This document shows positions 1 through 64,000 of a stretch of DNA of 64,000 bases, piece by piece. The position numbers and the translations under genes were made by a program. The stretch is from Alphaproteobacteria bacterium casp-alpha6. Lineage in GTDB: Bacteria > Pseudomonadota > Alphaproteobacteria > Rhodobacterales > Rhodobacteraceae. The notes beneath the pieces were generated by a model. The model did no database searches. It saw nothing but the letters and a program-made list of their open reading frames with translations, and was not told the origin of the DNA. The first letter of the stretch is position 1. Every line of letters begins with the position of its first letter. The stretch covers positions 52,988-116,987 of the forward strand of contig LFER01000002.1 in assembly GCA_001510135.1 (NCBI GenBank). Reading direction: 5' to 3'.

Positions 1-369
1 CACCGCAATTTGTTGCGCGATCTTGGACGCTCAATCGGAGGCTTTGCTTCCCAAATGCGTCGGATCAATGAATGGGACAACACATTGGTCATGACATATT
101 CAGAGTTTGGTCGACGCGCGATAGAAAATTTTACAGATGGGACCGATCATGGCACAGCTGCCCCCCATTTTATAGCTGGTGGACGTGTCAATGGTGGGTT
201 CTACAGTGATCACCCCAACCTTGGAAAGCTTATCGAGGGGGATTTGCAATTCACCATGGATTACCGATCCGTCTATGAAATGGTGCTGAGCGCGTGGTTT
301 GGCATTGATCAAAACCGGTTTACAGGTTTCAGGAATACGGATTTGTCAAACCTTCTGGAAGATGTGTAG
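1..369 (+). CDS. DUF1501 domain-containing protein, C-terminal fragment (5' end outside window)
   Basis: Frame open from base 1; 'GTDHGTAAPHFIAGGRVNGGFYSDHPNL' is typical of the DUF1501 C-terminus. Confidence 0.8.
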   Translation, partial: HRNLLRDLGRSIGGFASQMRRINEWDNTLVMTYSEFGRRAIENFTDGTDHGTAAPHFIAGGRVNGGFYSDHPNLGKLIEGDLQFTMDYRSVYEMVLSAWFGIDQNRFTGFRNTDLSNLLEDV

Positions 370-379
370 ACAGGTCAAT

Positions 380-766
380 TTATCTTTCTGCGTGGCTGTT
401 AGAGTTTTGCGAATCTCTGTCTAGATTGTTTCTTTTGTTATGTTGGCAAAACTTGCCCCCGACAAATATCCCAAAGGCAACTCCGAGCATATCGGCGATC
501 CAATCCAAAACCTCTGCTCCTCGACCAAAAGAGGGCTGAAGAAGTTCAATTACACCGCCGTATATTGAACAGGCGAAAAACAAAATGCTCATCCGAAGGC
601 GTCCAGTGCAGGCAATAGGAAAGGCTAAAATGGCAAAGGCAAGAAAATGAACCACCTTGTCACCCCCTCGAAGGCCGCCTGATGCCTCAATAGGCCACAG
701 AAGGGCAAATGTGAGACCCGTAAGAAGAGCAAATGTAAGAAAAACATCTGTATAATATTTGCGCAT
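380..766 (-). CDS. VanZ-like family membrane protein
   Basis: Multiple TM segments; 'KVVHFLAFAILAF...GGVIELLQPSFGRGAEVLDWIADMLGV' VanZ-like pattern. Confidence 0.7.
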   Translation of the reverse strand: MRKYYTDVFLTFALLTGLTFALLWPIEASGGLRGGDKVVHFLAFAILAFPIACTGRLRMSILFFACSIYGGVIELLQPSFGRGAEVLDWIADMLGVAFGIFVGGKFCQHNKRNNLDRDSQNSNSHAER

Positions 767-931
767 TGGCTGTTTTGGGGCTCTCTGCTTTGGGATGAAA
801 AGCGAAAATGCTCTAACGGGACCGGATGTTTATACTGTCTTTTGAAAATGAGAAGAGGTCAAATAATTCGAGTATTCTTTGATTTTTCGATTTCCACTCT
901 TATTTAGTTGCCTAAATTGAAGGGCGGAAAG

Positions 932-1768
932 ATGAAAGATCAGATTGTAGAAAATTATGTTGGTCGCAATTTGTCTGAAACAGGGGCGATAAGCGCACAG
1001 CGTTGCTCTGAAATCTTTGCAACATTTGGCTGGCAGGGCGAGACAACAGTGGGAAGTGTCTTGCCACAGCTTTGCCATTGGTGCGCTTTTTCTCCAGTGG
1101 TTTCAACCGATGAACTGGGCGAAGACGGGCATCCGGGCAAAGGCGCGTTTTTACCAGATCTCGGCTTAGAGCGGCGCATGTGGGCAAGCGGACGTCTGGA
1201 CTTTCTGCAAGATTTGCATGTCGGGGAAGTCCTCACGCGCAGCGCGACCATCGAAAAAGTTGACATAAAGGAGGGAACAAGCGGGAAAATGGCGTTTGTC
1301 ACGGTAGCCCACGAAGTGTCCGGTCAAAACGGGCTCGCGATCCGTGAATCCCAGAGCATTGTGTATCTTGCAATGCCGAAATCCTTTGAGCCGCCCGCAA
1401 AACGCCCTATGCCGCAGGACAAAGTATTTGACCATCGCTATGCCATGCCGACCACGCGTCTGTTTCGGTTTTCCGCGATCACATTCAACGCCCATCGCAT
1501 CCATTTTGATTTGCCCTACGCGCAAGAAGTTGAAAAATATCCGGGCCTCGTTGTGCATGGCCCGATGCAAGCCATGCTGTTGGCCAAAGCGTCCACAGAC
1601 CATGCGCAAAAAGCTCTGACACAGTTTTCGTTTCGTGGCGTGCATCCATGTTTTCATTTTGACGATCTCGCACTCTGTGCAGAAGCAACCGCGGATGGGG
1701 ATGGATTGAACCTTTTTGCGGGTGTCCCCGGGGGGCATCAGACCATGCAGGCAAAGGCCAACTGGTAA
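932..1768 (+). CDS. MaoC/HTD2-like hydratase (mesaconyl-C4-CoA hydratase-like, FAS1-like dehydratase domain)
   Basis: Translation resembles the HTD2/Meh family ('YPGLVVHGPMQAMLL', 'NAHRIHFDLPYAQEVEKYPGLVVHG'); start taken at MKDQIVEN. Confidence 0.7.
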   Translation: MKDQIVENYVGRNLSETGAISAQRCSEIFATFGWQGETTVGSVLPQLCHWCAFSPVVSTDELGEDGHPGKGAFLPDLGLERRMWASGRLDFLQDLHVGEVLTRSATIEKVDIKEGTSGKMAFVTVAHEVSGQNGLAIRESQSIVYLAMPKSFEPPAKRPMPQDKVFDHRYAMPTTRLFRFSAITFNAHRIHFDLPYAQEVEKYPGLVVHGPMQAMLLAKASTDHAQKALTQFSFRGVHPCFHFDDLALCAEATADGDGLNLFAGVPGGHQTMQAKANW

Positions 1769-1780
1769 GAGGAGGCAGGT

Positions 1781-3001
1781 ATGAGCACTGTATTAAGCGG
1801 GATGCGTGTCGTTGAAGGATCAGCATTTGTTGCCGTCCCATTGGCGGGAATGACATTGGCACAGATGGGGGCAGATGTGATCCGCTTTGACCGTATTGAA
1901 GGTGGATTGGACGCAAAGCGTTGGCCCGTGGCAGAGAGCGGACAAAGCCATTTCTGGGCTGGAATGAACAAGGGAAAACGATCAATTGCAGTAAATATGC
2001 GAAGTCCGGAAGGTAAGGAATTGATCACGCGCGTAATTACCGCGCCGGGTGAGGATGCGGGTCTGTTTATTTCTAATCTGCGGGTCAGGGGATGGATGGA
2101 TCATGAAACCCTTTCTCAACACAGAAATGATTTGATCATGGTGACACTGATGGGGGACCGGTTCGGAAGACCTGCGGTCGATTATACGGTGAACCCTGCC
2201 TTGGGTATTCCACATATCACCGGACCTGAAGGACATCCCGACCCTGTGGCAAATGCCCTTCCTGCATGGGATTTGATTGCCGGAAATATGGTTGTTTCGG
2301 CGCTATTGGCAGCAGAGCGCAGGCGCTTGCGCACCGGATTGGGTGATGACGTGGAACTGTCGTTGAAAGACGTTGCGGCAGCAAACCTTGGTCATTTGGG
2401 CATGATCGGCGATGCTGCGACAAACCCTAATCAACGTGGCAAATCTGGCAACGATCTTTATGGGGCTTATGGTCATGATTTTCTTTGTGCGGATGGGCAG
2501 CGTGTGATGGTCATCGGGCTAACAGATCGTCAATGGAAACTGATTGTCGATGCGACACAAAGCGGCGAAGCAATGGCAGCCCTTGAAAAAGAAACGGGTC
2601 TCTCCCTGAAAGAGGAAAGCAATCGGTGGGCGTTACGCCGTCAGATTTCTTCCGTGTTGGAACCGTGGTTTGCAAAGCGCAATCTTTCAGATTTTGCTGC
2701 GGAGTTTGACAAAGCGGGTCTGACCTGGTCCGTCTTTCGGTCTTTGAAAGACGCGCTAGAACATGACAAAGATCTCACAACCGATAATCCAATGTTTACC
2801 ATGATGGACCAACAGGGCTTGGGCCGTTTTCCTGTACCGGCCTCCCCCGTATCCTTTGCCCATTGCGGACAGAATGAGGCCCGTCCTGCTCCTAGATTAG
2901 GAGAACATACAGAAGAGATCCTGAGCGAGGTGGTCGGAGCCGATGACACGGAAATCGCGCAGCTTTTTGATAAGGGAATTGTCAGCAGTCAAGCCGCCTG
3001 A
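1781..3001 (+). CDS. CaiB/BaiF family CoA transferase
   Basis: 'LSGMRVVEGSAFVAVPLAGMTLAQMGADVIRFDRIEGG...NMRSPEGKELI' class III CoA-transferase signature. Confidence 0.85.
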   Translation: MSTVLSGMRVVEGSAFVAVPLAGMTLAQMGADVIRFDRIEGGLDAKRWPVAESGQSHFWAGMNKGKRSIAVNMRSPEGKELITRVITAPGEDAGLFISNLRVRGWMDHETLSQHRNDLIMVTLMGDRFGRPAVDYTVNPALGIPHITGPEGHPDPVANALPAWDLIAGNMVVSALLAAERRRLRTGLGDDVELSLKDVAAANLGHLGMIGDAATNPNQRGKSGNDLYGAYGHDFLCADGQRVMVIGLTDRQWKLIVDATQSGEAMAALEKETGLSLKEESNRWALRRQISSVLEPWFAKRNLSDFAAEFDKAGLTWSVFRSLKDALEHDKDLTTDNPMFTMMDQQGLGRFPVPASPVSFAHCGQNEARPAPRLGEHTEEILSEVVGADDTEIAQLFDKGIVSSQAA

Positions 3002-3030
3002 GCGATGTCGAGATCATATAAGAAAACTGA

Positions 3031-3588
3031 TTATTTTGGCGATCTTTTTGCCAAAATCCGCTGCAGCGTGCGCCGGTGCATGTTCAAGCGGCGTGCTGTT
3101 TCGCTTACATTTCTATCACAAAGTTCATAAACACGTTGAATGTGTTCCCAACGCACCCGATCCGCGCTCATCGGATTTTCCGGTGGGGGCGGTAGATCAT
3201 CATCTTTGGCAAGAAGCGCATTCACAACATCGGTCGCATCTGCAGGTTTACTAAGGTAATCAATGGCCCCAATTTTCACCGCCGCGACCGCGGTGGCAAT
3301 TGCACCATAACCCGTCAGCACCACAACGCGGCAGCTGGGGCGTTTTTTCCGCAGAACGTCCACGACATCGAGCCCGTTGCCATCTTCTAGGCGCAGATCG
3401 ACAACGGCATATGCAGGTGGTCTGGCAGTTGAAATCGCCCGTCCTGCAGCGACCGAACCCGCGGTTTCCACATCAAACCCCCGCTTTTCCATCGCCTTGG
3501 CAAGACGACGCAAAAAAGGCTCATCATCATCAACGATGAGTAGGGATTTGTCAGCGCCAATATCTTCAATCTTACGTTCAGCTACCAA
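3031..3588 (-). CDS. regA: Response regulator RegA/PrrA/ActR (photosynthetic/redox regulator)
   Basis: REC domain 'SLLIVDDDEPFLRRLAKAMEKRGF' and C-terminal Fis-type HTH 'RVYELCDRNVSETARRLNMHRRTLQRILAKRSPK', characteristic of RegA. Confidence 0.93.
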   Translation of the reverse strand: MVAERKIEDIGADKSLLIVDDDEPFLRRLAKAMEKRGFDVETAGSVAAGRAISTARPPAYAVVDLRLEDGNGLDVVDVLRKKRPSCRVVVLTGYGAIATAVAAVKIGAIDYLSKPADATDVVNALLAKDDDLPPPPENPMSADRVRWEHIQRVYELCDRNVSETARRLNMHRRTLQRILAKRSPK

Positions 3589-3750
3589 ACGGGGACTCCG
3601 ATCCTGCCATTGTCATAAGTTACAAATAGTGCCTATTCATATGATGGTCAAACACTGCCGACAAAAGACATGTTTATATGGTCATTGATAATCAAAAGGA
3701 AACAATTTCCATGGCTACTGAGCCTTCAGTTTTTACTTTTGAAATCTCAG

Positions 3751-4389
3751 TCATGATCTGGAAATGAAACATGCTGAGGTCTCGGCAACCACCTCAGCAC
3801 TCTGATCCCGCCTGAAAAACTCAACAAACCCATGGTCGGGCAACATAAGGTACGTCATGGTCGAATGATCGACGAGGTAATATTCCTCATCTTCATCATC
3901 ATGGGCTTTGTAATATGTCCGATAGGCTTGGCTTGCGGCTTTGACCTGTTCGGGCGTTCCCGTCAGGCCAATCATTTTTGGATGAAGCCATTTTGTGAAT
4001 TCTGCCACCACTTCTGGCGTGTCTCTTTTCGGATCAACAGAGATAAAGACCGGCGTTGCTGACATCCCGCGCTTTGCCAAGAGATCCACCGCCTCTGCAT
4101 TGCGCGCACTGTCCAAGGGGCAGACATCCGGGCAGAACGTATATCCGAAATACACCAGCGAAGGCTCTGTGATCACCTCTCGTTCGCTCACGGTTATGCC
4201 GTTCTGATTGATCAGGGTAAACGGCCCCCCGATAGAGCCGGCCCCGCCAATGATCTGAGTACTGCGGCATTTTGCAAAAGGATCATCACTGCGATGAAAA
4301 AACGCCCACATCGGAGAGGTGACGAGCCAGAGGGACGATAAAAACCCTAAAACAACAATACTTGCCGTGATGAAGATTTTTTTTGACAA
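3751..4389 (-). CDS. senC: SCO1/SenC/PrrC family copper-binding protein
   Basis: 'YFGYTFCPDVCPLDSARNAEAVDLL...FISVDPKRDTPEVVAEF' SCO1/SenC motif with CxxxC; located between regA and regB. Confidence 0.92.
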   Translation of the reverse strand: MSKKIFITASIVVLGFLSSLWLVTSPMWAFFHRSDDPFAKCRSTQIIGGAGSIGGPFTLINQNGITVSEREVITEPSLVYFGYTFCPDVCPLDSARNAEAVDLLAKRGMSATPVFISVDPKRDTPEVVAEFTKWLHPKMIGLTGTPEQVKAASQAYRTYYKAHDDEDEEYYLVDHSTMTYLMLPDHGFVEFFRRDQSAEVVAETSACFISRS

Positions 4390-4475
4390 AGCGTTACCCG
4401 AAATGCTTGCTTACCTTTGCAGCTTCCTATCATCTTGGGGCTTGAGAACAAGTCAAAACTCTTGAAGAAAGATTC

Positions 4476-5861
4476 ATGACGGACACATACATCAGCCCAT
4501 TTTCCGAAGGACGCCGCAGCAGTTGGATCAGATTGCGCACGCTCATCCTTTTGAGATGGGCCGCGATATTTGGACAAATAAGCGCAATCTTTATAGCCAT
4601 TGGCTATTTTAATCTACAGATCGAATTATTGCTTTGTCTGATTGCGATCGGTGTGTCGATTGCTGCGAACATCGGGGCGATGTTTGTTTTTCCGGGCAAC
4701 AAACGTTTGTCGGAAACACAAAATATGTTGATGATCCTGTTTGATGTTCTGCAGCTTGGTTTTTTGCTTTATCTGACGGGAGGGTTGCAGAACCCGTTCA
4801 GTATCCTTTTGCTGGCGCCGGTTGCCGTGTCAGCGTCTGTTTTGACTCTGCGCTCTACCATTGTGCTTGGAGGAAGTGCGATTGTCATTGCGACGGTGCT
4901 ATCGCTTTATCACATACCTCTGACCACAATTGATGGCTTACTTCTTGGTATCCCTGACATTTTTATATTTGGAAATTGGATCGCTATAGTGATCGCCCTG
5001 ATTTTTCTAAGTGTTTATTCACGTTGGATTACAAGCGAAATGAATGCCATGGGAGATGCGTTATTGGCGACACAGATGGCGCTCAGCCGCGAACAGAAAT
5101 TGACGGATCTTGGCGGTGTCGTTGCTGCCGCAGCGCATGAACTGGGCACTCCTTTGGCAACCATTAAACTCACCAGTGCTGAGCTGATGGAAGAATTGCA
5201 AGGACAGCCCGAACTTTATGAAGATGCCGAGTTGATCAAAAAGCAGGCAGATCGATGCCGCGATATTTTGCGATCCATGGGGCGGGTCGGCAAAAGCGAC
5301 AAACACCTCCGATCGGCCCCCATAAGTGAAATTATTCGCGAAGCGGCTGAGCCCCATACAAAACGTGGGATAAAAATTGAAAGTTCGTTTCTAGGGCGGG
5401 ATGAGGCAGAAGTCGCACAACCCATTGTGTTTCGTCATCCTGAGATTATTCACGGGCTTCGCAATTTGATGCAGAATGCAGTTGATTTCAGCAGATCAAA
5501 GGTTTTGATCAATGTTGTTTGGTCAAAGGATGCTCTTCGGATTGAAATTTTAGACGACGGGCCCGGTTTTCCGGTTGGAATATTGTCACGGATAGGCGAT
5601 CCATTCATGGGGACACGGCGTTCAGAAAACACCATCGGCGACCGGCCCGGATATGAAGGCATGGGTTTGGGTCTTTTTATTGCAAAAACCCTTTTAGAAA
5701 GAACTGGTGCAGAGCTGACATTTGCAAATGACCGTGATGCCTACCAGGATAATGCCGCCGCGATCAACAACGTGGGGGCTGTTGTCACGGTCGCATGGCA
5801 GAGATCGAAAATTGAACAACCCATTGGCGCTTTGGGCAAAAACCAGACGCTCAAAATTTAA
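4476..5861 (+). CDS. regB: Sensor histidine kinase RegB/PrrB/ActS
   Basis: Six-TM N-terminus with 'GGLQNPFSILLLAPVAVSA' quinone-sensing segment, H-box 'AAAHELGTPLATIKL', ATPase 'DDGPGFP..GMGLGLFIAKTLLERTGAEL'. Confidence 0.95.
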   Translation: MTDTYISPFSEGRRSSWIRLRTLILLRWAAIFGQISAIFIAIGYFNLQIELLLCLIAIGVSIAANIGAMFVFPGNKRLSETQNMLMILFDVLQLGFLLYLTGGLQNPFSILLLAPVAVSASVLTLRSTIVLGGSAIVIATVLSLYHIPLTTIDGLLLGIPDIFIFGNWIAIVIALIFLSVYSRWITSEMNAMGDALLATQMALSREQKLTDLGGVVAAAAHELGTPLATIKLTSAELMEELQGQPELYEDAELIKKQADRCRDILRSMGRVGKSDKHLRSAPISEIIREAAEPHTKRGIKIESSFLGRDEAEVAQPIVFRHPEIIHGLRNLMQNAVDFSRSKVLINVVWSKDALRIEILDDGPGFPVGILSRIGDPFMGTRRSENTIGDRPGYEGMGLGLFIAKTLLERTGAELTFANDRDAYQDNAAAINNVGAVVTVAWQRSKIEQPIGALGKNQTLKI

Positions 5862-5936
5862 CAAATCGGTCATATTTTAATAAATTGTTAACTAATTGCC
5901 GCTGTATTTAAGTGTCAGTTTTTTGGGGGGAGATGT

Positions 5937-7127
5937 ATGCATTTATGGCTGGAAATAATGATCGTGCTTGGGGTCTGTCTGCCACTCACAGCATTGTTCC
6001 TTTTTAAAGTTGCGAAGTATTCCAAATCCCGAATGACCTCCGCTCAGACGACACAACAAATCGAACAATTTTTGAATAGCGTGGAGTTCCCGATTTGGTT
6101 CGTGGATAATGATATGCGGCTTACCTTTTGCAATTCCGCCTTTCAAGAAATTGATGAGCGCTGTTCCAAAGCATTCAGTTCAAGAAAAATTGATGCATCA
6201 GAGCCCATGGTTCAGCGCGTGTTGATTGAAGATACAAAAACCAAACAGCCTGCTTGGTTTGATATCTCTACGAAACAGGTTGGAGGGGGCTATGCCAATT
6301 ATGCGCTCGATATTACGGGTCTGGTCCATGCCGAGCAGGCGCAAAGAAATTTTGTCCAGACACTCACAAAAACATTTGCCCACCTTTCATTTGGCTTGGC
6401 GATTTTTGACCAGAAACGCAAATTGATTTTGTTCAATCCGGCATTGATTGATCTTACGCGACTAGGGGCTGAATTTCTCAGTGGCAAACCGGATTTGATG
6501 AGCGTATTTGACCGGTTGCGTGACAGTCAGATCATGCCTGAACCCAAAGATTATGCCGATTGGCGCCAAAGGTTAAATGAGATCACGGCAGAGGTGGAAC
6601 AGGGGTTGTATCAAGAACTTTGGTCATTGCCGAATGGATCGGTTTACCGCGTCACGGGTCAGCCTCATCCGGATGGCGCGATTGCGATCCTGTTCGAAGA
6701 TATATCCTCAGAAATGATCACAAGCCGACGATTAAAATCAGACCTTGGCATCTACCATCAGGTTTTTGATGGGTTGGACAATGCGATTGTTTTGTTCAGC
6801 GAAACGGGCAGAACACTTTTTGAAAACTTGGCCTATTATCGTTTGTGGCAGCATACGGACGAGCGTGCGATCAGCACGGATATTTTTGAAGAATTGGATG
6901 TTTGGCAGACATCCTTTGGCGAAAATCAGTTCTGGGCAGACATCCGCCGCGATCTGAATGACATCGAAGGGATGACTGCGTGGAACCGTGAAGTCAGCCT
7001 TCCGGCAGGACAAAGGTTCAACTTTACCCTCAAAAAACTTTCTGGTGGATTGCTGATGGCAAAATGGACACCGCTTTCTGAAGTGGAGAAAACCCGCGTT
7101 TTAACAGAAAATCGGCATGTTGCCTGA
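5937..7127 (+). CDS. Membrane-anchored PAS-domain protein without recognisable kinase domain
   Basis: N-terminal TM segment followed by at least two PAS-like regions ('FPIWFVDNDMRLTFCNSAFQEI', 'LAIFDQKRKLILFNPALIDL'); no HATPase motifs. Confidence 0.7.
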   Translation: MHLWLEIMIVLGVCLPLTALFLFKVAKYSKSRMTSAQTTQQIEQFLNSVEFPIWFVDNDMRLTFCNSAFQEIDERCSKAFSSRKIDASEPMVQRVLIEDTKTKQPAWFDISTKQVGGGYANYALDITGLVHAEQAQRNFVQTLTKTFAHLSFGLAIFDQKRKLILFNPALIDLTRLGAEFLSGKPDLMSVFDRLRDSQIMPEPKDYADWRQRLNEITAEVEQGLYQELWSLPNGSVYRVTGQPHPDGAIAILFEDISSEMITSRRLKSDLGIYHQVFDGLDNAIVLFSETGRTLFENLAYYRLWQHTDERAISTDIFEELDVWQTSFGENQFWADIRRDLNDIEGMTAWNREVSLPAGQRFNFTLKKLSGGLLMAKWTPLSEVEKTRVLTENRHVA

Positions 7128-7176
7128 GGTGTAAATCCACCTTGTGAAGTTTTTTCTGCACTGTCATGGTACACCT

Positions 7177-7653
7177 ATGGCACGACGTTTAACATCTGTT
7201 CACCTTAAATCTGAATTGGAGACGCAAAAGTTTGCTTTTGCTCTGAGCAGATTTTTGCAGAAAGAGGATATTCTTTTGCTGAGCGGGGATATTGGCGCTG
7301 GCAAAAGCTTTGTTGCGCGCGCGATTATTCAATCGTTGCAAGAGGAACCAGAAGATGTGCCTTCTCCGACGTTTACCCTTGTACAAACCTATGACACCCG
7401 ACTTGGCGAGGTCTGGCATGCAGACCTGTATCGTCTATCGTCTATCGACGATGTTGAAGAATTGGGATTGTTGGAGGCATTTGACACAGCGATCTGCCTC
7501 ATCGAATGGCCCGATATCATGGGCCCACTTGTCCCTGACCGGGCGTTGAGGATAGAAATTTCCACTCTGGCAAAAACCCAAGAGCGCGGGATCGATTTGC
7601 ATTATGAAGAGCATCATTGGTCGGCACGGCTGGAGAGGCTCAATGACTGTTGA
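7177..7653 (+). CDS. tsaE: tRNA (t6A37) threonylcarbamoyladenosine biosynthesis ATPase TsaE
   Basis: 'LLSGDIGAGKSFVARAIIQSL...VPSPTFTLVQTYD....VWHADLYRL' TsaE/YjeE signature. Confidence 0.92.
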   Translation: MARRLTSVHLKSELETQKFAFALSRFLQKEDILLLSGDIGAGKSFVARAIIQSLQEEPEDVPSPTFTLVQTYDTRLGEVWHADLYRLSSIDDVEELGLLEAFDTAICLIEWPDIMGPLVPDRALRIEISTLAKTQERGIDLHYEEHHWSARLERLNDC

Positions 7654-8638
7654 AAAAGACCCAGAGATCATCGGGTTTTTGACGGCTCATGGATGGGGTG
7701 AGGCCTCATTTTTTCCGATGACATCGGATGCGTCTGCCCGCCGTTATGCACGGCTTTTGCAGTCCGGACGATCTGCAGTTTTGATGGATGCGCGGGATGT
7801 GGCGCGCACCCAGACAGAGCAGTTTTGTAAAATAAGCGACCTGTTGCGTTCCCATGGTCTGTCTGCGCCGGAAATTTACGCCCGTGATTTTTCCTCTGGA
7901 TTTTTACTTTTGGAGGATTTTGGAGATAGAGTGTTCTCCCGCCTTATGGATGGTGATCCAAAGCGTGAAGATGCACTTTATCGCAATGCAATAGATATGT
8001 TGGTGCATTTGCGCACACTTGTGCCTCCCAGGTCATTAACTGTTGCTTCCTCAGACGTCCTAGGCCCAATGATTGAGCCATTTTTTGAGAACTACCTCGT
8101 GAAAGATGGCAAGAATAAAGACAGGACGGCAAAGCTGCACTGCCACCTTCTTGAGGCATTGCGTATGATCGATGGACAAACGCGAGTCGTGTCGCTTCGT
8201 GATTTTCATGCTGAAAATATAATGTATCTGGACAACCGCATTGGTCCTGCCTCTGTGGGACTTTTGGATTTTCAGGATGCTTTTATCTCTCATGCGGCTT
8301 ATGATCTGGTCTCACTTCTTCAAGACGCAAGGCGGGATGTATCCCCTGAGATTGAAGGCGCCATGATTGACTATTACCTGTCAAAAGTAGAGGAAGATGG
8401 AGAAAGTTTTTTGTCTTGCTACCGCATTTTGGGGGTCCAAAGGAACTTGCGGATATTGGGCATTTTCGCCCGTCTAGCACTTCATCAGAACAAACCCTCT
8501 TATGCATCCCTGATCCCTCGCGTCAGGGCCTATATCGAACGCACTGCGACGGCGCGGGAGTTTGATGCGTGGCGTGATGAGCTTTTTTCGCTCCTTTCGT
8601 CACCTGCTCAAGATTTGGAAAGGGACCATCATGTCTGA
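7643..8638 (+). CDS. amgK: Aminoglycoside phosphotransferase family; probable N-acetylmuramate/N-acetylglucosamine kinase
   Basis: APH-family sequence ('SLRDFHAENIMYL....GLLDFQDAF') between tsaE and a MurU-like nucleotidyltransferase. Confidence 0.8.
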   Translation: MTVEKDPEIIGFLTAHGWGEASFFPMTSDASARRYARLLQSGRSAVLMDARDVARTQTEQFCKISDLLRSHGLSAPEIYARDFSSGFLLLEDFGDRVFSRLMDGDPKREDALYRNAIDMLVHLRTLVPPRSLTVASSDVLGPMIEPFFENYLVKDGKNKDRTAKLHCHLLEALRMIDGQTRVVSLRDFHAENIMYLDNRIGPASVGLLDFQDAFISHAAYDLVSLLQDARRDVSPEIEGAMIDYYLSKVEEDGESFLSCYRILGVQRNLRILGIFARLALHQNKPSYASLIPRVRAYIERTATAREFDAWRDELFSLLSSPAQDLERDHHV

Positions 8639-9344
8639 TGAAATATCCCTCATGGTCTTTGCTGCCGGTTTGGGTACGCGGATGGGGGATTGGGTACGCG
8701 ACAAGCCAAAACCTTTGATTGAGGTGGGGGGACGTGCCTTACTTGATCATGCACTTTCCCTGAGGACGGATATTTGTCCCGTAAAAACGGTTGTGAATGC
8801 CCATTATAAAAAGGAAATGGTGACATCCTATCTGCGTAGTCATCAGGTGATCGTCTTAGATGAATGGCCCGATGTGCTTGAAACGGGTGGGGGGCTTCGC
8901 GCCGCTCTTCCCCATTTGGGCACAAACCCGGTTATGACCTTAAATTCGGATGCGGTGTGGTTAGGGGAAAATCCTCTGGTCGCCCTGAAATCCAAATGGG
9001 ATCCAAAAACCATGGATGCGCTTTTGATGTGTGTCCGCCTTCAAGACACCGTAGGTCACAAAGGTCAAGGTGATTTTACGCGTAACGCCAATGGAATGTT
9101 GCAACGAAAAGGTGATCTCGTTTATTCTGGGGCACAAATTATCAAAACTGATCATTTAAATAAGATCAAAGACAATGTATTTTCGATTAACAGAATTTGG
9201 GACATAATGCTTAAGAAGAATAAGATTTTTGGTATGGAGTACAACGGGCTGTGGTGTGATGTCGGCACACCCGAGGGTGTGATCCTCGCAGAGGAGCAGA
9301 TTGCAAAAATGGCGCCGCAGTCAGTATCACAAAATACCCTATGA
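8631..9344 (+). CDS. murU: Nucleotidyltransferase; probable MurNAc-1-phosphate uridylyltransferase
   Basis: 'MVFAAGLGTRMGDWVRDKPKPLIEVGGRALLDHAL' sugar-1-P nucleotidyltransferase signature, MurU-like, adjacent to amgK. Confidence 0.82.
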   Translation: MSDEISLMVFAAGLGTRMGDWVRDKPKPLIEVGGRALLDHALSLRTDICPVKTVVNAHYKKEMVTSYLRSHQVIVLDEWPDVLETGGGLRAALPHLGTNPVMTLNSDAVWLGENPLVALKSKWDPKTMDALLMCVRLQDTVGHKGQGDFTRNANGMLQRKGDLVYSGAQIIKTDHLNKIKDNVFSINRIWDIMLKKNKIFGMEYNGLWCDVGTPEGVILAEEQIAKMAPQSVSQNTL

Positions 9345-12280
9345 GCCGTTTTAATAAACGTATATATGGCCTTGCGCCGGGTGTTGATTTTCCCAAAGCG
9401 CTCGTAGATGGTCTCTGCACCCATTTTAAAGACGACCCGCCCGAAAAACTTGCCCGGGTCGATATTATTTTGAACACTGAACGCATGTTGCGTCGCGTGC
9501 AAAAACTGTTAGGGCGAAAATCAGGAATTCTTCATCCCCGCTTGCATCTTGTGACAAACCTGAACGCCTTGATGCCCGCGCCTAATTTGACCCCAGCTGT
9601 CTCAAAACTGGCGACACGTTTTGAATTGATCGAACTCGTGGACAAACTGATTAGCGAACAGCCTGATTTGGCAGCGCGATCCTCGCTTTATGCGCTGGCC
9701 GACAGTCTGGCTAAGCTGATCGATGAAATGGCGGGTGAAGGGGTTGATCCAGAAACTATCACCTCACTCGATGTAAGCGATCAATCCGGGCACTGGGAAC
9801 GGGCGCAAAAATTTGTAGAAATTGCACAGCGTTATCTTGAATTACGCGACATTATGCCTGATGGCACCCTGATGCAGCGGAAATCTGTCCTGTCGCTCAT
9901 GGATCTTTGGGAAAAGGATCCACCAAAGACACCTGTCATCGTGGCAGGCTCTACCGGATCGCGTGGCACGACGATGCTGTTGATGAAAGCGGTGGCTAAG
10001 TTGCCCCAAGGGGTCCTTCTTTTGCCTGGCTTTGATTTTGATATGCCAGAGGAAGCCTGGGAACTGCTTTCTACTGCGGCTGGGTCCGAGGATCATCCGC
10101 AGACAAGATTTCATAAGCTGTTCAACGAAACGGGCATAAAGATGTCAGAGATCGCGAATTGGCAAAATACACCTCCGCCCTATCCCATGCGCAATGCTTT
10201 TGTATCCTTGGCGCTGCGCCCCGCGCCTGTCACAGATGCGTGGCTCAAAGAAGGGCCAAAGCTTGGGTCATTGGTCGAGGCCACCAAAGGCCTCACCCTT
10301 CTGGAGGCGCCAGACATGCGCCAAGAGGCGCTTGCCATTGCGCTGCGCCTTAAGGAAGCCGTCCACAGGGGTGAGGTCGCGGCGTTGATTTCGCCAGATC
10401 GCCAGTTGACACGGCAGGTGACCGCCGCGTTGGATCGTTGGGACATCCTGCCGGATGATAGTGCGGGCCTGCCCCTTCACCTTAGTGCAACAGGCCGCTT
10501 TCTGCGCCAAGTGGGCCAGCTCTTGTCAAAGGAACTCACGTCAGGGGCATTGCTCGCTCTGCTGAAGCACCCGCTTACGCATAGCGGGGGGGCACGAAGC
10601 GAACATTTGCGCCTGAGTAGAGAATTAGAGCTGTATCTTAGGGCAAAGCGCGTCGCGTTCCCTAATGCCGCGGTGATCGAAGATTGGACCAAGGGACGCA
10701 AAGAACCTGAAGCCGTCCCATGGGCGGATTGGCTTTGCCATGCCTTTCTTGACAAAACAACATCAGACAAACAGAGTTTTCAAAGCCATTTTGAACCCCA
10801 TTTTTCTCTTTGCCATTTTATTGCTCTGGGCCACGCACCAGACGAGCAGGACGGGGCTTCCCCCTTATGGGAGGGCAAAGAAGGCGGGGCGGTCGCGAAA
10901 ACATGCGCTGCCATCCAAGAGGCCATGCATCGCGGTGGCGTAATGCATGTGGGCGATTATGTGGACATATTCAGCGCGGTTCTGGCCGAAGGGGAGATAA
11001 GGGATCCCCTTACTCCGCACCCCAATGTTCTTATTTGGGGCACGTTGGAGGCGCGGGTGCAGGGGGCTGACCTTGTCATCTTGGGGGGGCTGAACGAAGG
11101 AAGCTGGCCCAAAGTGCCAACACCTGACCCTTGGCTCAACAGGTCAATGCGTCAAAGCGTGGGTCTTTTGTTGCCCGAACGTCAGATTGGTCTTTCGGCG
11201 CATGATTTCCAACAGGCGGTTGGCGTGAAACAGGTTTGGATCACCAGGTCGATCCGCTCGGATGAGGCGGAAACCGTTCCCTCGCGCTGGGTGAACCGCA
11301 TGGTCAATCTTTTGAATGGTCTACCAGCGTTAAACGGACCGCATCTGTTGGAAAATATGCGGGCAAGGGGTGCCAAATACCTTGGGTATGTGAAAAACAT
11401 GGAGGCTGTTAAATCATGTCCGCCTGCCTTGCGCATTTCCCCACGTCCGCCGGTTTCGGCGCGGCCAAGGCAGCTTTCCGCAACAGAAATCAAAACCTTG
11501 ATCCGTGATCCCTATGCAATTTATGCAAAACGCATTTTAAATCTGCGCGCGATCGACCCATTGGATGTTGCGGCTGATCCGCAGCTGCGGGGAATAGTGG
11601 TCCATAAGGTCTTTGAACGATTTATGAAAGACTGGCCAAATTTACAGCAAGATCAAAGGCGTCAGCGGCTTTTGTCGATTTTGGACGAAGAATTGGGTCG
11701 GCATGTGCCTTGGGCCTTGGCGCGTGCCTATTGGCGCAACCGGATAGAGGCTTTTATCATTGAATTTCTTAATGCAGAGGCGGCGCGGCAAAATGATATT
11801 ATCCACAGCGACTTTGAGGCAGATGGAAAAATAACGCTGGGGGAGCTTAATTTCACGCTTGTTGCGCGGGCGGATCGCATCCATGTCCGTAAAGATCAAA
11901 GCATAAGTTTGTTTGATTACAAAACTGGAGCGCCCCCTACTCCGGCGCAGCAGCGGGTTTTTGACAAACAGCTTTATCTGATGGCCGCAATTGCAGAGGA
12001 AGGCGGTTTTGAAAGAATTGCACCTGCGCCCGTCTCAGAGGCGGCCTTTATCGGGTTGGGCGGATCAGGCCTTTATCGCCCAGCCCCATTTGGAGAGGAA
12101 TCCGTTCAGGCCGCATGGGAAAAATTCAAAAACTTGATTGCTGCATACGGCGAAAAGGATCAAGGGTACACACCTCGTCGCGCCCTGTTCAAGGCAAAGG
12201 ATTTTTCGGAATATGACCAGCTGTCCCGTTTCGGCGAATGGGACATAACACAAGAGCCCAAAGGCGAGGATCTGGAATGA
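9341..12280 (+). CDS. addB: Double-strand break repair protein AddB
   Basis: 979 aa; 'LVILGGLNEGSWPKVPTPDPWLNRSMRQSVGLLLPERQIGLSAHDF' and PD-(D/E)XK-like 'LFDYKTG'; followed by addA. Confidence 0.94.
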   Translation: MSRFNKRIYGLAPGVDFPKALVDGLCTHFKDDPPEKLARVDIILNTERMLRRVQKLLGRKSGILHPRLHLVTNLNALMPAPNLTPAVSKLATRFELIELVDKLISEQPDLAARSSLYALADSLAKLIDEMAGEGVDPETITSLDVSDQSGHWERAQKFVEIAQRYLELRDIMPDGTLMQRKSVLSLMDLWEKDPPKTPVIVAGSTGSRGTTMLLMKAVAKLPQGVLLLPGFDFDMPEEAWELLSTAAGSEDHPQTRFHKLFNETGIKMSEIANWQNTPPPYPMRNAFVSLALRPAPVTDAWLKEGPKLGSLVEATKGLTLLEAPDMRQEALAIALRLKEAVHRGEVAALISPDRQLTRQVTAALDRWDILPDDSAGLPLHLSATGRFLRQVGQLLSKELTSGALLALLKHPLTHSGGARSEHLRLSRELELYLRAKRVAFPNAAVIEDWTKGRKEPEAVPWADWLCHAFLDKTTSDKQSFQSHFEPHFSLCHFIALGHAPDEQDGASPLWEGKEGGAVAKTCAAIQEAMHRGGVMHVGDYVDIFSAVLAEGEIRDPLTPHPNVLIWGTLEARVQGADLVILGGLNEGSWPKVPTPDPWLNRSMRQSVGLLLPERQIGLSAHDFQQAVGVKQVWITRSIRSDEAETVPSRWVNRMVNLLNGLPALNGPHLLENMRARGAKYLGYVKNMEAVKSCPPALRISPRPPVSARPRQLSATEIKTLIRDPYAIYAKRILNLRAIDPLDVAADPQLRGIVVHKVFERFMKDWPNLQQDQRRQRLLSILDEELGRHVPWALARAYWRNRIEAFIIEFLNAEAARQNDIIHSDFEADGKITLGELNFTLVARADRIHVRKDQSISLFDYKTGAPPTPAQQRVFDKQLYLMAAIAEEGGFERIAPAPVSEAAFIGLGGSGLYRPAPFGEESVQAAWEKFKNLIAAYGEKDQGYTPRRALFKAKDFSEYDQLSRFGEWDITQEPKGEDLE

Positions 12281-15200
12281 AGATCCGTGATGAAGCCAGT
12301 GAAAGCCAAGTGCGCGCAGCCAATCCAAGCGCGTCGACCTGGTTATCGGCAAATGCCGGATCTGGCAAAACCAAAGTGCTGACGGATCGCGTCGCTCTCT
12401 TGCTGTTGCAAGGAGTTGCCCCGGAACAAATCCTCTGCCTGACTTACACCAAAGCAGCTGCAAGCGAGATGCAGAACCGCTTGTTCCGTTTGCTTGGCGA
12501 TTGGGCGATGAAAGAGGACAAAGAGCTTTTTGACCAGCTCAGCCAAATAGGATCAGAAACCCCATTTGATGAGTTGCAACTGCGCCACGCCCGCACATTG
12601 TTTGCCCGTGCAATAGAAACGCCCGGCGGGCTTAAAATACAGACGATTCATTCTTTCTGTGCCGCATTGCTGCGCCGGTTTCCACTTGAAGCGGGGGTTA
12701 GTCCAGACTTTAGCGAAATGGATGATCGCTCCATTAAAGCGCTATGTCAGGATATTCTGGAAAATCTTGCGCGCTCCGACCAAACTGGCGTGATCGCAAG
12801 GTTTGTGGGCTTCAGCGATGAAACGACACTTGAAAACGTCATCAACGATCTGCTGCGCGCGCGTCAGGACAGCCAATTCAAAGATGACCGCGATGTAATT
12901 TTTAATGCGCTGGGAATGCGCGGTCCGAACGATATGGATGAATTGGTTGCACGTCATTTACGAGATGACGATCTGGCTTTGGTGAGCAGGATCAAAGATG
13001 CGCTGCGCTCAGGGGGTAAAACAGACCAGAGTGTCGCGGATATTCTGTCTCAGGTGCGCGAAGTTTCCCTTGACGGACTTGAACGTTTACAAGAGGCTTT
13101 CCTGATCAAATCACAGCCGTTTTCCATCCGCGCCCGCTTTCCTTCCAAAGCTGTCGCAACAGGGGCGCTGGCCCCGATATTTGCTGAAGTCCAAGACTTG
13201 ATGGAACGCGTCGCGGCGTCAAAACAAGAGACATTGTCCTTATCTGTTGTGGAACAAACCCTTGCGCTTCACGGATTGGCTGCGGAGTTTCTTCCCATTT
13301 ATGAAAGGGAAAAACAGTTCAGGGGGTGGCTTGATTTTGACGATCTTATCCTCAAGACACGCGATTTATTAAATGACCCGCGGGTTGCGGATTGGGTGTT
13401 ATATCGCCTCGATGGAGGGCTCAGCCATATATTGGTTGATGAGGCTCAGGACACAAGCCCCCTGCAATGGCAAGTGATTGCAAAACTGGCCCAAGAAATC
13501 ACGAGCGGAGAAGGCGCGCGATCCGGCGAAAAGCGTACGCTGTTTGTTGTGGGTGACAAAAAACAATCCATCTATTCCTTTCAAGGCGCAGATGCTGACG
13601 CTTTTGATGATATGAAAAATGCCTTTGGCGATCAATTGGCGCATACGCTCACGCCACTTCATGACCGTTCGTTAGAGTATTCTTTTAGATCGTCATCGGC
13701 CATTTTGCGGGTGGTTGATGAAACCTTTGCAGGAAAAGATTCATCCGGTTTTTCACTGTCTCAACAGCATTTAGCGTTTAAGGCCGAAATGCCCGGCCGC
13801 GTTGATTTATGGCCATTCATTCCAAAAATCAGCGAAGACAGTGATGAGGATTGGTCGCTCCCAGTTGATCTGGCGGGACGCGAAACCCATTTTGTGACCC
13901 TGGCAGGACAGATTGCGACAATGATCAAAAAGATGATTGACGAAAAACATCCGCTGCCGGTCGAAATTGAACGCACTGGAAAATTTGAGGCCCGACCGGT
14001 GACCGCCGGAGATTTCTTGATCCTTGTTCAAAGACGCAGTGATTTATTTCATGAGGTGATCCAAGCCTGTAAAGCGCTAAACTTGCCCATCGCCGGAGCC
14101 GATAGATTAAAGGTTGGCGCGGAAATGGCTGTCAAAGACCTGATCGCGCTTTTGTCGTTTCTCGTTCTGCCAGAAGATGATCTGTCGCTTGCGGTGGTGT
14201 TGAAATCGCCTCTCTTTGGATGGGACGAACAGAAATTGTTCTCGCTCGCTTATGGTAGGGGAAAACGGTACCTATGGCAGGTTTTGCGGGATCAGTCTGA
14301 AACCTATACGACCGAGCTTACTGTGTTGCAGGATTTGAGGGAAAGAGCGGATTTTTTGCGTCCCTATGAGCTTTTGGAACGGATTTTGACCCGATACGAT
14401 GGACGAAAGAAATTTATCGCCCGTCTTGGGCCAGAAGCAGAAGATGGAATAAATGCGCTTTTGGGGCAGGCGTTAAGCTATGAACAAAGCGAAATACCCA
14501 GTCTCACAGGATTTATCCTATGGAGCCAAAGCGATGCACTTGAAATCAAACGACAGGTTGAAAACGACGGTGCACAAATTCGGGTAATGACTGTCCATGG
14601 GGCCAAGGGGCTAGAAGCGCCTATCGTAATCCTTCCTGATACAGCTAAACGTCCGCTCAGCACGTCTGACGTGCTTTTGAACGCTGGCGAAGTGGTGCTT
14701 TGGAAGCCCAACAAAGACCACATGCCCCAGACGCTTCTGGCGCTTCAGGAGGAAAAACAACAAAAGGAACTGCAGGAACGCGACAGGTTGCTTTATGTGG
14801 CCATGACACGCGCAGAAAAATGGCTGATCGTGGCTGGCGCTGGGGAAACAGGAGGCGAACGGCCAAGCTGGTACGAACAGATTGCTGAGGGAATGGAAAG
14901 GGCCGGCGCCTTTGATTGCGAATTTGAAGGTGGCGTTGGAAAACGCGTATCTTTTGGCGATTGGGACAGACTTCATCAGCGCCCAGAGAAGAGAACGGCA
15001 GAACAAATTACGCATCTTCCGGATTGGGTCGCGCTTAGACCAACTTTTCCTGCAGGGGAGGAGGACATTTTAAATCCGTCTGACCTTGGCGGTGCCAAAG
15101 CGATTTGGGGTCAGGAGGGTGAAGACGAAGAAACCGCGATGCGACGCGGTACACAGATTCACCTTCTGCTCGAGACGCTACCAAAAATCACCCCGCAAGA

Positions 15201-15651
15201 TCGCAAAAATCGCGCAGAGTTAATTCTAAAAAATAAGGGATTGTTGCGGGATGGCGAAAATATTGAAGCGGTGATCAACGAAGCTTTGCGCGTTCTCGAT
15301 GACGACAGCCTGTCTTTCATTTTTGCCCCAGACACTCTGGCCGAAGTGCCAATTTCTGCCCGTCTTGGCGCTTTAGAAAACCGGTTGATGAATGGCATTA
15401 TTGACCGTCTGGTTGTAAATGGGAAAGACGTCTGGGTGATTGATTTCAAGACCAATCGCACTGTGCCAAGTGATATGACAGCAGTGCCTGAGGGGATTTT
15501 GCGACAAATGGGTGCCTATACTGCTGCGCTTGCAGACTTATATCCTGAACACCAAATTAAACCCTGTATTTTGTGGACAGCCAAACCTTTGCTCATGCCA
15601 CTTGAACCGGAACTGGCGATTAACGCCCTTCGCTCCGTGGCAGATGCTTGA
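12277..15651 (+). CDS. addA: Double-strand break repair helicase AddA
   Basis: UvrD-like helicase: Walker A 'SANAGSGKTKVLTDRVALLLL', 'ILVDEAQDTSPLQW', 'VMTVHGAKGLEAPIVILPDT', nuclease 'VIDFKTNR'; ATG at 12277 overlaps the addB stop. Confidence 0.95.
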   Translation: MKIRDEASESQVRAANPSASTWLSANAGSGKTKVLTDRVALLLLQGVAPEQILCLTYTKAAASEMQNRLFRLLGDWAMKEDKELFDQLSQIGSETPFDELQLRHARTLFARAIETPGGLKIQTIHSFCAALLRRFPLEAGVSPDFSEMDDRSIKALCQDILENLARSDQTGVIARFVGFSDETTLENVINDLLRARQDSQFKDDRDVIFNALGMRGPNDMDELVARHLRDDDLALVSRIKDALRSGGKTDQSVADILSQVREVSLDGLERLQEAFLIKSQPFSIRARFPSKAVATGALAPIFAEVQDLMERVAASKQETLSLSVVEQTLALHGLAAEFLPIYEREKQFRGWLDFDDLILKTRDLLNDPRVADWVLYRLDGGLSHILVDEAQDTSPLQWQVIAKLAQEITSGEGARSGEKRTLFVVGDKKQSIYSFQGADADAFDDMKNAFGDQLAHTLTPLHDRSLEYSFRSSSAILRVVDETFAGKDSSGFSLSQQHLAFKAEMPGRVDLWPFIPKISEDSDEDWSLPVDLAGRETHFVTLAGQIATMIKKMIDEKHPLPVEIERTGKFEARPVTAGDFLILVQRRSDLFHEVIQACKALNLPIAGADRLKVGAEMAVKDLIALLSFLVLPEDDLSLAVVLKSPLFGWDEQKLFSLAYGRGKRYLWQVLRDQSETYTTELTVLQDLRERADFLRPYELLERILTRYDGRKKFIARLGPEAEDGINALLGQALSYEQSEIPSLTGFILWSQSDALEIKRQVENDGAQIRVMTVHGAKGLEAPIVILPDTAKRPLSTSDVLLNAGEVVLWKPNKDHMPQTLLALQEEKQQKELQERDRLLYVAMTRAEKWLIVAGAGETGGERPSWYEQIAEGMERAGAFDCEFEGGVGKRVSFGDWDRLHQRPEKRTAEQITHLPDWVALRPTFPAGEEDILNPSDLGGAKAIWGQEGEDEETAMRRGTQIHLLLETLPKITPQDRKNRAELILKNKGLLRDGENIEAVINEALRVLDDDSLSFIFAPDTLAEVPISARLGALENRLMNGIIDRLVVNGKDVWVIDFKTNRTVPSDMTAVPEGILRQMGAYTAALADLYPEHQIKPCILWTAKPLLMPLEPELAINALRSVADA

Positions 15652-15710
15652 CCTTTGCCATGTCGCTCCCTAGGTTAACCATCTAGAGTTTACATGTTAA
15701 GGAGTACGAC

Positions 15711-16031
15711 ATGTCCACAGTCGCAGTGACGGACGCCACCTTTGATGCCGAAGTAAGAAATTCAGACATTCCAGTTGTTGTCGATTTCTGGGCCGAATGG
15801 TGTGGGCCCTGCAAGCAGATCGGTCCTGTATTGGAAGAACTTTCCTCAGAAATGGAAGGAAAAGTCAAAATTGCAAAAGTGGATGTGGATTCCAATCCAA
15901 ATACCGCCGCATCCATGGGCGTACGTGGCATTCCGGCGCTGTTTATCTTTAAAGACGGCGAAGTGATTTCAAACCGTGCGGGTGCGGCTCCAAAGGCAGC
16001 GCTTCAAAGTTGGATTGAATCCTCAATCTAG
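15711..16031 (+). CDS. trxA: Thioredoxin
   Basis: 106 aa, '[21 protein letters not shown]'. Confidence 0.97.
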
Positions 16032-16125
16032 GCTTATAGAGAATGGCCGCATGATCAAAAAATCTTGATTTTATGCGCCATTCTTTCTGCGACGTCATCG
16101 GTATTCCAAACAAACGGATCAATCT

Positions 16126-16683
16126 ATGAGCAAAGACCAGTTCCCCGGTTGGCACGGAACGACAATTATCGGGGTAAAAAAAGACGGTAAAGTTGTCATC
16201 GCAGGGGATGGTCAAGTATCCCTTGGGCAGACGGTTATCAAGGGAACAGCGCGCAAAGTGCGCCGGTTATCCCCTGGCGGCTTTGACGTTGTCGCAGGCT
16301 TTGCAGGGTCAACGGCGGATGCCTTTACCCTTCTTGAGCGCTTGGAAGCAAAACTCGAAGCGACACCGGGCCAACTGCCCCGCGCGGCGGTTGAATTGGC
16401 TAAAGATTGGCGCACAGACAAATATCTCCAAAAACTCGAAGCAATGCTGATTGTTACGGACGGAACCCATCTTATGGTCATCACTGGTGCTGGGGATGTC
16501 TTGGAGCCGGAACATGATGTCGCTGCGATTGGTTCTGGTGGGAATTATGCTTTGGCGGCCGCGCGTGGTATGATGGAAACTGATAAAGACGCGGAAACCA
16601 TTGCGCGCGATGCGATGGCAATTGCAGCTGATATTTGTGTTTACACAAACGGCAAGCTGACCGTCGAAGAAATTTCACCCTAA
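16126..16683 (+). CDS. hslV: ATP-dependent protease subunit HslV
   Basis: '[40 protein letters not shown]'; followed by hslU. Confidence 0.97.
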
Positions 16684-16753
16684 ATTGGTATTTTGGGTTT
16701 AAGAAACTCTGTTGCGGCGCTAAACGCGCGGTGAAACGTCCCATGAGGTAAAT

Positions 16754-18061
16754 ATGACTGATCTGACCCCCCGCGAAATCGTGTCTGAATTGGACCGCTT
16801 TATCATTGGTCAAAAAGATGCCAAGCGCGCGGTTGCGGTGGCTCTGAGGTCTCGCTGGCGCAGAAAGCAACTCGACGACAGTCTGAGGGAAGAGGTTTAT
16901 CCTAAAAATATCCTTATGATCGGGCCAACGGGCGTTGGTAAAACTGAAATCAGCCGACGTCTGGCGAAATTGGCCAAGGCACCTTTCATAAAGGTCGAGG
17001 CGACAAAATTTACCGAAGTCGGATATGTCGGACGAGACGTTGAACAGATTGTGCGTGACCTTGTCGACAGTGCCATTGCTATGACTCGCGATCAAATGCG
17101 CGAAGATGTGAAAGCCAAAGCAGCGCGTGCCGCGGAAGACCGCGTCATAGAAGCCATCGCCGGCAGCGATGCGCGTGAGGCGACACGGGAATTGTTCCGC
17201 AAAAAGCTCCGTTCTGGGGAATTGGATGACACCGAAATTGAACTTGAGGTCGCAGACACAAGCAATCCAATGCCGATGTTTGATATCCCCGGTCAGCCTG
17301 GAAGCCAGATGGGGATGATGAACCTCGGGGATATATTTGGCAAAGCCTTGGGTCAGCGAACCACAAAACGTAAAATGACCGTTTCCCAAAGTCATGACGT
17401 ATTGATGGAGGAAGAAGCTGATAAGCTTTTGGATGACGAAGCGGTGACCCGCAGAGCAATGAGCGCGGTTGAGGAAAACGGCATTGTTTTCTTGGATGAA
17501 ATTGACAAGGTCTGCGCCCGTTCCGATGCCCGAGGTGCAGATGTGAGCCGCGAAGGTGTGCAGCGTGATTTGTTACCTCTGATTGAGGGGACCACCGTGA
17601 GCACAAAATATGGCCCCATAAAAACAGACCATATTCTCTTTATTGCCTCTGGCGCGTTTCATGTCGCGAAACCTTCTGATCTTTTGCCGGAATTGCAGGG
17701 GCGTTTGCCCATTCGCGTGGAACTGCGCGCCCTCAATGAGGGAGATTTTGTGCGCATCCTGACTGAAACGGACAATGCCTTGACCCTTCAATATCGTGCA
17801 TTGATGGAAACAGAAGGTGTGGATGTGACCTTTAGCGATGACGGCATTTCAGCCATTGCTAAAATTGCCGCAGAGGTAAACCAATCTGTTGAAAATATTG
17901 GCGCGCGCCGTCTTTACACCGTGATGGAGCGGATTTTCGAAGAACTGTCCTTTGTCGCCCCTGACAAATCCGGACAAAGCGTAGAGGTGAACGCGCAATA
18001 TGTTGAAGACAACCTTGGTGATCTGACCCGTAACACGGATCTGAGCCGCTATGTGCTTTAG
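16754..18061 (+). CDS. hslU: ATP-dependent protease ATPase subunit HslU
   Basis: '[36 protein letters not shown]...[22 protein letters not shown]'. Confidence 0.97.
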
Positions 18062-18103
18062 ACCTGAAAACGGGGCAAAGAAACATTGAGTTCAAATGAT
18101 AAA

Positions 18104-18142
18104 TGAGCGGTAGCTTAACCTGCGCCGCTCACTTTATTTTTA
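18104..18142. terminator. Possible bidirectional terminator between convergent hslU and acyl-CoA dehydrogenase
   Basis: TGAGCGG (18104-18110) pairs with CCGCTCA (18125-18131), followed by TTTATTTTT; lies between convergent genes. Confidence 0.5.
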
Positions 18143-18154
18143 AACATCTCACAT

Positions 18155-19219
18155 TTAGGCGGTGTTGAGGTCTGCCATGATGCGGGCCAAATGGTAATCG
18201 GTGTCCCCAAGTTGGTGGTCAATCATGATGATGCGCTTGGCGTAATGGGACACGCCATATTCCCATGTCATCGCAATTCCGCCATGCATTTGGATGGCTT
18301 CCTCTGCGATTTGACGCCCTGCGCGCCCGATCATATTTTTGGCCATTGACGCATAGCGGCTTGCCTCGGCACCGCCAAGTTCTGCGGCAGCCTTGATCGT
18401 CAGCGATCTTGCCTGTTCGATTTCCGTGAGCATATCTACTGCGCGGTGTTGAAGCGCTTGGAAACTGCCAATGGTACGGCCAAATTGCTTGCGCTGTTTG
18501 AGGTAGTCCACCGTCATGTCATAGGCGATTTCCATCGCGCCGACCGCTTCTGAACAAAGCGCAACCACGCCTGCGTCCGTAGCATCCTGAACCGCCGCGC
18601 ACGCGTTTTCCAAAATCAGCTCTGCATGGGTGTTTTCCAGCAAGACTTCGCCAGCACCACCCCCGTCAATCATGCCGTAGGAAATGATCTCTACATCCGT
18701 TGCCGCGACCTCATAGAGGTTTAATTGTCCCTCTCTGCGCGCTGCTACGAGGATACGATCGGCGACATGAGCGCCATAAACAGCGGATTTGCGACCGGTC
18801 AATTTATGGGATGCATCCGCGCTTGCCGCTATATCCGTAAGGTCATAGGGTGCGTCAGGTTCCGACAGCGCAACCCCGTATTTGGTCGATCCGTCCAACA
18901 GGCTGCTTTGATCTTTGCCTGCCGCCGACAGCAACCGACTGGCCATCAATAAGGCCAAGACGGGCTCACAGACTAGCGTTTTGCCCATAGCCTCAAATAC
19001 TATTGAGATATCTCCGCCCGCGCCGCCAAATCCGCCGGCCTCTTCGTGGGCAAGGGCGGCAAAAACGCCAAGCTCTGCAAGCTCTTGCCACTTGGCTGGA
19101 TCATAAAAAGGTGTGTCATAAGCAACGGAATTTCGATGCTCGAGGCTATATTGATCATTCAGATACCGGCCAAGCGTATCAGACAACATGCGGCGGTCTT
19201 CGGTAAGGTTAAAATCCAT
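18155..19219 (-). CDS. Acyl-CoA dehydrogenase family protein
   Basis: ACAD fold motifs; 'EEAIQMHGGIAMTWEYGVSHYAKR'. Confidence 0.9.
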   Translation of the reverse strand: MDFNLTEDRRMLSDTLGRYLNDQYSLEHRNSVAYDTPFYDPAKWQELAELGVFAALAHEEAGGFGGAGGDISIVFEAMGKTLVCEPVLALLMASRLLSAAGKDQSSLLDGSTKYGVALSEPDAPYDLTDIAASADASHKLTGRKSAVYGAHVADRILVAARREGQLNLYEVAATDVEIISYGMIDGGGAGEVLLENTHAELILENACAAVQDATDAGVVALCSEAVGAMEIAYDMTVDYLKQRKQFGRTIGSFQALQHRAVDMLTEIEQARSLTIKAAAELGGAEASRYASMAKNMIGRAGRQIAEEAIQMHGGIAMTWEYGVSHYAKRIIMIDHQLGDTDYHLARIMADLNTA

Positions 19220-19222
19220 CTA

Positions 19223-20410
19223 TCAGAGCTCCAGCACCGTTTTGGTAAGAATATTGCGCTGAATTTCATTGGATCCGCCAAAGATGGAGGTTTTGCGGTT
19301 ATTGAAATAGCGCGCTGCGTTAAAGGCTGTGTCGGGGGGGCCAAAAAGAAGGTTCCCTTCGCTCACATGCCCCGGGAAAGGGGCTGCTAATGGGCCAAGC
19401 GCGCGGCGGGCGAGGTCTTGCAATTCCTGATTTATGACCGACCCTTTGATTTTAAGAATAGAGGTTTCCGGTCCCGGTGCGCCCTGTTCCTGAGCGCGAA
19501 ACAGCATCCGTAAATTGGTGATTTTCATTGCCTCAAGATCAATTTCCACCTTTGCCAGACGTGCGGCAAAAAGTGGTTCGTCGATCAACCGCTTTGCACC
19601 GCGTTTGATCGTCGCGGCGATGGCTTTGACCTCTTCCAGCGCTTGCATTGAAAATCCGACACCCGCGATGCCGGTGCGTTCGTGGCTCAGCAGATATTTA
19701 GCGATGGTCCAGCCTTTGTTTTCCTCACCCACAAGGTTTTTTGACGGCACGCGCACATCTGTGAAAAACACTTCATTTACCTCATGTCCCCCTTCGATCA
19801 ACCGAATGGGGCGCATTTCGATGCCGGGTGTGTCCAGGTCGACCAAAAGGAAACTAATGCCTTCTTGGGGTTTGCCTTCTGTACTGGTGCGCACAAGACA
19901 GAAGATTTTATTTGCGTGCTGACCAAGGGTTGTCCAAGTTTTCTGTCCGTTTATGACATAGTCATCGCCCTCCCGCACTGCGCGGGTTTTGAGCGAGGCA
20001 AGGTCAGATCCTGCACCGGGTTCAGAATATCCCTGACACCACCAATCTTCTCCCGATAAGATGCGGGGCAGAACGGTGTCTTGTTGTTCCTTTGTTCCAA
20101 ACTTCTGCAACACGGGGCCAAGCATGTTGACACCAAAGGGAACGATACGGGGCGCATTCGCGCGACAACATTCTTCCTCAAAAATATGTTTCTGAACGGG
20201 GCTCCAACCCGGACCGCCGAAGTCTTTGGGCCAGACGGTGGCAAGCCAGCCTTTTTTGTTCAAAATGGCGTGCCACTCATCCATCATCTCTTTGGTTAAA
20301 CCGTCGTGGGCCCGCACAGCCGCTGCAATGTTCTTGGGCAGATAATCCGCCAGGAATTGGCGTACCTCACTTTGAAACGCCCGTTCTTCTTCCGTGTAGT
20401 TAAGGTCCAT
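19223..20410 (-). CDS. Acyl-CoA dehydrogenase family protein
   Basis: 'CQGYSEPGAGSDLASLKTRAVREGDDYVINGQKTWTT', C-terminal 'SIFGGSNEIQRNILTKTVL'. Confidence 0.95.
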   Translation of the reverse strand: MDLNYTEEERAFQSEVRQFLADYLPKNIAAAVRAHDGLTKEMMDEWHAILNKKGWLATVWPKDFGGPGWSPVQKHIFEEECCRANAPRIVPFGVNMLGPVLQKFGTKEQQDTVLPRILSGEDWWCQGYSEPGAGSDLASLKTRAVREGDDYVINGQKTWTTLGQHANKIFCLVRTSTEGKPQEGISFLLVDLDTPGIEMRPIRLIEGGHEVNEVFFTDVRVPSKNLVGEENKGWTIAKYLLSHERTGIAGVGFSMQALEEVKAIAATIKRGAKRLIDEPLFAARLAKVEIDLEAMKITNLRMLFRAQEQGAPGPETSILKIKGSVINQELQDLARRALGPLAAPFPGHVSEGNLLFGPPDTAFNAARYFNNRKTSIFGGSNEIQRNILTKTVLEL

Positions 20411-20418
20411 CGGTCATC

Positions 20419-22500
20419 CTATTTGTTCATATCTGCAAATGTTGTTCCCTCTTGTGCCATTTGTCGCAAGAGTGCGGGAACTTTCCAATAGTAACTGTCT
20501 TCCTTGGCATATGTTTCGATCCGCTCAATCAGCGCTTTGGCGCCAATTGTGTCCGCATAATGCATGGGACCGCCTCGATGGCGGGGAAAACCATAACCGA
20601 ATAGCAGCACCATATCGATATCAAGCGGTCTCGCAGCGATGTTATCTTCCAACACGCATACGGCTTCGCTGATCATTGCTGTCATATAACGGTCCACGAT
20701 ATCGGTGGCCGCAACAGGTTTTGGGGTGATGCCTGCCTTTTGCCGTTCCTCTGTGATGATCGTTTCAACTTCAGGATTGGGGACCAGAGTTGCACTGTCA
20801 TAAAGATAGTACCCTTTTCCCGTTTTGCGTCCGAACCAGCCTTTTTCACAAATCCGGTCCGCAACCTCCCCGGAATAACGTTCTTCTTCTGGGCGTGTAG
20901 GCGCTTTGCGTTGTCGTGTCATCCAGTCGATATCAAGTCCCGCAAGATCACCCACCTTATGGGGGCCCATGGCGAACCCAAACCCTTCGAGCGCCCGATC
21001 CACTTCTTGAGGGGTCGCTCCGTCCAGAACAAGGTAGGCGGCAGTTTTGCGATAATGGGCAAGGATCCTGTTCCCTATGAAGCCATCACAGACTCCGGAT
21101 TTTACCCCAACTTTTCTCAGACGCTTGGCGAGCGCAAACCCAGTGGCTGTCACGCTGTCATCGGTCTTGGCCCCCACAACGATTTCCAACAACCGCATAA
21201 CATGGGCAGGCGAAAAGAAATGCAGTCCTATGACATCTTGAGGACGTGATGTGGCGGCAGCGATTTCATCAAGATCAAGGTAGGATGTGTTGCTGGCAAG
21301 AATGGCGCCCGTTTTACAAATTTTGTCCAACTGTCCAAAAATGTCCTTTTTGACATCCATATTTTCAAAGACGGCTTCAATCACCAGATCAACCTGATCA
21401 AGCGCGCCCAGTTTTAATGCGCCGCTAAGCGCATTTTTAGTGGCGTCGAATTTATCTTGGGCCAATTTGCCCCTCTTTAACGCACCATCAAGGTTTTTTT
21501 GGATCGTTGATATCCCCCTGTCGAGCGCCTCTTGCGTCGTTTCCACAAGCACCACTTGAAGCCCTGCCAAAAGGCAGGCGGTCGCGATCCCAGAGCCCAT
21601 GGTGCCTCCGCCTATGACGCCTACTTGGGCAAAGTCGCGCGGCGAGAGTTTGGCCTCAGGCACATTGCTTACTGCGCGTTCCCCGAAAAACGCATGAATA
21701 AGACCCGCCCTTTGCGGCGTGTTCATGCAATCAAAAAATGCCTGACGTTCGACTTTTAATCCCTCTTTCATTGGAAGAGAGGACGCACGCACCGCTTCCA
21801 CACATTTGTGGGGTGAGACAAGATGCGCATGGGTGGTCATGAGCTTTGCTTCCATCTCGTCAAGATGGGCATGATTGGGTTTGACCTGAATTTCGTCTGT
21901 CCGCCGTGGGCTAAGGGCGCCGGATAGGACATCCTTTGCCGCAGTAATTGCTGCTTCTCTTGGTGGTGCGTCTGAAAGACGGTCAATGAGGCCAAGCTCC
22001 AAAGCTTCAGCTGCACCGACATGACGACCGGATAAAATCATTTCCAGTGCGGCAGGAATGCCGATCAATCGCGGTGTACGCTGTGTACCGCCTGCACCGG
22101 GAAGCAAGCCCAGGTGAATTTCAGGGAGGCCCACTTTAAGTCCCTGCAATCCAACACGCAAATGTGCCCCAAGCGCAATTTCCAATCCCCCGCCAAGGGC
22201 TGTACCATGCAGCACTGCGATGACGGGTTTCGCGCTGCCTTCGATCTCATTGATAAGATCTGGTAGCATCGGATCAAGGGGGGGCTTCCCAAACTCTTTA
22301 ATGTCCGCACCGGCGACAAAGGTTCGTCCTGCGGCATAGATGGCCATCACATCAATCGCTGTATCTGCGTTTGCCTGTGCCACTGCCTGTTGGAGACCGG
22401 CACGCAGTGCCTGTGAGGCGGCATTCACGGGTGGATTATTCAGACAGATAAGCGCAATATTGTCCAAAGTTTCAATCGAAACGACGTCGTTAATGTGCAT
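20419..22500 (-). CDS. 3-hydroxyacyl-CoA dehydrogenase / enoyl-CoA hydratase fusion (FadB/FadJ-like)
   Basis: N-terminal crotonase domain ('GRTFVAGADIKEF') and C-terminal 3HCDH domain ('VGVIGGGTMGSGIATACLLAGLQVVLVE'). Confidence 0.92.
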   Translation of the reverse strand: MHINDVVSIETLDNIALICLNNPPVNAASQALRAGLQQAVAQANADTAIDVMAIYAAGRTFVAGADIKEFGKPPLDPMLPDLINEIEGSAKPVIAVLHGTALGGGLEIALGAHLRVGLQGLKVGLPEIHLGLLPGAGGTQRTPRLIGIPAALEMILSGRHVGAAEALELGLIDRLSDAPPREAAITAAKDVLSGALSPRRTDEIQVKPNHAHLDEMEAKLMTTHAHLVSPHKCVEAVRASSLPMKEGLKVERQAFFDCMNTPQRAGLIHAFFGERAVSNVPEAKLSPRDFAQVGVIGGGTMGSGIATACLLAGLQVVLVETTQEALDRGISTIQKNLDGALKRGKLAQDKFDATKNALSGALKLGALDQVDLVIEAVFENMDVKKDIFGQLDKICKTGAILASNTSYLDLDEIAAATSRPQDVIGLHFFSPAHVMRLLEIVVGAKTDDSVTATGFALAKRLRKVGVKSGVCDGFIGNRILAHYRKTAAYLVLDGATPQEVDRALEGFGFAMGPHKVGDLAGLDIDWMTRQRKAPTRPEEERYSGEVADRICEKGWFGRKTGKGYYLYDSATLVPNPEVETIITEERQKAGITPKPVAATDIVDRYMTAMISEAVCVLEDNIAARPLDIDMVLLFGYGFPRHRGGPMHYADTIGAKALIERIETYAKEDSYYWKVPALLRQMAQEGTTFADMNK

Positions 22501-22613
22501 TATTTTAATGGTGCTCCCTAATACTTTGGCCCAACCCTAGGGAGAGAGCCGCGTGGCGTCAATGCGGTGTGGGCCGTCTTTTGCAAGAGGGTCGTTACGT
22601 TATTGATGAGGTG

Positions 22614-23150
22614 TCAGGCGATATCTTCGTCCACTGGGGTCACGTCAAACCCGACACGGGTTTTTTCAATCTCATCACTGATACGCCAGTTCAGGCCTTC
22701 GAGAAGTTCTTTGAACACAAATTCAGAAATTTCGCCAACCTCCAAAGTATCTGAGGAGGTGAATGGCAAATCAAATGCCTTACCCAGCACAAAAACTGTG
22801 ATCTGATCGCCTGTACGGTCGCAGTTATAGGTAAATGTTGCGACCTGTTTGCTTTGTACCTCTCCGTCTGTTTCTAGAAGAAGACCGAGACCAAACTGGA
22901 ATTTCCCCTCGGGGAAGCTGAGTACGGCTTCTTCCAGCTGTGCCACGGGCGCAAAGCCGCCTTCGAGCTTGGGGCGTAAAAATTGTAAAATGGGCGGCGT
23001 GTCTGGGGTTTTTGGAGTTGATGGCAAATCCAAAAACGCGATCAAATTGCTCACGAGCTTTGATGCTATGTTAAAATTTTCCTGAACAAAGGCCTGATTT
23101 TCCGTCACTTGGATGGTATAGGCCTTTTTAAGTTCCTCATAAGGTTGCAT
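22614..23150 (-). CDS. Hypothetical protein (178 aa)
   Basis: Complete ORF in a conserved-looking position; no family recognised from sequence. Confidence 0.65.
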   Translation of the reverse strand: MQPYEELKKAYTIQVTENQAFVQENFNIASKLVSNLIAFLDLPSTPKTPDTPPILQFLRPKLEGGFAPVAQLEEAVLSFPEGKFQFGLGLLLETDGEVQSKQVATFTYNCDRTGDQITVFVLGKAFDLPFTSSDTLEVGEISEFVFKELLEGLNWRISDEIEKTRVGFDVTPVDEDIA

Positions 23151-23358
23151 GTTTTCCTCCCTTTTAGAAAATGCGCAAAATCCATTGGCGTGAATATATT
23201 TTACTTTCCTGCGAAAATGGAATGTGAAAATTGATCAGATTGCCACCGTGGATAAGCGGATAAATGGTTAGTGGGCTTTTAGGGCAGATGTAATTTGTTG
23301 ACTGTTTGACTGTGGTTCCAGTTCATTAATTAAAGGAGATACGATATGGGCCTATCAA

Positions 23359-23460
23359 GGTCCTAATTCCCGTTTGTTCGAAACAAATTACAGGCGCGTG
23401 AGAGGAAGATAAGCTCTTCTTTTCCCCCATTATTGGCATGACCCGTTATCATTTAGGACC
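23359..23460. other. Candidate structured RNA element: 8-bp closing stem enclosing two hairpins, one T-arm-like
   Basis: GGTCCTAA (23359-23366) is the exact reverse complement of TTAGGACC (23453-23460); inner GTTTG-TTCGAAA-CAAAT (23372-23388) and GAAGA-taagc-TCTTC (23405-23419). Confidence 0.35.
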
Positions 23461-23603
23461 GCGCGAACGTTTGAATTATTCAGCCTTGCTAGGGCCAAAA
23501 TCCTTCAAAGCCTTGTCTCGCATAGCCGGCTCTCGGATTTCGTATGGAGGGAGCAGATGTTGACGTAAAGGTTAAAGGCCTAAGAAATGCTGAGCTGTGG
23601 AGC

Positions 23604-25028
23604 TTAATTTTCTTTCACCACACCATCGTTTTCTGAGGAGACCAAATTGCCGTTTTTCCACTTTCCTGTCTCTTCTTCGCCACTGGCGAAAGTGATGGTA
23701 CCTTCGCCCTGACGTTTGCCATTTACGAAATTGCCCTCGTAAACGTCTCCGTTGGAATAGGTCGCTTTTCCAAACCCGTTAATCTCACCGTTTTCCCATG
23801 TTCCCTCATAACTGAACCCGTCAGCAAGGGTGATTTTGCCGGTCCCGTGGCGCTGGCTGTTCTCATATTCACCTTCATAGACCATGCCATCTGCAAAGGT
23901 CGCTTTGCCCTTACCGTGGCGCATACCGTCAACCCAGTCACCTTCATAAGTGTAACCGTCACTATAGGTCATCACACCAAAACCATGGTTACGCGCGTTT
24001 TTGAAACCGCCTTTATAAGTGATGCCGTTTGGATAGGTTGCTACGCCCTCTCCCTCGATCAGGCCGTTGACCCAATCGCCATCATAACTGGATCCGTCCG
24101 GATATGTTATTTTTCCCTTGCCGCTCTGAATTCCGGCAGTGAAATTGCCAATATAGGTTGAACCGTCAGGATATACGACTTCACCAGCGCCCTCCATTTG
24201 TCCGCCGGACCAGTTGCCGATGTAGCTATATCCATCCTGTCCAGAAAAGGTGCCCTGACCCTGACGCTGATCTTTTTCGAAGTTTCCATCATAGACGTCG
24301 CCGTTGGCATAGACGACACGCCCCTCTCCTTGCCGGCTCCCATTAACCAGCATTCCCTCATAGGTATCCCCATTAGGCTGGATAAGCTTGCCCATGCCGT
24401 TAATTTGGCCGTCGCTCCATGATCCTTCAAAGACAATGCCGTCTGGCATCAACAATTTTCCCGTGCCTTGACGCTTTCCATCGACAATATCGCCTTCATA
24501 AATTGCGCCATCCGGGTATGTGACCTTTGCTAATCCTTGTTTTTTTCCCTTTACCCAATCACCGTCGTATATATATCCGTCCGCATTGCTCATGATGCCC
24601 CTGCCATGATGGGCGGCCTCTTCAAACCCGCCTTCATACCGCGCACCATTTGCATAATTTGCAACACCTTGGCCGGAAATTTCTCCGTCTAACCAAGAGC
24701 CCTCATAAGTCCCGCCATCCGCAAAAGTGATTTTGCCGTTACCTTCGGGTTTTCCTTTTTCAAAATTACCTTCATAAACGGATCCGTTGGGAAAAGTCGC
24801 TATCCCCTGGCCTTTGATTTCCCCATCGACCCAGTCACCGACATATTCATATCCATTAGGGAGACGATAGGTGCCTTTGCCATGCTGTAATCCATCGCGA
24901 AACGTTCCCTCGTACATTCCGCCATCGGGATATTGTTTGGTGACGATTGTATCGCTCTGCCCATACACCATGCTTGCGCCCGCGCATTGCAACGCCAGCA
25001 AAGATAAGATCAGAAGTTTCTTCATCAA
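23604..25028 (-). CDS. Secreted/periplasmic MORN-repeat protein
   Basis: N-terminal signal peptide ('MMKKLLILSLLALQCAGASMVYGQ') followed by 18 consecutive 23-aa repeats of the form (D/N)GxxYEGxWxxGxxxGxGxxxxx plus a partial repeat. Confidence 0.92.
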   Translation of the reverse strand: MMKKLLILSLLALQCAGASMVYGQSDTIVTKQYPDGGMYEGTFRDGLQHGKGTYRLPNGYEYVGDWVDGEIKGQGIATFPNGSVYEGNFEKGKPEGNGKITFADGGTYEGSWLDGEISGQGVANYANGARYEGGFEEAAHHGRGIMSNADGYIYDGDWVKGKKQGLAKVTYPDGAIYEGDIVDGKRQGTGKLLMPDGIVFEGSWSDGQINGMGKLIQPNGDTYEGMLVNGSRQGEGRVVYANGDVYDGNFEKDQRQGQGTFSGQDGYSYIGNWSGGQMEGAGEVVYPDGSTYIGNFTAGIQSGKGKITYPDGSSYDGDWVNGLIEGEGVATYPNGITYKGGFKNARNHGFGVMTYSDGYTYEGDWVDGMRHGKGKATFADGMVYEGEYENSQRHGTGKITLADGFSYEGTWENGEINGFGKATYSNGDVYEGNFVNGKRQGEGTITFASGEEETGKWKNGNLVSSENDGVVKEN

Positions 25029-25628
25029 TGTTTCCCCGTGTCCCTCATAGACATTCGGAATCTAGTCCAGAGCGTACTATGTTACAAACCAAAAAAAGGT
25101 CAAATAACAAGGCCAATTCAGAGTTTTACTTTAACGAAACGGCAAAAAATTGCGGGTATCGTGCGCGAACGTATAGAAAAGTGATCTTAAAACAGGCTTT
25201 TAAACGAATCAACATGTCTCCGATTGATGGATGAACGTGCCGCAAACACCAAGCCATGCAGACTGCATTCGGAGGTCCATGGTTGCTTTCCGTTCAGAAA
25301 ACGTTTGGTGCTCCTAAATCTTGTGAAAACTGTTGAGGGCGTCCGCTTTATCAAGACCGGAAGGTTTCAGCTTTGACCCACTCCGTTTCATATGGCGCGG
25401 GTCGTCCAGAGATGCTGCCTCAAACGCGACGGAATGTTCAAAAAGGCAATGTTGCGGCGTTACATCAAAAGATCACATATTCCCCGAAGAAGAATCATTG
25501 CAGGCAACAGAGAGCAAAAGCAGACCTTTGCGGCATCTATTCTAATGCGCGCGGGAGCGCATTTACCTGTCACTTTTTGGTGCAAAGTTTCCATGCAATG
25601 ACATTTTTGCGAACCGTCCAACGTAGCT

Positions 25629-26330
25629 TTAGAGTCGCGTTGTCATTTGATATCCGGCGTGGAAATAAAGTTTGGCATATGTCAATGGCATGGCTTTAAA
25701 CCATGTGATTCGCTCCAGTGTAAAAAGTGCGGCACCCAAAGGCACATTAAGCATCTCTGACAACATCTGATCCGCATTGACCGTCGAAAATATCACTTCT
25801 GCATCAGAGAAGGGGACCTCACGGATCAGCCATTCGTTCGGGTTGATGTCTTCAAATGCCTGAACGCGGGCCTTTGGAACAGATGCAAGGTTGATCCAGC
25901 GGTCCTCGTATTGAAACGCGCGGCTGCCCGCATAGTGCATACATCGCAGATGAAGAACGTCATCTCCTCCTTTCCTTCCCATCCGCGCACGCATCCAATC
26001 GGGGGGTGTTTCTTCGGTGCGCTCAATCAGGGCGTAACGATAGTCAAAACCTGTTGCTTCGATTTCCTCCCGAATGCGCGGAATGACAAATTTAGCTTGG
26101 CGGGTTGGTGAGGATTTTATCCGTGTTCCGGCCTTGCGTTTGCGTTCAATGACGCCGTCGCTGGCCAATTCGCGTAGGGCGCGGTTCACGGTTGCGCGGG
26201 CGCACCCGAATTCCTCTGACAGGGCAACCTCGCCCGGCATCAAAGATCCCGGCGCCCAGACTGTATCATGAATGCGTTTCAGGATCGCATTTTTGACGTC
26301 AACATAGGACGTTTTTTGGATCGCGCTCAT
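25629..26330 (-). CDS. hutC: GntR-family histidine utilisation repressor HutC
   Basis: 'MPGEVALSEEFGCARATVNRALRELASDGVIERKRKAGTRI' GntR wHTH, UTRA domain; adjacent to hutF. Confidence 0.92.
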   Translation of the reverse strand: MSAIQKTSYVDVKNAILKRIHDTVWAPGSLMPGEVALSEEFGCARATVNRALRELASDGVIERKRKAGTRIKSSPTRQAKFVIPRIREEIEATGFDYRYALIERTEETPPDWMRARMGRKGGDDVLHLRCMHYAGSRAFQYEDRWINLASVPKARVQAFEDINPNEWLIREVPFSDAEVIFSTVNADQMLSEMLNVPLGAALFTLERITWFKAMPLTYAKLYFHAGYQMTTRL

Positions 26331-27691
26331 CTCAGGCGATCCTTAAGGTCATGAACACACTGCCGATATCGTGCGGTGATTTGAGGTCCATTGATATGGC
26401 GGCCTTCGCGTACCATATGCCGCCCTGCGCTCCATAGATCGCTGACAACCTGATCTTTGGCGGCAAAGACCAATCCGTCGAGCAGTTGTTCGTCAGAGAG
26501 CGCGAAAAGCGCAGGATCATTGCGATCAATCGCAACCAAATCCGCAAGCTGCCCGACCGCAATGGCGCCGCATGCACGCCCCAAGGCCCGCGCACCCCCT
26601 TTTGCAGCGCTGAGATAAAGTGCCTCTCCGGTGGATCCGGCCCCCTTTGTCATCACATTGCGTTCCCTTTGGCTAAGGCGCTGAGAATATTCAAGGGTCC
26701 GTAATTCTTCGGTCAGCGAAATATTTATGTTTGAATCAGAGCCAACTCCATAATGTCCACCCGCAGCAACAAACGCAGAACCATTGAATATTCCATCGCC
26801 AAGATTGGCCTCGGTAATCGGGCAAAGGCCGACGGTTGCTCCGGTCTGCGCAAGGGCGCGGGTTTCTGAAACTGTCATATGGGTCGCGTGGATCAGGCAC
26901 CAACGCGCGCTGACCTCATAGTGGTTTAACAACCACTCTACGGGGCGCGAACCATAGGCGCTTGTGATATCTTCCACTTCTTTTGTTTGCTCTGAAATAT
27001 GAATATGAAGGGGGGTTTTGGCATCATCGCCTACCAATGCGCCAAGGTCCTCTGGCGAGACGGCGCGTAGGGAATGGGCCGCAACGCCAAGCTGGGCATC
27101 TGAAGGCAAAATGGTGAGGTGATGCGCACAGGCTTCGTTAAGACGGTGATAACGCTCCAGCGTATTGCCAAAACGAAGCTGTCCACCTGACAGCGGTGCT
27201 TGCTCAACGCCTCCGTAGGTATAAAGTACCGGCAAATGTGTGATCCCAATTCCAGTCTCTGCTGCAGCCTCTATGATCTGCACTGATAATTCCGCGATAT
27301 CATCATAGGGGCGACCCCCCGCTCGATGATGCAGATAATGGAATTCGCCGACCGACGCGTAGCCTGCTTTCTGCATTTCCATAAAGGTCATTGCAGCAAT
27401 GGCCTGAATATCCTGCGGACGGAGCTGATCAAGGAACCGATACATCAGCTCCCGCCACGTCCAGAAACTTTCACGGTCTTTGGCGCGATATTCGCTCATG
27501 CCTGCCATGGCGCGCTGAAAGCTGTGGCTATGCAAATTTGGCAGCGCCGGCAGAAGCGTATCGACGCGCAGATCGCCTGCAACCGGTGCTGATTGAGGCT
27601 GGACTGCACGGATGATCCCCGTCTCAACCGTGATCCTCACATCCTTTGCCCATCCGGTGGGCAACCGCGCCGTATCAGCAAATATCTGCAT
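26327..27691 (-). CDS. hutF: Formimidoylglutamate deiminase HutF
   Basis: '[37 protein letters not shown]' HutF signature. Confidence 0.95.
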
Positions 27692-27707
27692 GTTGATACC
27701 TTATTAT

Positions 27708-27715
27708 GTATAGAC
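27708..27715. promoter_or_regulatory. Candidate HutC operator GTATAGAC in TATGTATAGACATA
   Basis: Matches the HutC-subfamily GntR consensus GT-N-TA-N-AC inside a near-palindrome (27705-27718) between divergent hutF and hutI. Confidence 0.65.
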
Positions 27716-27760
27716 ATAATATCTATAAATACATACAATTTGAATTGCAACAATGTGAAA

Positions 27761-28984
27761 ATGGTTAGGGCAAACAGGGTGAGCCAGAGGGTCTTGCGAA
27801 ACTGCCGCATCGCACGGATGCTTGATCAGCAAAGCGGATATGGGCTTTTGGAAGACGGCGCGCTTGTGTTGGAGGAAGGGCGGATTGTTTGGGTGGGTCG
27901 TCAGGACGCCCTGCCAGAGCCATTTGCGCAACGTCCTGCAACAGACCTTGAAGGGCGACTTGTGACGCCTGCCTTCATTGATTGTCACACACATATCGTG
28001 CATGGCGGCAACCGCGCAAAAGAGTTTGAAATGCGCCTCAATGGAGAAAGTTACGAGGCCATAGCAAAGGCCGGGGGCGGGATTATCTCAACCGTTTCTG
28101 CCACACGCCTGTCCAGTGAAGACGCGCTATTGAACGAGGCACTCCCACGGGTTGACGCTTTGATTGCAGAAGGGGTCAGCACGATTGAAATCAAATCAGG
28201 TTACGGGCTTGACCGCGATACAGAATTAAAGATGCTCCGCGTCGCGCGCCGTATCTCCAAAGTGCGTCAGGTGGAAGTGGTGACAAGCTTTCTTGGGGCC
28301 CATGCCATACCGGCAGAATACAAAGGCCGTGCTACAGAGTATATGTCCGACGTATGTTTGCCAACGCTGCGCGCGGCTGTTGCAGAAGGTTTGGTGGACG
28401 GGGTGGATGCCTTTTGCGAAGGTATTGCATTTCAGGCCGAGGAACTCGTTCCACTTTTTGAGCTGGCGCAAAGTTTGAATATCCCTATGAAACTTCATGC
28501 AGAGCAGCTTTCAAACCTCGGGGGGGCGAAATTCGCGGCCCGGTATGGGGCGCTCTCGGCGGATCATCTGGAATATCTTGATGAAAGCGGTGTTCTTGCC
28601 ATGTCAGGGGCAGGCATGGTCGCCGTTCTTTTGCCTGGGGCCTATTACACGCTGCGCGAAACGCAGATGCCGCCAGTCGATTTGTTTAGAAAATATAATG
28701 TTCCAATGGCGCTTTCGAGTGATGCAAATCCCGGCTCTTCGCCCATGACGTCGCTTCTTTTGACGATGAATATGGCCTGTACATTGTTTCGTCTCACTCC
28801 CGAAGAAGCGCTCTCTGGTGTCACGCGCAATGCTGCAAAGGCGTTAGGACTTGGCGACAGGGGTGTGATTACCGAAGGATACCGTGCCGATTTGGCTGTC
28901 TGGAATGTGAAAGATCCCGCGGAATTGGCATATCGCATCGGGTTTAACCCGCTTTATAAACGCATTTGGGGGGGGGATGGATGA
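27761..28984 (+). CDS. hutI: Imidazolonepropionase
   Basis: '[44 protein letters not shown]' HutI signature; ATG at 27761 leaves room for the operator. Confidence 0.95.
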
Positions 28985-30516
28985 CCATCCTAAAGCTCAA
29001 CCCCGGTCAAGTCACTTTAAAAGACCTCTTTACGATTTATCGTGACGGGGTCTCAGTGACGCTCCTTGAAACCTGCCGTCCAAGGGTTGAGGCCGCAGCC
29101 GCGCAAATTGCCAAGGCCGCAGAAGGCGAACAGCCGGTTTATGGGGTGAACACAGGATTTGGCAAGCTCGCGAGCCTCAAAATTGCGTCTGCGCAAACGG
29201 CCACCTTACAGCGTAATCTAATCCTGTCCCATTGCTGCGGCGTTGGTGAACGGATTTCAAATTCGATGGTGCGTCTGATTATTGCGCTGAAGCTTCTCTC
29301 GCTCGGGCGCGGGGCGTCGGGTGTGCGCTGGGACGTCATTGATTTGATGCAGAACATGTTGATCAAAGGGGTCACACCTGTGATTCCAGCACAGGGGTCC
29401 GTCGGGGCCTCAGGCGATCTTGCACCTCTTGCACATATGAGTGCAGTGCTGATCGGGGAGGGAGAGGCCGATTTTCAGGGCGAAACACTTCAAGGGGGAA
29501 AGGCGCTGCTGAAGGCAGGTCTGCGCCCCGTGACGCTTGGCCCCAAAGAGGGATTGGCTCTCATCAACGGGACCCAGTTTTCAACAGCATTTGCGCTGGC
29601 CGGTTTGTTCGAAGCATGGAAGCTTGCGCAATCAGCCCTGATAATTTCAGCGATGTCGACAGATGCGATCATGGGATCAACCGCGCCGCTGCATCCTGAA
29701 ATTCATGCACTCAGAGGTCACAGAGGCCAAATCGAGGTGGCGGCCTTGATGCGTGCGATCCTGAACGGGTCTGAGATCCGTGAAAGCCACCGCGACGGGG
29801 ACAGCCGCGTGCAGGATCCCTATTGCATCCGCTGCCAACCGCAAGTCACGGGGGCCGCGATGGATATCTTGCGGCAGGCTGCCCATACGCTTTGTATTGA
29901 GGCCAACGCCGCAACCGACAATCCGCTCGTTCTGATAGATGAGGGACGGATCGTGTCTGGCGGAAATTTTCATGCAGAGCCCGTTGGCTTTGCAGCGGAC
30001 ATGATCGCGCTTGCTTTGTCTGAAATTGGTTCGATCGCGCAACGGCGTGTTGCTTTGATGGTGGACCCAACACTTTCCTTTGACCTGCCTCCTTTTCTAA
30101 CTCCTCAGCCGGGCTTAAATTCGGGATTCATGATTGCCGAAGTGACCACTGCAGCGCTGATGAGTGAAAACAAACATCTGGCAAACCCTTGCGTTACGGA
30201 CAGTACGCCCACCTCTGCCAATCAAGAAGACCACGTATCCATGGCCGCTCATGGGGCATTTCGCCTGCTCAGGATGTCCCAGAACCTTAAAAAGATTATT
30301 GCGATTGAACTCCTTTGCGCGGCGCAGGGTGTAGAATTTAGAGCGCCTCTAAAGACCAGCCTGCCTTTGCAAGCCTGTATTGACGCCTTGCGCAAAGATA
30401 TTCCGCCACTGCGAGAAGACCGCTATCTTGCCAAAGACATTGAGCGTGCCTCGGAGTTCGTGGGATCCGGTGCGTGCTTAAGGCTTGTCTCAATCCCTAT
30501 CCCCGAATTGGATTAG
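28981..30516 (+). CDS. hutH: Histidine ammonia-lyase
   Basis: '[25 protein letters not shown]' MIO (ASG) motif; overlaps hutI by 4 nt. Confidence 0.97.
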
Positions 30517-30602
30517 ATCGGATGCAGGTGATCCGCAAAGACGACAGGACGAGGTTTGGCCAATGACACGCCCAAAATCCCCGTTTATGAAAGGAGATTG
30601 AT

Positions 30603-32276
30603 ATGGTTGATCGGAAAAATACCCGCGATATTTACCCCCCGACGGGCAGCAAACTGACTGCCAAAAGCTGGATGACAGAGGCGCCAATGCGGATGCTGAT
30701 GAACAATCTTCATCCCGGCGTGGCGGAAAACCCCCATGAATTGGTGGTCTATGGCGGCATTGGACGCGCGGCGCGCAGCTGGCAGGATTTTGATGCGATC
30801 GTTGACAGCCTCAAAACGCTCGAGGAGACCCAAACTCTTCTGGTGCAATCTGGAAAACCGGTGGGCGTGTTTGAAACTCACAAAGACGCCCCGCGCGTAC
30901 TGATTGCCAATTCCAATTTGGTGCCCCATTGGGCCACATGGGACCATTTTAACGAACTCGATAAAAAGGGGCTGGCCATGTATGGTCAGATGACGGCCGG
31001 GTCCTGGATTTATATTGGAACACAAGGCATTGTGCAGGGCACCTATGAAACCTTTGTGGAGGCGGGACGTCAGCATTACGATGGCAACCTCAAAGGGCGC
31101 TGGATTTTGACGGGTGGCCTTGGTGGTATGGGGGGGGCGCAGCCGCTTGCTGCTGTTATGGCGGGGGCCTGTTGTCTTGCAGTGGAATGTAATCCCGATA
31201 GTATCGATTTTCGTCTGCGCACCAAATATCTTGATGAGCGCGCTGATACCCTTGATGACGCTTTGGCGATGATTGAGGACTGGACCAAAAGAGGTGAGGC
31301 AAAATCTGTCGGCCTTCTTGGCAATGCGGCAGAGATTTTCCCTGAACTCGTCCGCCGTGGTGTGAGACCCGATATTGTCACTGATCAGACAAGCGCACAT
31401 GATCCGTTAAACGGATATCTGCCTCTTGGGTGGGGATTGGCGGAATGGCGCGAAAAGCGTCAAAGCGATCCAAAAGCCGTGGAAAAAGCTGCGCGCGCCT
31501 CTATGAAAACGCATGTGGCCGCTATGGTGGATTTCTGGAATATGGGGGTACCAACCCTTGATTATGGAAATAACATCCGCCAAGTGGCGCTGGACGAAGG
31601 TCTTGAAAATGCATTTGATTTTCCGGGCTTTGTTCCAGCCTATATCCGTCCCTTATTCTGCCGCGGCATCGGACCGTTTCGCTGGGCGGCACTTTCGGGG
31701 GATCCCGAGGATATTTATAAGACCGATCAAAAGGTAAAGGAACTTTTGCCCCATGACACGCATCTGCACAACTGGCTTGATATGGCACGGGCACGGATAT
31801 CGTTTCAGGGTTTGCCTGCAAGGATTTGTTGGGTTGGGCTTGGGGTACGCGATAAATTGGGGCTAGCCTTCAACGAAATGGTGCGTACCGGTGAATTGTC
31901 AGCGCCTGTTGTGATTGGGCGGGACCATTTGGATAGTGGCTCTGTCGCCTCTCCAAACCGAGAAACTGAAGCGATGAGGGACGGGTCCGACGCAGTATCT
32001 GACTGGCCTCTGTTAAATGCGCTGCTGAATACAGCTTCTGGCGCTACATGGGTGTCGCTGCATCATGGGGGCGGCGTTGGCATGGGCTTTAGCCAGCACG
32101 CAGGCATGGTTATTTGTGCAGATGGTACAGAGGATGCTGCACGGCGTCTTCGGCGCGTTTTGTGGAACGATCCTGCCACAGGGGTCATGCGCCACGCTGA
32201 CGCCGGATATGAAGATGCCCAAGCCTGTGCAAGGGAAAACGGCCTTAACCTGCCGGGCATCCTTGGTCGCGATTAA
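30603..32276 (+). CDS. hutU: Urocanate hydratase
   Basis: '[67 protein letters not shown]'. Confidence 0.98.
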
Positions 32277-32335
32277 ACGACCCCCCCTGCACCTGCGGAA
32301 CAAAGATCGTACCTGCGCCCTTTACCCCAGTCTTG

Positions 32336-33202
32336 TCAGGTGCCGGTTTGTTGTGTCTTGATAAACCGGATGATTTCATCACAGATTAATTCAGGGGCTT
32401 CCTCATGAGCCAGATGCCCAAGATCAGGCAGGTCCAGACTTTGGGCGGCAGGCAATTTCACAGCAATATCGCGCGATACCGTTGGCGGCACCGTACCATC
32501 TTTTGCGCCAGTCATTAAAAGTGTTGGTGTGTCCAGATTGTCCAAATTTAGCAGCAACCGTTCTAAATTCCATTGCGACATCATCAACAAAGCCCCTTCT
32601 ACATGGTTGCGATCTCGAAACAGCGCTTTGTAGCGGGAAAGTTGCACATCGTTTAGGCGTGATCCTGTCTCTTTCATAAGCTTTTCTACTCTGGTCGGAT
32701 TGCGTCCGAGCCCTGCAAGGTAACTTGGAACAAATGGATTGAGTGAGATAAATTTTGCTATCATCGGAAAGGCCCAGCTTGCGATGCCGCCAAATTTGCT
32801 GAGTGCGGCGTTTAGGCCGATCACACCGCTCAGCGGGAGCGACTTTGACAGTTCCAACGCAATGGCGGCGCCAGCAGAATGGCCAATGATAAAGTTGGGT
32901 ACGATCTTTTGGTCTTGGCAAAGTGTCATGATGTCTGCCGCCATATGGGTCAGGCTGCTTCGTTGTTTTGTGCCAAGCCTTGTGAATCCATGTCCGGGAA
33001 GGTCAATGGCGATGACTTTGCAAGTCAAGCTCAACCGCTGAAACAGCCCATCCCAACTGTGGGTGGAAGCACCCGTTCCATGCAACAACAGCACAGTTGC
33101 ACCGCTGCCCTTTTTTTGAATGTGCCAGCTGTGTTTTCCTGAGGGTGCGAAATAGGATGCATCCGCATTCGGCCAGTCGGCCTTATGGCTCTCCCAGTCC
33201 AT
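32336..33202 (-). CDS. bchO: Mg-chelatase-associated alpha/beta hydrolase BchO
   Basis: Alpha/beta hydrolase ('VLLLHGTGASTHSWDGLF', 'GHSAGAA') downstream of bchD, conserved PGC position. Confidence 0.9.
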   Translation of the reverse strand: MDWESHKADWPNADASYFAPSGKHSWHIQKKGSGATVLLLHGTGASTHSWDGLFQRLSLTCKVIAIDLPGHGFTRLGTKQRSSLTHMAADIMTLCQDQKIVPNFIIGHSAGAAIALELSKSLPLSGVIGLNAALSKFGGIASWAFPMIAKFISLNPFVPSYLAGLGRNPTRVEKLMKETGSRLNDVQLSRYKALFRDRNHVEGALLMMSQWNLERLLLNLDNLDTPTLLMTGAKDGTVPPTVSRDIAVKLPAAQSLDLPDLGHLAHEEAPELICDEIIRFIKTQQTGT

Positions 33203-34860
33203 CAGATTTCAAGCTCTGCCCCGATGGTCTTGGAAATGCTCTGCGCATTGGCCCTTGGGAGTGCGAAATAGCTCGCCTGCATATCGCGCGCGACGTGCTC
33301 AAGTGCTTGGTTTGGTCTGTTGCCGACATCTAACATGACAGAGCGCACCCCTGAAGAGGCAATCCACCGACCTATGTGGTGGGCATTCTCCATTGCTTTG
33401 GTCCGATCTGGGGTCCCCTCAAGGGTGATGTTCGCGCGGCCATCTGTTAAGACAACGACCAAAGGGGTTTTACCTTGAGAGGCGCATTTTTGTGCTAAGT
33501 CTCCTGCAGCCTTGATCCCCATGGCCAAAGGGGTGCCCCCGCCGCCGGGCAATTCGGCGAGCCGCCTCTTGGTTTGAACAAGTGAGCGGGTCGGGGGAAG
33601 GAGAAGATCTGCTTGGGAATTTCTAAATCCAATCAGGGCGACGTGATCGCGGCGCGCATAGGCTTGTGCGAGCAACAGTTCAACGGCACCTTTGGCCTCA
33701 GACAGGCGCGCCAGAGCTGCAGAGCCAGAGGCGTCGACGGCAAAAATAACCACTCTTTCGGATCTGGTTTCATAGCGTTTGACGTGTATATCGTCGGGAT
33801 AGATCAGGACCGGTCGGACCGTTTTTGAATGTGCTCGCCGAATAGTTTGAAACGGCGCGGCAGCCCTGAGTGTAGCCACAACATCAATGCGGTTCTGTCC
33901 ATCCAGCTTGCCTTTGCGCGGCGGTTTTGGTCGCCCGCGGGTTTTGCTTTTTGTCTGCGTACCAAATCCGATCCCCGCGGTTTTTGCGCGACTTTTTTGC
34001 AGTTTCAGCGTTTCAAGAAAATCTTCAGGCAAAAGCGCTTTGACCGCGTCAATCAAGATCTCATTTGGTAGATCAAGACCAGTGCCGGACGGATCACCTT
34101 CGTCCTCATCCGCGTTATCGTTTTGGGGTGGTGGAGGTGGGTCATCGCCGTCAGAGGCTTGCGGTATCTGTGTCGCGCGGCTTGGAAACACCAGTTCTGC
34201 GCCGATTTCGAGGTCTTCGGCCTCAACAGATGCACGGGTATTGGCCATGGCGTTTGCTTTTGCAACATTGAGCGCCAGAAGGGGCGCCCGCATCGAAGAA
34301 ATGCCAAAACTCTCTGCCAGCAACGATAACGTGCGCATATCCTTGACCGAGGCACTTGCAAGCTCTGTCCCTGCGGCTCCTTCAGGTATCTGCAAGTCTG
34401 TATCGCTGTGATGCAGGTCAGAGAGATCAAAGTAAAAAGCAAGCCGTTCTCTTAACGATTGCGGAACCGCTTCGCCGTCAACCCCTTCGTCCAATGCGAT
34501 AAAGGGGCTGATCGTTCCTTGATCCATCGCCTGACAGAGCCGCGCGGCAGTCTGCAGCGGGACACGTTCAGCCATCGTCAGTTCGAACCAGCCGGATCTT
34601 TGCAAAAGGCCCGTGGTCATGCTGAGGCGCCCGTTCGCAATAGTGGCAACAACGTCGACACCCCCGTAGAATTGTTCGTCAGTCATATTTGGATGGAGTC
34701 TGGTCGTCGGTCCCGCAATCATGCGGATCATGGACAAAAGTCTGTCACGGACAGGGCCGGCGCGGACGCGAAATACCGCCCCCTTTAACCCTTGCGGATC
34801 AAGGGCCAGCAGGTGCAGCGCCAATTGGACCTGCGTCCATATATGCTCGCCTCGCGTCAT
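33202..34860 (-). CDS. bchD: Magnesium chelatase subunit D
   Basis: AAA-like N-term, acidic/proline linker 'DDPPPPPQNDNADEDEG', vWA domain 'VVIFAVDASGSAALARLSEAKGAVELLLAQAY'. Confidence 0.96.
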   Translation of the reverse strand: MTRGEHIWTQVQLALHLLALDPQGLKGAVFRVRAGPVRDRLLSMIRMIAGPTTRLHPNMTDEQFYGGVDVVATIANGRLSMTTGLLQRSGWFELTMAERVPLQTAARLCQAMDQGTISPFIALDEGVDGEAVPQSLRERLAFYFDLSDLHHSDTDLQIPEGAAGTELASASVKDMRTLSLLAESFGISSMRAPLLALNVAKANAMANTRASVEAEDLEIGAELVFPSRATQIPQASDGDDPPPPPQNDNADEDEGDPSGTGLDLPNEILIDAVKALLPEDFLETLKLQKSRAKTAGIGFGTQTKSKTRGRPKPPRKGKLDGQNRIDVVATLRAAAPFQTIRRAHSKTVRPVLIYPDDIHVKRYETRSERVVIFAVDASGSAALARLSEAKGAVELLLAQAYARRDHVALIGFRNSQADLLLPPTRSLVQTKRRLAELPGGGGTPLAMGIKAAGDLAQKCASQGKTPLVVVLTDGRANITLEGTPDRTKAMENAHHIGRWIASSGVRSVMLDVGNRPNQALEHVARDMQASYFALPRANAQSISKTIGAELEI

Positions 34861-35861
34861 CCCAAGATTTCGGAAACGGCTCTTTCAACCCGCGCGCCTG
34901 ATCCGGCCTCATCCAAAGGATCGCGGCGCAAGCGATGGGACAAAGCCAATGGTGCGATCGAGCGCAGATGCGTGTTTTCTACTGTGGGTTTACCTTCATA
35001 GGCGGCAAGAGCGCGGCTGGCACGAAGCAAGGTCAATTCCCCCCGCAGACCGTCCGCCCCCAGATTTACACAAAGTTCTGCACAATCACGCAGAATTTTT
35101 TTCGGCGATTTGATGGACTTAAGCGCGGCGCGCGCGGCGAGGATAGCGTTTCGAACCTTCGCTTCCTCCGGTGCCCATTTTTGGATGAATTTCTTGGGAT
35201 TGCGCTCAAAGGCATCGCGCCGTTCAATGACGCTGACGCGCTGCTCTATGTCCGCGGGGGAGCTCACTTCGACTGAAAGCCCAAAGCGGTCCAATAATTG
35301 CGGTCGCAATTCGCCTTCTTCGGGATTTCCCGATCCCACGAGGACAAATTTGGCGGCGTGGCGGATGGAAAGCCCCTCGCGTTCCACAAGGTTTTCACCC
35401 GATTGCGCAACATCCAAGAGAAGATCTACAATATGATCTTCCAACAAATTAACTTCATCTATGTAAAGATATCCCCGATTGGCACGTGCCAATAACCCTG
35501 GCTGAAAGGCTTTTTCCCCTTTCGTTAAGGCCCGTTCAATATCCAGCGCGCCGGTGACCCGATCCTCTGAAACGCCAAGCGGCAGGTCAACGACTGGCGT
35601 TTGGCGCATGACGCTGGTCTTCGATACATTTTGGGCCCAGTCTGGCACCTCTCTGGAAAATTCGGAATTGACGGGACATCCGTCAATCACGGAAATTTCC
35701 GGCAAAAGGGCCGCCAATGCCCGCACAGCCGTGGATTTTCCGGTGCCGCGATCTCCGAAAACCAACACTCCGCCAATGGTGGGGTCAATCGCTGTGAGGA
35801 TCATCGCCTGCTTCATCTGATCCTGACCCACGATGGCAGAGAAGGGAAAATTGTTAGGCAT
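34857..35861 (-). CDS. bchI: Magnesium chelatase ATPase subunit I
   Basis: 'PFSAIVGQDQMKQAMILTAIDPTIGGVLVFGDRGTGKSTAVRALAALLP'; start at MPNNFPF. Confidence 0.97.
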   Translation of the reverse strand: MPNNFPFSAIVGQDQMKQAMILTAIDPTIGGVLVFGDRGTGKSTAVRALAALLPEISVIDGCPVNSEFSREVPDWAQNVSKTSVMRQTPVVDLPLGVSEDRVTGALDIERALTKGEKAFQPGLLARANRGYLYIDEVNLLEDHIVDLLLDVAQSGENLVEREGLSIRHAAKFVLVGSGNPEEGELRPQLLDRFGLSVEVSSPADIEQRVSVIERRDAFERNPKKFIQKWAPEEAKVRNAILAARAALKSIKSPKKILRDCAELCVNLGADGLRGELTLLRASRALAAYEGKPTVENTHLRSIAPLALSHRLRRDPLDEAGSGARVERAVSEILG

Positions 35862-36552
35862 GGTTTTGTTCCAATTGTAGTGGGTCGTGCCCGTTCCAGC
35901 TGCCCTGTGTTCCAAGGACGTTAAAACGGGCATAAAGTTCTTCTTTGAACCAAAGACCGTCTCGCACAGCCTGAATGGCCTGCGCATGCGGGCCATCTCG
36001 TCTTGCAAAGGCAGCCATGCTTTTCGTGTCCGGCCAGATAGAAAAGGTGATTTGGTGAAAAAATGGCACTTCACCGATGCCGATTTTGAACATTACGTCC
36101 GGATTTGTTCCGATCACATCGCTGATGGCAGGAACGCGGTCCCAGAATTTCAACAGGATAGAGGGTTTGATCGTTGCCCGTGTAAGAGCGGCGATCGGTC
36201 CGCCGGAAAAGGCGTGTTCGGCTTCAAAAGGAGCGGTGCCAGACCACCTCCCTCGTACAGAAGTGGTGCCAAGGTATATTGTCCAGCTTTCGGCGCTCAT
36301 CCTCTGATAGCGGTCAAAAATCCCTGCATGTCCCAACGTCTGTTCCGCGGTGGGCTGATCGGGCCAGACGCATAAGATCGCGTATACGGCTGTGTTGGGA
36401 CGGGGGGTAAAGCCTTCCCCTGTACCTGATCCGCAAAGTTTCCAAAATTGTAAGGAAGACAGGCGCGCAAAGTGCATTCGGGCAAAGCCCATCATGGCAA
36501 AGGCCCAAAGCCGCGCAAGACGCGTGTCAAAGCGATAAAAACTTATCGTCAC
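35854..36552 (-). CDS. crtA: Spheroidene monooxygenase CrtA
   Basis: 'VTISFYRFDTRLARLWAFAMMG' N-term, 'FKIGIGEVPFFHQITFSIWP'; upstream of bchI. The ATG start at 36633 would lie in the operator region, so the GTG at 36552 is preferred; start uncertain. Confidence 0.85.
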   Translation of the reverse strand: MTISFYRFDTRLARLWAFAMMGFARMHFARLSSLQFWKLCGSGTGEGFTPRPNTAVYAILCVWPDQPTAEQTLGHAGIFDRYQRMSAESWTIYLGTTSVRGRWSGTAPFEAEHAFSGGPIAALTRATIKPSILLKFWDRVPAISDVIGTNPDVMFKIGIGEVPFFHQITFSIWPDTKSMAAFARRDGPHAQAIQAVRDGLWFKEELYARFNVLGTQGSWNGHDPLQLEQNHA

Positions 36553-36623
36553 AACCTGAATAACAGTCCCCTTGCATACGTAGAGTGGCCTTTTGTCCGT
36601 ATCAAAGCACATCAAGAAAGAGT

Positions 36624-36641
36624 TGTAAATCAAACTAGACA
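36624..36641. promoter_or_regulatory. PpsR/CrtJ-type box TGTAAATCAAACTAGACA
   Basis: Exact TGT-N12-ACA in the divergent crtA/crtI promoter. Confidence 0.7.
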
Positions 36642-36648
36642 GTTATAC

Positions 36649-36666
36649 TGTACATAATTAATGACA
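36649..36666. promoter_or_regulatory. PpsR/CrtJ-type box TGTACATAATTAATGACA, overlapping the crtI ATG
   Basis: Exact TGT-N12-ACA; second of a pair. Confidence 0.6.
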
Positions 36667-38217
36667 CGTCTTGATCCTAAAGTCGCTTTACTGTCGAAAA
36701 ACCAAAGTACTGCGCATGCGGTTGTTATCGGTGCGGGTATTGGTGGGCTTGGTGCTGCAATGCGTCTTGGGGCCAAAGGCTATCGTGTCAGCGTCATTGA
36801 TCGCCTTGATCGTTTGGGGGGGCGGGGCTCTTCCATTTCCAAAGATGGACATCGCTTTGATTTAGGGCCGACAATTATCACTGTGCCAGAGGTTTTTCGC
36901 CAGCTTTGGCGTGATTGTGGGCGTGATTTTGACAAAGAAGTTGATTTGCGCCCCTGCGATCCTTTCTATGAAATCCGGTGGCGTGACGGGACAAAATTCC
37001 GCCTTCTGCCCGATGAACAGGATATGGATAATGAAATCAGGCGGCTGTTTCCCTCCGATTTCAATGGATATCAGAAATTTCTAAAAGATAGCGAGGCGCG
37101 GTATGCGTTTGGCTTTGAAGGCATGGGGCGAAAGCCGATGAACAAACTGTGGGATCTGATCAAGGAACTCCCCGGTTTTGCAATGCTGCGCGCGGATCGC
37201 TCTGTCTATGCCCATGTGGCCAAAAGGGTACGCGACCCTCGCCTGCGTATGGCGTTGTCGTTTCATCCGCTCTTTATCGGCGGGGATCCTGTGAATGTCA
37301 CGTCGATGTATATTCTTGTGTCTCATCTCGAACGCGCCTTTGGGGTGCATTATGCCATGGGCGGTGTTCAGGCGCTTGCCGATGCGATGGGCAAAGTGAT
37401 CGAAGAACAGGGAGGCACGCTGCGCCTGGGCGAAGAGGTGGATGAAATCATCACAAGCGGGCGGCAGGTGCGCGGCGTGAAAACCAAAGGCGGGCATATC
37501 GTTTCTGCGGATCTCGTCGTGTCCAATGCGGATCCGGGGTTCACCTATGGCCATTTGCTGCGCAAGCGGCAGAAAACACGCTGGAGCGATCCGCGCATGA
37601 AAAAGGCGCGCTGGTCGATGGGGTTGTTTGTCTGGTATTTCGGTACCAAAGGCACCGCCGAGATGTGGAAAGATGTGGGCCATCACACAATTATCAACGG
37701 ACCGCGCTATCGCGGATTGCTGAGGGATATTTTTCAGAAACGCCATTTGGCAGAGGATATGTCGATCTACCTTCATCGTCCCTCTGTGACAGACCCAAGT
37801 GTCGCACCAGATGGCGATGATACCTTTTATGCCCTCTCACCCGTTCCCAATTTAGTGGGCAACACACCTGTCGATTGGGCCAAAGAAATCGAACCCTACC
37901 GCCAGAAATTGGCCCGTGTGCTCGAAGAGCAGGCAATCCCGGGGTTTGAAAAATACCTGTCAACTTCAGAAATTTTCACGCCTGAAACCTTTAAGACCCG
38001 ATACCTTAGCCCTTATGGTGCTGGGTTTTCGCTAGAGCCGCGGATTTTTCAATCTGCCTGGTTTCGCCCCCATAACATCAGCGAAGAATTCGAAGGCCTA
38101 TACCTTGTCGGTGCCGGCACACATCCGGGGGCCGGCGTGCCAAGCGTGGTCACGTCTTCAGAAGTGCTCAACCAACTGGTTCCCGATGCTGCAGATTGGA
38201 TCAGAGCCCATGATTGA
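36661..38217 (+). CDS. crtI: Phytoene desaturase CrtI
   Basis: 'HAVVIGAGIGGLGAAMRLGAKGYRVSVIDRLDRLGGRGSSISKDGHRFDLGPTIITVP'; C-term 'LYLVGAGTHPGAGVPSVVTSSEV'. Confidence 0.96.
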   Translation: MTRLDPKVALLSKNQSTAHAVVIGAGIGGLGAAMRLGAKGYRVSVIDRLDRLGGRGSSISKDGHRFDLGPTIITVPEVFRQLWRDCGRDFDKEVDLRPCDPFYEIRWRDGTKFRLLPDEQDMDNEIRRLFPSDFNGYQKFLKDSEARYAFGFEGMGRKPMNKLWDLIKELPGFAMLRADRSVYAHVAKRVRDPRLRMALSFHPLFIGGDPVNVTSMYILVSHLERAFGVHYAMGGVQALADAMGKVIEEQGGTLRLGEEVDEIITSGRQVRGVKTKGGHIVSADLVVSNADPGFTYGHLLRKRQKTRWSDPRMKKARWSMGLFVWYFGTKGTAEMWKDVGHHTIINGPRYRGLLRDIFQKRHLAEDMSIYLHRPSVTDPSVAPDGDDTFYALSPVPNLVGNTPVDWAKEIEPYRQKLARVLEEQAIPGFEKYLSTSEIFTPETFKTRYLSPYGAGFSLEPRIFQSAWFRPHNISEEFEGLYLVGAGTHPGAGVPSVVTSSEVLNQLVPDAADWIRAHD

Positions 38218-39223
38218 TCCCAAAGATATGGCCTATTGCGAAGAGTCGATCCGCCATGGGTCCCTATCTTTTCATGCCGCATCCAAAGCTCTGCCAAAAA
38301 GCGTGCGCAATCCTGCGCTGGCGCTTTATGCCTTTTGCCGTCTTGCAGATGACGAAGTTGACCTTAAGGCAGACAAACTTCCTGCTTTGAAAGCCTTGCA
38401 GGCGCGGATGGACGCGGCCTATGCCGGCAATCCGCTTGATACGCCTGTAGATCGCGCCTTTGCTTCGATGGTAAAAGACACCGCCATGCCCAAAGCTCTA
38501 CCGCAAGCGCTCTTGGAAGGGCTCGAATGGGATGCAGAGGGGCGGAGATATGAAACCCTATCTGGTGTCATTGCATATTCTGCGCGCGTGGCGGCAGCCG
38601 TGGGCGTCATGATGTGCGTTCTAATGGGCGTAAGGGATCGTAATGCGCTTGCGCGGGCCTGTGATCTTGGTGTCGCGATGCAATTAACCAATATCGCGCG
38701 AGATATCGGGGAAGATGCATTGGAAAACCGGCTGTACATTCCGCAAGAGTGGTTGAGAGAAGCGGGAATTTCTGAAGAGGACTTCCTCAAACATCCAAAG
38801 CCGACCAAAGCGGTACGGCAAATGGTGCGGCGCCTTGTGGTGGAAAGTGAACGTCTTTATTTGCGCTCTGAGGCGGGGATCACCCGTTTGCCTGTGACGT
38901 GCCGGCCAGGGATTTTTGCTGCGCGGTTTATCTATGCTGGCATAGCGGGCGTTATTCGGGATCAAAGCTATCAGACCATCACCACACGCGCGCGCACCAC
39001 CAATGCTCAAAAATTTGGTTGGCTAGGTCTGTCGATGTTACGGTCGTTTTCTGGAATGATGATGCCACAATCCGCCGTGATCTATGCAAAACCCCTTCCC
39101 GAAGTGGAATTCCTTGTCGATGCGGCAACAGAGGGGGTGGCCGAAAAACGGGAATGGAGCGATAAATTTTTTGATCCTATAGAACAGTTACGCAATGCAG
39201 ACGCGCAAAAACATACCGCTTGA
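38210..39223 (+). CDS. crtB: Phytoene synthase CrtB
   Basis: Squalene/phytoene synthase motifs 'LALYAFCRLADDEVD', 'AMQLTNIARDIGEDALENRLYIP'; overlaps crtI by 8 nt. Confidence 0.95.
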   Translation: MIDPKDMAYCEESIRHGSLSFHAASKALPKSVRNPALALYAFCRLADDEVDLKADKLPALKALQARMDAAYAGNPLDTPVDRAFASMVKDTAMPKALPQALLEGLEWDAEGRRYETLSGVIAYSARVAAAVGVMMCVLMGVRDRNALARACDLGVAMQLTNIARDIGEDALENRLYIPQEWLREAGISEEDFLKHPKPTKAVRQMVRRLVVESERLYLRSEAGITRLPVTCRPGIFAARFIYAGIAGVIRDQSYQTITTRARTTNAQKFGWLGLSMLRSFSGMMMPQSAVIYAKPLPEVEFLVDAATEGVAEKREWSDKFFDPIEQLRNADAQKHTA

Positions 39224-39257
39224 ATATGGGAAGCGACAGAATTAGGGGATTTCTAGA

Positions 39258-39722
39258 ATGATCTTACTGTTCTTTATATTCTTGGCGGCTTGTTTTGCAG
39301 CAGGCGCAACAGGTGGGCTTTTCCCGACGGGTGAGTGGTATAAGGGTCTTAACAAACCTTCTTGGACGCCACCGGATTGGATGTTTCCAGTTGCTTGGAC
39401 AACGCTTTATCTATGTATGTCCTATTCTGCGGCACTTGTTGCAAGCGCTCCTGACGGAGGCATGGGTCTTGCATTTTGGGCATTGCAAATTGCGCTCAAT
39501 ACGCTTTGGACGCCGGTCTTTTTCGGTTTGCGCAGGATAAAGCTTGGATTTTATATTCTGATCGCCCTCTGGATTGCGGTTGCTGCCACCATGGTCAGTT
39601 TTTTCGCTGTGAACCTGCTGGCAGGAATTTTGTTTGTGCCTTACCTCATTTGGGTCACTGTCGCTGGCGCATTGAATTTTGCAGTATGGCGCTTAAACCC
39701 TGAAGAAGCCGCACTTAGCTGA
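39258..39722 (+). CDS. tspO: Tryptophan-rich sensory protein TspO/MBR
   Basis: 'GLFPTGEWYKGLNKPSWTPPDWMFPVAWTTLYLCMSYSAALV', five TMs; conserved between crtB and crtC. Confidence 0.96.
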   Translation: MILLFFIFLAACFAAGATGGLFPTGEWYKGLNKPSWTPPDWMFPVAWTTLYLCMSYSAALVASAPDGGMGLAFWALQIALNTLWTPVFFGLRRIKLGFYILIALWIAVAATMVSFFAVNLLAGILFVPYLIWVTVAGALNFAVWRLNPEEAALS

Positions 39723-40932
39723 ACCGCCACCGTGCGCGGCGCGGCACTCTGACTGCGAGCATGGGTTTCAAGAGAGGGTTGCGAAAACGCACCAGATCCA
39801 ACGCTTCGTGGACACCCACTGTTTCAACACCGTCAAGCTGCGTTTTGACTGCGGAGCGGCTGTAAAAAGGGGCATCCAGCATATTTTTGACCTGCCGTGG
39901 TTGATATCCCGCATCCGCGCGGGTTTCGCGGGCAACCGCCCATAGGCTGCGTTTCAGGCGCGCCTTGGGGGGCAGGGGCATTTCGCTCGCATGTCCCTTT
40001 TCATCAAATTGGACGGCGGCCGCCAATTTGCTGCCGTTTAACCGCGTGGCATCGTAAAAACAGGTGCTTCCCCCTTGGGTCGGGTATCGTCCCCATGTCC
40101 AATAGGAAAAATCCTCTTCCAAGGCGCGGGTGCCAAAATTGGCGTCAAAATACCCGTGTCCCTCCCATTGCCAGCCTTTGCTGTTGAGATCCACGCTGAT
40201 GCGTGACGTTGGGGCAAATGGGCGCCAGATATGCGCACCGTCGGTGGTCAGCGGCAATTCGACGTCTGTAACTGCAGAGGGAGTGACAATGATCTGACCC
40301 TTAACCCGCGAAATCAATGGTGGAGAACCAATTTCGTTCACGTCGATGATCAAATGATCCCCATTCCATCGCATAGAAGACGGGCCCACCTGAAGCGTCG
40401 ATGGAGACTGGCGTAACGCGCTTTGCCCGCGGTCCGTCATTGTGAAACGCCCGCCGGGCCCATAGGTGGCCACATTGATGCAGACATGATTTTCGGGGTT
40501 TTTACGGCCTGACCACCGATACCAAGGCGAAAAGACGGACCCTATGAATCCGATGATCGAAATTGCGCGTTCTGTTGTGTCACTGATGCCATCGACATAC
40601 CACCAAGCGTAGCCATTTGGGGGGACGGCGATGTTGAAATTCGGTCCTTCAAGATCGCCTCGACTGCGTGCCGTGCGGAGAGTGTTGCCATAGGAACCCC
40701 CGCGCCCGGATGTGTTCCGCCGCCCGTCAGGTATAGCCCCATTATTTTCGTGCGACTTGTTGGACGACGGAAGGCCGCTGTCAGCCCATGTGGGCTCTGC
40801 CCGTAAAGCGATCCGTCCGAGGCTGGAAACATCTTTTCGAAATCCTTCGGTGTCGTAAGGGCCATTTCTGTGGGCTGAGGAGTGAAGGTCAGTCCGAAAC
40901 GTTCCAGCGTTTTCATAGTTAACGTCCGGCAT
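39715..40932 (-). CDS. crtC: Hydroxyneurosporene synthase (carotenoid 1,2-hydratase) CrtC; 5' end uncertain
   Basis: 'PNGYAWWYVDGISD..AISIIGFIGSVFSPWYRWSGRKNPENHVCINVATYG' CrtC N-terminus begins around codon 95 of this ORF; the codons upstream overlap crtD. Confidence 0.85.
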   Translation of the reverse strand: MPDVNYENAGTFRTDLHSSAHRNGPYDTEGFRKDVSSLGRIALRAEPTWADSGLPSSNKSHENNGAIPDGRRNTSGRGGSYGNTLRTARSRGDLEGPNFNIAVPPNGYAWWYVDGISDTTERAISIIGFIGSVFSPWYRWSGRKNPENHVCINVATYGPGGRFTMTDRGQSALRQSPSTLQVGPSSMRWNGDHLIIDVNEIGSPPLISRVKGQIIVTPSAVTDVELPLTTDGAHIWRPFAPTSRISVDLNSKGWQWEGHGYFDANFGTRALEEDFSYWTWGRYPTQGGSTCFYDATRLNGSKLAAAVQFDEKGHASEMPLPPKARLKRSLWAVARETRADAGYQPRQVKNMLDAPFYSRSAVKTQLDGVETVGVHEALDLVRFRNPLLKPMLAVRVPRRARWRFS

Positions 40933-42134
40933 GTTTCGAACTCCTCTTTGACGGGACGTGCCCGCGATACAGGCGGGGCGTTGAGTATAATTTCAAAGCG
41001 TTCTCTTTCTGGGTAGCCGGCATTTAGACCGCGATCCTGGGCGCACACATAGATTGTCGGTTCACTGGGCATGCGCCCAGCTTTGATATCATCGAATTCT
41101 GATTTTGGATTGGATGCAAAAAAAACATTATGACGGATCAGGTCCGGCCCATTTGCCTGTGCTTCAAAACTCCAGACGCGGGCAGAAAGACTGCGTTCAT
41201 CCTCAAGGCATTCTTTTGCGACTTCTTTGAATTCAGGCCCTAACTCACCTGTCGCCAATGCTCTGGGATCTCCGTTGAAGACAACGATATTGGCGATCCT
41301 TTGCTCTCCATTTTCCAAGAGAACACCTGTCGCATGCCCGTCTTGGAGCAATATCCGCTTGACCTTGGTATTGAAGACAAATTCTGCGTGGCGTTCTTTG
41401 GCAAGATTCATCAGCTTTTGCGCCAGAAGGTGCATGCCACCCTGAATGCCCCAAACACCTTTTGCTTCGGCCTGCCAGATTAGGGAAAGAAGCGCTGGCG
41501 ATCCATAAGGTGATCCGCCCACATATGTGGCGTACCGTCCAAATAGTTGTGCGAGCCTCGGATCTGAGAATTGTTGTGCCAGTTTGCTTGCCATCGTATG
41601 GAGCGGCGCAATATCTCTGGCGAGCGAGGGACGCTTTATCATCAGCTTCGCCATATCCCATTGTGATGGTTCGCTCGTCTGCATCATCGGAATGTCCAAG
41701 GCTTCGAACAAGCGTTTGGTTTTCTGGAAGAACTTTTGAAACTCTTTGAAACTGGTCAATCCTGCGAATTCGTATATCGCCTGCTGGGACGTTTCATAAT
41801 CATCAAATAGATCAAGCGTTGATCCATCCGGCCACCAATGCCGCGCCAGTATTTTCTGGCGTATCAGCATAAGATGTTTGTCCAACGGTTCACCGATCGA
41901 TTTGAAAAGCTCGTCAAACACCGGCCGCATCGTCAAAACAGTCGGCCCGGCATCAATTGGGCCTGCAGAAGATGGCAGTGCCCGCATCTTCCCACCCGGA
42001 GCGTCATGCTGTTCAAGAACAGTGACAGAATAACCTTCATGAGCCAGCCGTACGGCAACCGCGAGCCCGGCAATACCAGAGCCTACAACAATTACCTGAC
42101 CTTTGGATCTGTTTTGAATTACGGATAAGTTCAT
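40542..42134 (-). CDS. crtD: Methoxyneurosporene dehydrogenase CrtD
   Basis: 'QVIVVGSGIAGLAVAVRLAHEGYSVTVLEQHDAPGGKMRALPSSAGPIDAGPTVLTMRPVFDELF'; C-term 'LYLTGGGTHPGAGVPMATLSARHAVEAIL'. Confidence 0.95.
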   Translation of the reverse strand: MNLSVIQNRSKGQVIVVGSGIAGLAVAVRLAHEGYSVTVLEQHDAPGGKMRALPSSAGPIDAGPTVLTMRPVFDELFKSIGEPLDKHLMLIRQKILARHWWPDGSTLDLFDDYETSQQAIYEFAGLTSFKEFQKFFQKTKRLFEALDIPMMQTSEPSQWDMAKLMIKRPSLARDIAPLHTMASKLAQQFSDPRLAQLFGRYATYVGGSPYGSPALLSLIWQAEAKGVWGIQGGMHLLAQKLMNLAKERHAEFVFNTKVKRILLQDGHATGVLLENGEQRIANIVVFNGDPRALATGELGPEFKEVAKECLEDERSLSARVWSFEAQANGPDLIRHNVFFASNPKSEFDDIKAGRMPSEPTIYVCAQDRGLNAGYPERERFEIILNAPPVSRARPVKEEFETCRTLTMKTLERFGLTFTPQPTEMALTTPKDFEKMFPASDGSLYGQSPHGLTAAFRRPTSRTKIMGLYLTGGGTHPGAGVPMATLSARHAVEAILKDRISTSPSPQMATLGGMSMASVTQQNAQFRSSDS

Positions 42135-42142
42135 AATTCAAT

Positions 42143-42160
42143 TGTTGACTCATTCTTACA
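42143..42160. promoter_or_regulatory. PpsR/CrtJ-type box TGTTGACTCATTCTTACA
   Basis: Exact TGT-N12-ACA in divergent crtD/crtE intergenic region. Confidence 0.7.
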
Positions 42161-42163
42161 ATG

Positions 42164-42181
42164 TGTCCAGTATGATTTACA
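42164..42181. promoter_or_regulatory. PpsR/CrtJ-type box TGTCCAGTATGATTTACA
   Basis: Exact TGT-N12-ACA; second of a pair in crtD/crtE intergenic region. Confidence 0.7.
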
Positions 42182-42197
42182 CACAAGCGTCAACTAT

Positions 42198-43097
42198 ATG
42201 GTACATATTTTGGAAAAATTGCCAAAAAACAGTCTCTTTGGACGCATTGAAGACGCGATGATCAGGGCGCTTGCGCTTTCCCGGTCGACTGAGGCCCCTG
42301 AAAAGCTCTTGTCTGCTTTACAATATGCAACCTTTCCGGGAGGTGCGAGGATCAGGCCGACAATTCTAACCTCCGTGGCTATGGCGTGCGGCGATGATCA
42401 GCCAAAATTGACCGATGCAGCCGCTGCCGCGCTTGAACTGATCCATTGTGCCAGTTTGGTTCACGATGATCTTCCCTGTTTTGACAATGCGGATGTTCGT
42501 CGTGGAAAGGCCGCGGTGCACCGCGCCTATTCTGAGCCTTTAGCTGTGCTGACAGGAGACAGCCTGATTGTGCTTGCCTTTGCTGTGCTCGCTTCTGTTC
42601 CAAACGCAGATTGTGCCCGCGCAATGACCCTTGTGCGGATCCTTGCGCGCCAGACGGGAATGCCCAACGGCATCTGCGCCGGTCAGGGGTGGGAGAGTGA
42701 AGATAAGATTGATCTCTCTGCATACCATCGTTCCAAGACAGGTGCGCTTTTCGTTGCGGCAACACAGATGGGGGCGGTTGCTGCGGGTCAGGATGCCGAA
42801 CCTTGGTACGAGTTGGGCGCACGAATCGGTGAGGCGTTTCAGGTTGCCGACGATCTGCGCGATGTGATGTTCAGCGAAGAAGAACTGGGAAAACCTGCGG
42901 GTCAGGACAGTCTTCATTCCAGACCAAATGCAGTTGCGCAATTGGGTGTAGACGGAGCGAAGTCCCGGCTCAAAGACATTCTTGCCGGGGCAATTGCATC
43001 CATTCCATCTTGCCCGGGTGAAGCACAACTTGCCCAGATGGTGACCTTGCAGGCAAAGAAAATCATGCCGGACGTTAAGACGCCCTCTGAGGTTTAG
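42198..43097 (+). CDS. crtE: Geranylgeranyl diphosphate synthase CrtE
   Basis: Polyprenyl synthase: 'FPGGARIRPTILTSVAMACG', 'LIHCASLVHDDLPCFDNADVRRGKAAVH', 'FQVADDLRD'. Confidence 0.96.
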   Translation: MVHILEKLPKNSLFGRIEDAMIRALALSRSTEAPEKLLSALQYATFPGGARIRPTILTSVAMACGDDQPKLTDAAAAALELIHCASLVHDDLPCFDNADVRRGKAAVHRAYSEPLAVLTGDSLIVLAFAVLASVPNADCARAMTLVRILARQTGMPNGICAGQGWESEDKIDLSAYHRSKTGALFVAATQMGAVAAGQDAEPWYELGARIGEAFQVADDLRDVMFSEEELGKPAGQDSLHSRPNAVAQLGVDGAKSRLKDILAGAIASIPSCPGEAQLAQMVTLQAKKIMPDVKTPSEV

Positions 43098-43099
43098 AG

Positions 43100-44233
43100 A
43101 TGTCTGCCATCCATTCTCATCCCCATCGGCGCGCTCCGGCCCTGTCTCGGCTATGGGATTTTAACGGACTGTTTTCCAATGATAAATTTCAGGCATGGGT
43201 GAGTAACATTCCCGTGCTCAGACGGATTGCCCGCGCAGAGGGGGAGGCTATTTTTGATCTGATCATGGGGTTTGTGAACGCACAGGTTCTTTGGGCTTTG
43301 GTGGAGCTGCGGATTTTGAACTCTTTGTTGGACGGACCAAAGCAGATTGCAGAAATTTCTTCGGCCGCAGCCCTTTCCCCTGAGCGTGCAGAAATTTTAA
43401 TGAACGGCGCAACGGCGCTTGGTTTAACAAAAAGGCGTGCAAACGGGGTTTATGCACTGCGCCGCAAAGGGGCGTCTTTGCTTGGGGTTCCGGGTCTGAC
43501 GGATATGATCCGTCATCATGCCCATTTTTACCGTGACATGGCAGATCCAGTAGCCTTATTGCGCGATGAGGTGGATACAGAATTGTCCCATTTTTGGCCT
43601 TATGTTTTCGGGGCCTCCGATAGCGCTCCGATGCAGGTCACGGAAAATTATTCAAATCTTATGGCCGCATCTCAAAAATTGGTGGCCCATGATACTTTGA
43701 AAATGGTGACCTTTCGCTCAGGAAACGCCATCTTGGATGTTGGTGGTGGGACCGGCAATTTTGCGATTGAACTGGCCCGAAAATTTACCGATGTCCGTGT
43801 CAGCGTCTTTGATCTGCCGCAGGTCAAACCTGCCGCTGATGCGCATCTTTCGGCAAAAGGGTTTTCAGACAGGATTACTTTTCAGTCGGGGTCTTTTCGT
43901 GATGAACCGCTGCCCTTGGGATATGATGCGATCACATTAATCAGGGTCCTTTATGATCATTCAGACAGCACGATAATGGATCTTTTGAAGCGGGCATATG
44001 ATGCGCTTTCAGAGGGGGGACGGCTGATCGTGTCTGAACCTATGAGCGGCGGGGACAAGCCGCATCGGGCAGGCGATGTGTATTTTGCATTTTACACAAT
44101 GGCCATGCGAACAGGTAAGGCCCGCAGCGCGAATCAAATCGCACAGATGTGCCAAAAAATTGGATTTCGTTCTATTTTGATCCCAAAAGCACCCCGAAAA
44201 TTCATCACTTCCGCCGTCATTTGTGTAAAGTAA
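43100..44233 (+). CDS. crtF: Hydroxyneurosporene O-methyltransferase CrtF
   Basis: SAM-dependent O-MTase 'ILDVGGGTGNFAIELARKFTDVRVSVFDLPQV' in conserved crtE-crtF-bchC order. Confidence 0.95.
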   Translation: MSAIHSHPHRRAPALSRLWDFNGLFSNDKFQAWVSNIPVLRRIARAEGEAIFDLIMGFVNAQVLWALVELRILNSLLDGPKQIAEISSAAALSPERAEILMNGATALGLTKRRANGVYALRRKGASLLGVPGLTDMIRHHAHFYRDMADPVALLRDEVDTELSHFWPYVFGASDSAPMQVTENYSNLMAASQKLVAHDTLKMVTFRSGNAILDVGGGTGNFAIELARKFTDVRVSVFDLPQVKPAADAHLSAKGFSDRITFQSGSFRDEPLPLGYDAITLIRVLYDHSDSTIMDLLKRAYDALSEGGRLIVSEPMSGGDKPHRAGDVYFAFYTMAMRTGKARSANQIAQMCQKIGFRSILIPKAPRKFITSAVICVK

Positions 44234-44254
44234 ATCCAACACTCCTTTTGGGTA

Positions 44255-44272
44255 TGTCTATTTTTATTGACA
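44255..44272. promoter_or_regulatory. PpsR/CrtJ-type box TGTCTATTTTTATTGACA
   Basis: Exact TGT-N12-ACA upstream of bchC. Confidence 0.75.
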
Positions 44273-44280
44273 GACACAAC

Positions 44281-44298
44281 TGTCAGGTTAAACTGACA
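44281..44298. promoter_or_regulatory. PpsR/CrtJ-type box TGTCAGGTTAAACTGACA
   Basis: Exact TGT-N12-ACA with extended TGTCA/TGACA arms upstream of bchC. Confidence 0.8.
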
Positions 44299-44351
44299 CA
44301 TATGCAATTCTGACACTTTTGGGTGAACAGGATCGACTGAGGGAGAGACCA

Positions 44352-45293
44352 TTGCAGACGCGAGCTGTCATTTTGCAAGGACCGCGTGACCTGTCGTTTG
44401 ATACGCTGGCGCTTAAGGCGCCAGAGCAAAACGACGTTGTCGTTGAAATTTCCCATTCCGCAATTTCAACTGGAACCGAAAAGCTTTTCTGGACAGGCGA
44501 CATGCCGCCTTTTCCCGGGATGGGATACCCGCTGGTGCCCGGATATGAAGCCTTTGGGGAAATTGTTGAAGCCCCTACGCAGTCAGGATTTTCCGTTGGA
44601 GATCATGTATTTGTACCTGGTGCGAATTGTTACAAGGATGCCTTTGGGCTGTTTGGAGGATCCGCGCGTCATGTTGTGACCTCTGCGGATCGTGTTAGTA
44701 AACTTGACAAAGCATTTGGCCCCCAAGGGGCCTTGCTTGCGCTCGCGGCAACGGCACGTCACGCCATGGCGGGTCTTCAAAAAACTGTGCCGGATCTGAT
44801 TGTGGGGCATGGAGTGCTTGGACGGTTGCTTGCGCGATTAACAATTGCTGCCGGTGCACCCGCACCCACCGTTTGGGAAATTGATTCTTCGCGTCAAGGC
44901 GGCGCAGAGGGATACGAGGTGATCACGCCTGATCTTGATCCGAGGCGCGATTATCAGTCGATTTATGATGCTTCCGGCAATGGATCTTTGCTCAATGAAT
45001 TGGTTAGCCGTATTGCCAAGGGCGGGGAAATTGTTTTGGCGGGCTTTTACACGCAACCGCTCAATTTCGCCTTTCCTCCGGCCTTTATGAAAGAAGCGCG
45101 CATCAGGATTGCAGCTGAATGGCAGAAAGAAGACATGATTGCCACCCGCGCTTTGATTGAAAATGGCGCCCTGTCGCTTGCGGGTCTTATTACCCATCAC
45201 ATGGCAGCAGAAGAGGCGCACAAAGCCTATCCTGTCGCCTTTGATGATCCCGCCTGTTTGAAAATGATGCTAAATTGGAAGGACGTTGCGTGA
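44352..45293 (+). CDS. bchC: Bacteriochlorophyllide a dehydrogenase BchC (TTG start)
   Basis: '(M)[20 protein letters not shown]' matches the BchC N-term and begins at TTG 44352; followed by bchX. Confidence 0.93.
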
Positions 45294-46303
45294 AAGACGA
45301 AGTCCCAAACCTTAAAGATTTTGACAAAAGACTGCGTGAAGAGGCGCATATGGACTTGGCCGACGTTCAGGCGGCCGAAGCGCAGGGTGAACCTACGTCC
45401 AAAACGCAGATCATCGCCATTTATGGAAAAGGGGGCATCGGGAAATCCTTTACCCTTGCCAACCTAAGTCACATGATGGCGGAGCAGGGAAAACGCGTAT
45501 TGCTGATCGGCTGCGATCCAAAGTCTGACACCACCAGTCTCCTCTTCGGAGGAAAGGCCTGTCCGACGATCATCGAAACCTCCACCAAAAAGAAACTTGC
45601 CGGCGAGGAGGTTAAAATCGGGGATGTCTGTTTCAAACGCGGCGGTGTTTTCGCTATGGAGCTTGGCGGGCCCGAAGTAGGGCGTGGCTGTGGCGGGCGC
45701 GGAATCATCCATGGCTTTGAGCTGTTGGAAAAGCTCGGTTTTCATGATTGGGATTTTGACTACGTTTTGCTTGATTTCCTCGGCGATGTGGTCTGTGGCG
45801 GTTTCGGGTTACCCATTGCGCGGGACATGGCGCAAAAGGTTATTCTGGTTGGGTCAAACGATCTTCAATCGCTGTATGTTGCAAACAACGTCTGCTCTGC
45901 CGTTGAATATTTCAGAAAGCTTGGCGGCAACGTCGGTGTTGCGGGGCTTGTCATCAACAAAGATGATGGAACTGGAGAGGCCGCAGCCTTTGCTGAAGCT
46001 GTGAATATCCCGATCCTTGCAGCCATTCCCCAAGATGATGATTTACGAAAGAAATCGGCGAATTATCAAATTGTGGGTACGCAGAAAAGCCAATGGGGCG
46101 ATCTTTTTGCTCAATTGGCCGATGCGGTTGCACTTGCACCACCAGTTCGACCTGCGCCGCTCGACCAAGACGGGTTGCTGAACCTGTTTGATAGCAAAGA
46201 TACAGGTGGGGATTTCGTTCTCGAACCTGCCACCGATATGGACATGCGTGGCAGCAATGCCAAGCCCAAAGCATCTCTCGAAGTGATCTATGATGAGGCC
46301 TGA
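45290..46303 (+). CDS. bchX: Chlorophyllide reductase iron protein subunit BchX (GTG start)
   Basis: '[51 protein letters not shown]' NifH-like; GTG at 45290 overlaps the bchC stop. Confidence 0.97.
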
Positions 46304-46306
46304 TGG

Positions 46307-47872
46307 ATGAGCGACGAAGTCACATATGACAACGCCGCAACGGCAGAGGTGATCAAAGGTCATCCGCGCGATGACGTTTCAGATGCGCCAATTCTTCAGG
46401 ACGGGCTTGGGTGCCATTCCGGCTCCGAAATGGAAAAGGCGGCGCGCCTATCCGGAAATTCAGAGATTTTAGATCAGTTTGCAAAAGATTATCCTCAAGG
46501 TCCCCATGACAAACCACAATCGATGTGTCCAGCGTTCGGGTCACTTCGAGTTGGTCTGAGGATGCGGCGCGTGGCGACAGTCCTGTCTGGGTCTGCTTGT
46601 TGCGTTTATGGACTAACCTTTGTGAGCCACTTTTACGGTGCGCGCAGATCGGTTGGCTACGTGCCGTTCAATTCCGAAACATTGGTCACCGGTAAGCTAT
46701 TTGAAGACATTCGTGATTCTGTCCATGAGCTGGCAGATCCTGATAAATATGACGCCATTGTCGTCACAAACCTGTGTGTGCCAACGGCAAGCGGCGTGCC
46801 TTTGCGGCTTTTGCCGGATCAAATCAACGGTGTCAGGATTGTCGGCATAGATGTGCCCGGATTCGGGATACCCACCCATGCTGAGGCTAAAGATGTGCTG
46901 GCAGGTGCCATGCTCAATTACGCCCGACAAGAAATCAAAGCAGGTCCGGTTGCGGCCCCGATTGGAGGGAAATCGGACAGACCGACTGTAACGCTTTTGG
47001 GTGAAATGTTCCCGGCTGATCCGATGATGATCGGCGCGATGCTCGCTCCTCTTGGCCTTGCGGCTGGGCCTGTTGTTCCCGCACGGGAATGGCGTGAACT
47101 TTATGCTGCATTGGATTGTGGCGCCGTGGCGGCCATTCATCCATTTTACACTGCCGCGGTTCGTGAATTTGAGGCCGCTGGAAGACCTATTATCGGTAGC
47201 GCGCCCGTGGGCCATGATGGGACAGCGGCCTGGCTTAAAAATATTGGGGATGCATTTGGCCTTGGGTCCGATCAGGTGGCAGTAGCACAAAATGCATTTT
47301 TGCCTGCGATCAAAGCGTCTTTGGCGAATGCACCAGTAAAGGGTCGGATCACGCTCTCTGGATATGAGGGTAGTGAACTTTTGGTGGCACGCCTCTTAAT
47401 CGAAAGTGGTGCTGAGATCCCCTATGTGGGCACTGCGTGCCCCAAAACGCCGTGGTCAGCTGCTGATGCGGATTGGTTGAAATCAAAGGGTACAGAGGTG
47501 AAATTCCGCGCCTCTCTTGAAGATGATTGTGCCGCGATGGAGGCCTTTGAGCCTGATTTGGCAATCGGAACAACGCCGGTTGTTCAAAAGGCCAAAGAGC
47601 TGGCAATCCCGGGTCTTTATTTCACAAATCTCATCTCTGCCCGTCCCTTGATGGGGCCAGCCGGTGCCGGATCTTTGGCAGAGGTTGTGAACGCCGCCAT
47701 CGCTGGAAGGGCGCGAATGGACAAGATGCGCGACTTCTTTGAGGGCGTTGGAATGGGTGACAGTGCCGGTATTTGGGAAGGCAGCCCAAATCTGCGTCCT
47801 GATTTTCGCGCCGTGCATCAGAAGAAACTTGATAAAGCAGCGCGTGCTGCCAAAGCGCAGGAGATGATCTGA
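46307..47872 (+). CDS. bchY: Chlorophyllide reductase subunit BchY
   Basis: '[57 protein letters not shown]'. Confidence 0.97.
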
Positions 47873-49356
47873 TGTTGATCCAAGATCATGATCGCGCGGG
47901 CGGATATTGGGGGGCGGTTTATGCCTTTTGCGCGGTCAAGGGACTTCAATGTGTGATTGACGGGCCGGTTGGTTGTGAAAACCTTCCCGTGACTTCTGTG
48001 CTGCATTACACAGATGCCTTACCGCCTCATGAGCTTCCGATCGTTGTGACAGGGCTGGGCGAGGAAGAGCTCGGTCGCGACGGTACCGAAGGCGCGATGA
48101 AACGGGCATGGGGCACGCTTGATCCCGCACTTCCAGCGGTGGTTGTCACCGGATCAATCGCCGAAATGATCGGTGGCGGAGTGACCCCGCAGGGAACAAA
48201 TATTCAACGCTTTCTGCCGCGCACCATTGATGAGGATCAATGGGAAGCCGCAGACAGGGCCATGACGTGGATATTCACCGAATTTGGAATGACCAAGGGC
48301 CGCATGCCGCCTGAGAAAAAACGCGCAGAGGATGCGAAACCCCGTGTCAATATTTTGGGCCCGATGTATGGCACATTCAACATGCCAAGCGACCTTGCTG
48401 AAATCCGCCGTCTGGTCGAAGGCATTGGGGCTGAGGTCAACATGGTCATGCCCCTTGGCGCCCATATTGCCGAAATGCGTGATCTGGTGAATGCGGATGT
48501 GAATATATGCATGTATCGGGAATTTGGCCGCGGGCTTTGCGAAGTGCTCGGCAAACCATACTTGCAAGCGCCGATCGGTGTGGACAGTACCACGAAGTTC
48601 CTGCGCAAGCTTGGGGAATTGCTTCAGCTTGATCCGGAACCATTCATCGTACGGGAAAAACATTCCACCATCAAACCGGTTTGGGATTTATGGCGCTCTG
48701 TGACGCAGGATTTCTTTGCGACGGCAAGCTTTGCGATTGTTGCGAATGAAACCTATGCACGTGGCATTCGTAATTACCTTGAAGATGATCTTGGCCTGCC
48801 TTGCGCTTTCGCCGTTGCCCGCGCACGGGGCAGCAAAACGAATAATAATGAAGTGCGCGCGCTTATGGCGCAAAAACGTCCCTTGGTCGTTCTCGGTAGC
48901 ATAAATGAAAAAATGTATCTCGCCGAATTGAAAGGCGGTCACGGGCCAAGCCCTGCCTTTATTCCCGCTTCCTTTCCAGGTGCTGCTATTCGCCGCGCCA
49001 CAGGCACACCGATGATGGGATATGCGGGGGCCACTTATTTGCTGCAAGAAGTCTGTAATGGGCTTTTTGATGCGCTCTTTCATATTCTGCCTCTGGGCAG
49101 TGATATGGATCAGGCAGAAGCCACGCTCACCCCATTAAAACGCGATTTCCCTTGGGATGCAGATGCCCAAGCAGCTCTGGATCGCATCGTTGCACAGCAT
49201 CCTATTTTGACCCGTATTTCTGCCGCTAAAAACCTGCGAGATGCCGCTGAAAAGGCAGCCCTTTCTGCAGGTGCAGAACGCGTGGTGATCGAAACAGTTC
49301 TTGCGCTTGAGCCCACTGCAAGCGCCCCCAATAAAGGAGGAGCAAAAGATGACTGA
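47872..49356 (+). CDS. bchZ: Chlorophyllide reductase subunit BchZ
   Basis: '[56 protein letters not shown]'. Confidence 0.97.
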
Positions 49357-49570
49357 TATTGCTTCAAACACCCCAAAACCCCGCGGTCAGAACCGCCGGA
49401 GTTTGGAATATATTCTGTATTTCAGCCTCATATTCGTGCTGGCAATTCCCTTTGTCACCGTTTTTTGGGTGCTGGATGTGATCCGGAAACAGACGCTTAT
49501 GCTTCATGGACCGCTCGCGCGGGCCTGGGCTGAGGCGGACCGGGTGACACCCCTGATTTTCTCTCTCTGA
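49349..49570 (+). CDS. pufQ: PufQ, bacteriochlorophyll-related protein
   Basis: 73 aa, one TM, '[31 protein letters not shown]'; overlaps the bchZ stop and precedes pufB. Confidence 0.92.
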
Positions 49571-49650
49571 ATATTCGGCGAGGGAAAAAGAGACTGGCGT
49601 CCCTTAGGGGCCGTCAGAGACCCGAGGGGCATCCCGCCCCGAGGACCCGG

Positions 49651-49667
49651 CCGCAGGGGCACTGCGG
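49651..49667 (+). other. Hairpin in pufQ-pufB intercistronic region
   Basis: CCGCAG-gggca-CTGCGG perfect 6-bp stem upstream of the pufB ribosome-binding site. Confidence 0.5.
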
Positions 49668-49696
49668 CGTCAGCGTAGCAACCCGGAGGGAAGTTT

Positions 49697-49861
49697 ATGG
49701 CTGATAGAAGTGACCTGTCTTTCACAGGTCTTACAGACGAACAAGCGCAGGAACTGCACTCAGTGTATATGAGCGGTCTTTGGCTATTTGCGATAGCCTG
49801 TCTGATCGCCCACATCGCGACGTACATGTGGCTGCCTTGGTTCACTAATTGGGGAGGCTAA
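49697..49861 (+). CDS. pufB: Light-harvesting 1 beta chain PufB (not in supplied ORF track)
   Basis: Direct reading: [54 protein letters not shown], canonical LH1 beta with conserved His. Confidence 0.97.
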
Positions 49862-49864
49862 GAC

Positions 49865-50023
49865 ATGGCTAATTTTTATAAAATCTGGCTAGTTTTCGAT
49901 CCGCGCCGCGTTTTCGTGGTGCAGGGTGTCTTCCTCTTTTTGCTGGCGGCGATGATCCATCTTGTCGTCCTGAGCAATTTCAACTGGTTTGAAAAGGCTG
50001 TCGCGGCAGCCGGAGCCGGCTGA
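49865..50023 (+). CDS. pufA: Light-harvesting 1 alpha chain PufA (not in supplied ORF track)
   Basis: Direct reading: [52 protein letters not shown], canonical LH1 alpha. Confidence 0.97.
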
Positions 50024-50044
50024 TTAGGCACCAGCAAGCAAACA

Positions 50045-50080
50045 GCTGTGGGCAGGGGCATACCACCTGCTGCCCACAGC
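50045..50080 (+). other. Intercistronic stem-loop between pufA and pufL
   Basis: GCTGTGGGCAG (50045-50055) pairs perfectly with CTGCCCACAGC (50070-50080), 14-nt loop. Confidence 0.85.
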
Positions 50081-50148
50081 ACAAATCAAATTAGGGCGGC
50101 CACTACCCCAAAGTCGGCGCAGCCAAAGAAACGCGCGGAGAAACAAAC

Positions 50149-50997
50149 ATGGCGTTGTTAAGTTTTGAAAAAAAATATCGCGTCCGAGGGGGAACGTTAA
50201 TAGGCGGTGATCTGTTCGATTTCTGGATCGGACCCTTCTATGTAGGGTTTTTTGGTGTCACCACTGCCTTTTTCGCCCTTCTTGGGACGATATTGATCTT
50301 TTACGGAGCAGCAATCGGGGGCACTTGGAACCCGTTTCTGATCTCAATTGAGCCGCCCGAATTAGAGGTCGGGCTTGGAATGGCCCCGCTTGCCGAAGGC
50401 GGGTTATGGCAGCTCATCACAATGTGCGCGACAGTTGCGTTTGTCAGTTGGGCGCTGCGGGAGGTCGAAATTGCCCGTAAACTGGGCATGGGGCTTCACG
50501 TGCCATTTGCCTTTGCCTTTGCCATTCTTGCTTATATCACATTGGTGGTGATCCGCCCTGTGTTGATGGGCGCTTGGGGGCATGGTTTCCCTTATGGCAT
50601 CTTTAGCCACCTCGATTGGGTGAACAATGTGGGATACGCCTATGGCAATTTCCATTATAACCCGGCGCATATGATTGCGATCACCTTCTTCTTTACCACA
50701 ACGCTCGCATTGGCTTTGCACGGGTCCTTGATCCTCTCTGCAGCGAATCCTGAAAAAGGCGAACAAATGCGTCAGCCTGAACACGAAGACACGTTTTTTC
50801 GTGATTTCATCGGATATTCGATTGGGCCGCTTGGGATCCACCGTTTAGGTCTTTTCTTGGCGCTTAGCGCGGTGTTCTGGTCAGCGGTTTGTATCGTTGT
50901 GTCTGGTACAGTGTGGTTCGATGCCTGGGCCGACTGGTGGTACTGGTACGTTGATTTGCCCTTCTGGGCTGACTTGGAAGGAGGCGTCAATGGTTGA
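50149..50997 (+). CDS. pufL: Photosynthetic reaction centre subunit L
   Basis: '[41 protein letters not shown]'. Confidence 0.98.
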
Positions 50998-51913
50998 GTA
51001 TCAAAACATATTTACGCAAGTTCAGGTCCAAGGACCGCCTGAAATGGGTGTGGTTGAGGACGTTGATCTGCGTGAACGCAGCAATGCCACTGCATTTTCG
51101 AAACTCTTTGGCTGGTTTGGGAATGCACAATTAGGTCCATTTTATCTGGGAGCTTTAGGGTTTGCCTCTCTCGCCTCCGGTCTTGCGTGGTTCTTAATTG
51201 TCGGATTGAGTTACTGGCAACAAGCCGGTTGGAACCCAGGCGTATTTGTGCGGGATCTGTTTTACTTCTCGCTTGAACCGCCGGCACCCGAATATGGGCT
51301 GGGCATTCCTCCGCTCAAAGAGGGTGGACTTTGGTTTATTGCCAGCTTCTTCCTCTTGGTATCCGTGATGACGTGGTGGGCGCGCGCCTATGTGCTCGCG
51401 CAGCAGCTAAAGATGGGCAAACATGTATTCTATGCCTTCGGATCAGCCATATGGTTGTTCCTTGTGCTTGGTCTCATCCGCCCAATCTTTATGGGAAGCT
51501 GGTCAGAAGCTGTGCCTTACGGCATTTTCTCGCACCTCGACTGGACCATGACCTTTTCAGTGACCTATGGAAACCTGTTCTACAATCCATTCCACGCGCT
51601 TTCGATTGCGTTCCTATATGGATCAGCGCTGCTCTTTGCGATGCATGGGGCGACCATCCTTGCGGTCTCTCGTTTCGGCGGAGATCGTGAATTGGAACAA
51701 ATCGCTGATCGGGGTACCGCCTCTGAACGTGCTGGTCTTTTCTGGCGCTGGACCATGGGCTTTAACGCCACGATGGAAGGCATCCACAGATGGGCTTGGT
51801 GGTTTGCGGTTCTGGTTCCGATCACCGGCGGTATTGGCATTCTACTGACCGGTACGGTCGTGGATAACTGGTATCTCTGGGCGCAGGAACATGGCTTTGC
51901 ACCGCTTGATTAA
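50990..51913 (+). CDS. pufM: Photosynthetic reaction centre subunit M
   Basis: '[20 protein letters not shown]....[17 protein letters not shown]'; overlaps pufL by 8 nt. Confidence 0.98.
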
Positions 51914-51925
51914 GGGAGAGGAACG

Positions 51926-52168
51926 ATGAGTTCGCAAAAACAAATCTTTGACGGAGACTTTTCTCCCGAACGTATCAAAAGCGAAGCCTTTGGCAATATG
52001 TTTGCCGGCGCCCTTTTCGGCGGGGCAGTGGTTGGGTTTATGGCGGTGTTCATAATTGTCTTGGTGGTGATCTCAAGCTGGTTGCCGCCAGAGTCAAAAG
52101 AGGCAGATGACCCCACACCAGATTCGTTCTCTTACCACGTTCTGCCAGATGAAGAGACCTTCGCATAA
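51926..52168 (+). CDS. Small single-TM protein in pufX position; candidate divergent PufX
   Basis: 80 aa: 'MSSQKQIFDGDFSPERIKSEAFGNMFAGALFGGAVVGFMAVFIIVLVVISSWLPPESK...'; N-terminal cytosolic stretch, one TM with tandem GxxxG, 'WLP' after the TM; between pufM and dxs as in Rhodobacter. Confidence 0.75.
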   Translation: MSSQKQIFDGDFSPERIKSEAFGNMFAGALFGGAVVGFMAVFIIVLVVISSWLPPESKEADDPTPDSFSYHVLPDEETFA

Positions 52169-52194
52169 GCTTCGGTCTCACGAAATTGCGGGTT

Positions 52195-52333
52195 GGAGCA
52201 GGCCTTTCCTGCTCCCCCGCCAGCCAGATTTGGCTCATTTTCCCGTGAGTCAAATGCGGGGTTTCTGCACCCCGGTTCCCTTCCTGTTGGCTACAGGAAA
52301 CTGCGCCACGTTTAGGTCCCTCTAAACGTGGCG
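52195..52333 (+). other. Cluster of five consecutive hairpins in the puf 3'UTR (candidate 3'UTR-derived sRNA region)
   Basis: Perfect stems at 52195-52215, 52222-52235, 52257-52274, 52281-52299 and 52304-52333. Confidence 0.6.
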
Positions 52334-52345
52334 TTCTTTTTTTAA
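52304..52345 (+). terminator. Rho-independent terminator of the puf operon
   Basis: CGCCACGTTTAG-gtccct-CTAAACGTGGCG perfect 12-bp stem followed by TTCTTTTTTT. Confidence 0.92.
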
Positions 52346-52370
52346 TTTGGCTGCAGGGAGTGTTTTGAAC

Positions 52371-54284
52371 ATGAATCAGTATCGCGTTTTGGACCGGATT
52401 GCCGGACCCGCAGACATAAAGCTCCTCAGCGATCAAGACCTGTCACAGCTTGCCAAAGATGTGCGCGAGGAAGTTATCTCTGCTGTTTCAGAGACTGGCG
52501 GTCATCTTGGATCTTCCCTTGGAGTAGTGGAACTTACTGTGGCGCTGCATGCGGTTTTCAATACGCCGCTGGACAAAATCATCTGGGATGTGGGACATCA
52601 ATGTTACCCGCATAAGATCCTTACAGGACGCAGAGAGCGCATTCGCACTTTGCGCCAAAAGGATGGGTTGAGCGGGTTCACCAAGCGCAGTGAAAGCGAA
52701 TTTGATCCATTTGGGGCTGCGCATAGTTCCACTTCTATTTCTGCCGCCCTCGGATTTAGCGTTGGACGCGACATGGGCCAACCCGTCGGGGATGCCATCG
52801 CCGTGATCGGGGACGGGTCGATCAGTGCCGGTATGGCCTATGAAGCCATGAATAATGCCGGAAGTGAAAAAAGACGGTTGTTTGTGATCCTGAATGACAA
52901 CGAAATGTCTATTGCACCACCAGTGGGGGCGATGTCTTTGTACCTTTCGGGTCTTTATGCCAATGAACCGCTTGCCAAGATGAAATCTCTTGCCGAAGGG
53001 TTTGAGGCGGCTTTGCCCTCGCCTCTTCGTGACGGGGCAAAGCGTGCGCGTCAGCTTGTGACGGGATTGCATGGGTCCGGTACATTATTCGAAGAGCTCG
53101 GATTTGAATATGTCGGCCCTATCAATGGGCATGATTTAAACCAATTGCTGCCCGTCTTGCGTGCCGCGCGGGCAAGGGCAACGGGCCCCGTTTTGATCCA
53201 TGCTTGCACCGTCAAGGGCAAAGGCTATGCACCAGCCGAAAACTCTGCTGATAAATACCATGGGGTTTCAAAGTTTGATATCGCAACAGGCGCTCAGGCC
53301 AAATCCAAACCCAATGCGCCGTCTTACACCGCTGTCTTCGGAGAGGCGCTGACCGATGAAGCCTCACGCGATCCTAAAATCGTAGGCGTGACCGCGGCGA
53401 TGCCGTCGGGGACCGGACTGAATATCATGGCCAAAAAATTCCCCGGACGTGTGTTTGATGTCGGGATCGCAGAGCAGCATGGTGTGACCTTTGCGGCCGG
53501 CATGGCGGCCAGCGGGTTAAAACCGTTTTGTGCGATTTACTCTACTTTCCTGCAAAGGGGATATGATCAGGTGGTCCATGATGTGGCGCTTCAGGGATTG
53601 CCAGTGCGCTTTGCCATAGACCGCGCCGGCCTTGTGGGTGCGGATGGGGCCACCCATGCAGGGGCCTTTGATGTGGCCTATCTTGCCAATTTGCCGGGCT
53701 TTACGGTGATGGCCGCAGGGGATGAAGCCGAACTTGTTCATATGGTGGCCACTGCAGCGGCCTATGATGAGGGTCCAATTTCGTTTCGTTATCCACGCGG
53801 CAACGGTACGGGCGTAGTCCTTCCGGAGCGGGGAAGCATATTGGAAATTGGCAAAGGGCGTATCATTACAGAGGGAAGTGATGTTGCAATCTTGTCCTTT
53901 GGTGCCCATCTCAGCGAGGCAGAGCAGGCCGTGCGCCTGCTGGAACAACAGGGGGTAAGCGTGACCTTGGCAGATGCCCGATTTGCCAAACCGCTTGATA
54001 CCGACCTGATCCGTCAATTAGCTCGCAATCACGAAGCCCTGATCACGATTGAACAGGGGTCCGTAGGTGGTTTTGGAGCCATGGTGCTTCATCATCTGGC
54101 GGCAATAGGACAGCTTGACCGTGGCCTCAAGATCAGAACCATGACATTGCCGGATGTCTACATTGATCAGGCGTCCCCGTCTGAAATGTATACTGCGGCG
54201 GGTTTGACAGCGCAGGATATTGAACGCACGGCTCTTAATCTTGTGCGTCCGGCACATAACGTTGTGACTCTGTCACAAGCATAA
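52371..54284 (+). CDS. dxs: 1-deoxy-D-xylulose-5-phosphate synthase
   Basis: '[58 protein letters not shown]'; ATG at 52371. Confidence 0.97.
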
Positions 54285-55727
54285 GGGTGGGGGTGTGTAT
54301 CCCCCCAATTCCCTTTCAACCGCAGCAGCAAATGCAAGCGCTGTGAAGTCACGGCCATGTCCTGCAATTCCCTGATATCCGATAGGCAGCCCATTGACCT
54401 GACCAATTGGCCCCACAACACTTGGCAATCCTACCACACCCGAATAGCCAGCCCAGAAGGTTTGCGCCATATCCGGATATTCTTTTCCGTTGATAGTCAG
54501 AAAGCGGCTATATCGCGGGCCGGTTTGATTTTGCTCAAAGGCCGGAGTGCCTGCCGCAGGTGCGATCAGAATATCGAAATCCTTGAAATATGCATCAAAG
54601 ATGAGCCGGTGCAAGTTGCGTTTGGCGTCTAAATTTAACCATTCGCTATGAGAAAGAGACAAACCTTTGAACCGCGTCCCACAGACACGCATCACATGGT
54701 CATTGTTCATCGCCTTAACCCCGTCAAGAAGCGCTTTGGCGTCCTTTTTGCTTATTCCCGCGGACATCGCAGCCCCCAGCAAGCTGAGGTAGAGCGTATA
54801 ATGTTCGCTGCTCTCTATTTCCGGCGTTTTGTCTCGGATGACCTTTGCTCCAGCCTTTTCAAGCCTTTGAACAAAGCCTTCCAAAGCGTTGAGGTAACCG
54901 TGATCCAGAGGGCTTTCTGCGTCATCAAGCTTCACGCCAACGCGAAATTCGCTGAGTCTGGTGCGCGGATCATTCGGCAGGTTGGCTTTGAATGCAGAGC
55001 CTTCGATAGCTCTTAGGCCGAGAAGCGTTTCAAAGCCAAGTTTCAAATCTTCGGCACTGCGCGCCAGTGGACCGGCAACAGCAATGTCTGTTTCCGCGTG
55101 GTTTTCCACGATGCTTTGTCCATGTGAAGAGACAACTTTGAATGTCGGCTTTAGCCCAAACACCCCGCAGAAATGTGCCGGATTGCGGATCGAAGATCCG
55201 ATGTCGCTGCCGACCTCCAAAGCGCTCATGCCTGTGGCAAGTGCGGCGGCAGAGCCACCAGAAGACCCACCGGGCGTGCGTGTTTGATCCCACGGGTTAT
55301 TGGTGGTGCCATAAACTTCGTTAAAGCTTTGCCATTCCACCAAATTCAACGGTACATTGGTTTTTCCAAAGACGATTGCACCTGCGCTGCGCAGCCGCGC
55401 CACTGCATCACTGTCTGATGTGGCGATATTGCCTTTGTGTTCAGGATTTCCCCAAGTTGTCGGAGCGCCGGTCAGATCAAAAGATTCCTTGACTGTCACT
55501 GGAACCCCGTGGAGGGGACCACGGAACTGCCCCTTGGCGGTTTCGTTATCTATGTCCCATGCTGTCGCTTTGGCGCCCTCTCGGTCTTGCCAGATGACCG
55601 CATTGATGTCTGGGTTCAGCCCATCGATTTGTTGAAAATGCGCCTCCAAAAGTTCGCTGGCCGAAATGGCTCTTTGGCGGATCGCGGCAGCTTGTTCTTT
55701 GGCGGACTTTAATACAATCGAGGACAT
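54273..55727 (-). CDS. Amidase (amidase signature family)
   Basis: '[24 protein letters not shown]', '[40 protein letters not shown]'. Confidence 0.93.
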
Positions 55728-55803
55728 GCTTTTCCTTTCATCAAACGGACGCGACTTGATGATTAGATATTCGACCGCAAGAGGCAAGGCTTAGATCGGA
55801 AAC

Positions 55804-56289
55804 CTAAGACAAATACACTCTGAATTCGGCGATCACCTGCCGATAGACATCGCGTTTAAACTCAACGATATTATCCAAGAGATCATCCAGCCCAATCCAC
55901 TTCCACGCTGAAAACTCGGGCTCTTCGGTTTGAATGTTAATGTGTTCATCCTTCCCAAAAAACCGCATCAGATAATAACGCTGGCGTTGCCCGTGGAATT
56001 TTCCCGACCAGAGCTTATCGATGAGCTCTGCGGGAAAATCATAATAGATCCACTCTTTGGTCGTGGCTTCAATACGTACCAGATCCCGTGTTACTCCGGT
56101 TTCCTCATAGAGTTCACGAAAAACGGCATCGTCAGGATTTTCTCCAGGATCAATGCCGCCCTGAGGCATTTGCCAAGCATCTGTAAATCGATCAAGACGT
56201 TGACCGACAAACACCTCATTTCGGGCATTTACCAGCATGATCCCCACATTGGGGCGATACAGATCTTGCTCAATATGCGTCATTTTCAC
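55804..56289 (-). CDS. rppH: RNA pyrophosphohydrolase (Nudix)
   Basis: 'YRPNVGIMLVN..VFVGQRLD..DAWQMPQGGIDPGENPDDAVFRELYEETGV'. Confidence 0.93.
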   Translation of the reverse strand: MKMTHIEQDLYRPNVGIMLVNARNEVFVGQRLDRFTDAWQMPQGGIDPGENPDDAVFRELYEETGVTRDLVRIEATTKEWIYYDFPAELIDKLWSGKFHGQRQRYYLMRFFGKDEHINIQTEEPEFSAWKWIGLDDLLDNIVEFKRDVYRQVIAEFRVYLS

Positions 56290-56309
56290 TCTTATACCAG
56301 CAGGTTCTC

Positions 56310-57638
56310 TTAATCCCTGATTGAAAGAACACGCAGACCTTTTAAAAGATCAACCGCGTAGGATAGCTGGAAATCTTTATCACGCAATTCGGAATCTTTT
56401 TCTGCCGCTTGCCGGTCTTTTTCGATTTGTTGACGCTCTTCTTCAGAAAGGCTGTCGTTTTCCAGAGACCCGCGAAGATCGGCCTCTTCACGACCTTTAC
56501 GAGCAACATCTGTTTCCTCTGATTGGCGTGGTTTTGGCTGTTCCACAACGATATCGGGGGACACGCCCAACGCCTGAATGGAACGTCCAGATGGCGTATA
56601 GTAGCGTGCTGTTGTCAGTCGCATTGCAGCGCTGTCGCGAAGGGGCATAACGGTTTGCACTGAACCTTTGCCGAAACTTTTTGTTCCCACCACGATGGCG
56701 CGCTGATGATCCTGCAACGCACCTGCCACGATTTCAGAGGCCGAGGCAGAACCGCCATTGATCAGAACCACCACTGGCTTACCCTGTGCCAAATCATCTG
56801 GGGTTGCGTTATATCTGTCGCCATCTTCAGGATCGCGTCCGCGGGTGGAGACAATTTCCCCTTTTTCAAGAAAGGCATCGGATACGGCAATTGCCTGTGA
56901 CAGCAATCCGCCCGGATTGTTCCGTAAATCAAGAACAAATCCGTCGATATTTTCTATGCCTCCAGCCTCTTCAATTTGCGATGCAATGCCGTCTGCCAAA
57001 TTGTCATAGGTTTGATCGTTAAATGTTGTGACACGCAAGACAACAGCTTTGCCTTCGGCGCGCACGCGCACAGCCTTAAGCTTGATTGTGTCCCGGATGA
57101 TAGTGACATCAAAGGGTTCGTCTTCGCCTTCGCGCACTACGGTAATGACGATTTCAGACCCGACGGGTCCCCGCATCAGATCCACTGCTTCGGAAAGCGT
57201 CAGGCCGAGCACGCTTTCTCCATCCACGTGGGTGATGTAATCGCCTGCTTCGATACCTGCTTGATCAGCAGGGGTATCATCCATCGGAGAGACCACCAAA
57301 ACAAAGCCGTCTTTTTGTGTGACCTCTATCCCCAGACCGCCAAATTCACCCCGTGTCTGGAAGCGCATTTCCGCTGCCGCATCTGGAGAGAGATAGCTTG
57401 AATGAGGATCAAGAGACGTAAGCATTCCGTTGATGGCCGCTTCGATCAGTTCGGCTTCATCGACTTCCTCCACGTATTGTGCGCGGATGCGTTCGAAGAT
57501 ATCGCCAAAAAGATCCAACTGTTCATAAATATTTGCACGTTCGTCAGAACTCTGAGCAAGAACAGGGCCGGCAATTTGTGTTGCGCTGAACGCCCCGAGT
57601 CCACAGCCAATGGCAACTGCCAGAAACATCTTTTTCAT
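56310..57638 (-). CDS. ctpA: Carboxyl-terminal processing peptidase, S41 family
   Basis: PDZ 'GIEAGDYITHVDGESVLGLTLSEAVDLMRGPVGSEI', catalytic 'INGGSASASEIVAGALQDHQRAIVVGTKSFGKGSVQT'. Confidence 0.93.
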   Translation of the reverse strand: MKKMFLAVAIGCGLGAFSATQIAGPVLAQSSDERANIYEQLDLFGDIFERIRAQYVEEVDEAELIEAAINGMLTSLDPHSSYLSPDAAAEMRFQTRGEFGGLGIEVTQKDGFVLVVSPMDDTPADQAGIEAGDYITHVDGESVLGLTLSEAVDLMRGPVGSEIVITVVREGEDEPFDVTIIRDTIKLKAVRVRAEGKAVVLRVTTFNDQTYDNLADGIASQIEEAGGIENIDGFVLDLRNNPGGLLSQAIAVSDAFLEKGEIVSTRGRDPEDGDRYNATPDDLAQGKPVVVLINGGSASASEIVAGALQDHQRAIVVGTKSFGKGSVQTVMPLRDSAAMRLTTARYYTPSGRSIQALGVSPDIVVEQPKPRQSEETDVARKGREEADLRGSLENDSLSEEERQQIEKDRQAAEKDSELRDKDFQLSYAVDLLKGLRVLSIRD

Positions 57639-58792
57639 CAACCTTCGTCCTCTTTCACTGCAAACCACTCCAGCGGGTCTTGTGGTTTCTCATTCACTCT
57701 TACTTCAACATAGAGCGTTTCTGGGCGATAAGTTCCACCCGTAACAACAGATTCTTGCAAGAATTTTTGTGCTGAAAGTGGTTTACCCCCCATAATTCCC
57801 ACAGGGCTATCCTCTGGGAGCACCTCTCCGATCTTTCCAAAGGTCTTTTCAAGGCCGGAAAAAACGAACAAAACCCCTCTCTGAGGTTCAAGAATAGATA
57901 CCAAACCATAATCCAGCAGGTCCCCTTGATAGCGAATCGTTACCGCGGCCGGTGTTGTGACTATAGCAGCGGATGTTGTGGCAACAACGATACCGGGTCG
58001 TTTTATCCCCGCGGCGTCATTTTCGTTAAACCCGCGTAAAACACGACCATGAACTGGGAAGGCCAATGTTCCTTTCTTTTCTGCTATATCTGGAAGAGGA
58101 TGCGCCAAATCATCAAGCCCAAAAATGGATAATCCTTTGATAAAGGTGTCAATACTCTCTGAGGCGGCGATCAGGATGGCAGTTTTCGCCGGGTCTTCGA
58201 TAAACCGTCTTGGAAGCTCTTCACGCGAAGAAGCCGCGGCAACCAAATCACTGCGTGCAGATTGCAATTCGCGCAAACCGTTTTCCAGAACAACGCTGCT
58301 TTCTGTTTGCAAAGTTTCAAGAGTTTTCAGATCCTCAAGATCTTTCTTGAGCTGTTCCACGGGCCGTTGCAGGCGGGGTAGAACATCTGAGAGCAGCATG
58401 CCTGCGCGTGCGGTGGTTAAAGGACCATCAGGATGCACGAGTTTTGCGGGTGCGGGTTCATTATCGATACTATAAAGCACACCGATCAGGCGGCTTATAT
58501 TTTCTTCTCTAAGGTCTAGGCGTGTTTTGATGTCTTTTTGGGCACTTGCAACTTTGCGCAGGCTTGCACGCAGTGAGGATAACGCCGTTTCAAAAGCCTG
58601 AATTGTGTCAGTGAGCGCGGCAATCCTGTCCTTTTCCCCCTTTGCAACCACCAGCTTTATGGCCGCCTCTTCGAGCTCACGCGCTGCATCGCGCGCCGTC
58701 TTTACAATGTTTTCTTCTGCGCGCAGTGCTGCTGTGCCCGCCATCACGGACAAAGCCGTAAGCAAACCTATGAAGCGCGCAGCTGCCATCAA
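57638..58792 (-). CDS. Murein hydrolase activator EnvC-like / M23-family peptidase domain protein
   Basis: Signal peptide, coiled coil, degenerate LytM domain 'GIVVATTSAAIVTTPAAVTIRYQGDLLDYGLVSILEPQRGVLFVFSGLE'; next to ctpA. Confidence 0.85.
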   Translation of the reverse strand: MMAAARFIGLLTALSVMAGTAALRAEENIVKTARDAARELEEAAIKLVVAKGEKDRIAALTDTIQAFETALSSLRASLRKVASAQKDIKTRLDLREENISRLIGVLYSIDNEPAPAKLVHPDGPLTTARAGMLLSDVLPRLQRPVEQLKKDLEDLKTLETLQTESSVVLENGLRELQSARSDLVAAASSREELPRRFIEDPAKTAILIAASESIDTFIKGLSIFGLDDLAHPLPDIAEKKGTLAFPVHGRVLRGFNENDAAGIKRPGIVVATTSAAIVTTPAAVTIRYQGDLLDYGLVSILEPQRGVLFVFSGLEKTFGKIGEVLPEDSPVGIMGGKPLSAQKFLQESVVTGGTYRPETLYVEVRVNEKPQDPLEWFAVKEDEG

Positions 58793-60309
58793 ACTAACAA
58801 AGACCGTCCGGTCATTTCCGGAGGAGCTGGCAAATTCATCAACGCCAAAAGGGTGGGAGCCACGTCAGCCAGACGCCCTCCATCATTAAGCCCAACCTCT
58901 TCGGGTCCGTTGAAAAGCGCAATGGGAACCAAATTTGTAGTATGGGCTGTGTGCGGCAATCCTGTTTTTTCATCTATCATGGTTTCACAATTCCCGTGGT
59001 CTGCAGTCAACAGCATTGTGCCCCCTACGTCCTTGAGAACAGGAAGAACCCGTTCAAGGCATTTATCCACCGCTTCACAGGCGCTCACCGCAGCATTGAG
59101 ATCCCCAGTATGTCCAACCATATCAGGATTCGCATAATTCACTACGATCAAATCAAAATCTCCTTGAATTGCGTCAATTAGAGAGTCTGTGACCGCTCGT
59201 GATGACATTTCCGGCTGTAGATCGTATGTGGCCACTTTGGGAGAGGGTGGCATGTGGCGTTCCTCGCCAGTGTGAGGTGTCTCCTGACCACCGTTTAGAA
59301 AAAAGGTAACATGGGGGTATTTTTCCGTTTCTGCGAGGCGAAATTGCCGCTTACCTTGATGTGATACCCATTCTCCCAGAGTGTTTTGGATGGGTTTCTT
59401 CGGAAAACAGGTGCTCATGTAGGTTTCATGGTGATCCGAGTAAGGCACCATCCCTAAGACAATTTTCCAAATTGGCCTTCCGGTCACGTCAAAGTCGTGG
59501 AATTCTGGGTCTGCAAGGGCCGAAAGGATCTGCCGTGCCCGATCGGCTCTGAAATTCAGACAGAACAGGGCATCGCCAGATTGAACACCCCTGTAGTCAC
59601 CAATCGTGCTGGTGGGCAAAAATTCGTCAGACAGTCCCTTTTGATAACCATCCTCAATTGCCGCTGTTGCGCTGTCAAATCGGCTGTCCGACCTGCCAAA
59701 GATCATGGCATCATAAGCCTGCTTTACCCGCTCCCAACGATTATCACGGTCAAGCGCATAATAGCGTCCCGTGAGGGTGGCGATAAAGCATTTCGGCGGT
59801 AAATGATTTTGCAATTCTGCCAGATAGGTGGTGATGGATTTTGGTGCTACATCCCGTCCGTCTGCGATGAGATGCAAGGCGGTGGGAATATCATAATTTG
59901 CAAGTGTTTCTAGGGTGGCGATAAGATGCGTCAATTGACCATGTACACCACCATCCGACAGAAGGGCCATCAAATGTGCCGTGCCTCCGGAGGATTTCAG
60001 TGCATCAATAAATTTAAGTAGAGCCGGATTTTTTCCATAAAGGCCTGTTTCTATCGCCAGATCTATTTGCCCAAGGTCCATTGCAACAACACGACCTGCG
60101 CCAATGTTCATGTGTCCGACTTCTGAATTTCCCATTTGACCTTTGGGCAATCCGGCATCTGGGCCATGTGTGATAAGCCGCGCTGTGGGGCAGTTTTGCA
60201 TGATGTGATCTATCGTCGGGGTTTTGGCAAGTAAGGGCGCATTGCCTGTGACAGTCGCAGTCAGCCCCCAACCATCCAAAATACAAAGCACAACCGGTTT
60301 AGCCTGCAT
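58789..60309 (-). CDS. gpmI: 2,3-bisphosphoglycerate-independent phosphoglycerate mutase
   Basis: 'KPVVLCILDGWGL', 'GQMGNSEVGHMNIGAGRVV', 'LTADHGNCETM'. Confidence 0.97.
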   Translation of the reverse strand: MQAKPVVLCILDGWGLTATVTGNAPLLAKTPTIDHIMQNCPTARLITHGPDAGLPKGQMGNSEVGHMNIGAGRVVAMDLGQIDLAIETGLYGKNPALLKFIDALKSSGGTAHLMALLSDGGVHGQLTHLIATLETLANYDIPTALHLIADGRDVAPKSITTYLAELQNHLPPKCFIATLTGRYYALDRDNRWERVKQAYDAMIFGRSDSRFDSATAAIEDGYQKGLSDEFLPTSTIGDYRGVQSGDALFCLNFRADRARQILSALADPEFHDFDVTGRPIWKIVLGMVPYSDHHETYMSTCFPKKPIQNTLGEWVSHQGKRQFRLAETEKYPHVTFFLNGGQETPHTGEERHMPPSPKVATYDLQPEMSSRAVTDSLIDAIQGDFDLIVVNYANPDMVGHTGDLNAAVSACEAVDKCLERVLPVLKDVGGTMLLTADHGNCETMIDEKTGLPHTAHTTNLVPIALFNGPEEVGLNDGGRLADVAPTLLALMNLPAPPEMTGRSLLV

Positions 60310-60373
60310 CTTCAGATCCTTTTGGACCGTGTTTATTGTGCGCAGCCGGACAAAACAAGCCGGCATTGTTCAC

Positions 60374-60844
60374 TTAAGCGCGATGATATGGCGTTCCGGC
60401 GAGGATTGTAGTGGCTCGGTAGAGTTGTTCGCACAAAAGGACGCGGGCCAACATGTGGGGCCAGACCATTTTCCCAAAGGACAGGGATCGCTGAGAACGA
60501 TCCAAAACAGATTTATGAAGCCCGTCAGCGCCACCAATCACAAAACTGATGGTATTTTGGCCATCGTCACGGCTATGGGCCAACAGCGATGCAAATTCAG
60601 AGGAGCCTATCTGGTCCCCCCGCTCGTCAAGAGCGATCGCAAAAGTGTCATTGGAAAGGGCGCGCAGAATCAGGTCGGCTTCTCCGGCTTTGCCGCCCCC
60701 TTTACGATCATCTAGTTCGACAATCTCAAGAGGGCCAAGGCCCAAACCTTTGCCCAATTTGTCAAAGCGGGCCCCGTAATCTTCCACTAACGCCCGTTCC
60801 GGTCCTGTTTTAAGACGGCCGAGCGCCACAATTTTGACGCGCAT
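60374..60844 (-). CDS. rlmH: 23S rRNA (pseudouridine1915-N3)-methyltransferase RlmH
   Basis: 'ISFVIGGADGLHKSVLDRSQRSLSFGKMVWPHMLARVLLCEQLYRATTILAGTPYHR'. Confidence 0.96.
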   Translation of the reverse strand: MRVKIVALGRLKTGPERALVEDYGARFDKLGKGLGLGPLEIVELDDRKGGGKAGEADLILRALSNDTFAIALDERGDQIGSSEFASLLAHSRDDGQNTISFVIGGADGLHKSVLDRSQRSLSFGKMVWPHMLARVLLCEQLYRATTILAGTPYHRA

Positions 60845-60856
60845 CAGAAATGCCGG

Positions 60857-61264
60857 TTATACGTTTTTTGCACTAGCCAGCGGTGTTTGCCACATTTTTT
60901 CCAGTTGATAGAATTCGCGCACCTCAGGGCGGAAAATATGGACGATAACATCGCCTGTATCCACAAGGATCCAGTCGTCGCTGTCCTTACCTTCTATACG
61001 CGCTGAACACTGAAGCGTTTGCTTCAGATGATCTGCCAGATTGGTCGCAATGGCATTCACCTGACGGGAAGATCGACCAGAAGCAATCACCATGTGATCT
61101 CCAATTGTCGATCTGCCGCGCAGATCGATTTGCACGATATCTTCGGCTTTCGTGTCAGAAAGAGATTTTAAAATTTCGGTTAACTGCATATCGCTCGTTA
61201 ATCCGTTAAGTGCTTCGGCAACCACCGAAGGCTCTGCTGCAGTCGCGGCTGCATTAAAAGACAA
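60857..61264 (-). CDS. rsfS: Ribosomal silencing factor RsfS
   Basis: 'AEDIVQIDLRGRSTIGDHMVIASGRSSRQVNAIATNLADHLKQ....SDDWILVDTGDVIVHIFRPEVREFYQLEKMW'. Confidence 0.95.
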   Translation of the reverse strand: MSFNAAATAAEPSVVAEALNGLTSDMQLTEILKSLSDTKAEDIVQIDLRGRSTIGDHMVIASGRSSRQVNAIATNLADHLKQTLQCSARIEGKDSDDWILVDTGDVIVHIFRPEVREFYQLEKMWQTPLASAKNV

Positions 61265-61416
61265 TGACAGAACGGGTCCTCCTTAAACATGTCATCTTTT
61301 GTCGATTATCGACACCCAAAGGTTAACACGGAATTTATGAAATCTCAATGACGGCTTTTGTTCTTGAAAGACTCGTTTTTAATTTCTATTTCTTAATGTA
61401 TAACATTAATTTATAG

Positions 61417-61998
61417 GTGTATAAAGTGAATAATTTTCTTACAAGGGCATTCGGTGCATTCCAATTGAATGCAAAAGAGCGTAAAATTCGTATCGTCACG
61501 ATTGTTCTGGGGGTATTTATCATTCTGGTGACCCTGCGCTGGCAATTTCTGGCTCAGCCACTACTCTTTGAATTCGCGTTTAGCGACCGGATCAAAGAGA
61601 CGGGGGTCATCTCTGATCTTTCTCTGATCACGTCCCTGCAGCGTCTTGTCTATTTCTGCGTTTTAGAATTGGCTTGCGTGCTGGGATTAACGGCAGTGTT
61701 TTTCATGTTGAAATGGTGTGTTTTAACGGCAAAGGGTCACTATACTGTGGAAAAACCGCTTCGGGCGCTGCAATTGGGGGGCTTTTGGCTGGTGCTGGCT
61801 ATGGTGTATGACACGTTGCTATCTCCGATCGTTGTTGCCGTTCTGACATGGAACGATCCACAGGGCATGACGATCCCGACGCCCTATTTCCAATCGTATA
61901 GTTTGTTTCTTCTGGCTGCGGGCATCGGGTTTCTTGTTTTGGGGTGGATATTCAGGCTTGCTCTTGAGATTCAGCAAGAAAACGAAGGGTTCGTTTGA
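61417..61998 (+). CDS. DUF2975-like membrane protein
   Basis: Four predicted TM segments; paired with a short XRE regulator as in DUF2975/YozG-like pairs. Confidence 0.65.
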   Translation: MYKVNNFLTRAFGAFQLNAKERKIRIVTIVLGVFIILVTLRWQFLAQPLLFEFAFSDRIKETGVISDLSLITSLQRLVYFCVLELACVLGLTAVFFMLKWCVLTAKGHYTVEKPLRALQLGGFWLVLAMVYDTLLSPIVVAVLTWNDPQGMTIPTPYFQSYSLFLLAAGIGFLVLGWIFRLALEIQQENEGFV

Positions 61999-62216
61999 TG
62001 GTGATCGTTGTGCGATTGGATGTCATGCTGGCGCTGCGCAAGATGAAATCCAAGGAACTGGCCGAAGCCATCGGCCTATCAGAACAAAACCTAAGCGCCT
62101 TGCGCAGTGGCAAAGCCAAAGGCGTGCGCTTTTCCACGCTCAGCGCAATTTGCGATGTGCTGGACTGCCAACCTGGCGATTTATTGGAATTTGTGGATGA
62201 GCGAGGAGAAATCTGA
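61995..62216 (+). CDS. XRE-family transcriptional regulator (short, YozG-like)
   Basis: 'MVIVVRLDVMLALRKMKSKELAEAIGLSEQNLSALRSGKAKGVRFSTLSAICDVLDCQPGDLLEFVDE' Cro/C1 HTH. Confidence 0.88.
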   Translation: MMVIVVRLDVMLALRKMKSKELAEAIGLSEQNLSALRSGKAKGVRFSTLSAICDVLDCQPGDLLEFVDERGEI

Positions 62217-62457
62217 AAAACTCTGCCATTCAATCAACACATTTTGCGGTAAGTGAAGCGGAGTTTGAAAATGCTGTTTAGCTGCTTGCGCAATGCCGCG
62301 CCTTATCATATTTTGCGCTCCATGAAGATGACTTTGGATATCGAAGACCACGCGCGGTTGCCTTGGCGCTTTTATGCGGCCCGTCAGGGCGTGATGGTTC
62401 GACTATCCCACTAGAACACATATTCGCAATAATCGAACGCACTCTAAACGGGAGAGG

Positions 62458-63870
62458 ATGAAAATGACCGCCCCGAAGACACTTTATGATAAAATCTGGG
62501 ATGCTCATGTGGCCCATGAAGCCGACGACGGCACGTGCCTGTTGTATATTGACCGCCACCTTGTCCATGAGGTGACGAGCCCGCAGGCCTTTGAAGGGTT
62601 GCGCATGGCTGGCCGCAAAGTGCGCGCGCCGGAAAAAACCATTGCTGTGCCGGATCACAATGTGCCCACAACGCTTGACCGCGCCAAAGGCATTGAAAAC
62701 GAAGAAAGCCGTATTCAGGTCGAAGCGCTTGACAAAAACGCGGCTGACTTCGGCATCCATTATTATCCGGTCTCTGACGTGCGTCAGGGCATCGTGCACA
62801 TCGTTGGACCTGAACAGGGTTGGACATTGCCGGGAATGACCGTTGTTTGCGGGGACAGCCACACAGCGACCCACGGGGCCTTTGGGGCCTTGGCGCACGG
62901 GATCGGCACATCCGAAGTGGAACATGTTCTGGCCACCCAAACCTTGATCCAGAAGAAATCCAAAAATATGAAGGTTGAGATCACAGGCAAACTGGCCCCC
63001 GGTGTGACGGCCAAAGACATCACGCTGTCTGTGATTGGCAAAACCGGAACCGCCGGAGGCACAGGGTATGTGATCGAATATACCGGCGAAGCGATCCGCG
63101 ATCTGTCCATGGAAGGGCGGATGACTGTTTGCAACATGGCGATCGAAGGCGGCGCACGTGCCGGTTTGATTGCACCCGATCAAAAGACCTTTGACTATTG
63201 CAAGGGCCGTCCCCATGCCCCCAAAGGAGCCGCATGGGAAGCGGCAGTCACCTATTGGAAAACGCTCTTTAGCGACGAGGGTGCACATTTTGACAAAGTG
63301 GTCACCATCCGTGGCGAAGACATCGCACCGGTTGTGACATGGGGCACCTCACCCGAAGATGTTCTGCCTATAACGGCCAATGTACCCGCGCCGAGTGATT
63401 TTGAAGGTGGAAAAGTAGATGCTGCTGCACGGTCGTTGGACTACATGGGGCTCACCGCCGGCACCCCCCTTGCTGAGATTTCGATTGATACAGTCTTTAT
63501 CGGGTCCTGCACCAATGGGCGCATCGAAGATCTGCGGGCTGCCGCAGCCATCCTCAAAGGCAAAAAGATCAAAGAGGGCATGCGCGCCATGGTGGTTCCC
63601 GGATCCGGCCTTGTGCGCGCTCAGGCCGAAGAAGAGGGCTTGGCTGATATCTTTAAAGAGGCGGGATTTGAATGGCGTCTTGCGGGATGTTCGATGTGCC
63701 TTGCGATGAACCCTGATCAGCTTCAACCCGGGGAACGCTGTGCGGCAACGTCAAACCGGAACTTTGAGGGCCGCCAAGGACGCGGTGGGCGCACCCACCT
63801 TATGAGCCCCGCCATGGCCGCAGCCGCAGCCGTCACAGGGAAACTCACTGATGTGCGGGAGATGATGTAA
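62458..63870 (+). CDS. leuC: 3-isopropylmalate dehydratase large subunit
   Basis: '[65 protein letters not shown]'. Confidence 0.97.
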
Positions 63871-64000
63871 TGGACAAATTCGAAAAACTGAGCGGTATCG
63901 CCGCCCCAATGCCCTTGATCAATATCGACACAGATATGATCATCCCTAAGGTGTTTTTGAAAACGATCAAACGATCCGGCCTTGGCGTCAATCTGTTTGA
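63870..64000 (+). CDS. leuD: 3-isopropylmalate dehydratase small subunit, N-terminal fragment (continues past window)
   Basis: Direct reading: [43 protein letters not shown]; start overlaps the leuC stop. Confidence 0.93.

Follow-up and report, generated by a model that had tools for sequence, protein, structure and literature searches.

Layout of the puf locus

The window, by which we mean the whole stretch of 64,000 nucleotides analyzed here, carries the genes pufQ, pufB, pufA, pufL and pufM, followed by a small reading frame and by dxs (Table 1). The latter is the usual downstream neighbor of pufX or pufC in Rhodobacteraceae. Only 457 bp separate the pufM stop codon from the dxs start, and the coordinates bear out what an initial annotation of this DNA had stated, namely that the sole gene in this gap encodes an 80-residue protein with a single transmembrane (TM) helix (MSSQKQIFDGDFSPERIKSEAFGNMFAGALFGGAVVGFMAVFIIVLVVISSWLPPESKEADDPTPDSFSYHVLPDEETFA). 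Its ribosome-binding site is rated good, and the distance of 12 nt from the pufM stop codon is the most frequent spacing among 72 PufX loci. In comparisons with related operons the reading frame has a dN of about 0.08-0.19 at a dS of at least 0.94 (saturated in some pairs); since dN is low relative to dS, we consider it a real gene.

Table 1. Features of the puf locus (positions within the window).
Feature	Positions	Strand	Basis and remarks
pufQ	49349-49570	+	PF05398 75 bits
pufB, LH1 beta	49697-49861	+	PF00556 37.4 bits; NF040862 62.6 bits
pufA, LH1 alpha	49865-50023	+	PF00556 55 bits
Stable hairpin between pufA and pufL	50045-50080	+	fold z = -2.8
pufL	50149-50997	+	PF00124 328.8 bits
pufM	50990-51913	+	PF00124 328.7 bits; TIGR01115 518 bits
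Ribosome-binding site of pufX, GGGAGAGG	51914-51921	+	directly 3' of the pufM stop codon; read from sequence
pufX	51926-52168	+	80 aa, single TM helix; PF11511 23.0 bits; profile without own clade 59.9 bits; hhalign 98.7%; structure model
Strong intrinsic terminator ending the puf operon, 3' of pufX	52303-52344	+	14-pair stem (52303-52334) and T run; MFE -23.6, z = -5.2
dxs	52371-54284	+	PF13292 371 bits

In Rhodobacter, hairpins of the kind found between pufA and pufL stabilize the pufBA mRNA, and by analogy the same role is predicted for the one listed here. Elsewhere in the window, histidine-degradation genes (formimidoylglutamate deiminase and histidine ammonia-lyase, 26330-30513) adjoin the photosynthesis gene cluster with bchO, bchD and crtI.

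The gene order is thus pufM-pufX-dxs, with no pufC in the operon. The pufC model PF02276 (CytoC_RC) found no match between pufM and dxs nor elsewhere in the genome assembly, in agreement with the initial annotation as far as the puf locus is concerned; at an assembly completeness of 86%, a detached pufC retains a small probability. Applied to 298 genomes of the family, the same model recovers pufC in 54, with no E-value above 3e-83, and within the limit set by completeness the negative result in this genome is therefore meaningful. The 80-residue protein itself has no cysteine, no CxxCH heme site and no match to PF02276.

Anatomy of the 80-residue protein

In its size (PufX proteins are expected to have about 70-85 residues), its one TM helix, its short polar N-terminus and its periplasmic tail starting with Leu-Pro, the protein has the layout of PufX. 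AlphaFold, applied to the protein alone, predicts one helix at residues 14-52, with a pLDDT of 89-95 in the core and disordered ends; a Foldseek search of the PDB with this model returned nothing, as expected for a single helix. All features that had been named as PufX-like are present: the IF near the N-terminus, the charged N-terminal segment, the TM helix, the glycines G28, G32, G33 and G37, and the WLP that follows the helix. The weight given to the tandem GxxxG did not hold, however. A GxxxG within the helix region occurs in only 22 of the 72 PufX proteins, and in Rhodobacter sphaeroides PufX it lies away from the dimer interface (PMC9007983), so that the tandem motif is a trait of the clade and not a mark of the family. 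What is kept across the family are other positions, all of them found in the protein of the window: M25 (70 of 72), G28 (72), A29 (66), L53 (70), P54 (70) and P63 (63), with Leu and Pro occurring together after the TM helix in 69 of the 72. The most frequent periplasmic motif of PufX, LP-E-S-K-x-A-x-D-P, appears here as LPPESKEADDP.

The best-described counterpart for comparison is the PufX of R. sphaeroides (PDB 2nrg, 7f0l, 7vy2), which occupies the same position (pufQBALM-X-dxs, no pufC), has a similar length (82 residues against 80) and likewise forms a single TM helix. The cores of both proteins align without gaps and share M, G-A, G, L-P, A and P, whereas overall identity is about 21%; the N-terminal segment, which has been implicated in dimer contacts, and the C-terminal tail differ, and an arginine of the R. 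sphaeroides protein aligns with V47.

Profile evidence for PufX

The public model of the family, PF11511 (RhodobacterPufX), matches the protein at the right position with 23.0 bits (6.3e-5), just under the curated cut-off of 25 bits. This is the sole PF11511 match in the genome, but the score alone is weak, as unrelated proteins in relatives reach 17-20 bits. The Pfam seed is biased toward Rhodobacter and narrowly misses roseobacter members such as this one; 66 of the 68 PufX proteins in our survey pass the cut-off, and the protein of the window is one of the two that fall below it. Searches with lone sequences are not sensitive enough, given that R. sphaeroides PufX as the only query missed the gene and gave just a spurious match elsewhere in the genome. 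In the reverse direction, phmmer with the 80-residue protein against the PDB reached PufX only at E 0.38. NCBIfam gave no match for the protein.

Profiles were therefore built from reading frames extracted 3' of pufM in 124 retrieved puf loci. A profile of 11 PufX proteins, none of them near kin, gave the protein 35 bits. Profile A1, made of 23 PufX proteins and leaving out every member of the clade to which the protein belongs, gives it the top score in its genome, 59.9 bits (E 3.7e-16), against 12.8 bits at the second-best place; hhalign gave 98.7%. A family profile that includes the protein scores it at 86 bits. Conversely, profile A2, which consists of the protein and those of 17 further loci, recovers solved PufX chains from outside the profile (7ddq, 8ygd, 7yml, 8b64) with E-values up to 8e-7; its matches to PDB chains of R. 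sphaeroides PufX arise by construction, as that sequence (L080) is part of A2. The profile searches thus place the protein in the PufX family and not in an unrelated one. Its earlier description as very divergent applies with respect to the Rhodobacter-biased Pfam seed, but not to close relatives, whose PufX is 76-84% identical and from which graded intermediates lead to R. sphaeroides PufX.

Distribution of pufX and pufC in Rhodobacteraceae

Among 298 genomes of Rhodobacteraceae we found 126 pufM loci, in which the next gene is pufX in 68 cases and pufC in 54; two loci have neither gene and two lie at a contig end. About half of the phototrophs of this family hence carry PufX in place of the cytochrome. 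The distance from pufM to dxs ranges from 365 to 585 bp in the pufX operons (median 439) and from 1163 to 1445 bp in the pufC operons (median 1299), and the 457 bp of the window fall within the former range and outside the latter. Either pufX or pufC fills the slot, and the window matches the PufX type.

Evidence that is independent of the PufX profile comes from a tree of PufL and PufM with 127 rows. Here a single change separates pufX from pufC operons, as compared to about 41 in shuffles, with branch supports of 91 on the PufX side and 97 on the PufC side. All PufX operons lie to the same side of one branch in this tree, and the operon of the window falls deep among them, in a 10-operon PufX clade supported at 100. 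This first tree contained one faulty row (L048, in which PufM had been read as PufL) and one with an extremely long branch (L161); after removal of both and of three more long rows, pufX and pufC operons were still separated by one change and the same 10-row clade was recovered, although the PufX group is not strictly on one side once L113, a row with neither gene, is counted. The tree agrees with Brinkmann 2018 (PMC6052148), according to which pufX took the place of pufC once within Rhodobacteraceae, the roseobacters among them, and with a second published account of this replacement (PMC6739100).

Gene identity, homology, orthologous position and membership of the PufX lineage are thereby established, and the proposal that PufX stands in the place of pufC is borne out by profile A1 and by the PufL and PufM phylogeny. 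Overall, the best explanation, to which we assign a probability of about 0.96, is that the protein is an orthologue of PufX closing a pufQBALMX operon, with its function assigned by homology. The implication that a pufX would be odd in a roseobacter puf operon was overtaken by the literature, since marine roseobacter operons with pufX instead of pufC between pufM and dxs have been published (PMC6052148, PMC6739100). The case is sound but ordinary: it adds to the published pattern and is nothing unusual for the family. The protein shares the motif LP[P/E]ESKEA.DP with those of metagenome-assembled genomes of Sulfitobacter (L008) and Marinovum (L007), and its sub-clade differs from other marine roseobacter PufX in an FDGDFS N-terminus and in a helix sequence of its own; it is a further member and no new type. 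It also confirms that the PufX-type core complex reaches uncultured marine roseobacters.

Predicted role in the RC-LH1 complex

Solved complexes show PufX at the rim of LH1, where it holds the ring open and, through its periplasmic segment, touches PufL (PMC9007983). The protein of the window keeps the family-kept residues of this segment, from which we infer the same role. By analogy with solved Rhodobacter complexes, its N-terminus would face the cytoplasm, one tilted helix would lie at the ring edge next to PufL and the periplasmic tail LPPESKEADDPTP would rest on PufL. PufX would thereby prevent closure of the LH1 ring and permit ubiquinol to exit the reaction center, as opposed to the closed 17-unit ring of the pufC-type Dinoroseobacter shibae (PMC12079452). 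Without pufC, the photo-oxidized special pair would probably be re-reduced by a soluble or membrane-anchored monoheme cytochrome of the c2 or cy type; a membrane-anchored c552/cy-type cytochrome is encoded in the genome (G000:C42:120601).

One could also imagine a PufX homologue that has given up ring opening in this aerobic clade and only helps assembly or fills a structural gap. The helix is indeed more hydrophobic, positions 30-33 do not show the GAGYAA pattern, and the G33/G37 pattern is peculiar to the clade. Yet purifying selection has preserved the anchor residues G28-A29 and L53-P54 together with the periplasmic segment, and R. sphaeroides from which pufX has been deleted no longer grows photoheterotrophically (PMC9007983), which renders such a loss of function very improbable. 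As to oligomeric state, even Rhodobacter species differ from each other in the N-terminal details on which dimerization depends (PMC11463270), and judged by sequence the complex could be a monomer or a dimer. We regard it as rather unlikely, if conceivable, that the rewired helix and N-terminus of this sub-clade lead to an LH1 opening or a monomer/dimer state different from that of any solved Rhodobacter RC-LH1.

Homology and the relation to PufC

The initial annotation had left room for an analogue, that is, for a non-homologous single-TM protein that independently took the slot of pufC and acquired a PufX-like function. The PF11511 score below the cut-off and the low identity to R. sphaeroides PufX would fit such a scenario. 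The scores obtained without the protein's own clade (35 and 59.9 bits, and 98.7% with hhalign), the graded intermediates bearing the LPPESKEADDPTP motif and the PufL and PufM tree, which puts the complete operon within the lineage of PufX, argue strongly against it, and the A1 score and the tree together refute it; the protein is a homologue in orthologous position, and the chance of an analogue is minute.

Just as implausible is a freshly truncated pufC, of which merely the N-terminal TM segment would be left. In its favor, earlier work has suggested a link between PufX and the PufC N-terminus (Huck 2003; Tani 2022, PMC9640540), and the PufX profile gives 24 bits to the N-terminus of one divergent pufC. 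The protein of the window, however, has 6 bits with a PufC N-terminal profile as against 86 bits with the family profile of which it is part and 59.9 bits with A1. Its operon also belongs within the lineage of PufX operons, and any such origin would be ancestral to all PufX and not particular to this operon.

The N-terminal TM anchor of PufC, as in D. shibae and Rhodopila globiformis, shares slot and topology with the protein of the window (N-terminus inside, one TM helix, then periplasmic) and is a proposed relative of PufX. These PufC proteins differ in their tri- or tetraheme domain and closed LH1 rings, while the window protein lacks a heme motif. One profile-profile comparison of PufX and the PufC N-terminus gave a weak match (39.7%, 15% identity, E 3e-4), with the divergent PufC (G015) as an outlier, and the link stays a published hypothesis.

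Exceptions in the survey

The survey fits a single switch between pufC and pufX, and the operons that depart from the pattern, by the presence of both types or of neither gene, could be used to examine how and why it came about. Two genomes carry one pufX-type and one pufC-type operon each, G058 (L132/L161, on C2 and C3) and G195 (L126/L085, on C99 and C67), and the two PufM copies are 54% identical in the former and 73% in the latter. Mis-binning is less likely for G058, an assembly of 4 contigs that is 99% complete and 1% contaminated. These dual operons run contrary to a 2025 review, according to which no known phototroph has both pufX and pufC (PMC12654162).

Neither gene follows pufM in G075 (L113) and in G284 (L155), the latter having 77 bp between pufM and dxs; both loci branch just outside the PufX operons in the first tree. 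The divergent PufC of G015 (L075), whose N-terminal TM segment reaches the 24 bits with the PufX profile where other PufC stay below 6 bits, is a possible lead on the descent of PufX from a PufC anchor, an idea already put forward (PMC9640540).
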